Positions 1-49,200 of a stretch of DNA of 49,200 bases are shown here, piece by piece. The position numbers and the translations under genes were made by a program. The stretch is from Rhodanobacteraceae bacterium (lineage in GTDB: Bacteria > Pseudomonadota > Gammaproteobacteria > Xanthomonadales > Rhodanobacteraceae). Under the pieces are notes generated by a model. The model was not told the DNA's origin. It saw only the letters and a program-made list of their open reading frames with translations, and ran no database searches. The first letter of the stretch is position 1; every line of letters begins with the position of its first letter. The stretch covers positions 1-49,200 of the forward strand of contig JAACZU010000021.1 in assembly GCA_009996615.1 (NCBI GenBank), read 5' to 3'.

Positions 1-198
1 CGCCACCAGGCGCGGCCGCGCGGGCCGGCCGGGCGCGGCGATCGGCGCCGGTGGCGGCGCCGCATCGGGCACCTGCAGCGCGCCCGCCGCCAAGGCGGCC
101 GCGGTCGCCCGCGTCAGCGCGAGTTTCTCCGTCGGGTCCGTGCAGGCAAGGCAGCGTGCGGCCGCGTCGAACAGGTTTCCGGTGGCCTCACTCGCCAT
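1..198 (-). CDS. DUF455 family (ferritin-like) protein, N-terminal part only
   Basis: Only the first 66 codons lie in the window; the gene runs off the left edge. The visible N-terminus contains NLFDAAARCLACTDPTEK followed by a Pro/Ala-rich stretch and PGRPARPRLV. I recognise this pattern from the start of DUF455 proteins, which carry a ferritin-like helical domain further along that is not visible here. The biochemical role of DUF455 is not established. The ATG at 198 is the only good start before the upstream intergenic repeat. The family call is moderate because the core domain lies outside the window. Confidence 0.6.
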   Translation of the reverse strand, partial: MASEATGNLFDAAARCLACTDPTEKLALTRATAAALAAGALQVPDAAPPPAPIAAPGRPARPRLVA

Positions 199-261
199 GT
201 TGCTCCACATCCTCTTAGACCCGCCCTGGCGCCCGAATCCTGGCGCCGGCCGAACAATGGC

Positions 262-343
262 CCGTCATTCCGGCGAAAGCCGGAATCCAGCTCTCATGCG
301 TGCCGGAGTAGAAACCTAGACCCTGGCTTTCGCCGGGACGACG
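262..343. repeat. Palindromic intergenic repeat (REP-like), copy 1
   Basis: Two arms face each other: CCGTCATTCCGGCGAAAGCC near 262-281 and CTGGCTTTCGCCGGGACGAC near 323-342. They match after reverse complementing apart from small differences. The same family recurs at 14492-14573 and as a half copy at 23876-23903. The rest of the 199-615 gap holds no convincing gene. It has an 8-bp perfect hairpin at 422-443 (CGCAAACC/GGTTTGCG) and a half REP at about 533-560 (GCATCGCGGCTTCCGCCGCT) just downstream of the purF stop. Confidence 0.75.
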
Positions 344-615
344 ACGCGCGGAGCGGACACGCGACGCGAACTCCGCGCCGGCCTCGCCCCGCATTATCCA
401 TGACAATAACGCAGCAGAAGGCGCAAACCAGCCACGGTTTGCGTCAAGGAGTCGTTAAGGCCGGACGCAACGAACGGCATGACGCCGTGCGCGTCCGTGG
501 GAGGCACCTCAGCCCCGATGCGCTGGAACCGGAAGCATCGCGGCTTCCGCCGCTCCCACTGGGGCGATTCGGGGTGGCTCCTGCGGGTGGGACCGCGACG
601 GGCGCCGCCGGCGCC

Positions 616-2094
616 TCAGCCGGCTTCGCGCCGCTCGGCCTTGGCGCCGTCCGAGCGCGCGGACTCGAGGCTGCGCAGATAGGTCGGCTCGACCCCGGTC
701 ACGTATTCGCCGGAGAAGCACGAAGTGTCGAACTGCACGAGCGCCTCGTTGCCGTCGCGCACGGCCCAGATCAGGTCGTCGAGGTCCTGGTAGATCAGCT
801 TGTCGGCGCCGAGGATCCGTTCGACCTCCTCGACCGTGCGGTCGTGCGCGACCAGTTCGGACGTCACCGGCATGTCGATGCCGTAGATGTTCGGGTAGCG
901 CACCGGCGGCGCGGCCGAGGCGAGGTAGACCTTCTTCGCACCGGCCTCGCGCGCCATCTGGATGATCTGCTTGGAGGTCGTGCCGCGCACGATCGAATCG
1001 TCGACCAGCAGCACGTTCTTGTTGCGGAACTCGAGCGCGATCGGGTTGAGCTTTCTGCGCACCGATTTCACGCGCTCGCTCTGCCCCGGCATGATGAAGG
1101 TGCGGCCGATGTAGCGGTTCTTGACGAAGCCTTCGCGCACCGGCACGCCGAGCGCCTGCGCGAGCGGGCCGGCGGCCGTGCGCGAGGTGTCCGGGATCGG
1201 GATCACCGCGTCGATGTCGTGGTCCGGCATCAGGCGACGGATCTTCTCGCCGAGCTTTTCGCCCATGCGCAGGCGCGCCTTGTAGACCGACACGTCCTCG
1301 ATCATCGAATCGGGCCGCGCGAGGTAGACGTATTCGAAGATGCACGGCGCGTGCACGGCCGGTTCGGCGCACTGCTGCGTGAACAGCTGGCCGTCGAGCG
1401 TCATCAGCACCGCCTCGCCCGGCGCGACGTCGCGCAGCAGCTTGAAGCCGAGGATGTCGAGCGCGACCGACTCGGACGCGACCGCGTACTCCTTGCCGGT
1501 CGCGGTCGCGCGCTCGCCGAGCACGAGCGGCCGGATGCCGTGCCGGTCGCGGAACGCGAGCACGCCGCAGCCGAGCACCATCGTCACGACCGCGTAGCCG
1601 CCGACGCAGCGCGCATGCGTGCCGGCCACGGCCTTGAAGACGTGCTCCGGCGTCAGCGTGCGGCGGTCCTGCACCTGCAGCTCGTGCGCGAGCACGTTCA
1701 GCAGCACTTCCGAATCCGAATCGGTGTTGACGTGGCGGCGGTCCGCCTCGAACACCTCGCGGCGCAGCGCCTCGGTGTTGATCAGGTTGCCGTTGTGCGC
1801 CAGCGCGATGCCGTAGGGCGAATTCACGTACAGCGGCTGTGCCTCGGCCGCGGCCTCGGAGCCGGCGGTCGGGTAGCGGCAATGGCCGATGCCGACGCGC
1901 CCGCGCAGGCGCAGCATGCTGCCCTGGTCGAACACGTCACGCACCAGCCCCTGGCCCTTGTGCAGGCGCAGGCGGTTGCCGTCGATGGTGGCGATGCCGG
2001 CGGCATCCTGGCCGCGGTGTTGCAGGACGGTGAGCGCGTCGTAGAGCGCCGAAGCGACTTCCGACTGGCCGACGATGCCGATGATTCCGCACAT
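616..2094 (-). CDS. purF: Amidophosphoribosyltransferase (glutamine PRPP amidotransferase)
   Basis: This enzyme catalyses the committed step of purine synthesis: PRPP plus glutamine gives 5-phosphoribosylamine, in the cytoplasm. The protein has 492 residues, the usual length. It starts [10 protein letters not shown], so after Met removal Cys2 is the N-terminal nucleophile of the class II glutaminase domain; HRGQD (26-30) and RYPTAG (73-78) are further family segments. The C-terminal phosphoribosyltransferase domain has the PRPP loop [14 protein letters not shown] at 361-374. It lies 12 bp downstream of cvpA and is surely co-transcribed with it, as in Escherichia coli, where the order folC-dedD-cvpA-purF is the same. 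A long open frame on the opposite strand is a GC-driven shadow. Confidence 0.97.
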
Positions 2095-2106
2095 GTTGGG
2101 GGCACT

Positions 2107-2667
2107 TCAGGTGGATGATGATTTGGACGGTACGGCCGCCTTGTCCAGCGGTGGCGGCGGCGACTGCAGCAGGGCCTCGGCCGGCTCGAGGTAGCGCGCC
2201 ACCTCGGCCGGCAGGTGTGCGCCGAGCCAATGCGCACCGTGCTCGAACCCCGGCAGCAATTGCGACTGCCGCCACCACGGATCGCGTGGAAACGGCGTGA
2301 AACCGAGCAGCAGCACGACCAGCACGACCAGCGCGAGCCCGCGCACGAGGCCGAACACCATGCCGAGCAGACGGTCGCTGCCGGACAGCCCGCTGCCTTC
2401 GACCAGCTTGCGCATCAGGAACGTCATGATCGCACCGGCGATCAGCACCGCCACGAAACACACCGCATAGGCCAGCAGCACGCGCACCGACGGGGTGGAA
2501 ATGCTGGCGGAAAACCGTTCCGCAAGGGCCGGCCCGAGCAGCCAGGCGACCCAGAACGCGCACGCCCACACCGCCAGCGCCAGCACCTCGCCGACGAAAC
2601 CGCGCCACAGGCCCATCAGCACGGACAGGCCGAGGATGGCGAGGATCGTGTAGTCGGCCCAGTTCAT
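2107..2667 (-). CDS. cvpA: CvpA family membrane protein
   Basis: This 186-residue inner-membrane protein starts MNWADYTILAILGLSVLMGLWRGF in frame, the standard CvpA opening, and has about four hydrophobic helices (roughly 5-25, 28-48, 60-82 and 100-122) and a polar C-terminal tail. CvpA was first linked to colicin V production in E. coli; its exact role is unclear. Its place immediately upstream of purF is the conserved arrangement. The start codon is only 7 bases from an intergenic repeat (2675-2761), and no Shine-Dalgarno sequence is visible before it. Confidence 0.9.
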   Translation of the reverse strand: MNWADYTILAILGLSVLMGLWRGFVGEVLALAVWACAFWVAWLLGPALAERFSASISTPSVRVLLAYAVCFVAVLIAGAIMTFLMRKLVEGSGLSGSDRLLGMVFGLVRGLALVVLVVLLLGFTPFPRDPWWRQSQLLPGFEHGAHWLGAHLPAEVARYLEPAEALLQSPPPPLDKAAVPSKSSST

Positions 2668-2674
2668 TGGAATG

Positions 2675-2761
2675 CCGGGAATGGAGAATGGGGAATGGGG
2701 AATCGAAACGGCACTAACTTGCCGTCGATTTGCCGATTCCCGATTCCCGATTCCCGATTCA
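2675..2761. repeat. GGGAATGGGGAATCG inverted-repeat element between dedD-like and cvpA
   Basis: A left arm of GGGGAATGGGGAATCG-type units and a right arm of CGATTCCCGATTCCC units flank a short variable centre. The element fills the whole 91-bp gap. Its right edge supplies part of the dedD-like TGA stop codon (2759-2761), and its left edge lies 7 bases before the cvpA ATG. It belongs to the family also found at 5095-5325, 17034-17212, 19993-20103, 21411-21540 and 22242-22355. Confidence 0.8.
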
Positions 2762-3676
2762 CGGCTGTGTAACGATCATGCCGTCGAGCTTGAGCTTGTC
2801 CTTGAGGCTCGCGCGCAGCTTGTCGGCGGCGGCGCGGTCGACCTCCGGGCCGGCGCGGACGCGCCACAGCGTGGTGCCGTTGGCGTCGACCTTGTCGACG
2901 AACGCGGGGAAGCCGGCGCCCCTGACGCGGTCGCGCAGCTTGTTCGCATCATCGGCGGTCTTGAGCGCACCGAGCTGCACCGCCCAGCCGCCGGCGCGGT
3001 TCGCCGGCAGCGCGGTGACCGGCGCATCGGCCTTCGCATCGGTCGCGAGCTGCACCACGCTGCCCGGCACCGCCGGCTTGAGCTGCTTGATGCGCAGGCG
3101 CGCCGCCTCGGCCGCGGCGCGGTCGGCGAACGGGCCCACGCGCACGCGCTGGGCCGCCTTGCCTTGGAACTCGCTGGCCTCGATGAAGGCCGGGAAACCG
3201 CCCTGCTTGAGCGCCGTCACCAGCTCGTCGGCGTTCTTTGCCGTCGCGTAGACGCCCAGGTGCACGAAGAACTGGCCGTTCGCGGCCTGTCCCGGCGCCG
3301 GCTTTGGCGCTTCCGCGACCGGCGCCGGCTTCGGCGCCTCGGGCACCGGTTTGGCGGCCGGCGCGGGCGCTGGCGCAGCCGTCGGCTCGACAGGCGTTGC
3401 GACCGCAGGCTTCGGCGCGGTGGCCGTGTCGACCGTGGCCACGGTATCGGGTGCGGTCGCGGCGGGCGAACTCGCGGCCGGCGCACGCGCCGGCTCGGTC
3501 GGCAGGACACGGGTCTGGAACTCGCGATCCGGCGCCGGCGGGATCGCCAGGCTGGTCGTCTCGATCTCACCGGACTTCTGCGGCGCCCGGTCGGACATGA
3601 TCATCGGCACGAAGATCACGGCCAGCGCGATCAGTACGGCGGCACCCAGCAGGCGCTGTTTCAGCGACAAATCCAT
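2759..3676 (-). CDS. dedD: SPOR-domain cell-division protein, DedD-like
   Basis: The 305-residue protein has a short cytoplasmic N-terminus (MDLSLKQRL), one membrane helix at about 8-26, a long Ala/Pro-rich linker (about 45-130) and two SPOR domains at about 134-209 and 229-305. SPOR domains bind denuded septal peptidoglycan, so the protein should sit at the division site with its bulk in the periplasm. E. coli DedD has one SPOR domain, so the second copy is a difference. The ATG at 3676 was chosen over an upstream one at 3739 because MDLSLKQ is the family start and a TATAAT-like -10 lies at 3705-3710. The final TGA is partly built from the adjoining repeat. Gene order supports the name. Confidence 0.85.
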   Translation of the reverse strand: MDLSLKQRLLGAAVLIALAVIFVPMIMSDRAPQKSGEIETTSLAIPPAPDREFQTRVLPTEPARAPAASSPAATAPDTVATVDTATAPKPAVATPVEPTAAPAPAPAAKPVPEAPKPAPVAEAPKPAPGQAANGQFFVHLGVYATAKNADELVTALKQGGFPAFIEASEFQGKAAQRVRVGPFADRAAAEAARLRIKQLKPAVPGSVVQLATDAKADAPVTALPANRAGGWAVQLGALKTADDANKLRDRVRGAGFPAFVDKVDANGTTLWRVRAGPEVDRAAADKLRASLKDKLKLDGMIVTQP

Positions 3677-3704
3677 AAGCGGCACGCGTCGGAGAATCGC
3701 GGCG

Positions 3705-3710
3705 ATTATA
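3705..3710 (-). promoter_or_regulatory. Candidate -10 element for the dedD-like gene
   Basis: A perfect TATAAT on the minus strand lies 28 bases upstream of the ATG at 3676, in otherwise very GC-rich DNA. No convincing -35 is visible at the right spacing. The rest of the gap to folC (3711-3790) holds a half REP (AGGAGCGACTTTCGCCGCGAC, near 3752-3772). Confidence 0.4.
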
Positions 3711-3790
3711 CGCGCCTGCCCGCCCGATCCGTGCGCCATCCTGCCCGCCGGGCAGGAGCGACTTTCGCCGCGACGCTTCCGCGGCCGCCC

Positions 3791-5161
3791 TCAGGCGGCC
3801 TTCAAACCACGCGCCTGCGCGAATTCGAGCGCGGCCGCGGCGACGAAGAACGAGCCGAACGCGAGCACGCGGTCGCCCGGCCGGGCGGCCGCGAACGCCG
3901 CGGCAAGCGCGTCGGCGACCGTCGCGTGGGTCGAAGTGTCGGCCGGCAGGCCGAGCAGCGCGCCGAGCGCCGGTGCCGCGAGGCCACGCGGCGAATCGCC
4001 GTCGAGGCCGGCCAGGAACCAGTCGTCGACTGCGCCGGCGAGCGCGGCGTGCACGCCGCGCACGTCCTTGTCGCCGAGCGCACCGAACACGGCCAGCGTG
4101 CGCCCCGCGGCGCGTTGCGCGCGCAGCCAGTCGGCCAGCACGCGCGCGGCCTGCGGGTTGTGGGCGACGTCGACGATGAGTTCGGGTAGGCCGCCGAAGC
4201 GCTGCAGACGCGCGCCGACGCGGGCGTCGGCGACGCCGCGCGCGATCGCCGCCGGATGCCAGCCGAGGCGGTCGCGCAGCGCGTACAGCGCGGCGATCGC
4301 GGCGGCGGCGTTGTCGAGCTGGCAGGCGGCGGCGAGGCCGGGTCGCGGCAGGTCCAGCGCAGGTGCCGACTCGCCATCGTCCGGCCAGCCGTGCCAGCGC
4401 CAGCCGCCGGCGCGCACCTCGACCTGGAAATCGCGGCCAGCCACGCGCAGCTCGGCGCCGGTGCGCGCGGCCGCGTCAAGCAGCCCGCGCGGCGGCACGC
4501 GTTCACCGACGATCGCGGCGCGGCCGGCGCGGAAGATGCCGGCCTTCTCGCGGCCGATGCTGTCGCGGTCGTTGCCGAGCCAGTCCTGGTGGTCGAGGTC
4601 GACCGTGGTCACGATCGCGGCGTCGGCATCGATCAGGTTGACCGCATCGAGGCGACCGCCGAGGCCGACCTCGAGCACGGCGACGTCGAGCGCGCTGTCG
4701 GCGAACAGCAGCAGCGCCGCCAGCGTGCCGAATTCGAAATAGGTCAGCGGGATCGGCTGGATTGAATCGGCGCCACGCGCGGCCTCGATGCGTGCGAACG
4801 CGTCGACCAACGCCGCATCGTCGGCCTCGACACCGGCCACGCGCACGCGTTCGTTGTAGCGCAGCAGGTGCGGCGAGGTGTACGCGCCGACGCGCTTGCC
4901 GGCGGCGCCGAGCATCGCCTCGAGGAACGCCACCGTCGAGCCCTTGCCGTTGGTGCCGCCGACCGTGATCACGACCGGCGCCGGCGCCGGCGCGCCGAGC
5001 CGCCGCCAGACCTCGCGCACGCGCTCGAGACCGAGCTCGATCGCGCGCGGGTGGGTGCGTTGCTGGTAGTCCAGCCAGTCGGCCAGCGAGCCGGGATTGG
5101 GGATTGGAGATGGGGGATTGGGAAAAGCGGGCACGGCACGGATCCAGAGCGCGGCTGCCAC
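3791..5161 (-). CDS. folC: Dihydrofolate synthase / folylpolyglutamate synthase
   Basis: This Mur-ligase-like ATPase adds glutamate to dihydropteroate and to folates in the cytoplasm. The P-loop GGTNGKGS is at residues 68-75 of the longest reading, followed by the TSPHLLRYNERVR segment and the C-terminal Mur-ligase domain (VDVAHNPQAAR). Length (456 or fewer residues) is normal. The N-terminus is odd: before LADWLDYQQRTHPRAIELG, residues 13-24 (PNPPSPIPNPG region) are translated from an intergenic repeat, and no ATG is available. In-frame GTG codons at 5161 and 5134 are the candidate starts, neither with a clear ribosome-binding site. It heads the folC-dedD-cvpA-purF block. Confidence 0.9.
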   Translation of the reverse strand: MAAALWIRAVPAFPNPPSPIPNPGSLADWLDYQQRTHPRAIELGLERVREVWRRLGAPAPAPVVITVGGTNGKGSTVAFLEAMLGAAGKRVGAYTSPHLLRYNERVRVAGVEADDAALVDAFARIEAARGADSIQPIPLTYFEFGTLAALLLFADSALDVAVLEVGLGGRLDAVNLIDADAAIVTTVDLDHQDWLGNDRDSIGREKAGIFRAGRAAIVGERVPPRGLLDAAARTGAELRVAGRDFQVEVRAGGWRWHGWPDDGESAPALDLPRPGLAAACQLDNAAAAIAALYALRDRLGWHPAAIARGVADARVGARLQRFGGLPELIVDVAHNPQAARVLADWLRAQRAAGRTLAVFGALGDKDVRGVHAALAGAVDDWFLAGLDGDSPRGLAAPALGALLGLPADTSTHATVADALAAAFAAARPGDRVLAFGSFFVAAAALEFAQARGLKAA

Positions 5162-5325
5162 CTTGGGGTGGAAAGCCGGAATTGGGGATACGGGATTGGG
5201 GATTCGGCAGAGCAGGCCTTCGCCGGTCCCAAACCCATCTGGTCGTCAGTTCGAATGCCGGGCCTGGGATTGGGACAGGCGGCTTTCACTAATCTCAAAT
5301 CCCCAATCCCGAATCCCGGCCCTAC
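5095..5325. repeat. GGGATTGGGGATT inverted-repeat element between rhomboid gene and folC
   Basis: Units of the type GGGATTGGGGATTGG at 5095-5122 and 5174-5202, and the opposite orientation CCCCAATCCCGAATCCCGG at 5303-5321, flank a longer centre that contains CAGGCCTTCGC, a string also present in the 17034-17212 copy. The element overlaps the 5' end of folC and touches the TAG stop of the rhomboid gene at 5322-5324. It may be two nested copies. Confidence 0.75.
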
Positions 5326-5954
5326 CGCATCAAGATCCGCCGCGGCTTGACCGGCAGCTTGCCGCGCCAGTACTCGATCAGCACGAAGCCGCCGGCCATA
5401 CCGCCCAGATGCGCGAAATGCGCGACGCCGGCCTGCGTGCCGGTGACGCCGAGGAACAACTCGATCGCGCCGTAGCCGGTCACGAACAGCCAGGCCGGCA
5501 TCGGGATCGGCGGGAACAGCAGCATGATGCGCGAATGCGGGTACATCATGCCGTAGGCGAGCAGCAGGCCGAACACGCCGCCGGAGGCGCCGAGCGTCGG
5601 GTAGTAGCCGCCGGTGAAGAAGTGCACGACCGCGAGCTGGGCCAGCGCGGCGCCGATCACGCTGACGAAGTAGTACAGCGCAAACGGGCGCGAGCCGAAC
5701 AACTGCTCGATCGCGCCGCCGAACATCCACAGCGCGAACATGTTGAACGCGATGTGCGTGAAGCCGCCATGCAGGAAGGCGTAGGTCACGACCTGCCAAG
5801 GCTCGAAACCGGGCACGTCGCCGTACATCGAGGGCCCGAGCGGCCACAGCGCGAAGTGCACGATCAGCGCATTGCCGGTCAGCATCTGCAGCAGGTAGAT
5901 CGCGATGTTGGCGATCAGCAGCGCGCGCGTCACGGGCGGCAGTTCGAACGGCAT
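5322..5954 (-). CDS. Rhomboid family intramembrane serine protease
   Basis: The 210-residue protein has six hydrophobic helices and the rhomboid catalytic signature: GASGG at 122-126 with Ser124 as nucleophile, and AHLGG with His182 as the partner. HGGFTHIAFNM at 62-72 contains the conserved helix-2 histidine and asparagine that stabilise the oxyanion. Rhomboids cut single transmembrane helices within the inner membrane. The substrate cannot be told from context. It lies upstream of folC on the same strand, separated by a large repeat. Confidence 0.92.
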   Translation of the reverse strand: MPFELPPVTRALLIANIAIYLLQMLTGNALIVHFALWPLGPSMYGDVPGFEPWQVVTYAFLHGGFTHIAFNMFALWMFGGAIEQLFGSRPFALYYFVSVIGAALAQLAVVHFFTGGYYPTLGASGGVFGLLLAYGMMYPHSRIMLLFPPIPMPAWLFVTGYGAIELFLGVTGTQAGVAHFAHLGGMAGGFVLIEYWRGKLPVKPRRILMR

Positions 5955-6110
5955 CGGAAAATCCAGGGGTGAAGGATCGGCGGCGCGGCGCGGTCAGCGC
6001 GGCGAAAGACCGAGGATGCGGGCAGCGCGGGTGCGAATCAATACGTGCGATGCGAGACGTCAGCGGCGAGACGGGCCCCCGGGCCACGCGGCGGTCGCCA
6101 CGGCTGGAGA

Positions 6111-6140
6111 GCATCGCGGCTAAAACCGCTCCGACAGGGG
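6111..6140. repeat. Half REP-like element
   Basis: GCATCGCGGCTAAAACCGCTCCGACAG-like sequence matches one arm of the complete REP palindrome at 28083-28156. It sits in the 209-bp gap between the rhomboid gene and the alkyltransferase-like gene. Nothing else is recognised in this gap. Confidence 0.6.
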
Positions 6141-6163
6141 TTCGGCATCCAACCACTCACCTC

Positions 6164-6544
6164 TCACTTCGCATCCCCGCCCATGCCCCACAGCAGTTCG
6201 TCCAGGTCGCGCTCCCAGCCGTGCCGGGCCAGATCGACGCGGCCGTTGACCACCAACACGGCTTCGGCGGCGAGCCGGCGCGCCTGTTCGCGGAACGCGC
6301 GGCTGCCGGGTGGAAACGCAAGACGGCCGTCGGCGCGCAGCACGCGGAACCACGGCAGTGCCCACGCCTCCGGCGCCTCGCGCAGCACGCGGCCGACCAG
6401 GCGTGCGCGCCCGGGCAGGCCGGCGCGCGAGGCGATCTCGCCGTAGCTGGCGACCCGCCCGGGCGGAATCGAGGCGACCACGCGCACGAGCGCGCGCTGC
6501 GCCGGCGGCAGGTCGGACGGCAGGTCGGCGCGGACTGACTTCAT
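6164..6544 (-). CDS. Alkyltransferase-like protein (ATL, MGMT DNA-binding domain)
   Basis: The 126-residue protein matches the C-terminal DNA-binding domain of O6-alkylguanine-DNA alkyltransferases, with the helix-turn-helix segment IPPGRVASYGEIASRAG (26-42) and RLVGRVLREAP. At the position of the reactive cysteine motif PCHR it has PWFR (64-67), so Trp65 replaces the alkyl-accepting Cys. Such ATL proteins bind alkylated guanine without repairing it and, in studied cases, hand the lesion to nucleotide excision repair. Length and replacement fit the family well. It stands alone, divergent from the next gene. Confidence 0.9.
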   Translation of the reverse strand: MKSVRADLPSDLPPAQRALVRVVASIPPGRVASYGEIASRAGLPGRARLVGRVLREAPEAWALPWFRVLRADGRLAFPPGSRAFREQARRLAAEAVLVVNGRVDLARHGWERDLDELLWGMGGDAK

Positions 6545-6589
6545 CGGCGCTGCACGCTAGCATAAGGCGCCCGATCGCCGGAGACCGTT

Positions 6590-6994
6590 GTGCAGAGTTT
6601 CGAACAGATCCGCTCCCACGTCGGCAGCCGGCATGCGCTGCGCACGAACGATCCGTACCTGATCAGCTTCGACCTCGCGCTCGCGGACGGCCGGCACCAG
6701 GGCGTTTACCTGGCCGAGATGGAAGATGAGGCGGGCACCAAGTACCTGCGCATCTCGACCCCGGTCGCGCCGTACACCGGCCTCGACGGCGCGCGCTGCC
6801 TGCGCTTCAACTGGGAGCAGCGCATCGGCTATCTCGCGGTCAGCGACCTCGAGGGCTCGCCCTACCTGCACCTGTGCGAAAACCGCCCGTACACGCTGCT
6901 GTCGGAGGCGGAGATCAACCGCGTGATCGAGGAACTGGGCTCGCTCGGCGACCGCATGGAGCAGGCGATCTCGCGCGGCGGCGACACGTTCTGA
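6590..6994 (+). CDS. Small acidic protein of unknown function
   Basis: A 134-residue cytoplasmic protein with a GTG start at 6590; no signal peptide or membrane segment. It is rich in charged residues, with a run of predicted strands (about 20-100) ending in an acidic helix (SEAEINRVIEELGSLGDRME, 104-123). The overall pattern reminds me of type III chaperone/YbjN-like folds, but I cannot prove this. Codon use is like its neighbours and it is convergent with the phosphate transporter, so it is likely a real housekeeping-type gene of the lineage. I do not assign a function. Confidence 0.65.
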   Translation: MQSFEQIRSHVGSRHALRTNDPYLISFDLALADGRHQGVYLAEMEDEAGTKYLRISTPVAPYTGLDGARCLRFNWEQRIGYLAVSDLEGSPYLHLCENRPYTLLSEAEINRVIEELGSLGDRMEQAISRGGDTF

Positions 6995-7004
6995 GGCAAC
7001 CCGC

Positions 7005-7042
7005 GGCGGGACGGGCGCCGGCGACGGCGCCGTGTCCCGCCC
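7005..7042. terminator. Candidate shared terminator hairpin between convergent genes
   Basis: A strong GC hairpin, GGCGGGAC-GGGCGCC pairing with GGCGCC-GTGTCCCGCC, fills most of the 55-bp space between the gene ending at 6994 and the convergent phosphate transporter ending at 7050. There is no T-run on either side, so it may only act as a 3' stabiliser. Confidence 0.4.
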
Positions 7043-7049
7043 TGCCCCG

Positions 7050-8183
7050 TCAGCGGACCAGTCCGAGCGCGCGGGCGCCCTCGACCAGCAGCCAGGCGAT
7101 TCCGCCGGTCACCGGCAGGGTCAGCAGCCACGCCCAGATCATGCGCTCGACGATCGTCCAGCGCACCGCGTTCATGCGCTTGGCCACGCCGACGCCGAGG
7201 ATCGCGGCGGAGATGTTGTGCGTGGTCGAGACCGGGATGCCGAAGTGCGAGGCGGTCAGGATGATGCTGGCGGAGGCAGTCTCGGCGACGAAGCCGTTGA
7301 TCGGGTGCAGCCGGACCATCTTGTGGCCGAGCGTCTTGATGATGCGCCAGCCGCCGGCGGCGGTACCGGCGGCCATGACCATCGCGCACAGCACCTTGAT
7401 CCACAGCGCGATCTCGAACTGCTTGCCGGCATCCTCCTCGATGCGCAGGAAGTGCAGCCACGCCGGCATGCCCTCGAACGTGCCGCTGGCGGTCGCGCCG
7501 GCCAGCGCCAGCGCGATGATGCCCATCGTCTTCTGCGCGTCATTGAGGCCGTGCGACAGGCCCATCGCGCTGGCCGACACGAGCTGCGCCTTGCCGAAGA
7601 ACAGGTTGGCGAAGCGCGTGCGCCCGAGCCGCTGCAGTGGGCCCTTGCGCGAGGCGAGGAACTCCATCAGCGAGAACAGCAGGCCCATCAGCAGCAGGCC
7701 GAGCACGAAGCCGGCCACCGGCGAGCCGATCATCGGCAGGATGACCTTCGGCACCACGCCCTTGTCGCCCCACCAGTGCGCGCCGCCCTGCGCCCAGATG
7801 ATCGCGTTCCAGTCGTTGCTGGCCGCGGCCAGCGCGGCGCCGCACAGGCCGCCGACCAGCGCGTGCGAGGAGCTCGACGGCAGGCCCCACCACCAGGTGA
7901 TCAGGTTCCAGACCACTGCGCCGAGCAGCGCGCAGATGAGGATGACCGGCGTGACCGCCACGAGGTTGGTGTCGATCAGGCCCGAGGCGATGGTCTTGGC
8001 CACCGCGGTACCGGCGAGCGCGCCGAGCAGGTTGGCACCTGCGGCCAGCAGCACCGCCTGGCCGGGAGAGAGGACCTTGGTCGCGACCACGGTCGCGATC
8101 GAATTGGCCGTGTCGTGAAAGCCGTTGATGTACTCGAACGCGAGCGCGATCACGACGACCAGCAGCACCAGGAGCAGTTCCAT
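7050..8183 (-). CDS. Low-affinity inorganic phosphate transporter, Pit family
   Basis: The 377-residue inner-membrane protein has about ten helices and the duplicated Pit signatures: GFHDTANSIATVVATK near the N-terminus and GLSHGLNDAQKTMGIIAL in the second half. Pit proteins import divalent-metal-phosphate complexes with protons. The start was set at MELLLVLL (8183) because of the ribosome-binding site AAGGAA just upstream and the family N-terminus. It lies 19 bp downstream of a DUF47 gene, the usual partner, so the two form an operon. Confidence 0.92.
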   Translation of the reverse strand: MELLLVLLVVVIALAFEYINGFHDTANSIATVVATKVLSPGQAVLLAAGANLLGALAGTAVAKTIASGLIDTNLVAVTPVILICALLGAVVWNLITWWWGLPSSSSHALVGGLCGAALAAASNDWNAIIWAQGGAHWWGDKGVVPKVILPMIGSPVAGFVLGLLLMGLLFSLMEFLASRKGPLQRLGRTRFANLFFGKAQLVSASAMGLSHGLNDAQKTMGIIALALAGATASGTFEGMPAWLHFLRIEEDAGKQFEIALWIKVLCAMVMAAGTAAGGWRIIKTLGHKMVRLHPINGFVAETASASIILTASHFGIPVSTTHNISAAILGVGVAKRMNAVRWTIVERMIWAWLLTLPVTGGIAWLLVEGARALGLVR

Positions 8184-8202
8184 CGACGTTCCTTGCGCCG
8201 GA

Positions 8203-8832
8203 TCAGGAATGCTTGAGGACGATGTGATAGACCACGTTGCCGGCATCGCGGCAGCGGTCGATCGCCTTCTCCAGCAGTTCGAACAGGTCCTTCAGCAGCA
8301 GGATGCGGATCGGGTCGTGGCGGCCGCTGTAGAGGTCGCGGTACAGCTCCAGCAGCAGGCGGTCGGCCTCGTTCTCGATCGCCTGCAGGCGATCGTTGAG
8401 CCCCTTCATCACTTCGAGGTTCATGCCCTTGCGCAACTGCGCGACCATCTGCGCGATGACCTCGGTGGCGCGCTCGAGCAGCACCGCACGCGACTGGAAA
8501 TCGATGTCGCCGAGGCGGTCCGCGGCCAGCGCATAGCGCTCGGCGAACTTCGAGGTGGTCTTGGTGATCTTGTTCAGCGCCGCCGACAGGGCCTCGATGT
8601 CCTCGCGGTCGAGCGCGGTGACGAAGGTGTTGACCAGCTCCTGGCTGATTTGCGCGGCCAGGTCCTTCTCGCGCATGCGCGCGAGCTGGAACTCGTCCAG
8701 CGAAGGCGCCAGCGGGCGCGCCTGGAACATGTGCACGAGGGCGGCGGCGGATGCGCGCGCGGCGTCCGCGCTGGCCTCCAGCAAACCATAGAACTTGTCG
8801 CCCTTGCCGAAAATCGTCTGCAGCGAAAACAT
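8203..8832 (-). CDS. DUF47 family PhoU-like regulator of phosphate transport
   Basis: The 209-residue helical protein starts MFSLQTIFGKGDKFYGLLE and continues with the typical DUF47 pattern of long amphipathic helices (VALDREDIEALSAALNKI-like region at about 75-95, ending DAGNVVYHIVLKH). DUF47 proteins resemble PhoU and are encoded next to pit genes, where they are thought to control or assist the transporter. It is cytoplasmic, with no signal peptide. An upstream ATG at 8994 was rejected because that part has low-complexity, Arg-rich translation unlike the family. Confidence 0.9.
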   Translation of the reverse strand: MFSLQTIFGKGDKFYGLLEASADAARASAAALVHMFQARPLAPSLDEFQLARMREKDLAAQISQELVNTFVTALDREDIEALSAALNKITKTTSKFAERYALAADRLGDIDFQSRAVLLERATEVIAQMVAQLRKGMNLEVMKGLNDRLQAIENEADRLLLELYRDLYSGRHDPIRILLLKDLFELLEKAIDRCRDAGNVVYHIVLKHS

Positions 8833-9159
8833 GGATGGTCCTGGCTGGGGTCGGGAGCGGACCGTCCTGCCCGCCCGACGCGCTCGGTTCGCAGCTGTGC
8901 GCTGCTCCACCCGCCTTGCGGGCCCGGTCGCTGGCGCGACCGCGACCCGCGCACGCTCCATCCGGGATCGCGCGGCAGGGTGTTTTCCCAACACCCCGCG
9001 GCTCGCGCCCGATCCCAGCAGCCTGGGCGGACCCGACGCAGGGCCTTCAAGTGTGTGACATATATGTTACCGCAGCCGCGGTGCCGCGCGCGCCCCCGAT
9101 TGCGGCGGCATCCACCCGCGTTGCTACACTCCGATGCACACCCGAATCGTGGCCTGGGG
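8833..9159. promoter_or_regulatory. 327-bp divergent intergenic region with hairpin and AT-rich palindrome
   Basis: The region separates the phosphate operon from the CNNM/CBS gene. It contains a hairpin, GGGTGTTTTCCCAACACCC at 8978-8996, and a 16-bp near-perfect palindrome, GTGACATATATGTTAC at 9055-9070, the most AT-rich spot in the neighbourhood. The palindrome is a plausible operator, but it does not match the Pho box I know closely enough to name a regulator. Confidence 0.45.
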
Positions 9160-10455
9160 ATGCTGATCGAATTCGTCCTGGTGGTCCTGCTGGCGCTGTG
9201 CAACGGCTTCTTCGCGCTCAGCGAGATGGCGCTGATGACGGCACGCCGGAGCCGCCTCAAGCAGCTCGCGCAAGAAGGCAGCCGGCGCGCGGAGGCGGCG
9301 CTCGTGCTGGCGCAGAAGCCGGAAGGTTTCCTCGCCACCGTCCAGGTGTTCATCACGCTGTTGCAGATCGGTGTCGGCGCGGCGCTCGGCGCCGACATCG
9401 GCAAGCGCATCGGCGTGGCCTTCGCCGCGCTCGACCTGCCCGGCCTGGCCGCGTACAACGTCGCGATCGGCGTGGCCATCAGCGTCACCTGCATCACCTT
9501 CCTCAACATGCTGCTCGGCGAGCTGGCGCCCAAGCGCATGGCGCTGGTCGACCCGGAGAAGTTCGCCACCGCAGTCGCGCTGCCGATGCGCCTCATGACC
9601 TGGCTGGCTACGCCGTTCACGGTCCTGCTGACCAGCCTGACGCGCCTGCTGCTGCGCGCGCTGCGCATGGACCACATCCGGCGCGGCCACGTCAGCGAGG
9701 AGGAGATCCGCCTGCTGGTCGCCGAGGGCGTCGACCAGGGCGTGATCGACACCGACGAGCGCAACATGGTCAACCGCGTGCTGCGCCTGGGCGACCGCAG
9801 CGTCGACAGCGTGATGACGCCGCGCACGCGCATCGCCTGGCTCGATGCGGCCGCACCGCGCGAGGACAACCTCCAGACCATGCGCGAGCAGCCGTATTCG
9901 CGCTACCCGGTCTATCGCGGCGACGAGCAGGAGGTGCTCGGCGTACTCGAGGTCAAGCGCGTCGTCGCGCGCGTGCTGGGCGACACGGGCACCGACCTGT
10001 TCGCCACGCTGCGCAAGCCGCTGTACGTGCCGGCGACCGCGCGCGCGCTGGACCTGCTGGAGGAATTCCGCGACGCGGAGACGCCACTGGCGCTGGTCGT
10101 GGACGAATACGGCGACATCGAGGGGCTGGTCACGCTCAACGACCTGCTGTCGGCGGTGGTCGGCATGGCCGCCACGATGGGCGTCGAAGCGCACGCGCAT
10201 CCGATCGTGCAGCGCGACGACGGCAGTTGGCTGGTCGACGGCAGCGTCGCCGCCGACGACCTGCGCGAACTGCTCGGCCTGGCGCGGCTGCCGAACGAGG
10301 ACGAGCACGACTTCCGCACCGCCGCCGGCATGGTCATGGCGCAGTTCGGCCGCATCCCGCAGGCGGGCGAGCACTTCAGCTGGAACGGCTTCCGCTTCGA
10401 GGTCGTCGACCTCGACGGCGCGCGCATCGACAAGATTCTGATTGCGAAGACGTGA
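9160..10455 (+). CDS. CNNM/CBS/CorC-domain membrane protein (hemolysin-C-like family)
   Basis: The 431-residue protein has an N-terminal CNNM (DUF21) membrane domain (about 1-165, with NGFFALSEMALMTARRSRL at 15-33), a pair of CBS domains (about 217-335) and a C-terminal CorC/HlyC domain (about 350-430). Family members are inner-membrane proteins linked to magnesium and cobalt efflux or resistance; the old hemolysin label is historical. The ATG at 9160 fits the family start MLIEFVLVV. It stands alone, divergent from the phosphate operon and convergent with trmJ. Confidence 0.9.
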   Translation: MLIEFVLVVLLALCNGFFALSEMALMTARRSRLKQLAQEGSRRAEAALVLAQKPEGFLATVQVFITLLQIGVGAALGADIGKRIGVAFAALDLPGLAAYNVAIGVAISVTCITFLNMLLGELAPKRMALVDPEKFATAVALPMRLMTWLATPFTVLLTSLTRLLLRALRMDHIRRGHVSEEEIRLLVAEGVDQGVIDTDERNMVNRVLRLGDRSVDSVMTPRTRIAWLDAAAPREDNLQTMREQPYSRYPVYRGDEQEVLGVLEVKRVVARVLGDTGTDLFATLRKPLYVPATARALDLLEEFRDAETPLALVVDEYGDIEGLVTLNDLLSAVVGMAATMGVEAHAHPIVQRDDGSWLVDGSVAADDLRELLGLARLPNEDEHDFRTAAGMVMAQFGRIPQAGEHFSWNGFRFEVVDLDGARIDKILIAKT

Positions 10456-10522
10456 GACGGGAGACGGGAAATGCGCCGTGTCATCTCTCACCTCTCACCT
10501 CCCACCTCTCACGTCTCCCGTC
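10454..10522. repeat. Inverted repeat between convergent genes
   Basis: GACGGGAGACG at the left end pairs with CGTCTCCCGTC at the right end, with several CTCACCTC/CTCACCTCCC units between them. It covers the stop codons of both the CNNM gene and trmJ. It could act as a bidirectional transcription end or be another mobile intergenic repeat. Confidence 0.55.
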
Positions 10523-11270
10523 CAGCCAGGCTCGCCATGCGTTCGGCGTCGGCGAGGATGCCGCGCAGGATGCGCAGCTCGCGCTGGTCCGGCTGCGCGC
10601 GCAGGAACAGGCGACGCAGGCGTTGCAGGATCGTGCGCGGCGAGCGGCCCTTGTGGAAGTCGATCGCGTCCAGCGTGCGCGCCAGGTGCACGAAGAAGTC
10701 CTCCAGCTCGGCCGCGTCCGCCGGCGGCTCGCTGCGCGCCTGTGTCGCCGCGGCATGGCCGGCCAGCCACGCCATGCGCAGCTCGTAGGCGACCACCTGC
10801 ACCGCCTGCGCGAGATTCAACGACGGACAGGCCGGGTCGCTCGGAATCGCGATTGCCGCGTGGCACAGCTTGATCTCGTCGTTGTCGAGGCCGACGCGCT
10901 CGTTGCCGAACAGCAGCGCGACGCGCTGCCCGGCGGCGACCGCGTCCAGCACGCGCTGCGCGGCCTGGCGCGGGTCGAATTCGTCGAGCGCGACGCCGCG
11001 GCGCCGCGCGGTCGCGCCGAGCACGAACTGGCAGTCGGCGATCGCCGAGGGCAGGTCGGCGCTGACCACGGCAGCGTCCAGCACATCGATCGCCGACGCC
11101 GCCAGTGCGGTCGCCTCGCGGTGCGGGAACGCCTGCGGCGTGACCAGCACAAGGCGGCGCATGCCCATCGTGCCGATGGCGCGCGCGGCGGCGCCGATGT
11201 TGCCCGGATGCGAGGTGTTGACGAGCACGAAGCGGACGGCGTCGAGCGCAGTGGGTGGGGTATCGGTCAT
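10509..11270 (-). CDS. trmJ: tRNA (cytidine/uridine-2'-O-)-methyltransferase
   Basis: The 253-residue SPOUT methyltransferase 2'-O-methylates position 32 of tRNAs in E. coli. The N-terminal RNA/SAM region NTSHPGNIGAAARAIGTMG (about 18-36) and the knot motifs LLFGNERVGLDNDE and IPSDPACPSLNLAQAVQVV identify it; the C-terminal extension (about 170-253) is the tRNA-binding part seen in TrmJ. The ATG at 11270 was preferred to one at 11297 because it gives the usual length. It is divergent from suhB, its usual chromosomal neighbour. Confidence 0.93.
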   Translation of the reverse strand: MTDTPPTALDAVRFVLVNTSHPGNIGAAARAIGTMGMRRLVLVTPQAFPHREATALAASAIDVLDAAVVSADLPSAIADCQFVLGATARRRGVALDEFDPRQAAQRVLDAVAAGQRVALLFGNERVGLDNDEIKLCHAAIAIPSDPACPSLNLAQAVQVVAYELRMAWLAGHAAATQARSEPPADAAELEDFFVHLARTLDAIDFHKGRSPRTILQRLRRLFLRAQPDQRELRILRGILADAERMASLAGRET

Positions 11271-11390
11271 GGCTGAAGGCGTCGTGGAAGCAGGCATCGG
11301 TTTGGTCGGCGCGGGTCGATCTGTTAACCTCGGCGCCCTTGCGCGCCCGGCGCGCCCCGTTCTTTCCCAGCCCGCCCAGCGGAACCAGCT

Positions 11391-12191
11391 ATGTCAAGAC
11401 CCGCCGTCAATGTCGCGGTGCGCGCCGCGCGCGCCGCAGGCAACATCATCCTGCGCTACATGAATCGCCTGGACAGCCTCGAGGTCGTCGAGAAGCAGCG
11501 CCACGACTACGTCTCCGAGGTCGACCGGCTCGCCGAAACCGAAATCATACGCGAACTCAAGCGCGCGTATCCGCGCGATGCGTTCCTCGCCGAGGAATCC
11601 GGCGCGATCGGCAAGGCGCGCAACACCTGGGTCATCGATCCGCTCGACGGCACGCACAACTACCTGCGCGGGTTTCCACATTTCGCGGTGTCGATCGGCC
11701 TGCTCGAGAACGGCGAGCCGACGCTGGGCGTCATCTACGATCCGCTGCGCGACGAACTGTTCACCGCCGACAAGGGCAACGGCGCGTACCTCAACGACCG
11801 CCGCATCCGCGTCGGCCGCCGCGACGGACTCGCCGGCGCGCTGCTGACGACCGGCTTTCCGTACCGCCAGCGCCGCCACCTGGACGCGCAACTGGGCATG
11901 ACGCGCGCGCTGCTGGCCGAAGCCGAGGACATCCGCCGCACCGGTTCGGCGGCGCTGGACCTGGCCTACGTCGCCGCCGGCCGCTTCGATGGCTATTACG
12001 AGATCGGCCTGCTGCCGTGGGACATGGCGGCCGGCTGCGTGCTGGTGCGCGAAGCCGGCGGGCGATACTGCGACTTCGGCGGCCGCGATGGCCTGCCCGA
12101 GACCGGCAACCTGATCGCCGGCAACGTGCCGGTGGTCGCTGCGATGGTCAAGGCGATCGCGCCGGAACTGCCGCCGGTACTGCTGCGCTGA
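11391..12191 (+). CDS. suhB: Inositol-1-monophosphatase family protein, SuhB-type
   Basis: The 266-residue cytoplasmic enzyme carries the metal-dependent phosphatase motifs: LAEESG (66-71), the DPLDGT box (83-88, with Asp83 and Asp86 binding metal) and WDMAAGCVLVREAGG (210-224, with Asp211). In E. coli SuhB dephosphorylates inositol monophosphates and also works with the Nus factors on ribosomal RNA transcription. The second role is an inference here. It faces trmJ across a 120-bp promoter region and is followed by a strong terminator. Confidence 0.93.
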   Translation: MSRPAVNVAVRAARAAGNIILRYMNRLDSLEVVEKQRHDYVSEVDRLAETEIIRELKRAYPRDAFLAEESGAIGKARNTWVIDPLDGTHNYLRGFPHFAVSIGLLENGEPTLGVIYDPLRDELFTADKGNGAYLNDRRIRVGRRDGLAGALLTTGFPYRQRRHLDAQLGMTRALLAEAEDIRRTGSAALDLAYVAAGRFDGYYEIGLLPWDMAAGCVLVREAGGRYCDFGGRDGLPETGNLIAGNVPVVAAMVKAIAPELPPVLLR

Positions 12192-12313
12192 GAGGCTGGG
12201 CGCAGTTCATCGCCGCACCCGGTTCCAAGCCGTCGAACGCGACGCGCTCGCCGGCCGGTCAACACACTCCCTGCCGGCCGCGTCGCGGACTTGTACGCCT
12301 CGCGGGCACACGC

Positions 12314-12347
12314 AAAAAAAGGCGCGCCGTGCGGCGCGCCTTTTTTT
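12314..12347. terminator. Bidirectional rho-independent terminator
   Basis: A perfect GGCGCGCC/GGCGCGCC stem with a four-base loop is flanked by seven A on the left and seven T on the right, so it can end transcription from both suhB (plus) and gcvH (minus). The rest of 12192-12373 holds no gene. Confidence 0.93.
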
Positions 12348-12373
12348 GCTCCAAGACCTGGCCGTGCGGCCGA

Positions 12374-12772
12374 TCAGTGGTCTTCGCTCTCGATCAGCTC
12401 GGCGTAGGCATCCGGATCGAGCAGCTCGCCCAGCTCCTCGGCGAGGTTGTCCGGCTTGACCACGAACAGCCAGCCGTCGCCGTAGGCGTCTTCGTTGATC
12501 GTCTCGGGCTTGTCCGGCAGCGCCTCGTTGACCGCGACGATCTCGCCGGAGACTGGCGCGTAGACGTCCGACGCCGCCTTCACCGACTCGACCACCGCGA
12601 CCGCATTGCCGGCCTTGACCGTGTCGCCGACGCTCGGCAGCTCGACGTAGACGAGGTCGCCGAGCAGGCCCTGCGCATGGTCGGAGATGCCGACCGTGAC
12701 CGTGCCCTTGTCCTCGACACGCGCCCACTCGTGGGATTTCGTGAACTTCAGATCGCCGGGGATCTCTTGCAT
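12374..12772 (-). CDS. gcvH: Glycine cleavage system H protein
   Basis: The 132-residue lipoyl carrier shuttles the aminomethyl group between the P, T and L proteins of the glycine cleavage complex. The lipoylation site is Lys65 in [10 protein letters not shown] (60-69), within the single lipoyl domain; [11 protein letters not shown] at 10-20 is the family start. It is 66 bp downstream of gcvT on the same strand. A TAGAAT at 12807-12812 could be a separate -10 for it. gcvP is not in the window. Confidence 0.96.
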
Positions 12773-12838
12773 GGCCTGTGTTCCTGGATGAATGCAGCGA
12801 GCGCGGATTCTAGCAACAACGTATCGCGAGCGGACCGC

Positions 12839-13939
<1,101 letters not shown>

Positions 13940-14015
13940 GGCGTGCCTCGACAAAAAGGAGTCGCACATTATCGCATGCCGCCCTGCGGCGACGGGACGC
14001 TGCCGCCGGCCCGCG

Positions 14016-14459
14016 TCAGTCGAGCGGCCGCACCGTGAAGGTCGTGCCGCTGACCGAGACGATCTCGACCTTGCTGCCGACCGGCAAGTCCGGCCCTTCC
14101 GCGAGCCACTCGCCGTCGCCGACCGCGACCTTGCCGCGGCCGTTGACGATCGCCTCGCACACGAGCACGTGGCGGCCGACCATGCGCTGGCCGCGCCGGT
14201 TCAGCAGCGGCTGGTCGTTGCGCACCTCGGCGCGCGGGCGGATGTATTTCCAGTACACCAGGCAGCTCGCGATCGCGAGCACGCCGAACGCGACCGCCTG
14301 CGCCAGCACCGGCAGGTTCGGCGCCAGCAGCATGAGCACGCCCATCAGGCCGGCGGCGACGCCGATCCAGAGCAGGAAATAGCCCGGCGCGAGCATTTCC
14401 GCGGCGATCAGCACCAGCGCCAGCAGCCACCAGCCGTAGTGGTTCACGAGATTGTCCAT
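14016..14459 (-). CDS. NfeD family membrane protein
   Basis: The 147-residue protein has two or three membrane helices in the first 75 residues and a C-terminal OB-fold-like domain (about 85-147) with [12 protein letters not shown] and [16 protein letters not shown], typical of short NfeD proteins. These work with SPFH/band-7 proteins in membrane microdomains, and here the SPFH partner is immediately upstream. The start at 14459 ([13 protein letters not shown]) excludes about 50 codons that would be translated from a palindromic repeat. Confidence 0.9.
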
Positions 14460-14491
14460 CGACAGGCATCCACCGTGTGACGACCGTATTC

Positions 14492-14573
14492 TCGTCGCCC
14501 CGGCGGACGCCGGGGCCCAGTGACTCGGGAGTCGTTGCCAGAGGCACTGGGTCCCGGCCTGCGCCGGGACGAC
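14492..14573. repeat. Palindromic intergenic repeat (REP-like), copy 2
   Basis: Arms CGTCGCCCCGGCGGACGCC (about 14493-14511) and GGCCTGCGCCGGGACGACG (about 14556-14573), plus inner CCCAGTG/CACTGGG pairs, form a long hairpin in the 124-bp gap between the SPFH and NfeD genes. It is the same family as 262-343. It would separate the two cistrons by a stable stem in the mRNA. Confidence 0.8.
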
Positions 14574-14583
14574 GGCAGGGGAT

Positions 14584-15549
14584 TCAGCGCGGCGGCGCCG
14601 CCGGGGCACGCGGCGCTGCCGGCGGCCGCGGTGCGCCCTGCTCGCCCAGCGCGTTCTTCGCCAGCTCGGCGATGCCGGCGAGCGAGCCGAGCACGCCGGT
14701 CGCCTCGATCGGCAACAGCAGCATCTTCTGGTTCGGCGAATCGGCCATCGCCTTCAGCGCCTCGACGTACTTGTTGGCGACGAAGTAGTTGATCGCGTTG
14801 ATGTTGCCTTCGGCGATCGCGGTCGACACCAGCGCGGTCGCCTTCGCCTCCGCCGCGGCCAGGCGTTCGCGCGCCTCGGCCTCGCGGAACGCGGCTTCCT
14901 TCTGGCCCTCGGCGGCCAGGATCACCGACTGCTTCTCGCCCTCGGCCTTGAGGATCGCGGCCTGGCGGAAGCCCTCGGCCTCGAGGATGTTCGCGCGCTT
15001 CTCGCGCTCGGCCTTCATCTGGCGCGCCATCGAATCGACCAGGTCGCGCGGCGGCTGGATGTCCTTCAGCTCGATGCGCGTGACCTTCAGGCCCCACGGG
15101 TGCGTCGCTTCGTCGACCACGCGCAGCAGCGCGGCGTTGATCTGGTCGCGCTTGGACAGCGATTCGTCGAGATCCAGGCCGCCGAGCACGGTGCGGATGT
15201 TGGTCATCACGAGGTTGATGACCGCGATCTCGAGGTGGGCGACCTCGTAGGCGGCCTTGGCCGCGTCGAGCACCTGGAAGAACACGATGCCATCGACCTT
15301 GACCACCGCGTTGTCCTTGGTGATCACGTCCTGCGACGGCACGTCGAGCACCTGCTCCATCATGTTCATCTTGTGGCCGACGTTCTGCACGACCGGGATC
15401 AGCAGGTGGAAGCCCGGCGTCAGCGTGTGCGTGTACTTGCCCCAGCGCTCGACGGTCCACTCATAGCCCTGCGGCACGATGCGCACGAGCTTGTACAGGC
15501 CGACCACGACGACGGCGACGATGATCAGCGGCAGGATGGCCATGCCCAT
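14584..15549 (-). CDS. SPFH/band-7 (stomatin-like) membrane protein, QmcA-type
   Basis: The 321-residue protein has one N-terminal membrane helix (about 3-22), the band-7 domain (about 22-190, [15 protein letters not shown] onward) and a long Ala/Glu-rich coiled coil (about 190-260), then a Pro-rich tail. Such proteins form oligomers in membrane microdomains and scaffold or control membrane proteases. The first ATG (15549) has a good ribosome-binding site (GGGGAGAG), while the second Met two codons on is also possible. It pairs with NfeD downstream. Confidence 0.93.
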
Positions 15550-15582
15550 TGCTCTCCCCGGATGGAATGGTGTGTGTATCCG

Positions 15583-15588
15583 AGTATA
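15583..15588 (-). promoter_or_regulatory. Candidate -10 element for the SPFH-nfeD operon
   Basis: TATACT on the minus strand lies 33 bases upstream of the SPFH start codon, in a GC-rich setting. No clear -35. Confidence 0.35.
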
Positions 15589-15642
15589 CGGGCGGCGCCG
15601 GTCACGATGGCGACCGCGACTTGCGGGAGCGGCAGGATCGGT

Positions 15643-15726
15643 GCGTAGGCTGGGCGCCCGCAAGCCGACCGGCAGGAACCCAAGCAATGGCATCGCGCCG
15701 GCCGCGCTACGCGCGTCCAGCCTACG
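15643..15726. repeat. GTAGGCTGG...CCAGCCTAC inverted repeat overlapping the kinase stop codon
   Basis: GTAGGCTGGGC at about 15645-15655 and CCAGCCTAC at 15717-15725 are inverted, with a variable centre. The right arm contains the TAG stop of the histidine kinase gene (15722-15724), so the repeat appears to define where the protein ends. Confidence 0.65.
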
Positions 15727-17032
15727 CCTGCTGCGGCAGGACCAGGCTGACCGCGAGGCCGCCCTCGGGCCGGTTGGCCAGGTGCACGCGGCCGCCGTGC
15801 GCCTCGGCGATCTCGCGCACGAGCGCGAGGCCAAGGCCCGAGCCGCTGCGCTTGGTCGAGTAGAACGGCACCAGCGCGTTCGCCAGCACGGTCTCGCTCA
15901 TGCCGCTGCCGCGGTCGGCGACCTCGATGCGCAGTTCACGCGCGCCGCGCGCCACCGCCAGCTCGATCGCCTCGGCCGGCCCGCCCGACTCGTGCGCGTT
16001 CTTGAGCAGGTTGATCAGCGCCTGCTCGACCTGCGCGCGGTCGAACCAGCCCGGCTGCCCCGGCAGCGTGCCGGCGACGCGGAAAGGATAGTGCCGCGCC
16101 AGCGCATCGAGGAACGGCGCCCACGCGATCGATTCCGGCCGCGGCGTGGGCAGTTTTGCAAAGCGCGCATAGCCCTGGATGAAGCCCTCCAGGTGCCGCG
16201 TGCGCTCCTCGACCGTGTCGAACACGACGTTCAGGCGTTTCACGTCGCCGAGGCGCGCCAGCTCGCGCCCGGAGTGCGCCAGCGAGCGGATCGGTCCGAG
16301 CGAGTTGTTCAGCTCGTGGCTGATCACGCGGATCACCTTCTTCCAGGTCGCCACCTCCTGCCGCGCCAGCTCGCGCGTGAGCCGCTTGATCTGGAACAGC
16401 CGGTGCGCGCGGCCCTGCAGGTTGAACGTGCGCTGCGACAGGTGGAAGGTTTCCTCCTCGTCGTCGATCGCCGCGCTGAACAGGCCGTCGCCGTGCTCGG
16501 CGATCGCGCGCGCGAGCGGCGCGGGCGCGCCGGCGACGATCGCGTCGAAACGCTCGCCCTGAAACGGCCGGCCGCCGTTGAGCAGCTGCCGCGCGGCGAG
16601 GTTCGCATACACGACGTGGCCGCGCGCCTCGACCAGCACCAGCGCGGTCGGCGTGTTCTGCACCACGGTGTCGAGCAGCAGCTCGCGCTGGAACAGGTGC
16701 TGGCGCTGCTCGCGCAGCACGCGACCGAGCTCGTTGTGCGCGGCGACCAGCTCGCCGAGCTCGTCGCGCCGGCGCGTGCCGATCGAGAAGCTGAAGTCGC
16801 CGTCGCGGAACGCGACCACGCTGCCCGACAGCGCGCGGATCAGCGCCCCGACCGGCCGCGCCAGCAGCCGCGCGAACACGAGCGCTGGGATCGCCAATGC
16901 CAGCACGGCGGCCGCTGCGCCGAGCCACGGCGAACCGAGCGCGGTCGTCGCCCACGCCGCCAGCGCCGCCGAAGCGACCAGCACGACCGCGAGCGCGGCG
17001 GCGAGCTTTCCTTCCAGCGAGATGAGGCGCAT
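15722..17032 (-). CDS. Membrane sensor histidine kinase, NtrY-like
   Basis: The 436-residue protein has two N-terminal helices (about 10-55), a HAMP-like segment (about 58-110), a PAS-like domain (about 115-180) and a kinase core. The H-box is [18 protein letters not shown] with His239 as the predicted phosphorylation site; the ATPase domain shows [11 protein letters not shown] (N-box), DRGSGM (G1) and GSGLGLAL (G2). It is the partner of the NtrC-type regulator just upstream and the last gene of the exporter operon. The ATG at 17032 directly follows a repeat and has no visible Shine-Dalgarno sequence. The periplasmic loop is very short, so sensing may be within the membrane or through the PAS domain. 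Confidence 0.9.
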
Positions 17033-17033
17033 G

Positions 17034-17187
17034 GGAGCCGGGATTAGGGAATCGGGATTGGGGATTCGGGAAAAGCTGGAGCGGTCATGGCGATCGGAAC
17101 TGGACCCACGCATTCGGGCCAGCAGGCCTTCGCGATATGTTGCGCCAGTCGCGCGCGCATGCGTGTCCTTTCACCAATCCCGAATCC

Positions 17188-17212
<25 letters not shown>
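17034..17212. repeat. GGGATTAGGGAATC inverted-repeat element between regulator and kinase
   Basis: Left arm CCGGGATTAGGGAATCGGG (from 17038) and right arm CCCTAATCCCGAATCCCGG (to 17211) flank a variable centre of about 100 bases. It fills the whole gap; the last four codons and the TAG of the regulator (G-I-R-D-stop) are read from the right arm. Confidence 0.85.
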
Positions 17213-18531
<1,319 letters not shown>

Positions 18532-18602
18532 GGAGTCGTGGTCGCTGGGTTGGTGTCGGCGCATGGCGGCTGGGATGCAGCCACGCGAGGAAGGGTTGCG
18601 TT

Positions 18603-18775
18603 TTAGGGGCGAGGGACCAGGGGCTAGGGATTAGGGGCGAGGGCGCAAGAATCGGCAACCGGATCAAGTGTGCGATGGTGCTACAAAAGGCGCCGGCTGT
18701 AGGACCTTTCCCGGTCGGAACCGGGGTGAGATTGTCGCGCCCTCGCCCCTGTCCCCTAACCCCTGGCCCCTGCTC
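18603..18775. repeat. GGGGCGAGGGACCAGGGGC inverted-repeat element
   Basis: A left arm of AGGGGCGAGGGACCAGGGG and TAGGGATTAGGGGCGAGGG units and a right arm of CCCTCGCCCCTGTCCCC and TAACCCCTGGCCCCTG flank about 80 bases. It occupies most of the 246-bp gap between permease 2 and the regulator. Its sequence differs from the GGGATTCGGG family but the layout is the same. Confidence 0.8.
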
Positions 18776-18777
18776 CA

Positions 18778-19989
18778 TCACACGCTCCGCGTCGCCACCG
18801 CCGGCGGCACGCGCGAGGCGCGCAGCGCGGGGCCGAGCACGGCGAGCTGGCCGAGCAGCCACAGGCAGGCGAAGCCGACCGGCACGTAGTACCACGGCAG
18901 GCGCGGTGCCTGGTAGGCCTGCATCAGCCACAGGCTCAAGGCATAGGCGAGCACGCCGCCAACGAGCAGGCCGATCGTCGTGATCACGAAGTTTTCGGTC
19001 TGGAAGTAGCGCAGGATGTCGCCCTTGGTCGCGCCCAGCGCGCGCCGCGTGCCGATCTGGCGCGTGCGCTGCGCGACCCAGAAGCTGGCCATGCCGACGA
19101 TGCCGAGCGCGGTCACCAGCAGCAGCGCGACGATGACCGTGCCGAGGATGATCGCCATCGCACGGTCGCCCGCATACGCGTCCGCGCGCGTCTGCTCCAT
19201 GCTGCGCATGCGGCCGATGATGCGGCCGGAATTGGCTTCCGCCAGCTTCTGCTCGACCGCCTTCATGACCTCGTCGCGGCGGCCCGGCTCGGTGCGCACG
19301 AGGTAACGCGAGTAGTTGCCGTAGGGCATGAAGGCCGGGATCAGCGTCGAATACTCGATCGTGCTGCTGTCGATCCATGGCTGCTGCATGCGCTCGACGA
19401 CGCCGACGATCGTGCTCGGCGGGGAATCTTCGCCGAGGTAGACCTGCTTGCCGACCGCATCGCTGTCGGGGAACAGCGTCTCGGCCAATGGCTTGGTGAC
19501 GATGACCGCGGACGGCTGGATCCTGTCGCCCTGGTCCATCGGCATGACCTCCTCGTCCTTGAAGTTGCGCCCCGCGACGAGACGCAAGCCGAATGCGCCC
19601 AGCGCATGCGAGTCGACCATGTAGAACGCGGTGTTGGCCGTCGCGCTCTTCTGCCGTGGCTGCAGGTTGATGGGCGAATTCCAGCCGCCCTGGCTGAGCG
19701 GCGTCGTGTTGGTATTGGTCGCGTCGGCAACGCCGGGCAGCTGGCGCAGCAAGGCGAGATCCGAACGCAACACGGCCTGCGCGTCGTAGCCCTGGCCGAA
19801 GCCGTTGCTGCCGAACGTGAACGTGTCGGCCTCGTTCATGCCGCTCGGGCGGTTCATGCGGTCCATGCGCTGGCCGATGATGAACAGGGCGTTGCAGACG
19901 ATCGCCAGCGTCAGCGCGACCTGCAGGCCGATCAGGATCATCGAGACCTTGCTGCGCATCAGCGCGGAGAGAATCGGACGGATTTCCAT
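18778..19989 (-). CDS. MacB-like ABC transporter permease (second permease)
   Basis: The 403-residue protein has an N-terminal helix (about 15-40), a periplasmic MacB core domain (about 45-265) and three C-terminal helices with FtsX features (RTRQIGTRRALGATKGDILRYF near 310-331). It lacks an ATPase domain, so it depends on the separate ATPase of the operon. MacB-type systems act by mechanotransmission on periplasmic or outer-leaflet substrates rather than by classical import. It probably pairs with the other permease as a heterodimer; that is an inference. The ATG at 19989 follows a repeat with no clear ribosome-binding site. Confidence 0.88.
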   Translation of the reverse strand: MEIRPILSALMRSKVSMILIGLQVALTLAIVCNALFIIGQRMDRMNRPSGMNEADTFTFGSNGFGQGYDAQAVLRSDLALLRQLPGVADATNTNTTPLSQGGWNSPINLQPRQKSATANTAFYMVDSHALGAFGLRLVAGRNFKDEEVMPMDQGDRIQPSAVIVTKPLAETLFPDSDAVGKQVYLGEDSPPSTIVGVVERMQQPWIDSSTIEYSTLIPAFMPYGNYSRYLVRTEPGRRDEVMKAVEQKLAEANSGRIIGRMRSMEQTRADAYAGDRAMAIILGTVIVALLLVTALGIVGMASFWVAQRTRQIGTRRALGATKGDILRYFQTENFVITTIGLLVGGVLAYALSLWLMQAYQAPRLPWYYVPVGFACLWLLGQLAVLGPALRASRVPPAVATRSV

Positions 19990-19992
19990 GGT

Positions 19993-20103
19993 TAGATCCG
20001 GGATTGGGGATGGGGGATTGGGGATTCGGGCAAGGCGGTGCGGGATGACGTGGCGGCTTCAGCTTTCACGAATCCCGAATCCCCCATCCCGAATCCCGGC
20101 TCT
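19993..20103. repeat. GGGATTGGGGATG inverted-repeat element between the two permeases
   Basis: Left arm CCGGGATTGGGGATGGGGG near 19998-20016 and right arm CCCCCATCCCGAATCCCGG near 20081-20099 are complementary. The centre is short and variable. It fills the 114-bp gap from the stop of permease 1 to within a few bases of the ATG of permease 2. Confidence 0.85.
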
Positions 20104-21408
20104 TCACACCTTCAACTGCGCCGCCGGCTGCACGCGACAGGCGCGCCAGGTCGGGTACAGGCCGGCCAGCAGCGCCGCCACGATCGCCAGCACGATGGTG
20201 GTCAGCACCATCATCCAGTCGAGTTGCGCGACGGTGCGGTATTCGCTGTAGAGCGCACGCACCGCGACCAGGCCCAGCCCGGTCAGCAGCAGGCCGAGGA
20301 AGCCGCCGCTGAGGCCGACCACGCCGGACTCGATCAGGAACTGCGTGAACACGTCGCGGCGGCTGGCGCCGAGCGCGCGGCGCAGGCCGATCTCGCCCGC
20401 CTTGCGCGTGAACTTGGCCAGCAGCAGGCCGATCGTGTTGACCAGGCACACGACGAGGAAGGCGAATGCCAGCCCGGTCTGCACCTCGACGTCGCGCGAG
20501 ACGACGCGCTGGTCCTCCATCCACTCGGTCACGTCCAGCAGGCGGTTGTTGAGCGGGCGCGGGAAGCGGCCGAGCTTCTTCTGCTCGCTGACGTAGCTGT
20601 CGAGGAATGCCTTGTATTCGGCCAGTCGCGCCGGCGAGTCCAGCTGCGCCCACATCTGGATCCAGACGCAGTCCGACCCGAGGAAGGCGTCCCAGCCTTC
20701 GCCGGGCGACTTCCAGCAACTGTTGTTGCCGCTCGCGCGGCGCTTGAGGTCGACCGCGGTCGTGAACGGCATGAAGAATTCGTCCGGATCGACGAACGCG
20801 CCGTTGGTCAGGTCGTAGTAGCGGAAGCGCAGCTTCCACTCGTCGAGCACGCCGACGATCGTGTAGTCGATGCCGTCCATGCGCACGCTCTTGCCGACGC
20901 TGTCCTGGCCACCGAACAGCTTCTCGTTCATGTCCTTGCCGAGCACGACCACGCGCGCATGGCTGGCGTCCTGGTCGCGGTTCCAGGCGTGGCCGTACTT
21001 GAAGCGCGGCTCGAACATCGCGAAGAAGTCCGCGTAGGTGACGCGCCCGAGCGCCTGGAACGGCTTGAGGTCGCGGTTCTCCGGCTGGATCGGCAGCGAC
21101 AGCTTGAACATCACCGTCTGCTTGTCGGCCTTGCCGGCTTCCATCAGCGCGACCGCATCGCGGTAGGTGACCTGGTCCGGCGGTCGCCCGTCCTCGGAAT
21201 ACGGCTCGTCCGGACTCCAGTTGTCGAGCTGCACGTAATGCAGCTTGTCGCTCTTCCACGGGATCGGATTGCTGCCCATCAGGTGCAGCACGGTCAGCGT
21301 GGTCATGCTGGCCGCGATGCCGAGCGCGATGCCGACCACCATCAGCGCGGTCAGGATCGGGTTGCGCTTGAGGCTGCGCAGGCCGAGTTGCAGGTAGTAG
21401 GTGAGCAT
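20104..21408 (-). CDS. MacB-like ABC transporter permease (first permease)
   Basis: The 434-residue protein has one N-terminal helix (about 15-42), a periplasmic MacB core (about 45-300) and three C-terminal helices with the FtsX coupling motif (RKAGEIGLRRALGASRRDVF near 338-357). It carries MacB-type features like the permease downstream but the sequences are clearly different, which fits two dedicated half-transporters. The ATG at 21408 is separated from an inverted repeat by only a few C residues on the coding strand, and no Shine-Dalgarno sequence is visible. Confidence 0.88.
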   Translation of the reverse strand: MLTYYLQLGLRSLKRNPILTALMVVGIALGIAASMTTLTVLHLMGSNPIPWKSDKLHYVQLDNWSPDEPYSEDGRPPDQVTYRDAVALMEAGKADKQTVMFKLSLPIQPENRDLKPFQALGRVTYADFFAMFEPRFKYGHAWNRDQDASHARVVVLGKDMNEKLFGGQDSVGKSVRMDGIDYTIVGVLDEWKLRFRYYDLTNGAFVDPDEFFMPFTTAVDLKRRASGNNSCWKSPGEGWDAFLGSDCVWIQMWAQLDSPARLAEYKAFLDSYVSEQKKLGRFPRPLNNRLLDVTEWMEDQRVVSRDVEVQTGLAFAFLVVCLVNTIGLLLAKFTRKAGEIGLRRALGASRRDVFTQFLIESGVVGLSGGFLGLLLTGLGLVAVRALYSEYRTVAQLDWMMVLTTIVLAIVAALLAGLYPTWRACRVQPAAQLKV

Positions 21409-21478
21409 GGGGGGCCGGGAATGGGGAATGGGGAATGGGGAATCGCCAGGGCAGGAGCCGCAGCGGCTGTCGTCGAAT

Positions 21479-22228
<750 letters not shown>

Positions 22229-22241
22229 CGGCTTGGCCTCG

Positions 22242-22355
22242 CAGGGAATCGGGAATGGGGAATGGGGAATGGGGAATGGGGAATGGGGAATGGGGACATC
22301 GAGCGTGGGGCGGGAGGCTTTTCGATTCCCTATTCCCCATTCCCGATTCCCGGCG
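22242..22355. repeat. Inverted-repeat element with a heptanucleotide tandem array
   Basis: The left arm contains six consecutive GGGAATG units at about 22251-22292; the right arm is GATTCCCTATTCCCCATTCCC-like near 22323-22350. It fills the 133-bp gap between the adaptor and ATPase genes. The 7-base unit is not a multiple of three, but it lies outside the chosen coding regions. Confidence 0.85.
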
Positions 22356-22361
22356 TTGTCG

Positions 22362-23633
22362 CTAACGCGACAACGCCACGCGCTGCACACCCTTGAACTC
22401 GTCGGTGCCGGAAATCACGACGCGGTCGCCTTCCTTGACGCCGCTGACGATCTCGACCGCGTTCAGGCTGGTCGCGCCGACCTGGATCGGCGTGCGTTCG
22501 GCGACGTTGCCGCGCACGACGTAGGCGATGCGGCCGGCGCCGGTGTCGACGAACGGACCACGCTCGACCATCAGCACGTCCGGGTGCTCGTCCATCAGGA
22601 TGCGCGTGGTCAGGCGCTGGTTCTGGCGCAGGCCGGCCGGCTTGGCGTCGCCGAAGCGCACGCGCCCGGTGACCTGGCCGTCGATGACCTCGGGCGAGAT
22701 CGCGCTGACCTCGCCGGCGTACTTGCCGCTGGCATCCTGGATTTCCGCGGCCATGCCGACGCCGAGGTCGTGCGCGAACACCTCCGGCACCTGCACCTCG
22801 ATCTCGAGCGCACTGAGGTCGATCACCGTCAGCACCGGCGCGCTCGCCGCGACGTTGGCGCGCTGCTGCACGATCAGCTGGCCGACCTGGCCGTCGACCG
22901 GCGAGCGCAGCTTGAGTTCGTCGACCTGGCGCACGAGGTCGTCGACCAGCAGCCTCTGGCGGTCCAGCGCGAAGCGCTTGGTCTTCAGTTCGAACGCGAG
23001 GCTATCGCGGTCCAGGCCGATGTTGTTGCGCGCATTGACCTCGGCCAGGCGGGCCTTCGCCAGCGCGTCCTTCGCGCGCAGCACGGTCATCTCGGCCTGC
23101 GCGCCCATCTCGTACGCCTTCTGGTTGCGCTCGACCTCGCGCTCGGCGGTTTCGCGGTCGATCACCGCCTGCTCCAGCGCCATCTGCGAGGCAGCCGCGT
23201 TCTTTCGGTTGTCGATCGCGGCGCGCTCGACCTCGATCGCCAGGCTGTCGAGCGTGGCCTGTTCCTGCTTGAGCTTGTTGGCCAGCTCGGGCGACTCGAC
23301 CTCGGCGAGCACGTCGCCCTTCTTCACCTTGTCGCCGGCCTGCACCTGCAGCGTCACCGTGCCGGCGCTGCGCGCGTAAAGCGTCGGGCTGACCGCGGCG
23401 ACGACCTTGCCCTGCACGGAGACGTCGCGCACCAGCGTGCCGCGCTTGACCTCGGCGATGCGCAGGCGCGCACTGCTGGCCGAAGAATCGGCCGACATCA
23501 GGCGGGCGACCGTCGGCATCGCCAGCAACCCCGCCACCAGCACGGCGGCGCCAAGGCCACCCCAGACGAGCAGCTTCCGACGGTCTTTCTGCGGCGCGAG
23601 GCGACGGTCCTGGGCCGAAGTATCGCGAATCAT
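22362..23633 (-). CDS. Periplasmic membrane-fusion adaptor (HlyD/MacA-like)
   Basis: The 423-residue protein has a cytoplasmic N-terminus, one membrane helix (about 22-42), a lipoyl-like half motif (AGTVTLQVQAGDKVKKGDVLAEVESPEL), a long coiled-coil hairpin (about 105-215), a second lipoyl half (LRSPVDGQVGQLIVQQ) and beta-barrel/membrane-proximal domains. It should bridge the MacB-like permeases to an outer-membrane channel, probably TolC; none is encoded here. It is the first gene of the six-gene operon, about 40 bases behind a sigma-54 promoter, with GGAG upstream of the ATG at 23633. Confidence 0.92.
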   Translation of the reverse strand: MIRDTSAQDRRLAPQKDRRKLLVWGGLGAAVLVAGLLAMPTVARLMSADSSASSARLRIAEVKRGTLVRDVSVQGKVVAAVSPTLYARSAGTVTLQVQAGDKVKKGDVLAEVESPELANKLKQEQATLDSLAIEVERAAIDNRKNAAASQMALEQAVIDRETAEREVERNQKAYEMGAQAEMTVLRAKDALAKARLAEVNARNNIGLDRDSLAFELKTKRFALDRQRLLVDDLVRQVDELKLRSPVDGQVGQLIVQQRANVAASAPVLTVIDLSALEIEVQVPEVFAHDLGVGMAAEIQDASGKYAGEVSAISPEVIDGQVTGRVRFGDAKPAGLRQNQRLTTRILMDEHPDVLMVERGPFVDTGAGRIAYVVRGNVAERTPIQVGATSLNAVEIVSGVKEGDRVVISGTDEFKGVQRVALSR

Positions 23634-23684
23634 CCAGCATCTCCATGCGGCCCACCGCGATGGGGGCCTCCTGGCGAGGCTTAG

Positions 23685-23699
23685 GCAAGCCGCGTGCCA
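23685..23699 (-). promoter_or_regulatory. Sigma-54 (-24/-12) promoter of the exporter/two-component operon
   Basis: On the minus strand TGGCACGCGGCTTGC matches the consensus TGGCAC-N5-TTGC without a mismatch, with the invariant GG and GC ten bases apart. Transcription should start near 23673, giving a leader of about 40 bases before the adaptor ATG. The downstream operon encodes an NtrC-type activator, which makes a chance match unlikely. Confidence 0.9.
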
Positions 23700-23704
23700 A
23701 AGCA

Positions 23705-23717
23705 CAAGCTATTGATT
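23705..23717 (-). promoter_or_regulatory. Predicted IHF binding site
   Basis: AATCAATAGCTTG on the minus strand fits the IHF consensus WATCAA-N4-TTR exactly. It lies in a short AT-rich stretch between the sigma-54 promoter and the candidate activator sites, the usual place for DNA bending at NtrC-type promoters. Confidence 0.7.
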
Positions 23718-23746
23718 TTCATAACAAAACGAGCGATCGCGCGGCA

Positions 23747-23787
23747 GCGGACAGTGTCCGCCGCCGGCGCCGGACAAGCCGCGGACA
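23747..23787. promoter_or_regulatory. Candidate upstream activator sites for the NtrC-type regulator
   Basis: A perfect palindrome GCGGACAGTGTCCGC (23747-23761) is followed by two further half-sites, CCGGACA (23770-23776) and GCGGACA (23781-23787), 11 bases apart. They lie about 75-115 bases upstream of the predicted start, the normal range for enhancer sites. Binding by the operon's own regulator is inferred. Confidence 0.7.
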
Positions 23788-23875
23788 CGAATGGGATGGC
23801 ACGGCCGCGCGCGGGCGGCCTGCGTGCGGTTCGACGGATGCCGGGGCGAGCGAAAGCGCTGGCCACATCGATCTT

Positions 23876-23903
23876 CGTCGTTCCTGCGAAGGCCGGAACC
23901 CAG
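23876..23903. repeat. Half copy of REP-like repeat
   Basis: CGTCGTTCCTGCGAAGGCC plus GGAACCCAG matches one arm of the family at 262-343 and 14492-14573. The rest of 23788-24068, between the regulatory region and xanB, holds nothing I recognise. Confidence 0.6.
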
Positions 23904-24068
23904 CGTCGTCAGCCGCACGCAAAGGCACTCAGCATCGCCGCTGCGGGCGTGATGCACCGGGGTCCGCGGCGCATTGACGCTCAGGATCCGGCCGGCGTCG
24001 GTGTCGCGCGGCCCCGTCCTTGTCCCCCGGCCGCGCATGTCCCCCCTTGCACGCGCAGTCCGCTGCCT

Positions 24069-25511
24069 TCAGCGCGCCGCGGCCGGCGCGCGCCCGTAGC
24101 GGTCCTCCAGCCGGACGATGTCGTCCTCGCCGAAGTAGTCGCCGCACTGCACCTCGATAAGGTGGATGTCGGCATCGGTCGGGTTCTCCAGCCGGTGCAC
24201 GGTGTTCAGCGGGATGTAGGTCGATTCGTTGCGGTTGAGCAGGAACTCGCGCTCGCCGACGCGCACCTTGGCGACGCCCTTGACCACGGTCCAGTGCTCG
24301 GTGCGGCGATGGTGCAACTGCAGCGACAGCACCTGGCCCGGCTTGACGGTCAGGCGCTTGACCTTGCAGTCGTCGGCGTCCTCGAGCACGGTGTAGCTGC
24401 CCCACGGCCGGTGCACGGTCTGGTGCACGCTGGCGGCGGCGTGGTTGGTCGCGCGCAGGCGCTCGACCACCAGCTTGACCTGCTGCGCGCGCTCGCGGTG
24501 CGACACCAGCACCGCATCGCCGGTGTCGACGATCACGAGGTCCTTCACGCCGACCGCGGCGACCATGCGCGCGCCGGACTGGATGTAGCAGTCCTGGCTC
24601 TCGACCAGGATCGCCTGGCCGCGCACGCGGTTGCCGGCGTCGTCGGCCTCGGCCTCGAGGTCGCTCATCGCCTTCCACGAACCGATGTCGCTCCAGTCGA
24701 ACGAAGCCGGCACGACGGCGACCTTCGGCGCGCGCTCCATGATCGCGTAGTCGATCGAGATGTCCGGCTGCGCGAGGAACGCCTCGCGCGCGTACTCGAC
24801 CGGGCTTTCGTGGCTGGTCGCGTGCGCGTGGCAGGCCTCGGCCGCCGCGAGCACGTCCGGGCAGGCCTCGGCCGCGACCGCCAGCAGCGTGTCGGCGCGG
24901 AAGCAGAACATGCCCGAGTTCCACACGTAGTCGCCGGAGGCGACATAGCTCTCGGCGGTCTCGCGGCTGGGCTTCTCGACGAAGGCTCCGACCTGCCGAC
25001 CGCCGCGCTGCGCGATCGCCTCGCCCATGCGGATGTAGCCGAAGCCGGTTTCCGGGTGCGTCGGGCGGATGCCGAACGTGACCAGCCAGCCATCGTCGGC
25101 GAGCGCGGCCGCACGCTGCGCGTCGGCGACGAACGCATCGAGGTCGCGGATCAGGTGGTCGGCCGGCAGCACCAGCAGCACCGCGTCGGCACCGATGTGC
25201 GCGCGCGCGTGCAGCGCGGCCAGCACCACCGCCGGCGCGGTGTTGCGCCCGGTCGGTTCGAGCAGGAACGGCAGCTTGTCGAGGTCGGCCTGCGGGTGCT
25301 GTGCGTATTCGTCGCGGGTCAGGAAGTAGTAGTCGCGGCCGGTCACGGTCAGCACCGGGCCGCCGTCGGCGCAGCGCAGCGCGCGATCGAGCGTCTTCCT
25401 CAGCAGCGATTCGCCGTCGCCCATGCGCATGAACGGTTTCGGATACGCGCTGCGCGAAACCGGCCAGAGCCGCGTGCCGGCGCCGCCGGAAAGGATGATG
25501 GGTACGAGCAT
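24069..25511 (-). CDS. xanB: Mannose-1-phosphate guanylyltransferase / mannose-6-phosphate isomerase (bifunctional)
   Basis: The 480-residue enzyme makes GDP-mannose for exopolysaccharide or LPS. The N-terminal nucleotidyltransferase has GGAGTRLWPVSR (9-20), FLLEPTGRNTAPA and the FVEKP segment; the C-terminal cupin isomerase domain (about 350-475) shows KPGQVLSLQLHHRRTEHW and GDYFGEDDIVRLEDRYGR. The family is also called ManC, AlgA or CpsB; xanB is used in Xanthomonas. It follows rmlD on the same strand after a 78-bp gap of repeat, as in xanthomonad sugar clusters. Confidence 0.94.
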   Translation of the reverse strand: MLVPIILSGGAGTRLWPVSRSAYPKPFMRMGDGESLLRKTLDRALRCADGGPVLTVTGRDYYFLTRDEYAQHPQADLDKLPFLLEPTGRNTAPAVVLAALHARAHIGADAVLLVLPADHLIRDLDAFVADAQRAAALADDGWLVTFGIRPTHPETGFGYIRMGEAIAQRGGRQVGAFVEKPSRETAESYVASGDYVWNSGMFCFRADTLLAVAAEACPDVLAAAEACHAHATSHESPVEYAREAFLAQPDISIDYAIMERAPKVAVVPASFDWSDIGSWKAMSDLEAEADDAGNRVRGQAILVESQDCYIQSGARMVAAVGVKDLVIVDTGDAVLVSHRERAQQVKLVVERLRATNHAAASVHQTVHRPWGSYTVLEDADDCKVKRLTVKPGQVLSLQLHHRRTEHWTVVKGVAKVRVGEREFLLNRNESTYIPLNTVHRLENPTDADIHLIEVQCGDYFGEDDIVRLEDRYGRAPAAAR

Positions 25512-25547
25512 GTGTCGGTCTCCTGCCGCGACGCCGGGCGCCGCTCC

Positions 25548-25615
25548 GCTGCTTCCAGATGAGGGAAGGCCCTTCTTCAGCCCTGCCCTTCAGGGCGAGG
25601 GTTGGGTGGAGATGG
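25548..25615. repeat. Intergenic repeat overlapping the 3' end of rmlD
   Basis: GATGAGGGAAGGCCCTTC, CTGCCCTTCAGGGCGAGGG and the following GTTGGGTGGAGATGG form a compact set of inverted and G-rich units typical of repeats in this lineage. The right part is translated as the last residues of RmlD (about EGNTISTQPSP). Confidence 0.6.
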
Positions 25616-26606
25616 TGTTCCCTTCACCGACGTTCGCCGCCAGTTCGTCGAGGACTTCATCCAGCCCCACGCGCCAATCGGGCGATTCTAGCCCGAATGC
25701 GTTTTTCAGCTTCGTGCAGTCGAGCACCGAATACGCCGGCCGGCGCGCGCGCGTCGGATAGTCCGCGCTCGTGATCGGCAGCACGCGCGGCGCGCGCGCG
25801 AGCAGGCCGCGCGCGGCCGCGCCGTGCACGATCGCCGCGGCGAAGTCGTACCAGCTGCACTGGCCGCCGGCGACGAGGTGGTAGGTGCCGGCGAGGTCCA
25901 ATGCCTGTGCATCGCCTGAGGTCAGCGCACCCGTAGGGTGGGACACAGCCGCAACGCGGCGAGTCCCACCATCGGTGCCCCAGCGCCTGATCGCCGCCGC
26001 GGTCACCTCCGCGATCCAGCGCGCCGGCGTTGGCGCGCCGACCTGGTCGGCGACCACGCGCAGCTCGTCGCGCTCCGCCGCCAGGCGCAGCATCGTGCGC
26101 AGGAAGTTGTGGCCGTGCGCGGCGCAGACCCAAGCCGTGCGGAAGATCAGGTGCGCCGCGCCGCTCGCGCGCAACGCGTCTTCGCCGGCGAGCTTCGTGC
26201 GGCCGTAGACGCCGAGCGGCGCGGTCGGATCGTCCTCGCGGTACGGCCGCGTCGCGCTGCCGTCGAACACGTAGTCGGTCGCGTAGTGCACGACGCGCGC
26301 GCCGTGGTGCGCCGCCCAGGCGCCGATCTCGCCGAGCGCGCGATGGTTGATGCGCTCGGCCAGCTCCGGCTCGTCCTCGGCGCGATCGACCGCGGTGTAG
26401 GCGGCGGCGTTGACGATGACATCGGCCTGCGCCGTCGCGAGCGCCTGCGCCAGCGAGGCGGCGTCGGCGAGATCGGCGCGCAGGCAGGCCGTGCCGTCGG
26501 CGAGCAGGCCCGAGCGCGTCGCCGCGATCACGTCGCCGAGCGGCGCCAGCGCGCAGCGCAGTTCGTGGCCGACCTGGCCGGTGGCGCCGAGCAGCAGCAG
26601 CCTCAT
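25590..26606 (-). CDS. rmlD: dTDP-4-dehydrorhamnose reductase (with a repeat-derived insertion)
   Basis: The 338-residue short-chain reductase completes dTDP-L-rhamnose synthesis. GATGQVG (8-14) binds NAD(P)H, and YGRTKLAGE (134-142) carries the catalytic Tyr and Lys. It is longer than the usual 290-300 residues: about 18 residues (211-228, TDGGTRRVAAVSHPTGAL) are read from a palindromic repeat at 25932-25975, placed between the AIRRW helix and the AGTYHLVAGG strand, and the C-terminal tail is also repeat-like. All catalytic motifs are present, so the enzyme may still work. The start overlaps the rmlC stop by four bases (ATGA). Confidence 0.92.
   Translation of the reverse strand: MRLLLLGATGQVGHELRCALAPLGDVIAATRSGLLADGTACLRADLADAASLAQALATAQADVIVNAAAYTAVDRAEDEPELAERINHRALGEIGAWAAHHGARVVHYATDYVFDGSATRPYREDDPTAPLGVYGRTKLAGEDALRASGAAHLIFRTAWVCAAHGHNFLRTMLRLAAERDELRVVADQVGAPTPARWIAEVTAAAIRRWGTDGGTRRVAAVSHPTGALTSGDAQALDLAGTYHLVAGGQCSWYDFAAAIVHGAAARGLLARAPRVLPITSADYPTRARRPAYSVLDCTKLKNAFGLESPDWRVGLDEVLDELAANVGEGNTISTQPSP
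25932..25975. repeat. Palindromic repeat inserted in frame within rmlD
   Basis: GGTGGGAC (25937-25944) and GTCCCACC (25963-25970) are perfect inverted arms around a GC-rich centre, CACAGCCGCAACGCGGCGA. The element preserves the reading frame with no stop codon in the coding direction. Confidence 0.8.
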
Positions 26607-27163
26607 CGCGGCGAATATGTCGGCAGCTTCTCGCGCGGCACCTCGGCCAGGAACGGCGCCTTGGCGTCCTTGTCCGACAGCGACGGCGCGGCGATCGGCC
26701 AGTCGACCGCGATGTCGCCGTCGTTCCAGCGGATGCCGGCGTCGGCGGCGCGGTCGTATAGTGCGGTGCACTGGTACACGAAGGTCGCGCTGTCGGACAG
26801 CACGGCGAAGCCGTGCGCGAAGCCTTCCGGGATCCAGAAGTGGCGCTTGTTGTCGGCCGACAGGATCGCCGCGGCCCAGCGGCCGAAGGTCGGCGAGCCG
26901 ACGCGGATGTCGACCGCGACGTCGTAGACCTCGCCGTCGAGCACGCTGACGAGCTTGCCCTGCGGATTGGGCCACTGGTAATGCAGGCCGCGCAGCACGC
27001 TGCGGGCCGAGCGCGAGACGTTGGTCTGCACGAACGCGAGGTCGAGCCCGGCGTCGGCGTAGGCCTTGGCGTTGAAGCTCTCGTAGAAGAAGCCGCGTGC
27101 GTCGCCGTGCACGGCCGGCTCGATCACGACGCAGCCGGGCAGTTCGGTCTGGATGATCTTCAC
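26603..27163 (-). CDS. rmlC: dTDP-4-dehydrorhamnose 3,5-epimerase
   Basis: The 186-residue cupin epimerase acts third in dTDP-rhamnose synthesis. Family segments are [16 protein letters not shown] (16-31), SVLRGLHYQ (58-66, with the catalytic-site His) and [14 protein letters not shown] (114-127). The start is the GTG at 27163, which overlaps the rmlA stop as GTGA; no ATG gives the right length. It is translationally coupled to rmlA and rmlD. Confidence 0.95.
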
Positions 27164-28047
27164 GGCGTGCGGCCCTGCTTCACCAGGCCCTGCAGGTATT
27201 GGCCGTAGCCATTCTTGGCCAGCGGCGCGGCCAGCCGCAGCACCTGCTCGGCATCGATCCAGCCCTGCTGGAACGCGATCTCCTCCGGGCAGCAGACCTT
27301 CAGGCCCTGCCGGCTCTCGATCGTGGCGACGTAGTTCGACGCGTCGACCAGCGAATCGTGCGTGCCGGTGTCGAGCCAGGCATAGCCGCGGCCGAGGCGC
27401 TCGAGCATCAGCGTACCCTCGTCGAGATATCGGCGGTTGAGGTCGGTGATCTCGAGCTCGCCGCGCGCGGACGGCTTCAGTTCGGCCGCGTAGTCGCAAG
27501 CGTTCGCATCGTAGAAGTACAGGCCGGTCACCGCCCAGTTCGAGCGCGGCTGCGCCGGCTTTTCCTCGAGGCCGATCACGCGCCCGGCCGCGTCGAACTC
27601 GGCCACGCCGTAGCGCTCCGGATCGCGCACCCAGTAGCCGAACACGGTCGCGCCGGTGTCGCGCGACGCCGCACGCGCGAGCTGCTCGGTGAAGCCGTGG
27701 CCGTAGAAGATGTTGTCGCCGAGCACCAGGCACGACGGCTGGCTGGCGACGAAGTCGCGGCCGATCAGGAACGCCTGCGCGAGGCCGTCCGGCGAGGGCT
27801 GCACTGCATACGAGATCGACAGGCCCCACTGCGAGCCATCGCCGAGCAGGCGCTGGAACAGCACCTGCTCGTGCGGCGTGTTGATCACCAGCACGTCGCG
27901 GATGCCGGCCAGCATCAGCGTCGACAGCGGGTAGTAGATCATCGGCTTGTCGTACACGGGCAGCAGCTGCTTGCTGACCGACTGCGTCAGCGGATACAGC
28001 CGCGTGCCGGACCCGCCGGCGAGGATGATGCCTTTCGTGGTTGCCAT
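27160..28047 (-). CDS. rmlA: Glucose-1-phosphate thymidylyltransferase
   Basis: The 295-residue enzyme makes dTDP-glucose, the first step of the rhamnose pathway. It shows [11 protein letters not shown] (11-21) with the nucleotide-binding Arg, [18 protein letters not shown], and [10 protein letters not shown]. Length is typical. It ends in a four-base overlap with rmlC. The gap upstream to rmlB holds a complete REP palindrome. Confidence 0.96.
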
Positions 28048-28082
28048 GTCCGTATCGAACCGATGCCGTTGATCGAGGAATT

Positions 28083-28156
28083 GTAGGAGCGGCTTCAGCC
28101 GCGATGCTTTTTCCAAAGAGCGAGCGGCAGGAGCATCGCGGCTGAAGCCGCTCCGA
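28083..28156. repeat. Complete REP palindrome (BIME-like)
   Basis: TAGGAGCGGCTTCAGCCGCG at 28084-28103 and its inverse CGCGGCTGAAGCCGCTCC at 28137-28154 flank a 33-base centre. This REP type is common in Xanthomonadales and Pseudomonas. It lies between rmlB and rmlA and would form a stable stem in the operon mRNA. Confidence 0.9.
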
Positions 28157-28163
28157 CGCGGAA

Positions 28164-29216
28164 TCAGGCGCCGAGGCGCTCCATGCGGTAGCTGCCGTCG
28201 AGCACGCGCTGTACCCAATCCTGGTGGTCCAGGTACCAGTCGACCGTGCGCGCCAGGCCCGATTCGAACGACTCGCGCTGGCGCCAGCCGAGGTCGCGCT
28301 TGATCTTGCTCGCGTCGATCGCGTAGCGGCGGTCGTGGCCGGGGCGGTCCTTGACGTAGCTGATCAGCGATTCGCGCTTGCGGCCACCTTCGAGCGGGCG
28401 GCGCTCGTCGAGCAGCGCGCAGATCGTCTTCACGACCTGGATGTTCTCGCGCTCGGCGTCGCCGCCGATGTTGTAGACCTCGCCGACGCGGCCGATCTCG
28501 AGCACGCGCCGGATCGCTGCGCAGTGGTCGGCGACGTACAGCCAGTCGCGCACGTTGCGGCCGTCGCCGTAGACCGGCAGCGCCTCGCCGGCGAGCGCCT
28601 TCTGGATCATCAGCGGGATGAGCTTTTCGGGGAACTGGAACGGCCCGTAGTTGTTCGAGCAGTTCGTGGTCAGCACCGGCAGGCCGTAGGTATGGTGGAA
28701 CGCGCGCACCAGGTGGTCGGAAGCGGCCTTGGAGGCCGAGTACGGCGAGTTCGGCGCGTACGCCGTCTCCTCGGTGAAGCGGCCGACCGGGCCGAGCGAG
28801 CCGTACACCTCGTCGGTCGACACGTGCAGGAAGCGGAACGCGTCCTGGCGCTCCAGCGGCAGCGCGCGCCAGTAGGCGAGCGCGCACTCGAGCAGGTTCA
28901 GCGTGCCGACCACGTTGGTCTGCACGAACGCGGCCGGGCCGTCGATCGAGCGGTCCACGTGCGACTCGGCGGCGAAGTTCACGATCGCGGACGGACGGTG
29001 CTCGGCCAGTACGCGGCGCACGCCGTCGGCGTCGCCGATGTCGCCGTGCACGAACGTGTAGTCGGGGTGGTCGGCGACGGCGGCGAGCGTGTCGAGGTTG
29101 CCGGCATAGGTCAGCGCGTCGAGGTTCACGACGCGCCAGCCGCCCTGCGCGAGCAGGCCGAGCACGAAATTGCCGCCGATGAAACCGGCGCCGCCGGTCA
29201 CGAGGAGCGTCTTCAT
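28164..29216 (-). CDS. rmlB: dTDP-glucose 4,6-dehydratase
   Basis: The 350-residue extended short-chain dehydrogenase catalyses the second step of dTDP-rhamnose synthesis. TGGAGFIG (7-14) binds NAD, STDEVYG carries the catalytic Asp-Glu pair, and YSASKAASD the Tyr and Lys. It is the first gene of rmlB-rmlA-rmlC-rmlD-xanB. A TAGGAT on the minus strand at 29260-29265 is a weak -10 candidate. Confidence 0.96.
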
Positions 29217-29366
29217 CCGAATCGAGGAATTCCAGCGGCCGGGGCGTGGCCAGCCACCTATCCTAGCCGGCCGGGGCAGTCGAGGCGAGCCGGCGCGACC
29301 AACGCGTGCATCCGCCGCGGCGCCGGCGCCGTATCAAGCCGGTCATTCCGCCGGCCGCCCTCCGCC

Positions 29367-30152
29367 ATGCCCCGACGCCTGCCGACCCGTGCCCTGCCCG
29401 CCCTCGCCGCCGCCCTGCCGTTCGCCGCCGCGCTCGCGGCGCCGGCGCAGCGCTACGAGGGTATCGCGCACGCGCTGCGCGGCGGCGAGCTGCTGTACCG
29501 CGAGGTGCACTACCGCTACGCGGCCGAGGACGGCGCGCGTCATCTGGTGCTCTACCGCTGCCCGGACGCCGGCGCGTTCGCGCGCAAGCTGCTGCACGAG
29601 GCGCCGTCGCCATCGACACCGGACTTCGACTTCGTCGATGCGCGCAGCGGCTACCGCGAGGGCGTGCGGCGCGAAGGCACGCTGTGGCACGTCTACGTGC
29701 AGGACGGGACCGGCGCGCCGCTGCGCTCGAAGCAGCTGCCGGTGCGGGCGGAGGCGGTGATCGACGCCGGCTTCGACCACTACGTGCGCAGCCACTGGGA
29801 CGCGCTCGGCCGGGGCGTCGCGCACGTGCCGTTCCTGCTGCCGAGCCGGCTCGGCTACGTCGACATCGCCCTTAGCGACGCGCGCGAGGCGATCGAGGAC
29901 GGCCAGGCCGTGCGCCGGCTGCGCATGCGGCTGGATGCGTGGTACGCGTTCGTCGCGCCGGTGATCCACCTGGCCTACACGGTCGAGCCGCGCCGATTGC
30001 GTGCATTCGAGGGCATCGGCTCGATCCGCGACGGCGACGGCCGCCACCGCGCGGTGCGCATCGAGTTTCCGCCGGCCGCGCGCACCGAGGTGCCGCAGGC
30101 CGAGATCGAGGCCGCGCTGGCCGAGCCGCTGGACGGGCGCTGCGCGACCTGA
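29367..30152 (+). CDS. Exported protein of unknown function heading the lipid-modification operon
   Basis: The 261-residue protein has an N-terminal signal peptide (basic start MPRRLPTR, hydrophobic Ala/Leu core to about residue 22, likely cleavage after an Ala near 24-26) and no further membrane segment, so it should be periplasmic. The mature part is rich in Tyr, Arg and acidic residues ([19 protein letters not shown], 28-46; [15 protein letters not shown] near 134). I do not recognise a domain. It is 37 bp upstream of the desaturase on the same strand and probably shares its transcript. Confidence 0.75.
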
Positions 30153-30189
30153 CCGGCGCGCGCTGCATCCGTTCGGCGCGCCGCCGCGT

Positions 30190-31182
30190 ATGTACGCAGC
30201 CAATCCCCGCCGGACCCGCCTCGTGACCCATCCCGCCGATTCCCGCAGCGCCGCATCGGCCCTGCTCCGCCACACCGGCAGCCTGCGCCGCTGGTTCGAC
30301 ACCGCGGCGGCCGGCGAGGTCGATGCCGGCGACGCCGAGCGCATCGACTGGGTCCGCGCAGTGCCGTTCCTAGCGCTGCACTTGGCCTGCCTGGGCGTTT
30401 TCGTGGTCGGCGTCTCGCCGATCGCGCTGGCGCTCGCGGCGGCGCTGTATGCGATCCGCATGTTCGCGATCACCGGCTTCTACCACCGCTACTTCTCGCA
30501 CAAGACGTTCCGCACCTCGCGCGCGGTGCAGTTCGTGTTCGCGCTGATCGGCGCATCGTGCGTGCAGCGCGGCCCGCTGTGGTGGGCCGCGCACCACCGC
30601 ACCCACCACCGGCATGCCGACACGCCGCAGGACCCGCACTCGCCCGCGGTGCACGGCTTCCTGTGGAGCCACATGGGCTGGTTCCTGACGCCGCGCGCGT
30701 TCGCTACCGACTGGGCGCGCGTGCCGGACCTGGCCGGCTATCCGGAGCTGCGCTGGCTGGATCGCTACGACACGCTGGTGCCGGTGCTGCTCGCGCTGGC
30801 GCTGTACGGCCTCGGCGCGCTGCTCGAGCGCGTCGCGCCGGGCCTGGGCACCAGCGGCGGCCAGCTGCTGGTGTGGGGCTTCTTCGTCTCCACCGTGGTG
30901 CTGTTCCACGCCACCGTCACGATCAACTCGCTCGCGCACCGCTTCGGCACGCGCCGCTTCCCGACCCGCGACGACAGCCGCAACAACCTGCTGCTTGCGC
31001 TGATCACGTTCGGCGAAGGCTGGCACAACAACCACCACTTCTACCCCGGCTCGGCGCGCCAGGGCTTCCGCTGGTGGGAGATCGACCTGACCTGGTACGG
31101 CCTGCGGCTGATGCAGGCGCTGCGCCTCGTGCACGACCTCAAGCCGGTGCCGGCCTGGGTCGCGGCCAGGGCGGAGGGTTGA
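30190..31182 (+). CDS. Membrane fatty acid (acyl-CoA) desaturase
   Basis: The 330-residue membrane di-iron enzyme carries the three histidine boxes: HRYFSH (99-104), HHRTHH (135-140) and HNNHH (279-283), with four hydrophobic helices between them. This places it with delta-9-type acyl-CoA/acyl-lipid desaturases, which introduce a double bond using O2 and an electron donor. It could make the unsaturated chain that the downstream methyltransferases modify. The start may be ATG 30190 or GTG 30223; neither is certain. It ends two bases before the next gene. Confidence 0.9.
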
Positions 31183-31184
31183 CG

Positions 31185-32456
31185 ATGCGCATCGCCGTCG
31201 TCGGATCGGGCATCGCCGGGCTCGCCTCGGCCTGGCTGCTGTCGCGCCGCTACGCGGTCACGCTGTTCGAGGCCAGCGACTACCTCGGTGGCCACACGCA
31301 TACGCACGAAATCGAGCTGCACGGGCGCCGCCACGCGGTCGACACCGGCTTCATCGTGCACAACCCGCACCACTATCCGCTGCTGAACGCGCTGTTTGAC
31401 GAGCTCGGCGTCGACTCGCAGCCGACCACGATGAGCTTCTCGGTGCACAACGAGGCGACCGGGCTCGAATACAACGCGACCTCGCTCGACACGCTGTTCT
31501 GCCAGCGGCGCAACCTGATCTCGCCGCGCTTCCTCGGCATGGTGCGCGACCTGCTGCGCTTCTACCGCGAGGCGCCGGCCCTGCTGTTGCAGGCCGGACC
31601 CGGCCCGACGCTGGGCGAGTACCTCGCGCAGCAGCGCTACGGCGCGGCGTTCCGCGACGAGCACCTGGTGCCGATGGCCTCGGCGCTGTGGTCCTCGCCA
31701 TCGGCGCAGATCCTGCAGTTTCCGGCCCGCTACCTGGTGCAGTTCATGGCCAACCACCAGATGCTGCAGGTCGCCGGCCGGCCGCAGTGGCGCGTGGTCC
31801 GCGGCGGCTCGTCCAGCTATGTGAAGGTGCTGCGCTCGCGCTGGCGCGTCGACGAGCGGCTGGCCTGCCCGGTGCGCGCGATCGCGCGCCGGGTCGATGG
31901 CGTGGAGATACGCAGCGAGGCCGGCAGCGAACGCTTCGACCAGGTCGTGCTGGCCTGCCACAGCGACCAGGCGCTGGCGCTGCTGGCCGACGCCGACACG
32001 CGCGAACGCGAGATCCTCGGCGCGATCACCTACCAGCCCAACCACGTCGTGCTGCACACCGACGCGGCGCTGCTGCCGACGCGACGCAAGGCGTGGGCGG
32101 CATGGAACGCGCGCGTGCCGCGCACGGCGGACGAGCCGTGCACGGTCAGCTACTGCATGAACCTGCTGCAGGGCCTGGACGCGCCCGAGCCGCTGGTCGT
32201 CACGCTCAACCGCGGCGATGCGATCGACCCGGCCAAGGTGCTGCGCCGCCTGCGCTACGACCACCCGGTCTACACGCACGCGGCGGTCGCCGCGCAGCGC
32301 CGCAAGGCGGAGATCCAGGGTCGCCGCTACACCTGGTTCGCCGGCGCGTACTGGGGCTGGGGCTTCCACGAGGACGGCATGCGCAGCGCGGTCGAGGTCG
32401 CGCAGGCGCTGCACGTGCCATGGCAGCCGGCAGCGCCGCAGGAGGCCCTCGCGTGA
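31185..32456 (+). CDS. FAD-dependent oxidoreductase (COG2907-type NAD/FAD-binding protein)
   Basis: The 423-residue protein starts with a dinucleotide-binding motif VGSGIAGLASA (6-16) and FEASDYLGGHTHT (29-41), like amine-oxidase/phytoene-desaturase-type flavoproteins. It has no signal peptide. This family is regularly found beside DUF1365 and cyclopropane synthase genes. A role in oxidising or desaturating membrane lipids is suspected, not shown here. The ribosome-binding site GGAGGG precedes the ATG, and the TGA overlaps the next GTG start. Confidence 0.9.
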   Translation: MRIAVVGSGIAGLASAWLLSRRYAVTLFEASDYLGGHTHTHEIELHGRRHAVDTGFIVHNPHHYPLLNALFDELGVDSQPTTMSFSVHNEATGLEYNATSLDTLFCQRRNLISPRFLGMVRDLLRFYREAPALLLQAGPGPTLGEYLAQQRYGAAFRDEHLVPMASALWSSPSAQILQFPARYLVQFMANHQMLQVAGRPQWRVVRGGSSSYVKVLRSRWRVDERLACPVRAIARRVDGVEIRSEAGSERFDQVVLACHSDQALALLADADTREREILGAITYQPNHVVLHTDAALLPTRRKAWAAWNARVPRTADEPCTVSYCMNLLQGLDAPEPLVVTLNRGDAIDPAKVLRRLRYDHPVYTHAAVAAQRRKAEIQGRRYTWFAGAYWGWGFHEDGMRSAVEVAQALHVPWQPAAPQEALA

Positions 32457-33217
32457 GCACGCCGGCGCTGGCCAGTGCGGTCTACGAGGGCACGGTGCAG
32501 CACCGCCGCTTCGCGCCGCACGCGCACGCGTTCGGCTACCGCATGGCGCAGCTCTACCTCGACCTCGACGAGCTCGAGCGCGTGTTCGCGGGGCGCTGGC
32601 TGTGGTCGAACGAGCGCGGCAACGTCGCCGCGTTCCACCGCGCCGACCACCTCGGCCCGCCCGAGGTGCCGCTGGCCGAGGCCGTACGCGACTGCGTGCA
32701 GCAGCACGTCGGCCGGCGACCGGCCGGGCCGGTGCGCCTGCTGACCCACCCGCGCTACTTCGGCTACGTGTTCAACCCGGTCAGCTTCTACTACTGCCAC
32801 GCCGCCGACGGCACGCTCGACTGCATCGTCGCGCAGATCACCAACACGCCGTGGCGCGAGCGGCACGCCTATGTGCTGCCGGTCGAGGCCGCGCAGGCGC
32901 GCGGCCGCGCGCTGTGCTGGAGCTTTCCGAAGACCTTCCACGTGTCGCCGTTCATGCCGATGCAGCGCGACTACGCCTGGCGCTTCACGCCGCCCGGCGA
33001 CGACCTGCACGTGCACATGGACGTGCTGCGCGACGGCGAGCCCGAATTCGACGCCCACCTGCGCCTGCAGCGCCGCCCGCTCGACGGCGGCGCGCTCGCG
33101 CGCGTGCTGTGGCGCTACCCGCTGATGACCGTGCAGGTCATCGCCGCGATCCACTGGCAGGCGCTGCGCCTGTGGCTCAAGCGCAATCCCGTCCACGACC
33201 ACCCGCAACCGTCCTGA
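32453..33217 (+). CDS. DUF1365 family protein
   Basis: The 254-residue soluble protein carries the DUF1365 pattern: VYEGTVQHRRFAPHAHAFGYR (10-30, in frame), LLTHPRYFGYVFNPVSFYYC around 97-116 and FHVSPFMPM near 163-171. Its biochemical role is unknown; it is almost always next to the flavoprotein and a cyclopropane synthase. It starts with a GTG that overlaps the stop of the flavoprotein gene (GTGA), so the two are translationally coupled. Confidence 0.9.
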   Translation: MSTPALASAVYEGTVQHRRFAPHAHAFGYRMAQLYLDLDELERVFAGRWLWSNERGNVAAFHRADHLGPPEVPLAEAVRDCVQQHVGRRPAGPVRLLTHPRYFGYVFNPVSFYYCHAADGTLDCIVAQITNTPWRERHAYVLPVEAAQARGRALCWSFPKTFHVSPFMPMQRDYAWRFTPPGDDLHVHMDVLRDGEPEFDAHLRLQRRPLDGGALARVLWRYPLMTVQVIAAIHWQALRLWLKRNPVHDHPQPS

Positions 33218-33224
33218 GGACCGC

Positions 33225-34496
33225 ATGAACGCCATCGTCAATCCCGCTCCTCCGCAGGCAACCCTCGGCGCCGGCGTGCGCTTCCTGCGCCGGCGCCTGC
33301 TGGCGCAACTGCAAGGGCTGCAGCACGGCCGCCTGGTCGTGCACGATGCGCTGGGCGACGTCCTGCTCGGCACGTCGGCCGCGCCAGCCGGCGCGCCGCC
33401 GGTGCACGTCACCGTCACCGACGCGCGCTTCTACCGCGCGGTCGCCGCCAACGGCAGCGTCGGCGCCGGCGAGGCCTGGATCGAGGGCTGGTGGCACTGC
33501 GACGACCTGGTCGGGCTGGTGCGCCTGCTGGTGCGCAACCGCGACCTGCTCGACGGCATGGAAACGGGCCTAGCGCGGCTCGGCGGCGCGCTGCTGCGCG
33601 GCTGGCACGCGCTGCGCCGCAATACGCGCGCCGGCAGCCGGCGCAACATCGCCGCGCACTACGACCTCGGCAACGAGTTCTTCGCGCTGTTCCTGTCGCC
33701 GGACCTGATGTATTCCTCGGCGCTGTGGGAGGGCGCGCACGACACGCTCGAGGCGGCCTCCACGCGCAAGCTCGAGCGCATCTGCCAGGCGCTGGCGCTG
33801 TCGCCGCAGGACCACGTGGTCGAGATCGGCACCGGCTGGGGCGGCTTCGCGCTGCACGCGGCGCGCCACTACGGCTGCCGCGTGACGACCACGACGATCT
33901 CGCGCGAGCAGCACGCGCTGGCCAGCCGGCGCGTCGCCGAGGCCGGCCTGGCCGACCGCGTCGAGGTGCGGCTGGAGGACTACCGCGACCTGCAGGGCCG
34001 CTACGACAAGCTGGTCTCGATCGAGATGATCGAGGCGATCGGCGCGCCGTACCTGGACACCTATTTCCGCACCGTCGACCGCCTGCTCAAGCCGGAAGGG
34101 CTGGCGCTGATCCAGGCGATCACGATCGAGGACCACCGCTACGCGCAGGCGCTCAAGGCGGTCGACTTCATCAAGCGCCACGTGTTCCCGGGCAGCTTCA
34201 TCCCGTCGATCCACGCGATGCTCGCGGCGAAGACGCGCGCGAGCGAACTGGGGCTGCTGCAGTTGCAGGACTTCGGCGAGTCCTATGCGCGCACGCTGCA
34301 GGCGTGGCGCGCGAATTTCCTCGCCCGGCTGCCGCAGGTGCGCGCGCTCGGCTTCGACGACCGCTTCATCCGGCTGTGGGAGTTCTACCTGGCCTATTGC
34401 GAAGGCGGCTTCCGCGAACGCTCGATCGGCGTGGCGCACCTGCTGCTGGCCAAGCCGGGCCATCGGCCGGCGCCGGCGCACGCGGGAGCCGGCTGA
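33225..34496 (+). CDS. Cyclopropane-fatty-acyl-phospholipid synthase family methyltransferase (copy 1)
   Basis: The 423-residue SAM-dependent enzyme has an N-terminal lipid-binding part and the C-terminal methyltransferase fold, with HYDLGNEFFALFLSPDLMYSS (145-165) and the SAM loop VEIGTGWGGFAL (199-210), plus SIEMIEAIG. These features are those of cyclopropane synthases, which methylenate unsaturated chains in phospholipids. Related enzymes can instead add a methyl group, so the product is open. It is 7 bp behind the DUF1365 gene and overlaps the next gene as TGATG. Confidence 0.93.
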   Translation: MNAIVNPAPPQATLGAGVRFLRRRLLAQLQGLQHGRLVVHDALGDVLLGTSAAPAGAPPVHVTVTDARFYRAVAANGSVGAGEAWIEGWWHCDDLVGLVRLLVRNRDLLDGMETGLARLGGALLRGWHALRRNTRAGSRRNIAAHYDLGNEFFALFLSPDLMYSSALWEGAHDTLEAASTRKLERICQALALSPQDHVVEIGTGWGGFALHAARHYGCRVTTTTISREQHALASRRVAEAGLADRVEVRLEDYRDLQGRYDKLVSIEMIEAIGAPYLDTYFRTVDRLLKPEGLALIQAITIEDHRYAQALKAVDFIKRHVFPGSFIPSIHAMLAAKTRASELGLLQLQDFGESYARTLQAWRANFLARLPQVRALGFDDRFIRLWEFYLAYCEGGFRERSIGVAHLLLAKPGHRPAPAHAGAG

Positions 34497-35053
34497 TGGG
34501 CGCACTGGCCAACCTGCTCGGCTACCAGCTCGCCTGGCTGGCCGCGGTCGCCGGCGCCGGCCGCGGCCACGCGTGGCCCGCGCTGGTCTGCGCCGGCGGC
34601 TTCGCGGCCTGGCAGGTCGCCACGGCGCGCCGGCGCGCGCACGAACTCAAGCTCGCCGCCGCCGCGCTCGGCTGCGGCGTGCTGCTGGACGGCGCGCTCT
34701 CCGCCGCCGACCTGCTGCACTACGCCACGGCCGCGCCCGCGCTGCCGCCGGGCGGCGCGCCGCTGTGGATCCTCGCGCTGTGGCTGGCATTCGCCTCGAC
34801 GTTGACGCGTTCGCTGGCGTTCCTGCAGACGCGGCCGTGGCTGGCCGCGTTGCTCGGCGTGGTCGGCGGGCCACTCGCCTACCTGGGCGCCGCCGCCGGC
34901 TGGCAGGCGGTCGCGTTCGACGCCCCGGCCTGGCGCGCGCTCGGCCTGCTCGCGCTTGGCTGGGGCCTGGCGCTGCCGCTGCTGGCTCGGCTGGCGCGAG
35001 CGTCGAAGCGCCGCACCGATGACGCATTGACCGTACGACCGAGGCTGCCATGA
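34496..35053 (+). CDS. DUF2878 family integral membrane protein
   Basis: The 185-residue protein is almost wholly hydrophobic, with about five or six membrane helices, and opens MGALANLLGYQLAWLAAV. The composition, length and position beside cyclopropane synthase fit DUF2878. Function unknown. Start and stop overlap both neighbours (TGATG before, ATGA after), so it belongs to the same translational unit. Confidence 0.8.
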   Translation: MGALANLLGYQLAWLAAVAGAGRGHAWPALVCAGGFAAWQVATARRRAHELKLAAAALGCGVLLDGALSAADLLHYATAAPALPPGGAPLWILALWLAFASTLTRSLAFLQTRPWLAALLGVVGGPLAYLGAAAGWQAVAFDAPAWRALGLLALGWGLALPLLARLARASKRRTDDALTVRPRLP

Positions 35054-35853
35054 GCACTCCTGCGATCCTCCTTGCGTTGTGGCTGCCAGCCGCGCTGGCG
35101 ATGCTCGGCGGCTGGCTGTGGCAGCGGCGGCACGCGAACGCCGGCATCGTCGACGTGCTGTGGGCGGCCGGCGTCGGCAGCGGCGCGGTGCTGGTCGCCG
35201 CGCTCGGCGACGGCGCCGCGCTGCCGCGCGCACTGCTTGCGCTGCTCGGCGGCACCTGGGGCCTGCGCCTGGCCACGTACCTGTGGCTGCGCGTGCGCGG
35301 CGAGGCCGAGGACGGGCGCTATCGCCACCTGCGCGCGCACTGGCACAGCGACCAGCGCAAGTTCCTCGCGTTCTTCCAGTTCCAGGCGTTGCTGGTCGTG
35401 CTGTTCGCGCTGCCGTTCCTGGCCGTGGCGCGCAACCCGCAGGTGCAGCCGGGCTGGCTGCTCGCCGGCGGCGCGATCTGGCTGGCCGGCGTGCTCGGCG
35501 AGGCGCTCGCCGACGCGCAGCTGCGCCGCTTCCGCGCCGACCCGCGCAATCGCGGCCGCACCTGCCGCAGCGGCCTGTGGCGATACTCGCGCCATCCGAA
35601 CTACTTCTTCGAGTGGCTGCACTGGTTCGCCTACGTCGCGCTGGCGGTCGGCTCGCCGCTCGCCTGGCTGGCCTGGAGCGGGCCGCTGCTGATGTTCGTC
35701 AGCCTGCGCTGGATCAGCGGCGTGCCCTACACCGAGGCGCAGGCGCTGCGCAGCCGCAGCGACTACCGCGCCTACCAGCAGACCACACCGATGCTGTTTC
35801 CCTGGTTTCCCAAGGCCGCCCCCACGGCCGAACCGCCGAGGACCCCACGATGA
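35050..35853 (+). CDS. DUF1295 membrane protein (steroid-reductase/ICMT-like fold)
   Basis: The 267-residue protein has six or seven membrane helices and the C-terminal segment SGLWRYSRHPNYFFEWLHW (about 173-191), the hallmark of DUF1295 and of isoprenylcysteine-methyltransferase-like membrane enzymes that use NADPH or SAM. A reductase or methyltransferase acting on membrane lipids would fit the operon. The exact reaction is unknown. It overlaps both neighbours by four bases (ATGA). Confidence 0.88.
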   Translation: MSTPAILLALWLPAALAMLGGWLWQRRHANAGIVDVLWAAGVGSGAVLVAALGDGAALPRALLALLGGTWGLRLATYLWLRVRGEAEDGRYRHLRAHWHSDQRKFLAFFQFQALLVVLFALPFLAVARNPQVQPGWLLAGGAIWLAGVLGEALADAQLRRFRADPRNRGRTCRSGLWRYSRHPNYFFEWLHWFAYVALAVGSPLAWLAWSGPLLMFVSLRWISGVPYTEAQALRSRSDYRAYQQTTPMLFPWFPKAAPTAEPPRTPR

Positions 35854-36932
35854 GCACGCTTGCCGCCACCGCCGACGAACTGGCCGTCGATCGCCCCGCC
35901 CCCGGCCTGCTCGGCCTCGCCGAGCGCGGACTGCTGCCGGACAGCCTGCTGCGCGCCGGCATCCGCCGCCTGTGCGCGCAGCGCCTGCGCGAGGAGCAGG
36001 CCGGCGGCCTCGCCGCGCAGCAGGCGCGCTTCGCCGAGCGCATCGCGCAGTTGCGCCACAGCCCGCTCGCGCTGCACACCGACGCGGCCAACACGCAGCA
36101 CTACGAGGTGCCGGCCGCGTTCTTCGAGCGGTGCCTCGGCCCGCGCCTGAAGTACTCGGCCTGCTACTACCCGCGCGGCGACGAGACGCTGGCGCAGGCC
36201 GAGGAGGCGATGCTGGCGCTCTATGGCGAGCGCGCCGAGCTGGCCGACGGCCAGCGCATCCTCGAGCTCGGCTGCGGCTGGGGCTCGCTGACGCTGTGGA
36301 TGGCCGAGCGCTACCCGAACGCGCGCATCACCGCCGTGTCCAACTCGCGCGGCCAGCGCGAGCACATCCTCGGCCAGTGCCGCCGGCGCGGGCTCTCCAA
36401 CGTCGAGGTGATCACGCAGGACGTGAACACGCTGACGCTGATGCCGGCCCGCTTCGACCGCTGCGTGTCGATCGAGATGTTCGAGCACATGCGCAACTAC
36501 GCGCTGCTGCTGCAGCGCATCGGCGACTGGCTGGTGCCGGGCGGCAAGCTGTTCGTGCACATCTTCGCGCACCGCACGCTGATGTATCCGTTCGAGACCG
36601 CCGGCGCGGACAACTGGATGGGCCGGCACTTCTTCACCGGCGGCCTGATGCCGGCGGCGGACACGCTGTTGTGGTTCCAGCGCGACCTGCGCATCGAGCA
36701 GCGCTGGCTGCTGGACGGCACGCACTACCAGCGCACCGCGAACGACTGGCTGGCGCGCCAGGACCAGCAGCGCGAGGCCGTGCTGGCGGTGCTGCGCGAA
36801 CAGCATGGCGAGCACGCCGCATTGTGGTTCCAGCGCTGGCGCATGTTCTGGATGGCGTGCGCCGAGCTGTTCGGCTACGCCGGCGGCCAGGAATGGCTGG
36901 TCGCGCACTACCGCTTCGTGCGTCCGGAGTGA
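35850..36932 (+). CDS. Cyclopropane-synthase-like SAM methyltransferase (copy 2)
   Basis: The 360-residue enzyme is shorter than copy 1 and clearly diverged: the SAM loop is ILELGCGWGSLTLWMAERYP (137-156), preceded by NTQHYEVPAAFFERCLGP and followed by SIEMFEHMRNY and the HIFAHRTLMYPF segment. It belongs to the same superfamily but probably acts on a different substrate or adds a different group. It is coupled to DUF1295 (ATGA) and followed six bases later by the lipocalin. Confidence 0.9.
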   Translation: MSTLAATADELAVDRPAPGLLGLAERGLLPDSLLRAGIRRLCAQRLREEQAGGLAAQQARFAERIAQLRHSPLALHTDAANTQHYEVPAAFFERCLGPRLKYSACYYPRGDETLAQAEEAMLALYGERAELADGQRILELGCGWGSLTLWMAERYPNARITAVSNSRGQREHILGQCRRRGLSNVEVITQDVNTLTLMPARFDRCVSIEMFEHMRNYALLLQRIGDWLVPGGKLFVHIFAHRTLMYPFETAGADNWMGRHFFTGGLMPAADTLLWFQRDLRIEQRWLLDGTHYQRTANDWLARQDQQREAVLAVLREQHGEHAALWFQRWRMFWMACAELFGYAGGQEWLVAHYRFVRPE

Positions 36933-36937
36933 ATCCG

Positions 36938-37498
36938 ATGGCTACCCAGCTCCTGCCCGCGCGGCCGCTGCTGGCCATCGCCTGCCTGCTGCTCGGCACC
37001 GCCCTCGGCGGCTGCCTGCGCAACGTGCAGCCGATCCAGCCGGTCGCGCACGTCGACCTCGAGCACTTCATGGGGCGCTGGTACGTGATCGCGTCGATCC
37101 CTACCTTCCTCGAGAAGGACGCGTTCAACGCGGTCGAGAGCTACGCGCTGCGGCCGGACGGGCGCGTGCAGACCACCTTCAGCTACCGCAAGGGCGGCTT
37201 CGACGGCGCGCCGAAGGTGCTGCACCCGATCGGCACCGTGCGCGCCGGCAGCGGCGGCGCGGTGTGGGACATGCAGTTCGTGTGGCCGATCAGCGCCGAA
37301 TACGTGGTGGCCTACCTCGACGCGGACTACCGGCAGACGATCATCGGGCGCAGCGCGCGCGACCACGTCTGGATCATGGCGCGCACGCCGCGGATCCCGG
37401 CGGAGGACTATGCCGCGCTGCTGCGCCGGGTCGGCGAACTCGGCTACCGCGTCGAGGACATACGCGAGGTTCCGCAGCGCTGGCCGGACGCGCCCTGA
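36938..37498 (+). CDS. blc: Lipocalin lipoprotein, Blc-like
   Basis: The 186-residue protein has a lipoprotein signal with the lipobox LGGC, Cys26 being the lipidation site, and the lipocalin motif GRWYVIASIP (46-55). The barrel runs to about residue 180. Bacterial lipocalins bind lysophospholipids or fatty acids; with Val/Arg/Asn after the Cys it probably goes to the outer membrane. It is the last gene of the operon and convergent with the photolyase 37 bp away. Confidence 0.92.
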   Translation: MATQLLPARPLLAIACLLLGTALGGCLRNVQPIQPVAHVDLEHFMGRWYVIASIPTFLEKDAFNAVESYALRPDGRVQTTFSYRKGGFDGAPKVLHPIGTVRAGSGGAVWDMQFVWPISAEYVVAYLDADYRQTIIGRSARDHVWIMARTPRIPAEDYAALLRRVGELGYRVEDIREVPQRWPDAP

Positions 37499-37535
37499 CG
37501 CGGCGCGTCCGCCGTGCGCGTCCGGGCCTGCGCGT

Positions 37536-38960
37536 CTACGCCTGAGCGTCGCGCGAGGCCTGCCAGGCGGCCAGCGCCGCCGCGCGCGACCGCGCGAGGT
37601 CGACCAGCGGCGCCGGGTAGCCGCAGCGCGCGGCCACGGCCGGCGCGGTCCACGGCTCGTGCAGCAGGTCCAGCGGCAGCTGCGCCAACTCGGGCAGCCA
37701 GCGGCGCAGGTAGGTGCCGTCCGGATCGAACTTGCGCGCCTGCGCGACCGGGTTGAACACGCGGAAGTACGGCGCCGCGTCGGCGCCGCAGCCGGCCACC
37801 CACTGCCAGCCGAGCGTGTTGTTGGCGAGGTCGGCATCGACCAGCGTGTCCCAGAACCACTGCGCGCCGTGCCGCCAGTGCTGGCGCAGGTTCTTGGTCA
37901 GCAGGCTGCCGACGACCATGCGCACCCGGTTGTGCATCCAGCCGGTGTGCCACAGCTCGCGCATGCCGGCATCGACCAGCGGGATGCCGGTGCGGCCGCG
38001 CCGCCAGCGTTCGAGCCGGGTCTCGTCCGGCGCCTGCCACAGCGCCTCGTCGAAGCGCGGGTTGAAGTTGCGCTGCGGCGTGTGCGGGAAGTGGTACAGC
38101 AGGTGGTGCGCGAACTCGCGCCAGCCCAGCTCTCGCAGGAACGGCTCGTGGTCCGGGCGCCGGCGCGCATCGACACGCTGCGCGTGCGCGTGCAGCGCGT
38201 GGCGGATCTGCCGCGGCGAGATCTCGCCGAAATGCAGGTGCGGCGACAGCCGCGAGGTGCCGTGCCGGCCCGGCAGGTCGCGGGCGTGCGCATAATCGGC
38301 GGCCGCGTCGTCGCAGAACAGCTCCAGCTGCGCCTGCGCGCCGGCCTCGCCAGGCTGCCACTGCGCGGCCAGGCCGGCGTCCCAGCGGATCCGCGGCAAC
38401 AACGCCAGCGCCTCCAGCGGCACGCCGCCGGGCACGTCCAGCCAGGCCGCCGCGGCCGGCTCTGGCAGCGGCGGCTCGCTGCCGACCAGGGTCCGCGCCT
38501 GGCGCCAGAACGGCGTGAACACGCGGTACGGCTCGCCCTGCTGCGTCTGCACCTGCCACGGCTCGACCCACAGCGCGGCGGCGTGGCTGTGCACCGCCAC
38601 GCCCTGCTCGCGCAGCGCGGCCTTGACCTGCGTGTCGCGCGCGATCGCGGTCGGCTCGTACAGGCGGTTCCAGTAGACCGCGCTGGCGCCGCTGCGCCGC
38701 ACCAGCTCGCGCAGTTCGACGAGCGTGTCGCCGGCGCGCAGGTGCAAGCGCGCGCCGCGCGCGCCGAGACGCTGCTGCAGCGCGGCCAGCGAGTGATGCA
38801 GCCACCAGCGGCTCGCCGCGCCGGGCGACCACGGCGCGTCTTCGTGCGGCGCATGGATATAGACCGGCACGATGCGCGCGTGTGCGGCGCAGGCGGCGGA
38901 CAGGGCCGGGTTGTCGGCCAGGCGCAGGTCGCGCCGGAACAGCACCAGCGCGGTCGTCAT
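37536..38960 (-). CDS. phrB: Deoxyribodipyrimidine photolyase (class I CPD)
   Basis: The 474-residue flavoenzyme uses blue light to split pyrimidine dimers. It opens with LVLFRRDLRLADNPAL (5-20), the antenna domain, and ends with the FAD domain (TGWMHNRVRMVVGSLLTK; TLVDADLANNTLGWQWVAG), where the conserved Trp and Asn residues for electron transfer are present. Its pairing with the lipid operon fits a light/singlet-oxygen response. No divergent regulator is visible upstream: the 251 bp before its start to the ssb stop hold nothing I recognise. Confidence 0.96.
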   Translation of the reverse strand: MTTALVLFRRDLRLADNPALSAACAAHARIVPVYIHAPHEDAPWSPGAASRWWLHHSLAALQQRLGARGARLHLRAGDTLVELRELVRRSGASAVYWNRLYEPTAIARDTQVKAALREQGVAVHSHAAALWVEPWQVQTQQGEPYRVFTPFWRQARTLVGSEPPLPEPAAAAWLDVPGGVPLEALALLPRIRWDAGLAAQWQPGEAGAQAQLELFCDDAAADYAHARDLPGRHGTSRLSPHLHFGEISPRQIRHALHAHAQRVDARRRPDHEPFLRELGWREFAHHLLYHFPHTPQRNFNPRFDEALWQAPDETRLERWRRGRTGIPLVDAGMRELWHTGWMHNRVRMVVGSLLTKNLRQHWRHGAQWFWDTLVDADLANNTLGWQWVAGCGADAAPYFRVFNPVAQARKFDPDGTYLRRWLPELAQLPLDLLHEPWTAPAVAARCGYPAPLVDLARSRAAALAAWQASRDAQA

Positions 38961-39211
38961 CGGCGCGCTCCGCGGAAAGCGGACGACGGCGCGGGCCCGT
39001 GCCCGCGGCAGGCAACGGCAAGGAGCGGCGTGTTCATGGATCGGAGCGGGCGCCTGTTCGCGAGGACGAAGGCCGTGGCCGGCGCTCGACGCCCGCCACG
39101 GCAGGTTCCGCTATACGCGGCAGGAACGCCGCCGGATGCAGGCACGGGACGCTGCCGTGCCAATGCCGGACCGCGGGCGGCGCGCCGGGCCGCCGCGGTC
39201 GGCCAGGTGCG

Positions 39212-39736
39212 TCAGAACGGGATGTCGTCGTCGTCGAAACCGTCGGTCGGCGGCGCCATCGGCGCCGGGGACGCCTGGCGCGGCGCACCCTGCGGCGCGC
39301 GCGCCGGGCCACGTTCGCCGCCGCGCTCGCGGCCGTAGCCGCCGCCGCCACCACCACCACCACCGTAGCCGCCACCTTCGCCGCCACCACCGGCACCACC
39401 ACCGCCGCCGAGCATCTGCATCTCGTTGGCGACGATGTCGGTCGTGTAGCGCTCGATGCCATCCTTGTCGGTGTACTTGTTCGTGCGCAGCGAGCCTTCG
39501 ATGTAGACCTGCCGGCCCTTCTTCAGGTATTCGCCGGCGATCTCGCCGAGCTTGCCGAACAGCACCACGCGGTGCCATTCGGTGCGCTCCTGGTTCTCGC
39601 CGGTCTGCTTGTCGCGCCAGCTCTCGGAGGTGGCCAGGCGGATGTTCGTGATCGCGCCGCCGTTGGCGGTGTAGCGCGTTTCCGGATCCGCCCCGAGGTT
39701 GCCGACCAGGATGACCTTGTTGATGCCGCGTGCCAT
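39212..39736 (-). CDS. ssb: Single-stranded DNA-binding protein
   Basis: The 174-residue protein has the OB fold (1-110; [19 protein letters not shown]), a glycine-rich linker (about 112-145) and the acidic tail DDDDIPF at the end, which recruits repair and replication partners. Length is normal. The start at 39736 follows the ribosome-binding site GGAAG; an upstream in-frame ATG at 39865 adds unrelated sequence. It is divergent from ispB across 189 bp. Confidence 0.97.
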
Positions 39737-39890
39737 GTAATGCTTCCTCTGCCGGGATTTCAGCGTGGCGCGCAGGATAGCATTGCGCACCGGTCGGCTC
39801 GCCGGCGCCGCTGCGCGCAACCGCGTCCGCCGGCGCCGCGCGATGCTGTCAGCCGCCTCGCACACGCGCCGGCACGCCGGGGCGGGCGGC

Positions 39891-39896
39891 TATAAT
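39891..39896 (+). promoter_or_regulatory. Candidate -10 element for ispB
   Basis: A perfect TATAAT, 30 bases upstream of the ispB TTG start, in GC-rich surroundings. The -35 is not recognisable. Confidence 0.45.
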
Positions 39897-39925
39897 CGCC
39901 GCCCCGCGCCCAGGATGCCGTTGCC

Positions 39926-40933
39926 TTGATCTCCGCCGCCCCGCTGCCCGCCTCCGCCGCCGTCGACCGCTTCGCCCAGGTCCAAGCCTTCGCCGCCGCC
40001 GACATGGCCGCGGTCGATGCGCTGATCCGCACGCGCCTGGCCTCCGACGTCGTGCTGATCAACCAGGTCGCCGAGCACATCATCGGCGGCGGCGGCAAGC
40101 GCCTGCGGCCGATGCTGCACCTGATCGCCGCGCGCGCGGCCGGCTACGCCGGGCGCGACCACCTGCCGCTGGCCGCGCTGATCGAGTTCATCCACACCTC
40201 GACCCTGCTGCACGACGACGTGGTCGACGAGTCGGACCTGCGCCGCGGCCGCAAGACCGCCAACGCGGTGTGGGGCAACGCGGCCAGCGTGCTGGTCGGC
40301 GATTTCCTGTACTCGCGCTCGTTCCAGATGATGGTCGAGCTCGACAGCATGCGCGTGATGCGCATCCTCGCCGACACCACCAACCGCATCGCCGAGGGCG
40401 AGGTGCTGCAGCTGCTCAACATCGGCAACCCCGACACGCACGAGCAGGCCTACCTCGACGTGATCGAGCGCAAGACCGCGGTGCTGTTCGCCGCCGCGAC
40501 GCGCCTGGGCGCCGTGCTGGCCGGCCTGCCGGCCGCGCAGGAGGACGCGCTGGCGCGCTATGGCCTCGACCTCGGCTACGCGTTCCAGATCGCCGACGAC
40601 GTGCTCGACTACGCCTCCGACGCCGACACGCTCGGCAAGGCGATCGGCCACGACCTGGCCGAGGGCAAGCCGACGCTGCCGCTGATCCTCGCGATCGCGC
40701 GCAGCGAGCCGGCGCAGGCCGCGCGCCTGAAGCAGGCGCTGCAGGCCGGCGGCGGCGATGCGCTCGACGAGGTGCTCGCCGCGATCCACGCCACCGGCGC
40801 GCTGGACGCCTCGCGCGAGCGCGCGCACCGCTACGCCGCCAGCGCGCGCGACGCGCTCGGCGCGCTGGCGCCGTCGGCCGCGCGCGACGCGCTGGCGGTG
40901 CTGGCCGACTACGCGGTCGACCGCACCCGCTAG
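39926..40933 (+). CDS. ispB: Polyprenyl (octaprenyl) diphosphate synthase
   Basis: The 335-residue trans-prenyltransferase makes the side chain of ubiquinone. The first aspartate-rich motif is DDVVDESDLRRG (97-108) and the second DDVLDYASD (224-232). The residues before the first motif are small, which fits a long-chain product. The start is a TTG at 39926 with AGGA at the right distance; the ATG slightly upstream is out of frame and stops at once. An essential gene in related bacteria. Confidence 0.93.
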   Translation: MISAAPLPASAAVDRFAQVQAFAAADMAAVDALIRTRLASDVVLINQVAEHIIGGGGKRLRPMLHLIAARAAGYAGRDHLPLAALIEFIHTSTLLHDDVVDESDLRRGRKTANAVWGNAASVLVGDFLYSRSFQMMVELDSMRVMRILADTTNRIAEGEVLQLLNIGNPDTHEQAYLDVIERKTAVLFAAATRLGAVLAGLPAAQEDALARYGLDLGYAFQIADDVLDYASDADTLGKAIGHDLAEGKPTLPLILAIARSEPAQAARLKQALQAGGGDALDEVLAAIHATGALDASRERAHRYAASARDALGALAPSAARDALAVLADYAVDRTR

Positions 40934-41064
40934 CAGCCCCTCGCGCCGCGGCCAAGGCGCGCGGCGCGCACGAGCGTCCGATCCTCGTCGCGGCGATTCC
41001 GCCGCGGCGCATTTGCAGCGACAATAGGCGGTTTTCCGCGCGCCTCGCGGCCCCGGCCCTGCCC

Positions 41065-42504
41065 ATGAGCGACCTCGACACCCGCCCGCACAGCCACCTG
41101 CAAAGCCAGCTCGCGCGGGTCGCCGAGCTGCTGCGCCGCCAGCACCTGGTCGAGGACCTCGCGCAGCGCCAGCACGGCGAGCACCAGGACCTCGTCGACG
41201 GCCTGCTGCACCGCCAGCACCTGGCCGAGCTGCAGCGCGAAATCGACGCGTTGCATCCGGCCGACGTCGCCTACCTTCTCGAGGCGCTGCCGCCCGAGGA
41301 CCGCCTGGCGATCTGGGATCTGGTCAAGGCCGACCGCGACGGCGAGATCCTGCTCGAAGTCTCCGACGCGGTGCGCGAATCGCTGCTGGCGGACATGGAC
41401 AAGCCCGAGCTGCTGGCCGCCGCCGGCCAGCTCGACGGCGACGAGCTGGCCGAGCTGGCCGAGGACCTGCCCGACGACGTGCTGCACGAGCTGATGCAGC
41501 GCCTCAACGCCGAGCAGCGCGAGCGCTTCCAGTCGGCGATGGCGTGGGAGGACGACCAGGTCGGCGCGATCATGGACTTCGACATGGTCACGATCCGCGA
41601 GGACGTGACGCTGGAGACCGTGCTGCGCTACCTGCGCCGGCTGAAGGAGCTGCCGCACCAGACCGACAAGCTGTTCGTGGTCAACACCGACAACGTGCTG
41701 ACCGGCGTGCTGCCGATCCGCTGGCTGCTGGTGAACGATCCGGCCAAGCGCGTCAGCCAGGTCATGGCCGCCGATGCCAACACGTTCCATCCGGAGGACG
41801 ACGTCGCGGAGACCGCGCAGGCGTTCGAGCGCTACGACCTCGTCACCGCGCCGGTGGTCGACGACGCCGGCCGCCTGATCGGCCGCGTGACCGTCGACGC
41901 GATGGTCGACGTGATCCGCGAGGAGAGCGACGCCGAGGTGCGCGAGCGCTTCGGCCTGCGCGAGGACGAGGACATCTTCGCCTCGGTCTGGAGCTCGCTG
42001 AAGAACCGCTGGGCATGGCTGGCGATCAACCTGGTCACCGCGTTCATCGCCTCGCGCGTGATCGGCGTGTTCGAAGACTCGATCCACCAGCTCGTCGCGC
42101 TGGCGACGCTGATGCCGATCGTCGCCGGCATCGGCGGCAACTCCGGCAACCAGACCATCACGATGATCGTGCGCGCGCTCGCGCTCGGCCAGCTCGGGCA
42201 GGCCAGCGCCAGGCGCCTGCTGCGCAAGGAACTGGGCGTGGCGCTCGCCAACGGCCTGATCTGGGGCAGCGTGATCGGCTGCGTCGCCTGGCTGCTGTAC
42301 GACAACGTGCCGCTCGGCCTGGTCATGACCGCCGCGATGACGCTGAACCTGCTGCTCGCCGCGCTGATGGGCGTGCTGATCCCGATGACGCTGCTGAAGT
42401 TCGGCCGCGACCCGGCGATGGGCTCGAGCGTGATGATCACCGCGCTGACCGACAGCGGCGGCTTCTTCATCTTCCTCGGGCTGGCGACGCTGTTCCTGGT
42501 CTGA
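41065..42504 (+). CDS. mgtE: MgtE family magnesium transporter
   Basis: The 479-residue protein has the acidic cytoplasmic N domain (about 1-160), two CBS domains (about 165-290) that gate the channel by sensing Mg2+, and five membrane helices (about 315-479) with MPIVAGIGGNSGNQTITM at about 350-367, the selectivity-region signature. It imports Mg2+ across the inner membrane. The ATG at 41065 was chosen from the family start; the 131-bp gap upstream holds no riboswitch that I recognise. Confidence 0.95.
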   Translation: MSDLDTRPHSHLQSQLARVAELLRRQHLVEDLAQRQHGEHQDLVDGLLHRQHLAELQREIDALHPADVAYLLEALPPEDRLAIWDLVKADRDGEILLEVSDAVRESLLADMDKPELLAAAGQLDGDELAELAEDLPDDVLHELMQRLNAEQRERFQSAMAWEDDQVGAIMDFDMVTIREDVTLETVLRYLRRLKELPHQTDKLFVVNTDNVLTGVLPIRWLLVNDPAKRVSQVMAADANTFHPEDDVAETAQAFERYDLVTAPVVDDAGRLIGRVTVDAMVDVIREESDAEVRERFGLREDEDIFASVWSSLKNRWAWLAINLVTAFIASRVIGVFEDSIHQLVALATLMPIVAGIGGNSGNQTITMIVRALALGQLGQASARRLLRKELGVALANGLIWGSVIGCVAWLLYDNVPLGLVMTAAMTLNLLLAALMGVLIPMTLLKFGRDPAMGSSVMITALTDSGGFFIFLGLATLFLV

Positions 42505-42535
42505 GCCGCGCCAGCAGGCGGACAATGGCGCCTCG

Positions 42536-42883
42536 TCAGCAGGGCCCGGCCCCCATGGCGGCGCCCATCTGGCGGAGGAGTTCCATCGGTGTATCCGCGC
42601 CCACATAAATTGCAAACCCGACACCGCGCGCGACCACGAACGCCGCGAGCACGGCGAGTGCGCCGCCCAAGCGCACGGTCAGACCGGCTGCGCGCAATGC
42701 CACCAGCAGCAGCACAACCGCCAACGAGGCGGCACCCCAGACGAATGGTGCATGCCAAGCGTAGCCACCGCAGGCGCTGAAGCCATCCCAGCCGCCAGCC
42801 AGAAGGGCAACGGCTCCTCCGGAGGCGGCGATGGCGCACGGTCGCCGACGCGCGGACACGGGCCTACGACAGTCCTGCAGCAT
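42536..42883 (-). CDS. Small membrane protein of unknown function
   Basis: The 115-residue protein has a basic N-terminus (MLQDCRRPVSARRR) and about three hydrophobic helices (roughly 17-33, 44-66 and 71-90). No family recognised. Codon use is like other genes here and the opposite frames look worse, so I favour a real gene. An upstream in-frame ATG at 42904 is possible. It is convergent with mgtE. The next 153 bp (42884-43036) show nothing. Confidence 0.5.
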   Translation of the reverse strand: MLQDCRRPVSARRRPCAIAASGGAVALLAGGWDGFSACGGYAWHAPFVWGAASLAVVLLLVALRAAGLTVRLGGALAVLAAFVVARGVGFAIYVGADTPMELLRQMGAAMGAGPC

Positions 42884-43036
42884 GCCATCCCCCGGGGCAT
42901 CCACCGGCGCGAACGTCGGGCCGGCAGACGCACAAGACCCGCATCGGACTCAATGTTCCGACCAAGAGCACCGGCGTCCAATCGGCCGCCCCCAGGAGAC
43001 GAGACTTCATTCTGCGCCCCGGATTTCCCGCCGTCG

Positions 43037-43540
43037 TCAACGCGTGTCGACGATGATCGACTGGGCCCGCTCCGCTTCCGTCGGCGGCTCGAACTGCCGC
43101 TCCATGAAGTCGAACATCGGCGGCGTGACCTCGAACGAATACGTCTCGCCCCTTTCGGCATTCCGCGCGAGCACGCGGCTGCGGCGGATCTCGTACGGCG
43201 CGTCGACAAAATGCAGTTGCGCGCGGCCGCCGCCAGCGGCGGCCCTCGCCTGCCATTCATCGCGCCCCTTGGCCTTCATGAAGCCAAGGTCCAGTACGAC
43301 GGCGCCTCCCGTGGCAACGATCGCAGCCGCCGTGGACCCGATGCGCAGCTCGCATCGCCGGACCCGCTCCATCACCCATCCAAAGTCCATCGGCCTGGGC
43401 AGATCCGGCCCATACAGCTGGCCCATCCACTCATCGATGGAGAACAGGACACCATCGACCCGCGCAGACAGCTGCCGCGAATAGGTCGACTTGCCGGCCC
43501 CCTGGGGACCGAAGACCAAATGGAAAGCGCCCTTCGACAT
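43037..43540 (-). CDS. AAA-type ATP-binding protein / small kinase (AAA_33-like)
   Basis: The 167-residue protein has a Walker A GPQGAGKS (11-18), a following Asp36 in FSIDEWMGQ and Arg-rich lid segments (RRSRVLARNAERGE near 125-138), like P-loop kinases of the zeta-toxin/Gluconokinase type. The phosphate acceptor is unknown. It could be a nucleotide or small-molecule kinase; no antitoxin-like partner is adjacent. The start at 43540 (MSKGAFHLVFGPQG) is the family-like one. Confidence 0.8.
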   Translation of the reverse strand: MSKGAFHLVFGPQGAGKSTYSRQLSARVDGVLFSIDEWMGQLYGPDLPRPMDFGWVMERVRRCELRIGSTAAAIVATGGAVVLDLGFMKAKGRDEWQARAAAGGGRAQLHFVDAPYEIRRSRVLARNAERGETYSFEVTPPMFDFMERQFEPPTEAERAQSIIVDTR

Positions 43541-43625
43541 TCTTTTCCATCCTGCAAATGGCGGCATCCAGGCCCGATCGAAATTGAAGGCCGCCGCATC
43601 AGTAACGCATCCGCGCCCGCCGCGC

Positions 43626-44012
43626 TCACTGGCCAGCCGGCGGTTGCCACAGCTCCAGCTTGTTGCCCTCCGGGTCGATGACCCAGCCGAACTTGCCGAA
43701 TTCGGATTCGTCGACCTTGTCGACGACGTTGCAGCCTTCGCTGCGCAGTGCGACGAGCAACGCGTCCAGGTCGGCGACCCTGTAGTTGATCATGAAAGGT
43801 GCCTGGCCCGGCTCGAAGTAGCTCGTGTCGGCCTTGAAGGGGCTCCACACCGTCGTTCCGGTGCCGGACGGGTTGTCCTCGGACGCCCATCGAAATGCCG
43901 CGCCGCCCCATTGCTCGACATCGATCCCCAAATGCACCCGATACCATTCGGCCAGGGCCGCCGGATCCTTCGACTTGAAGAAGATCCCGCCGATGCCGGT
44001 AACGCGTTTCAT
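43626..44012 (-). CDS. VOC/glyoxalase superfamily protein
   Basis: The 128-residue protein has the paired beta-alpha-beta modules of the vicinal-oxygen-chelate fold: ITGIGGIFFKSKDPAALAEWY (about 4-24, in frame) and FGWVIDPEGNKLELWQPP (107-124). The C-terminal Glu of ELWQ is the usual metal ligand. Substrate unknown; such proteins include lyases, dioxygenases and antibiotic-resistance proteins. GGGGGT precedes the ATG at 44012. Confidence 0.88.
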   Translation of the reverse strand: MKRVTGIGGIFFKSKDPAALAEWYRVHLGIDVEQWGGAAFRWASEDNPSGTGTTVWSPFKADTSYFEPGQAPFMINYRVADLDALLVALRSEGCNVVDKVDESEFGKFGWVIDPEGNKLELWQPPAGQ

Positions 44013-44189
44013 AAGACCCCCGAGAGAACACCCCAGAACGTGGAAAACCCGACGACGAAGGAACCGGTTCCATCCCCGCGCCATCCCGCATGATGCCGTC
44101 GCATCCGCCGCGTGCGGATGCGGGACACCGGGCGCCTTGCGCATGGCGCCGGAACGCGACATAGCGTCCCGGCGCTCTCGTTTCCGCGC

Positions 44190-47042
44190 TCAGTTGAAGC
44201 CGTTGCGGAAAATGCCCTCGTGGTACGCCGGGCCGCCCTCGAACAGGATGGCATTGGCGGTCGCCGGGCGATAGCTGCCGAACTGGCCGTTGTCGAGGCT
44301 GAGCTGCCAGGTGTCCGGCGCGATCCGGGTGGCGCGGCTGGAGAAGTCGTACCAGCCGACGGTGGCCGGATCGCCCGGCACGGAGGGTCCGAAGAAGCGC
44401 AGCGAGTGGCCGGCGCCGAAGCTGGCGCCGTGGAACTTCAGCGTCACCATGGCCTTCTGGCAGTTCAGGATTTCGAAGCGCGCCAGCTGGCGCGGGTAGG
44501 CGTAGGCGTCGCCGTAGCTGGAGACATCGGTACCGTGATAGGCGGCGTACACCGACTGCACGTCCACCGACTGCGCGCAGGTGCCGCTGATCGGCGTCAC
44601 GGCGACGGTGAAGTACGGGCTGGACGCCGCGGGCGCGTTGACGCCGCCTGACGCGCTGGCCAGGGAGCCGACGTTGGCCTCCTGCGCATCGGGAATGCCG
44701 TTGCCGTTGCCGTCGCCCCCGTTCGGGGCGGCGTTTTCGACCGCGTCGGGCACGCCGTCGGCATCGGCATCGGGCGACTGGGTCAGGCTCCACACGCCGC
44801 TGTTGGTGCCGGCATAGAGCATGCTGGAATCGACCGGATCGACCTGCAGCGCCAGCGCCGCATCGGCCGGCAGGCCCACGCTGATGGAGGTCCAGGATGC
44901 GCCGCTGTTGGTGCTCTTGTAGACGCCGCCGGGATTGCCCGCCGTGCCGCCGCCGGCAGCGTAGACCACGGCCGGATTGCCCGGATCGACGTAGATCGCG
45001 CGGATGTCGACCGAGGTCAGCCCGGTGCTGGCGTTGCTCCAGTTCGCACCGCCGTCGAGCGTGTGGTAGATGCCGCCGGCCACGGCCGTGGCGCCGCTGA
45101 GGTCGATCACCGAGCACCACAGCTCGAGCGGATTGGCCGGATTGATGGCCAGGCTGAGCACGTCCAGCGCGGTGCTCACGGAACCCGAGCGGCGCGGCAA
45201 GCCCGTGCTGCGCAGGCTCCAGGTGGCGCCGCCATCGGTGCTGCGGAACACGCCGTTCGGAATCGTCGGCACCGGCACGGCGACGGGGTTGTAGCTGACG
45301 CTGGTGCCGGCGAACAGCTCCTGCGGATTGGCCGGATTGATCACGATCGGCACCACCAGCACCGACTGGCCGTCGAGGTAGGCGGGCGGCGTGGCGGGAA
45401 TCGGCTGCGGGATGCCGGCATCGCTGCTGGCCCACGAATCCCCGCCGTTGGTGCTCTTCATGATGCGGAAACCGAACGCGCCCGACACGCTGCGGCCATT
45501 GGCGGTGGCATACAGCGTCTGCAGCGGCCCCGTGGTGCAGGGCCCCGCGGGCGGCGGGGCGGCGCAGGAACGCGGGTCGAGCACGAGGCTGCGCACGGTG
45601 CCGACGTTCGGCGCGCCTGCGAACAGCGGCAGCCCGCCGTCGATCGTGCTCCAGGTATTGCCACCATCGACGCTGCGGTAGATGCCGCCGTTGCGCGCGT
45701 CCACGCCGCTGGACTGGCCGCTGCGGCCGGTGGCGTAGATCCGCGTGCTGCCGATGCCGGCCGACCGGGTGGTCGGGTCGATGGTGACGGAGCGGATCTG
45801 GTAGGCGGCCAGGTTGGTGTTGGACGGCGCCCACGACGAGAACGGCATGCCCGGTCCGCTGGTGTTGCCGCGGTAGAGCGCGGGCGAAGGACGCGACGGG
45901 TCGCCGTAGCCGGCGAACAGGCGGTGCGTGCTGGCGTCGTGGAACATGGCCAGCGCGCGCACGTTGACCGCCGCCAGGCCATCGTTTTGTGCGCTCCAGG
46001 TGGCGCCGGCGTTGGCACTGAAGAAGATGCCGGCGTCCACCGCGCCCAGCCACAACTGCGGCGTGGCCGGATAATTGGGATGCGGCACGATGCGGCTCAC
46101 CGACACCGGGAAGCCCGCGGTCATCGCCAGCCCGCCGTTCAGCAGCGTGCTGGTGGCGCCGCCATCGGTGGAGCGGGCCAGTCCCTCGTATCCGCCGATC
46201 AGCACGGTCGTGGCACTGGCAGGGTCGGCCATCACCGACAGCGCGAGGGCGCCGCCCGCCAGCGGGCCGTTCCAGCTCAGGCCATCGTCGTCGCTGCGAT
46301 ACAGCGATCCCTCGACCGCGGCGTACACGCGGCTGCCCGCACCGAAGCTGATGTCGGTCACCTGGCCGTAGTAGGCCGGGGAAGCGCCCAGCGTGAGCGT
46401 ACCGGTCCAGGTCGCGCCGCCATCCGTGCTCAGGTACAGCGACGCCTCGTGCAGCGGATCGACCGAGACCGAGAAGTCCACGCCCGCGATGAGGCGCAGC
46501 GGGTTGGCGGGATCGACGGCCAGGTAGTTGATCGGCACGCCGTTCGGCAGGCCGCTGCCCGAAGGCAGGAAGCTCGCGCCGCTGTCGCTGCTGGCCAGCA
46601 CGCCGCTGCTCGCGGTCGCCAGATAGAGCTTGCCGGTGCCGCCGGGCGCATCGGCGATGTGGTTCACCGCGTCGCCGCTGGCCAGCGTGTAGCCGGTCTG
46701 GGCCCAGTTCTCGCCGCCGTCGGTACTGCGGTTGAAGTGCCCGAAGCTGTCGGCCACCCACAGCGTGCCCGGCGCTTCGGCGTCCATGCCCAGGGCGTAG
46801 GTGTAGCTCACCGAGCCGGTCAGCCCGGCCTCCTTGCGCGCCCAGCTCACGCCGCCGTCGTTGCTGCGGAAAATGCCGCCGCGCGTGGCCGCGTACAGCA
46901 CGCTCGGCGTCGCCGGACTCACGTACAGTCGATACACCGCGCCGCCGTAAGGGCCTTCCGACGTCCACACCCCGTTTCCGGCCAGCACGGCACCACTGAA
47001 CAGCGCGGCCACGACCGCGCCCACTCCCGCCACAGGTTTCAT
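44190..47042 (-). CDS. Large exported Asp-box (BNR/sortilin-like) repeat protein with C-terminal anchor-like domain
   Basis: The 950-residue protein has a signal peptide (1-21, cleavage near VLAGN) and about eleven Asp-box repeats of the form S-x-D-x-G-x-x-W (RSNDGGVSW, RSTDGGENW, LSTDGGATW, RSVDGGNTW, RSTDGGATW, HTLDGGANW and others) spread over roughly residues 60-760, which fold as beta-propellers. A short acidic calcium-binding-like repeat follows near 770-810 (DADADGVPDAVEN, DGNGNGIPDAQEA), then a C-terminal choice-of-anchor-U-like domain (about 815-950). No transmembrane segment or LPXTG is visible, so it is probably secreted or surface-held. The substrate is unknown. GGAGG precedes the ATG. 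Confidence 0.85.
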   Translation of the reverse strand: MKPVAGVGAVVAALFSGAVLAGNGVWTSEGPYGGAVYRLYVSPATPSVLYAATRGGIFRSNDGGVSWARKEAGLTGSVSYTYALGMDAEAPGTLWVADSFGHFNRSTDGGENWAQTGYTLASGDAVNHIADAPGGTGKLYLATASSGVLASSDSGASFLPSGSGLPNGVPINYLAVDPANPLRLIAGVDFSVSVDPLHEASLYLSTDGGATWTGTLTLGASPAYYGQVTDISFGAGSRVYAAVEGSLYRSDDDGLSWNGPLAGGALALSVMADPASATTVLIGGYEGLARSTDGGATSTLLNGGLAMTAGFPVSVSRIVPHPNYPATPQLWLGAVDAGIFFSANAGATWSAQNDGLAAVNVRALAMFHDASTHRLFAGYGDPSRPSPALYRGNTSGPGMPFSSWAPSNTNLAAYQIRSVTIDPTTRSAGIGSTRIYATGRSGQSSGVDARNGGIYRSVDGGNTWSTIDGGLPLFAGAPNVGTVRSLVLDPRSCAAPPPAGPCTTGPLQTLYATANGRSVSGAFGFRIMKSTNGGDSWASSDAGIPQPIPATPPAYLDGQSVLVVPIVINPANPQELFAGTSVSYNPVAVPVPTIPNGVFRSTDGGATWSLRSTGLPRRSGSVSTALDVLSLAINPANPLELWCSVIDLSGATAVAGGIYHTLDGGANWSNASTGLTSVDIRAIYVDPGNPAVVYAAGGGTAGNPGGVYKSTNSGASWTSISVGLPADAALALQVDPVDSSMLYAGTNSGVWSLTQSPDADADGVPDAVENAAPNGGDGNGNGIPDAQEANVGSLASASGGVNAPAASSPYFTVAVTPISGTCAQSVDVQSVYAAYHGTDVSSYGDAYAYPRQLARFEILNCQKAMVTLKFHGASFGAGHSLRFFGPSVPGDPATVGWYDFSSRATRIAPDTWQLSLDNGQFGSYRPATANAILFEGGPAYHEGIFRNGFN

Positions 47043-47189
47043 CGCGCCTCCCCTTCGGACTGGTGCGGCATCGCCCGACGCCGCCGTTTCCACCCACTGC
47101 GACGCGCAATTCTGCGCCAACTCCCCCCCGAAGAACGTGAAGGATGCGCGAGTGAAGCTGCCGACCGGCGCACGGGCGAAGCGTGAGGG

Positions 47190-47253
47190 ACGTCACGTTT
47201 CAACTCAGGCCGCGATCCGTCAGGGCCGTCGCGCCTGCAGCGAATTGCTAGGG
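47190..47253 (-). repeat. Degenerate attC at the end of the array
   Basis: CCCTAGC at 47247-47253 (minus) resembles the inverse core GCCTAAC with two changes, and is followed by AATTCGCTGCAGGC, the typical attC left arm. A core GTTRRRY is not clear near 47190-47198. The gene's TAG lies within the degenerate core. The rest of the gap to 47043 holds nothing recognised. Confidence 0.5.
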
Positions 47254-47691
47254 AATACCGGCCTTGATCTCGAGAGCTCGAGTTAGGCGATCGAGATTTT
47301 CTTCATTGGCCGACCCTGCCCTCGCCTTTACGGCCATGGCGACCTCCGCGCTTTCGAATTCCTGCTCCCAAATCAAACGGGTACCACCACCTACCTCAAG
47401 CAGCGTGACAGTCAACGTGAAGTAAGGCGCGCAGTCATGCCGAATCACCACCTTTTTGCTTGGCGACAACGCTGCAAAATAGCTGATGTTTGAGAAGCTT
47501 TGCCCATCAGAGGAGTGCATCTTGAAGATCCACTTTCCGCCGGGCACAAACTCGAATGTATCGAATGAATTGGTAAATCCCTTCGGACCCCACCAGGACG
47601 CCAGGGTCTCGGCTGAAGAGAATGCGGCATATATTGACTCGGCCGAATAGGGCAGCATCCTCTCCGTCCTCAACGTCTTATCGCTTGCCAT
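47248..47691 (-). CDS. Cassette D: SRPBCC/AHSA1-domain protein
   Basis: The 147-residue protein matches the activator-of-Hsp90 homologue-1 (START-like) fold: MLPYSAESIYAAFSSAETLASWWGPKGF near 11-38 (in frame), EFVPGGKWIFKMHSSDG, and the C-terminal helix EENLDRLTRALE. These hydrophobic-pocket proteins have diverse roles. GGAGG precedes the ATG at 47691 and the cassette start (core of the preceding attC) is about 31 bases upstream. Lower GC than the chromosome fits transfer. Confidence 0.88.
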   Translation of the reverse strand: MASDKTLRTERMLPYSAESIYAAFSSAETLASWWGPKGFTNSFDTFEFVPGGKWIFKMHSSDGQSFSNISYFAALSPSKKVVIRHDCAPYFTLTVTLLEVGGGTRLIWEQEFESAEVAMAVKARAGSANEENLDRLTRALEIKAGIP

Positions 47692-47722
47692 TTCCGGACC
47701 TCCGAAAAGAGTGAACTGCGCT

Positions 47723-47848
47723 GCCCAATGTTTGAGCTGAGCGGACCCCGCCGGCATGGCACTTGGGCCGCGAGGCGGAGGATAAGCCTGAGAGCTTCGC
47801 CGCCCAAGTGCCATGCCGGTGGAGGTCCGCTCGAGCGAAGGGTTAGGC
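47723..47848 (-). repeat. attC site of cassette C (126 bp, VCR-like length)
   Basis: On the minus strand it runs from GCCTAAC (47842-47848) to ATTGGGC (47723-47729). The arms GAGCGGACC...CCGGCATGGCACTTGGGC and GCCCAAGTGCCATGCCGG...GGTCCGCTC pair over about 30 bases with two mismatches, giving a long hairpin. The final core has A in place of the usual G. Length is close to that of the Vibrio VCR sites. Confidence 0.88.
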
Positions 47849-48031
47849 GGCACTCTTTGGAGCAGCTCTTGTGCTGAACGGGCGGCGCAAATACCACACA
47901 CGCGGCATGAACTGCTTGTACTTGACCGGCGAGTCGGCGGATCAGTTCCAGATCTCCTGATGCATGAGCCCATTGATGATCATCGCGCCGGCGAAGAGGA
48001 ACCACGAAAGGACGACCAGGAGCGTGGCCAA
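47843..48031 (-). pseudogene. Cassette C, second gene: small membrane protein interrupted by an in-frame TGA
   Basis: From a TTG at 48031 with GGAGG ten bases upstream, the frame reads MATLLVVLSWFLFAG... with one membrane helix to residue 29, then a TGA at 47942-47944. The same frame continues without other stops for 32 codons (SADSPVKYKQFMPRVWYLRR onwards) to a TAA inside the attC core GCCTAAC, where intact cassette genes end. This suggests one gene of 62 codons with a nonsense mutation (perhaps CGA to TGA). A functional 29-residue peptide is the alternative. Confidence 0.55.
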
Positions 48032-48067
48032 GACGGGCCGACCTCCAGAAGTACCGAGTTTGTAGCC

Positions 48068-48220
48068 TCAGCCAAGCAGAGCGAAGACTGCGGCCGAGGC
48101 TACCAGTGCAAGCCAGTCCGGCGTGGCGGAACTCAATCGCTGGCCGCTGATGGTGAGCAGGACGACCACGCTCGCCAAGAGACCGGTTGGAACTGCAAGC
48201 ACCCAGTACACGTAGATCAA
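48068..48220 (-). CDS. Cassette C, first gene: 50-residue membrane protein
   Basis: From a TTG at 48220 with AAGGA (48229-48233) eight bases upstream, a 50-residue protein MIYVYWVLAVPTGLL... has two hydrophobic helices (about 2-22 and 34-49) joined by a short polar loop. No ATG is available within the cassette. No family recognised. It is 36 bp upstream of the second small gene of the cassette. Confidence 0.5.
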   Translation of the reverse strand: MIYVYWVLAVPTGLLASVVVLLTISGQRLSSATPDWLALVASAAVFALLG

Positions 48221-48298
48221 AGGATGTGTCCTTCTCTTCGCAGACGCCAAGGGGGCGAGTTCAGGGGTGGTTGAGGCGATACGATGCCTAATGGTGCC

Positions 48299-48358
48299 GC
48301 CTAACGCCAGAATTAAACCGCGTGCCGGAGGCACGTCGGCTTGAGCTACTAGTTAGAC
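48299..48358 (-). repeat. attC site of cassette B (60 bp)
   Basis: On the minus strand it runs from GTCTAAC (48352-48358) to the canonical core GTTAGGC (48299-48305), with inner arms CAAGCCGACGTGCC and GGCACGCGGTTTAA. The stop codon of the cassette B gene (TAG, 48349-48351) lies directly inside the site. Confidence 0.9.
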
Positions 48359-48597
48359 CCGAGGACGGGGTGGATGTAAAGCTTCTGAGCCTGCTCGCGG
48401 ATGTCCAGGAAGTAGCCGGTATCGCAGTTGCGACACTTCGCGGAATGCTCCTCGTCCCAGCCGCGCTGGTTCTCCAGCGCCACCGCCAGCACAGGAGCGC
48501 CGCAATTTGGACACGCGAACGCGAGATTGTTGCCGTGCGGGTCGGCCAAGATCTCGTTCCCATCCGTGTCCATCACCAAGAAGTCCGTGATCTTCAT
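48349..48597 (-). CDS. Cassette B: small zinc-ribbon protein
   Basis: The 82-residue protein has two CxxC knuckles, CPNC (29-32) and CRNC (55-58), that should bind one zinc ion, between a short N-terminal strand segment (MKITDFLVMDTDGNEI) and a C-terminal helix ending PVLGSN. No enzymatic motif. Possibly nucleic-acid or protein binding. AGGGGCAGG precedes the ATG at 48597. Confidence 0.8.
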   Translation of the reverse strand: MKITDFLVMDTDGNEILADPHGNNLAFACPNCGAPVLAVALENQRGWDEEHSAKCRNCDTGYFLDIREQAQKLYIHPVLGSN

Positions 48598-48612
48598 GAC
48601 CTGCCCCTTCGG

Positions 48613-48672
48613 GTCTAATGCCTGAGTTAAGCAGTGCCGCGAAGCAGCGTCGGCTTGAATGAATTGTTAGGC
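48613..48672 (-). repeat. attC site of cassette A (60 bp)
   Basis: On the minus strand it runs from GCCTAAC (48666-48672) through AATTCATTCAAGCCGACGC and GCTTAACTCAGGC, the textbook attC arms, to a final core ATTAGAC (48613-48619). The first core base is A, not G. The stop TAA of the cassette A gene is within GCCTAAC. Confidence 0.92.
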
Positions 48673-49095
48673 CGCACGTTTGCCAGAAACACGGCGCGGA
48701 TTAATAGCTAAGAACAGAATAGTAATTATCGTAGGCATAATGAATCCCTTCAGATATGAAAGCGGATGCGTGCCTTTTAGGAAACGGAATGGAAGGTCAA
48801 AGAAATACGCCCAATAGTGCGTTGCTATAAGAGTAGCGATGGCAATCCACATGCCATACAGGGCTGGTCGTTTATTCAAGACTACCAGAGCCAGGCTGCT
48901 GATGATAAAGACACGAAGGATGGATTGTATGTGCCGATATAGATCATAAGTATTGGCATTACCAACATCGTAGATATCTGTACCAGAGCCAAGATACAAG
49001 TCGTAGAGAGTGTATGTGTGGTAGAAGATCAGGAGGCCAGCGAGCGCATAAATTACCAGCCGCCCGAAAAGGAGTAATCTGCGAGATGCCTGCAT
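48667..49095 (-). CDS. Cassette A: integral membrane protein of unknown function
   Basis: The 142-residue protein has four hydrophobic helices (about 10-30, 60-80, 84-106 and 115-135) and a basic C-terminus (RRVSGKRAA). Codon use is AT-richer than anything else in the window, a sign of foreign origin. No family recognised. A purine-rich GGAAAAG lies just before the ATG at 49095. Its TAA stop is inside the attC core. Confidence 0.8.
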   Translation of the reverse strand: MQASRRLLLFGRLVIYALAGLLIFYHTYTLYDLYLGSGTDIYDVGNANTYDLYRHIQSILRVFIISSLALVVLNKRPALYGMWIAIATLIATHYWAYFFDLPFRFLKGTHPLSYLKGFIMPTIITILFLAINPRRVSGKRAA

Positions 49096-49134
49096 GGTCT
49101 TTTCCAATCCTTGCGGTGGTTCCCGCTCTGTGCG

Positions 49135-49141
49135 GCCTAAC
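49135..49141 (-). other. Integron core site at the right end (attI or attC right end)
   Basis: GTTAGGC on the minus strand at the head of cassette A marks a recombination core. The upstream sequence in the window (49142-49200) lacks the attC arm pattern and instead has a T-run (GGGGGTTTTTCTACATCCTC), so it could be the attI site. This would put the integrase just beyond the right edge. Confidence 0.5.
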
Positions 49142-49200
49142 GAGGATGTAGAAAAACCCCCACGCATCTTGCCCGCCGCCGGTGGCCTCGGCAACATCTC

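Follow-up and report, generated by a model that had tools for sequence, protein, structure and literature searches.

The window (the whole 49.2-kb stretch of DNA that was analysed) carries a six-gene operon on its minus strand, in which a promoter is followed by genes for a periplasmic adaptor, an ABC ATPase, two permeases (P1 and P2), an NtrC-type response regulator, and a sensor kinase. The HlyD/MacA-like adaptor (22362-23633, minus strand; 423 residues) starts with MIRDTSAQDR, a start set by a tag common to 68 homologs. This tag, M-IRDTSAQDR (window 23633-23604), is near-invariant, precedes the first hydrophobic helix, occurs in gammaproteobacterial, betaproteobacterial, and myxobacterial homologs, and is triplicated in locus L150. 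The nearest NCBIfam model for the ATPase (21479-22228, minus strand) is DarD, an identity that we rejected because the score (259.4 bits) lies below the cutoff (375 bits). Both P1 (20104-21408, minus strand) and P2 (18778-19989, minus strand) combine a MacB periplasmic core with an FtsX domain in Pfam searches. The structure model of P1 (pLDDT, 80; pTM, 0.67) has a MacB-like predicted fold, with a four-helix layout and the periplasmic core between helices 1 and 2 (Pfam MacB_PCD and Foldseek). Its best Foldseek match was MacB (E = 2.9e-18), and BceAB/BceB structures matched weakly (E = 9e-6).

A first-pass annotation of this DNA had proposed a MacA/MacB-like exporter. The permeases are split MacB-type halves, the ATPase has a gene of its own, and the system is not MacB itself: against NF007826 (cutoff, 966 bits), the separately encoded ATPase and permeases scored 218 bits and 59 and 75 bits, respectively. 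The adaptor fell below the curated cutoff for MacA, which was likewise rejected. The ADOP duplicated permease (TIGR03434; 622 bits) was set aside because P1 (163.6 bits) and P2 (202.3 bits) each match one half.

In relatives from the family Rhodanobacteraceae, P1-P2 pairs are arrayed in tandem, from 2 to at least 7 of them per operon, and a single ATPase gene was seen alongside them. The numbers of P1 genes in L297 to L312, 16 longer stretches from relatives, were 7, 6, 4, 3, 4, 6, 4, 7, 6, 5, 5, 6, 2, 0, 2, and 4, respectively. One ATPase gene was reached or recognized in 12 of these stretches (none was seen in L299, L304, L308, and L310), and the promoter was seen in 11; four stretches stop before the adaptor, and one has no exporter. 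All five junctions of the window operon (17040-17202, 18605-18772, 20014-20083, 21417-21534, and 22244-22351) hold inverted heptamer-repeat arrays, such as (GGGAWTN)n...(NAWTCCC)n, and the three junctions that were folded form hairpins (z-scores of -6.9, -4.2, and -3.9). Similar inverted heptamer pairs lie at four places in the operon of genome G009 (L046), with few or none in the other relatives scanned.

The regulator and the loop-less kinase

The regulator gene (17188-18564, minus strand) encodes a receiver, a sigma-54 activator AAA+ domain, and a Fis-type helix-turn-helix, all above the Pfam gathering scores, and a GAYTGA loop was recognized by eye. The earlier proposal that the operon encodes its own NtrC-type activator is thus supported. 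The kinase (15722-17032, minus strand) consists of two hydrophobic helices joined by a very short loop, followed by HAMP and HATPase domains; the first ATG of its open reading frame lies at 17113, and positions 17113-17033 read through heptamer repeats. Assignment of the pair to PrsR/PrsK was rejected, with the regulator scoring 335.6 bits against 502.6 (TIGR02915) and the kinase 56.6 bits against 300 (TIGR02916).

Across 45 distinct kinase N-terminal segments (77 of 117 kinases could be anchored), hydropathy read with our own threshold rather than a dedicated predictor revealed either two hydrophobic stretches or one continuous stretch, the gap ranging from almost nil to about 20 residues. 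By this measure, the kinases have no extracytoplasmic sensor domain. Because the kinase is almost without a periplasmic loop, we infer transporter-coupled (Bce-like) sensing, and the presence of kinase and exporter in one operon resembles modules in which the transporter would act as the sensor.

This likeness leads to one account of the whole locus, in which a Bce-like resistance system senses a foreign antimicrobial peptide through the exporter and relays the signal to the loop-less kinase, with the secreted proteins and peptidases described below being protective. The short kinase gap beside a MacB-type transporter fits this account, as do the weak fold matches of BceAB structures to P1 (E of about 1e-5), the occurrence of M19 and M90 peptidases and of TolC within the candidate regulon or close to it, and the flux-sensing precedent outlined in the accessible part of PMC10314905. 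However, the permeases are much better matched by MacB (E = 3e-18) than by BceB (E = 9e-6), P1 has the four-helix MacB-like layout and not the 10-helix BceB-type permease, and the regulator is of the NtrC type. The regulators of Bce systems are of the OmpR type. On balance, we consider Bce-like resistance a serious contender whose chances fall slightly short of even.

The probable sigma-54 promoter and its conserved half-sites

The promoter, like the operon, is read on the minus strand, and the element coordinates given by the first-pass annotation proved correct. A -24/-12 element (TGGCACGCGGCTTGC, 23685-23699) matches the sigma-54 pattern perfectly, with GG at -24 and GC at -12 in 10-bp spacing, and its position is kept in orthologous operons; from the usual sigma-54 geometry, transcription would be expected to start near 23673. 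Upstream lie an IHF-consensus-like site (AATCAATAGCTTG, 23705-23717, minus strand), the palindrome GCGGACA-N-TGTCCGC (GCGGACAGTGTCCGC on the plus strand, 23747-23761), which comprises two diverging putative activator half-sites, and two further putative half-sites reading TGTCCG on the minus strand (CGGACA on the plus strand) at 23771-23776 and 23782-23787. The promoter thus holds four TGTCC/GGACA half-sites in all, two of them within the palindrome, and the cluster is conserved. The genome from which the window derives has one rpoN gene.

Matches of this kind might arise by chance resemblance in GC-rich DNA, in which case the operon would be transcribed otherwise. The exact palindrome and the exact -24/-12 pattern each occur once in the 49.2-kb window, and the exact palindrome occurs at one place only in the genome. 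Once mismatches are allowed (up to two in the palindrome and one in the -24/-12 pattern), 49 of 100 shuffles equal the number of matches in the window, so that neither element alone is compelling. The palindrome is also unenriched genome-wide (33 places versus 48 for the backwards pattern, at up to two mismatches) and was rejected as a regulon marker.

What stands above chance is the combination of elements together with its conservation. We placed the adaptor start by the N-terminal tag, which led from 67 of 150 sequences to an adaptor and yielded 61 distinct upstream regions; 83 of 149 loci, many starting inside the operon, had no tagged adaptor and were left out of the 61. All 68 tagged adaptors match the window protein at E <= 1e-10. 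A sigma-54 score of at least 12.5 was reached in all 61 orthologous promoters, with score weights and thresholds that we set after the first promoters had been seen. The sigma-54 element was accompanied by at least two half-sites in 59 of the 61, compared with 38 of 2,440 random windows from the same loci, a control figure that may count windows overlapping true promoters. The stricter pattern TGGCAYG-N5-TGC was present in 52 of the 61 (the scan itself required GG and GC). This conservation across orthologous operons, whose absence would have refuted the proposal by the first-pass annotation's own criterion, leads us to reject the chance explanation as highly improbable, and it supports, with the perfect -24/-12 match, the enhancer-type sigma-54 promoter proposed there.

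The association extends to loci identified through the regulator. A regulator relative at E <= 1e-100 was present in 49 of a set of 61 genomes, the window's genome included. Among 52 stretches with regulator relatives that were examined for promoter motifs (again including the window), GGACA-N-TGTCC occurred in 10, always 50 to 61 bp upstream of the sigma-54 element. At 48 of 80 named regulator loci, a sigma-54 element on the operon strand was preceded by at least two TGTCCG/CGGACA sites in its 130 bp of upstream sequence, versus 2 of 80 for the opposite strand and 1 of 400 shuffled loci. These loci include Lysobacter, Xanthomonas, Stenotrophomonas, Luteimonas, Solimonas, Massilia, Janthinobacterium, Rhizobacter, and one Kofleriaceae bin. 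In two genomes (G039 and G056), exporter genes are absent from the sequence retrieved around the regulator gene, and the adaptor homologs at other places in these genomes (L196 and L203; E = 5e-100 and 2e-99) keep the half-sites and the sigma-54 element. Motif and exporter are thus tied in trans, since these exporters retain the promoter although the regulator gene is elsewhere, and the two cases support, short of proof, the regulator as the protein that uses the TGTCCG motif.

The conserved unit, as read from these promoters, is the cluster of putative TGTCCG half-sites and not the 15-bp palindrome. GGACA-N-TGTCC was found in 13 of the 61 orthologous promoters, TGTCC-NN-GGACA in 22, and the exact palindrome in 5, and some Massilia and Janthinobacterium promoters contain GGACA direct repeats 8 to 9 bp apart. 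Half-sites are densest 50 to 100 bp upstream of the -24 element, and their spacing differs by lineage. Because the arrangements differ among promoters, the reported palindrome is one form of a looser half-site cluster; of the binding motif originally proposed, TGTCCG stands as a likely activator half-site, but the palindrome does not generalize. The same applies to the IHF site, which is an exact consensus in the window but was rejected as a general defining part: the consensus WATCAANNNNTTR is found on the same strand in only 17 of the 61 promoters (21 on either strand). General among the orthologous promoters is an AT-rich spacer, with a mean A+T content of 56% over the 40 bp before the -24 element versus 31% further upstream.

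A second sigma-54-like match in the window (TGGCATGTGGATTGC, 48842-48856, minus strand) lies within an open reading frame and is probably due to chance.

Small secreted proteins and the wider candidate regulon

The combined pattern TGTCCG-N25-55-TGGCAYG-N5-TGC has two hits in the window's genome, namely, the exporter operon and C14:69843-69915 (backwards control, one match; in 16 genomes of the genus, 22 hits versus 6 control matches). The second hit precedes a gene for a protein of 119 residues that, judged by eye, seems to have a signal peptide and whose C terminus is PRRPSYRWQSLVPGAIK, ending in RWQSLVPGAIK. The protein had no match in Pfam, NCBIfam, or PADLOC. An M90 peptidase gene lies directly downstream on the same strand. 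A back-translated WQSLxPG pattern was detected in 35 of 37 family-sample genomes, with no control match in those 37, and at one place per genome except for a genome with two, one of which appeared spurious by eye. Among the small proteins, the C-terminal residues are invariant and the middle is variable, and codons vary synonymously.

In 14 of 16 genomes of the genus, the small gene is preceded by a sigma-54 element with two or more half-sites no further than 130 bp from it. In the two exceptions, the half-sites lie slightly further upstream (G003) or the small protein lacks sites (G001). Three additional cases with promoters of this kind (G019, G169, and G232) are not independent because they were found through the promoter-pattern match. 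Genome G006 keeps the small gene and the half-sites but has no regulator match at E <= 1e-100. In 10 relatives from other genera (L225 to L235 without L233), a related protein ending mostly in LGWQSLLPGSIQ lacks the promoter.

These proteins raise the possibility of a dedicated secretion system, in which Sec-exported small proteins (of the WQSLxPG or the TLxTVxV-repeat type) would be cargo that is picked up in the periplasm and ejected via TolC, with the conserved C terminus as a tag. Exporter and small proteins share the promoter pattern, suggesting coregulation; the invariant C termini, variable middles, and synonymous codon changes are also consistent with a tag, a promoter of this type precedes TolC in two g11 genomes, and the accessible part of PMC5985334 provides a precedent for periplasmic pick-up. 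On the other hand, beyond the genus, the majority of family relatives with the small protein show no sigma-54 control of it, and many genomes contain the exporter without the WQSLxPG pattern (31 of 37 named genomes). We regard a dedicated secretion system as a tentative reading, less probable than Bce-like resistance.

Scanning 197 family genomes with the promoter pattern returned 62 hits in 45 genomes, against 15 backwards-control matches; annotation covered the hits with a locus and 15 fetched stretches. Hits with at least three half-sites precede exporter adaptors and small WQSLxPG proteins, as well as extra P1-type permeases (L201, L205, L335, L337, and L338), TolC-type proteins (L331, Pfam OEP at 8e-24, and L334, by eye), an M19 dipeptidase (L202, E = 2e-64, and L339, by eye), a DUF922 protein (L204, E = 1e-29), and a repeat-bearing secreted protein (L346). 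The same class holds amidohydrolase-like and alpha/beta-hydrolase-like genes (L327 and L328). Promoters of this kind also precede genes for secreted proteins with TLxTVxVRP-like repeats in Xanthomonas codiaei (L283), Stenotrophomonas nematodicola (L290), and genome G057 (L113). Of these repeat proteins, the two that were scanned had no significant Pfam family, with one subthreshold match to DUF3180 (E = 0.013). At all three loci, the stretch from the sigma-54 element to the start of the repeat protein contains a second conserved sequence, GTGTACTACCTTACTACCACACCACT, which is identical or almost identical among them and may be the site of another regulator.

In 37 named genomes, the scan returned 30 hits against 12 control matches, and single-site hits in this set are accordingly unreliable. 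Several single-half-site hits of the family scan, identified by eye (L318 and L329, both glnA-like; L344, glnK-like; and L317, flgB-like), were dismissed as ordinary sigma-54 genes with other activators, in which TGTCCG occurs by chance. Two Massilia loci with one half-site each (L266 and L267; PEP-CTERM-like by eye) were not counted in the regulon; both have ACGTGTCCGTCTT upstream of the sigma-54 element, which may reflect a PrsR site that resembles the TGTCCG half-site. At L101, L330, and L348, homologous PilZ-like proteins (by eye) each follow a sigma-54 element with one TGTCCG.

A proposed circuit and its relation to known systems

The site is very probably a sigma-54 promoter activated by the NtrC-type regulator of the same operon. 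In the proposed mechanism, the kinase, being almost without a periplasmic domain, would read the state of the membrane or of the neighboring exporter and phosphorylate the regulator, which, judging from conservation, would bind the TGTCCG cluster about 40 to 125 bp upstream of the -24 element. The DNA would bend through the AT-rich spacer in general and through IHF in some species, and the AAA+ domain would open the sigma-54 polymerase, as is established for this family. Induction of the operon would include the regulator itself, predicting positive feedback. In Dokdonella, taken here as the genus of the window, where the promoter pattern recurs before the unlinked gene for the small secreted protein (RWQSLVPGAIK), the same regulator would turn on that gene; in relatives with the pattern at other genes, its targets would also include TolC, a dipeptidase, additional permeases, or further small secreted proteins. 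Together, the products may assemble into a tripartite machine resembling MacAB-TolC that would expel peptides or small proteins from the periplasm.

A further speculative reading joins the two accounts given above: a proteobacterial, sigma-54-driven flux-sensing module doubling as a secretion circuit, in which the loop-less kinase would read the work of the MacB-type exporter and the regulon would supply both the exporter and a Sec-exported cargo or signal with an invariant C-terminal tag. The tagged protein would be a fast-evolving one, represented by RWQSLVPGAIK in Dokdonella and by TLxTVxV-repeat proteins in other lineages. We hold this combination to be unlikely. If it were true, secretion load would set the expression of cargo and machine. 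If the kinase reads transporter activity, flux sensing would extend to sigma-54 control in Gram-negative bacteria, and if the small proteins are cargo, MacB-type machines would gain a defined class of protein substrates and a short export tag. What began as an isolated promoter becomes a regulon open to testing, for which an activator, an operator, an exporter, an outer membrane channel, and a secreted partner are predicted; the genera concerned include bacteria of soil and water as well as plant associates.

In the open-licence literature, we found no paper describing this regulator, operator, exporter, its secreted partners, or the WQSLVPG motif. Term searches of PMC4641369 and PMC3224663 found nothing on the system, and PMC8657755, as far as its text was available, describes three NtrC-family proteins of Xanthomonas oryzae as unstudied. 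A 2025 survey (PMC12316311, seen in part) reports that antimicrobial-peptide ABC systems of COG0577/COG1136 are enriched for sigma-54 promoters in gamma-Proteobacteria, Opitutia, and Bacteroidia, and it calls the link new. The window operon has the same permease class, for which the accessible portion of the survey names no dedicated activator, operator, kinase class, or secreted partner.

MacAB-TolC, which picks up a Sec-exported peptide in the periplasm and ejects it through TolC (PMC5985334, in the part available), resembles the present system in its adaptor, its MacB-type permease fold, and, in some relatives, a TolC coregulated according to the promoter pattern. In MacAB-TolC, ATPase and permease are fused in a single MacB, whereas the exporter described here has an ATPase of its own plus two distinct permeases, scores below the MacA and MacB cutoffs, and in some relatives includes 2 to at least 7 tandem permease pairs. 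The darobactin exporter DarBCD is similar in that, among NCBIfam models, the ATPase is matched best by DarD, although the score lies below the model cutoff and the comparison concerns the DarD component alone. BceRS-BceAB (PMC10314905, consulted in part) likewise places a kinase without a sensor domain beside an FtsX-type transporter and groups transporter and two-component genes in one unit, whereas the permease here is MacB-type, the regulator NtrC-type, and the promoter of the sigma-54 type. For a sigma-54 regulator that governs tagged secreted proteins, the nearest precedent is the PEP-CTERM/PrsK-PrsR regulon (Haft et al. 2006, PMC1569441). In the portion of that study available to us, an NtrC-like regulator and a kinase are likewise associated with sigma-54 sites and an upstream activator motif before unlinked genes whose secreted products have a short C-terminal motif in common. 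In the present case, that motif is WQSLxPG rather than PEP-CTERM, the regulator and kinase fall short of the cutoffs of the PrsR and PrsK models, and the predicted main target is an operon for a MacB-type exporter.
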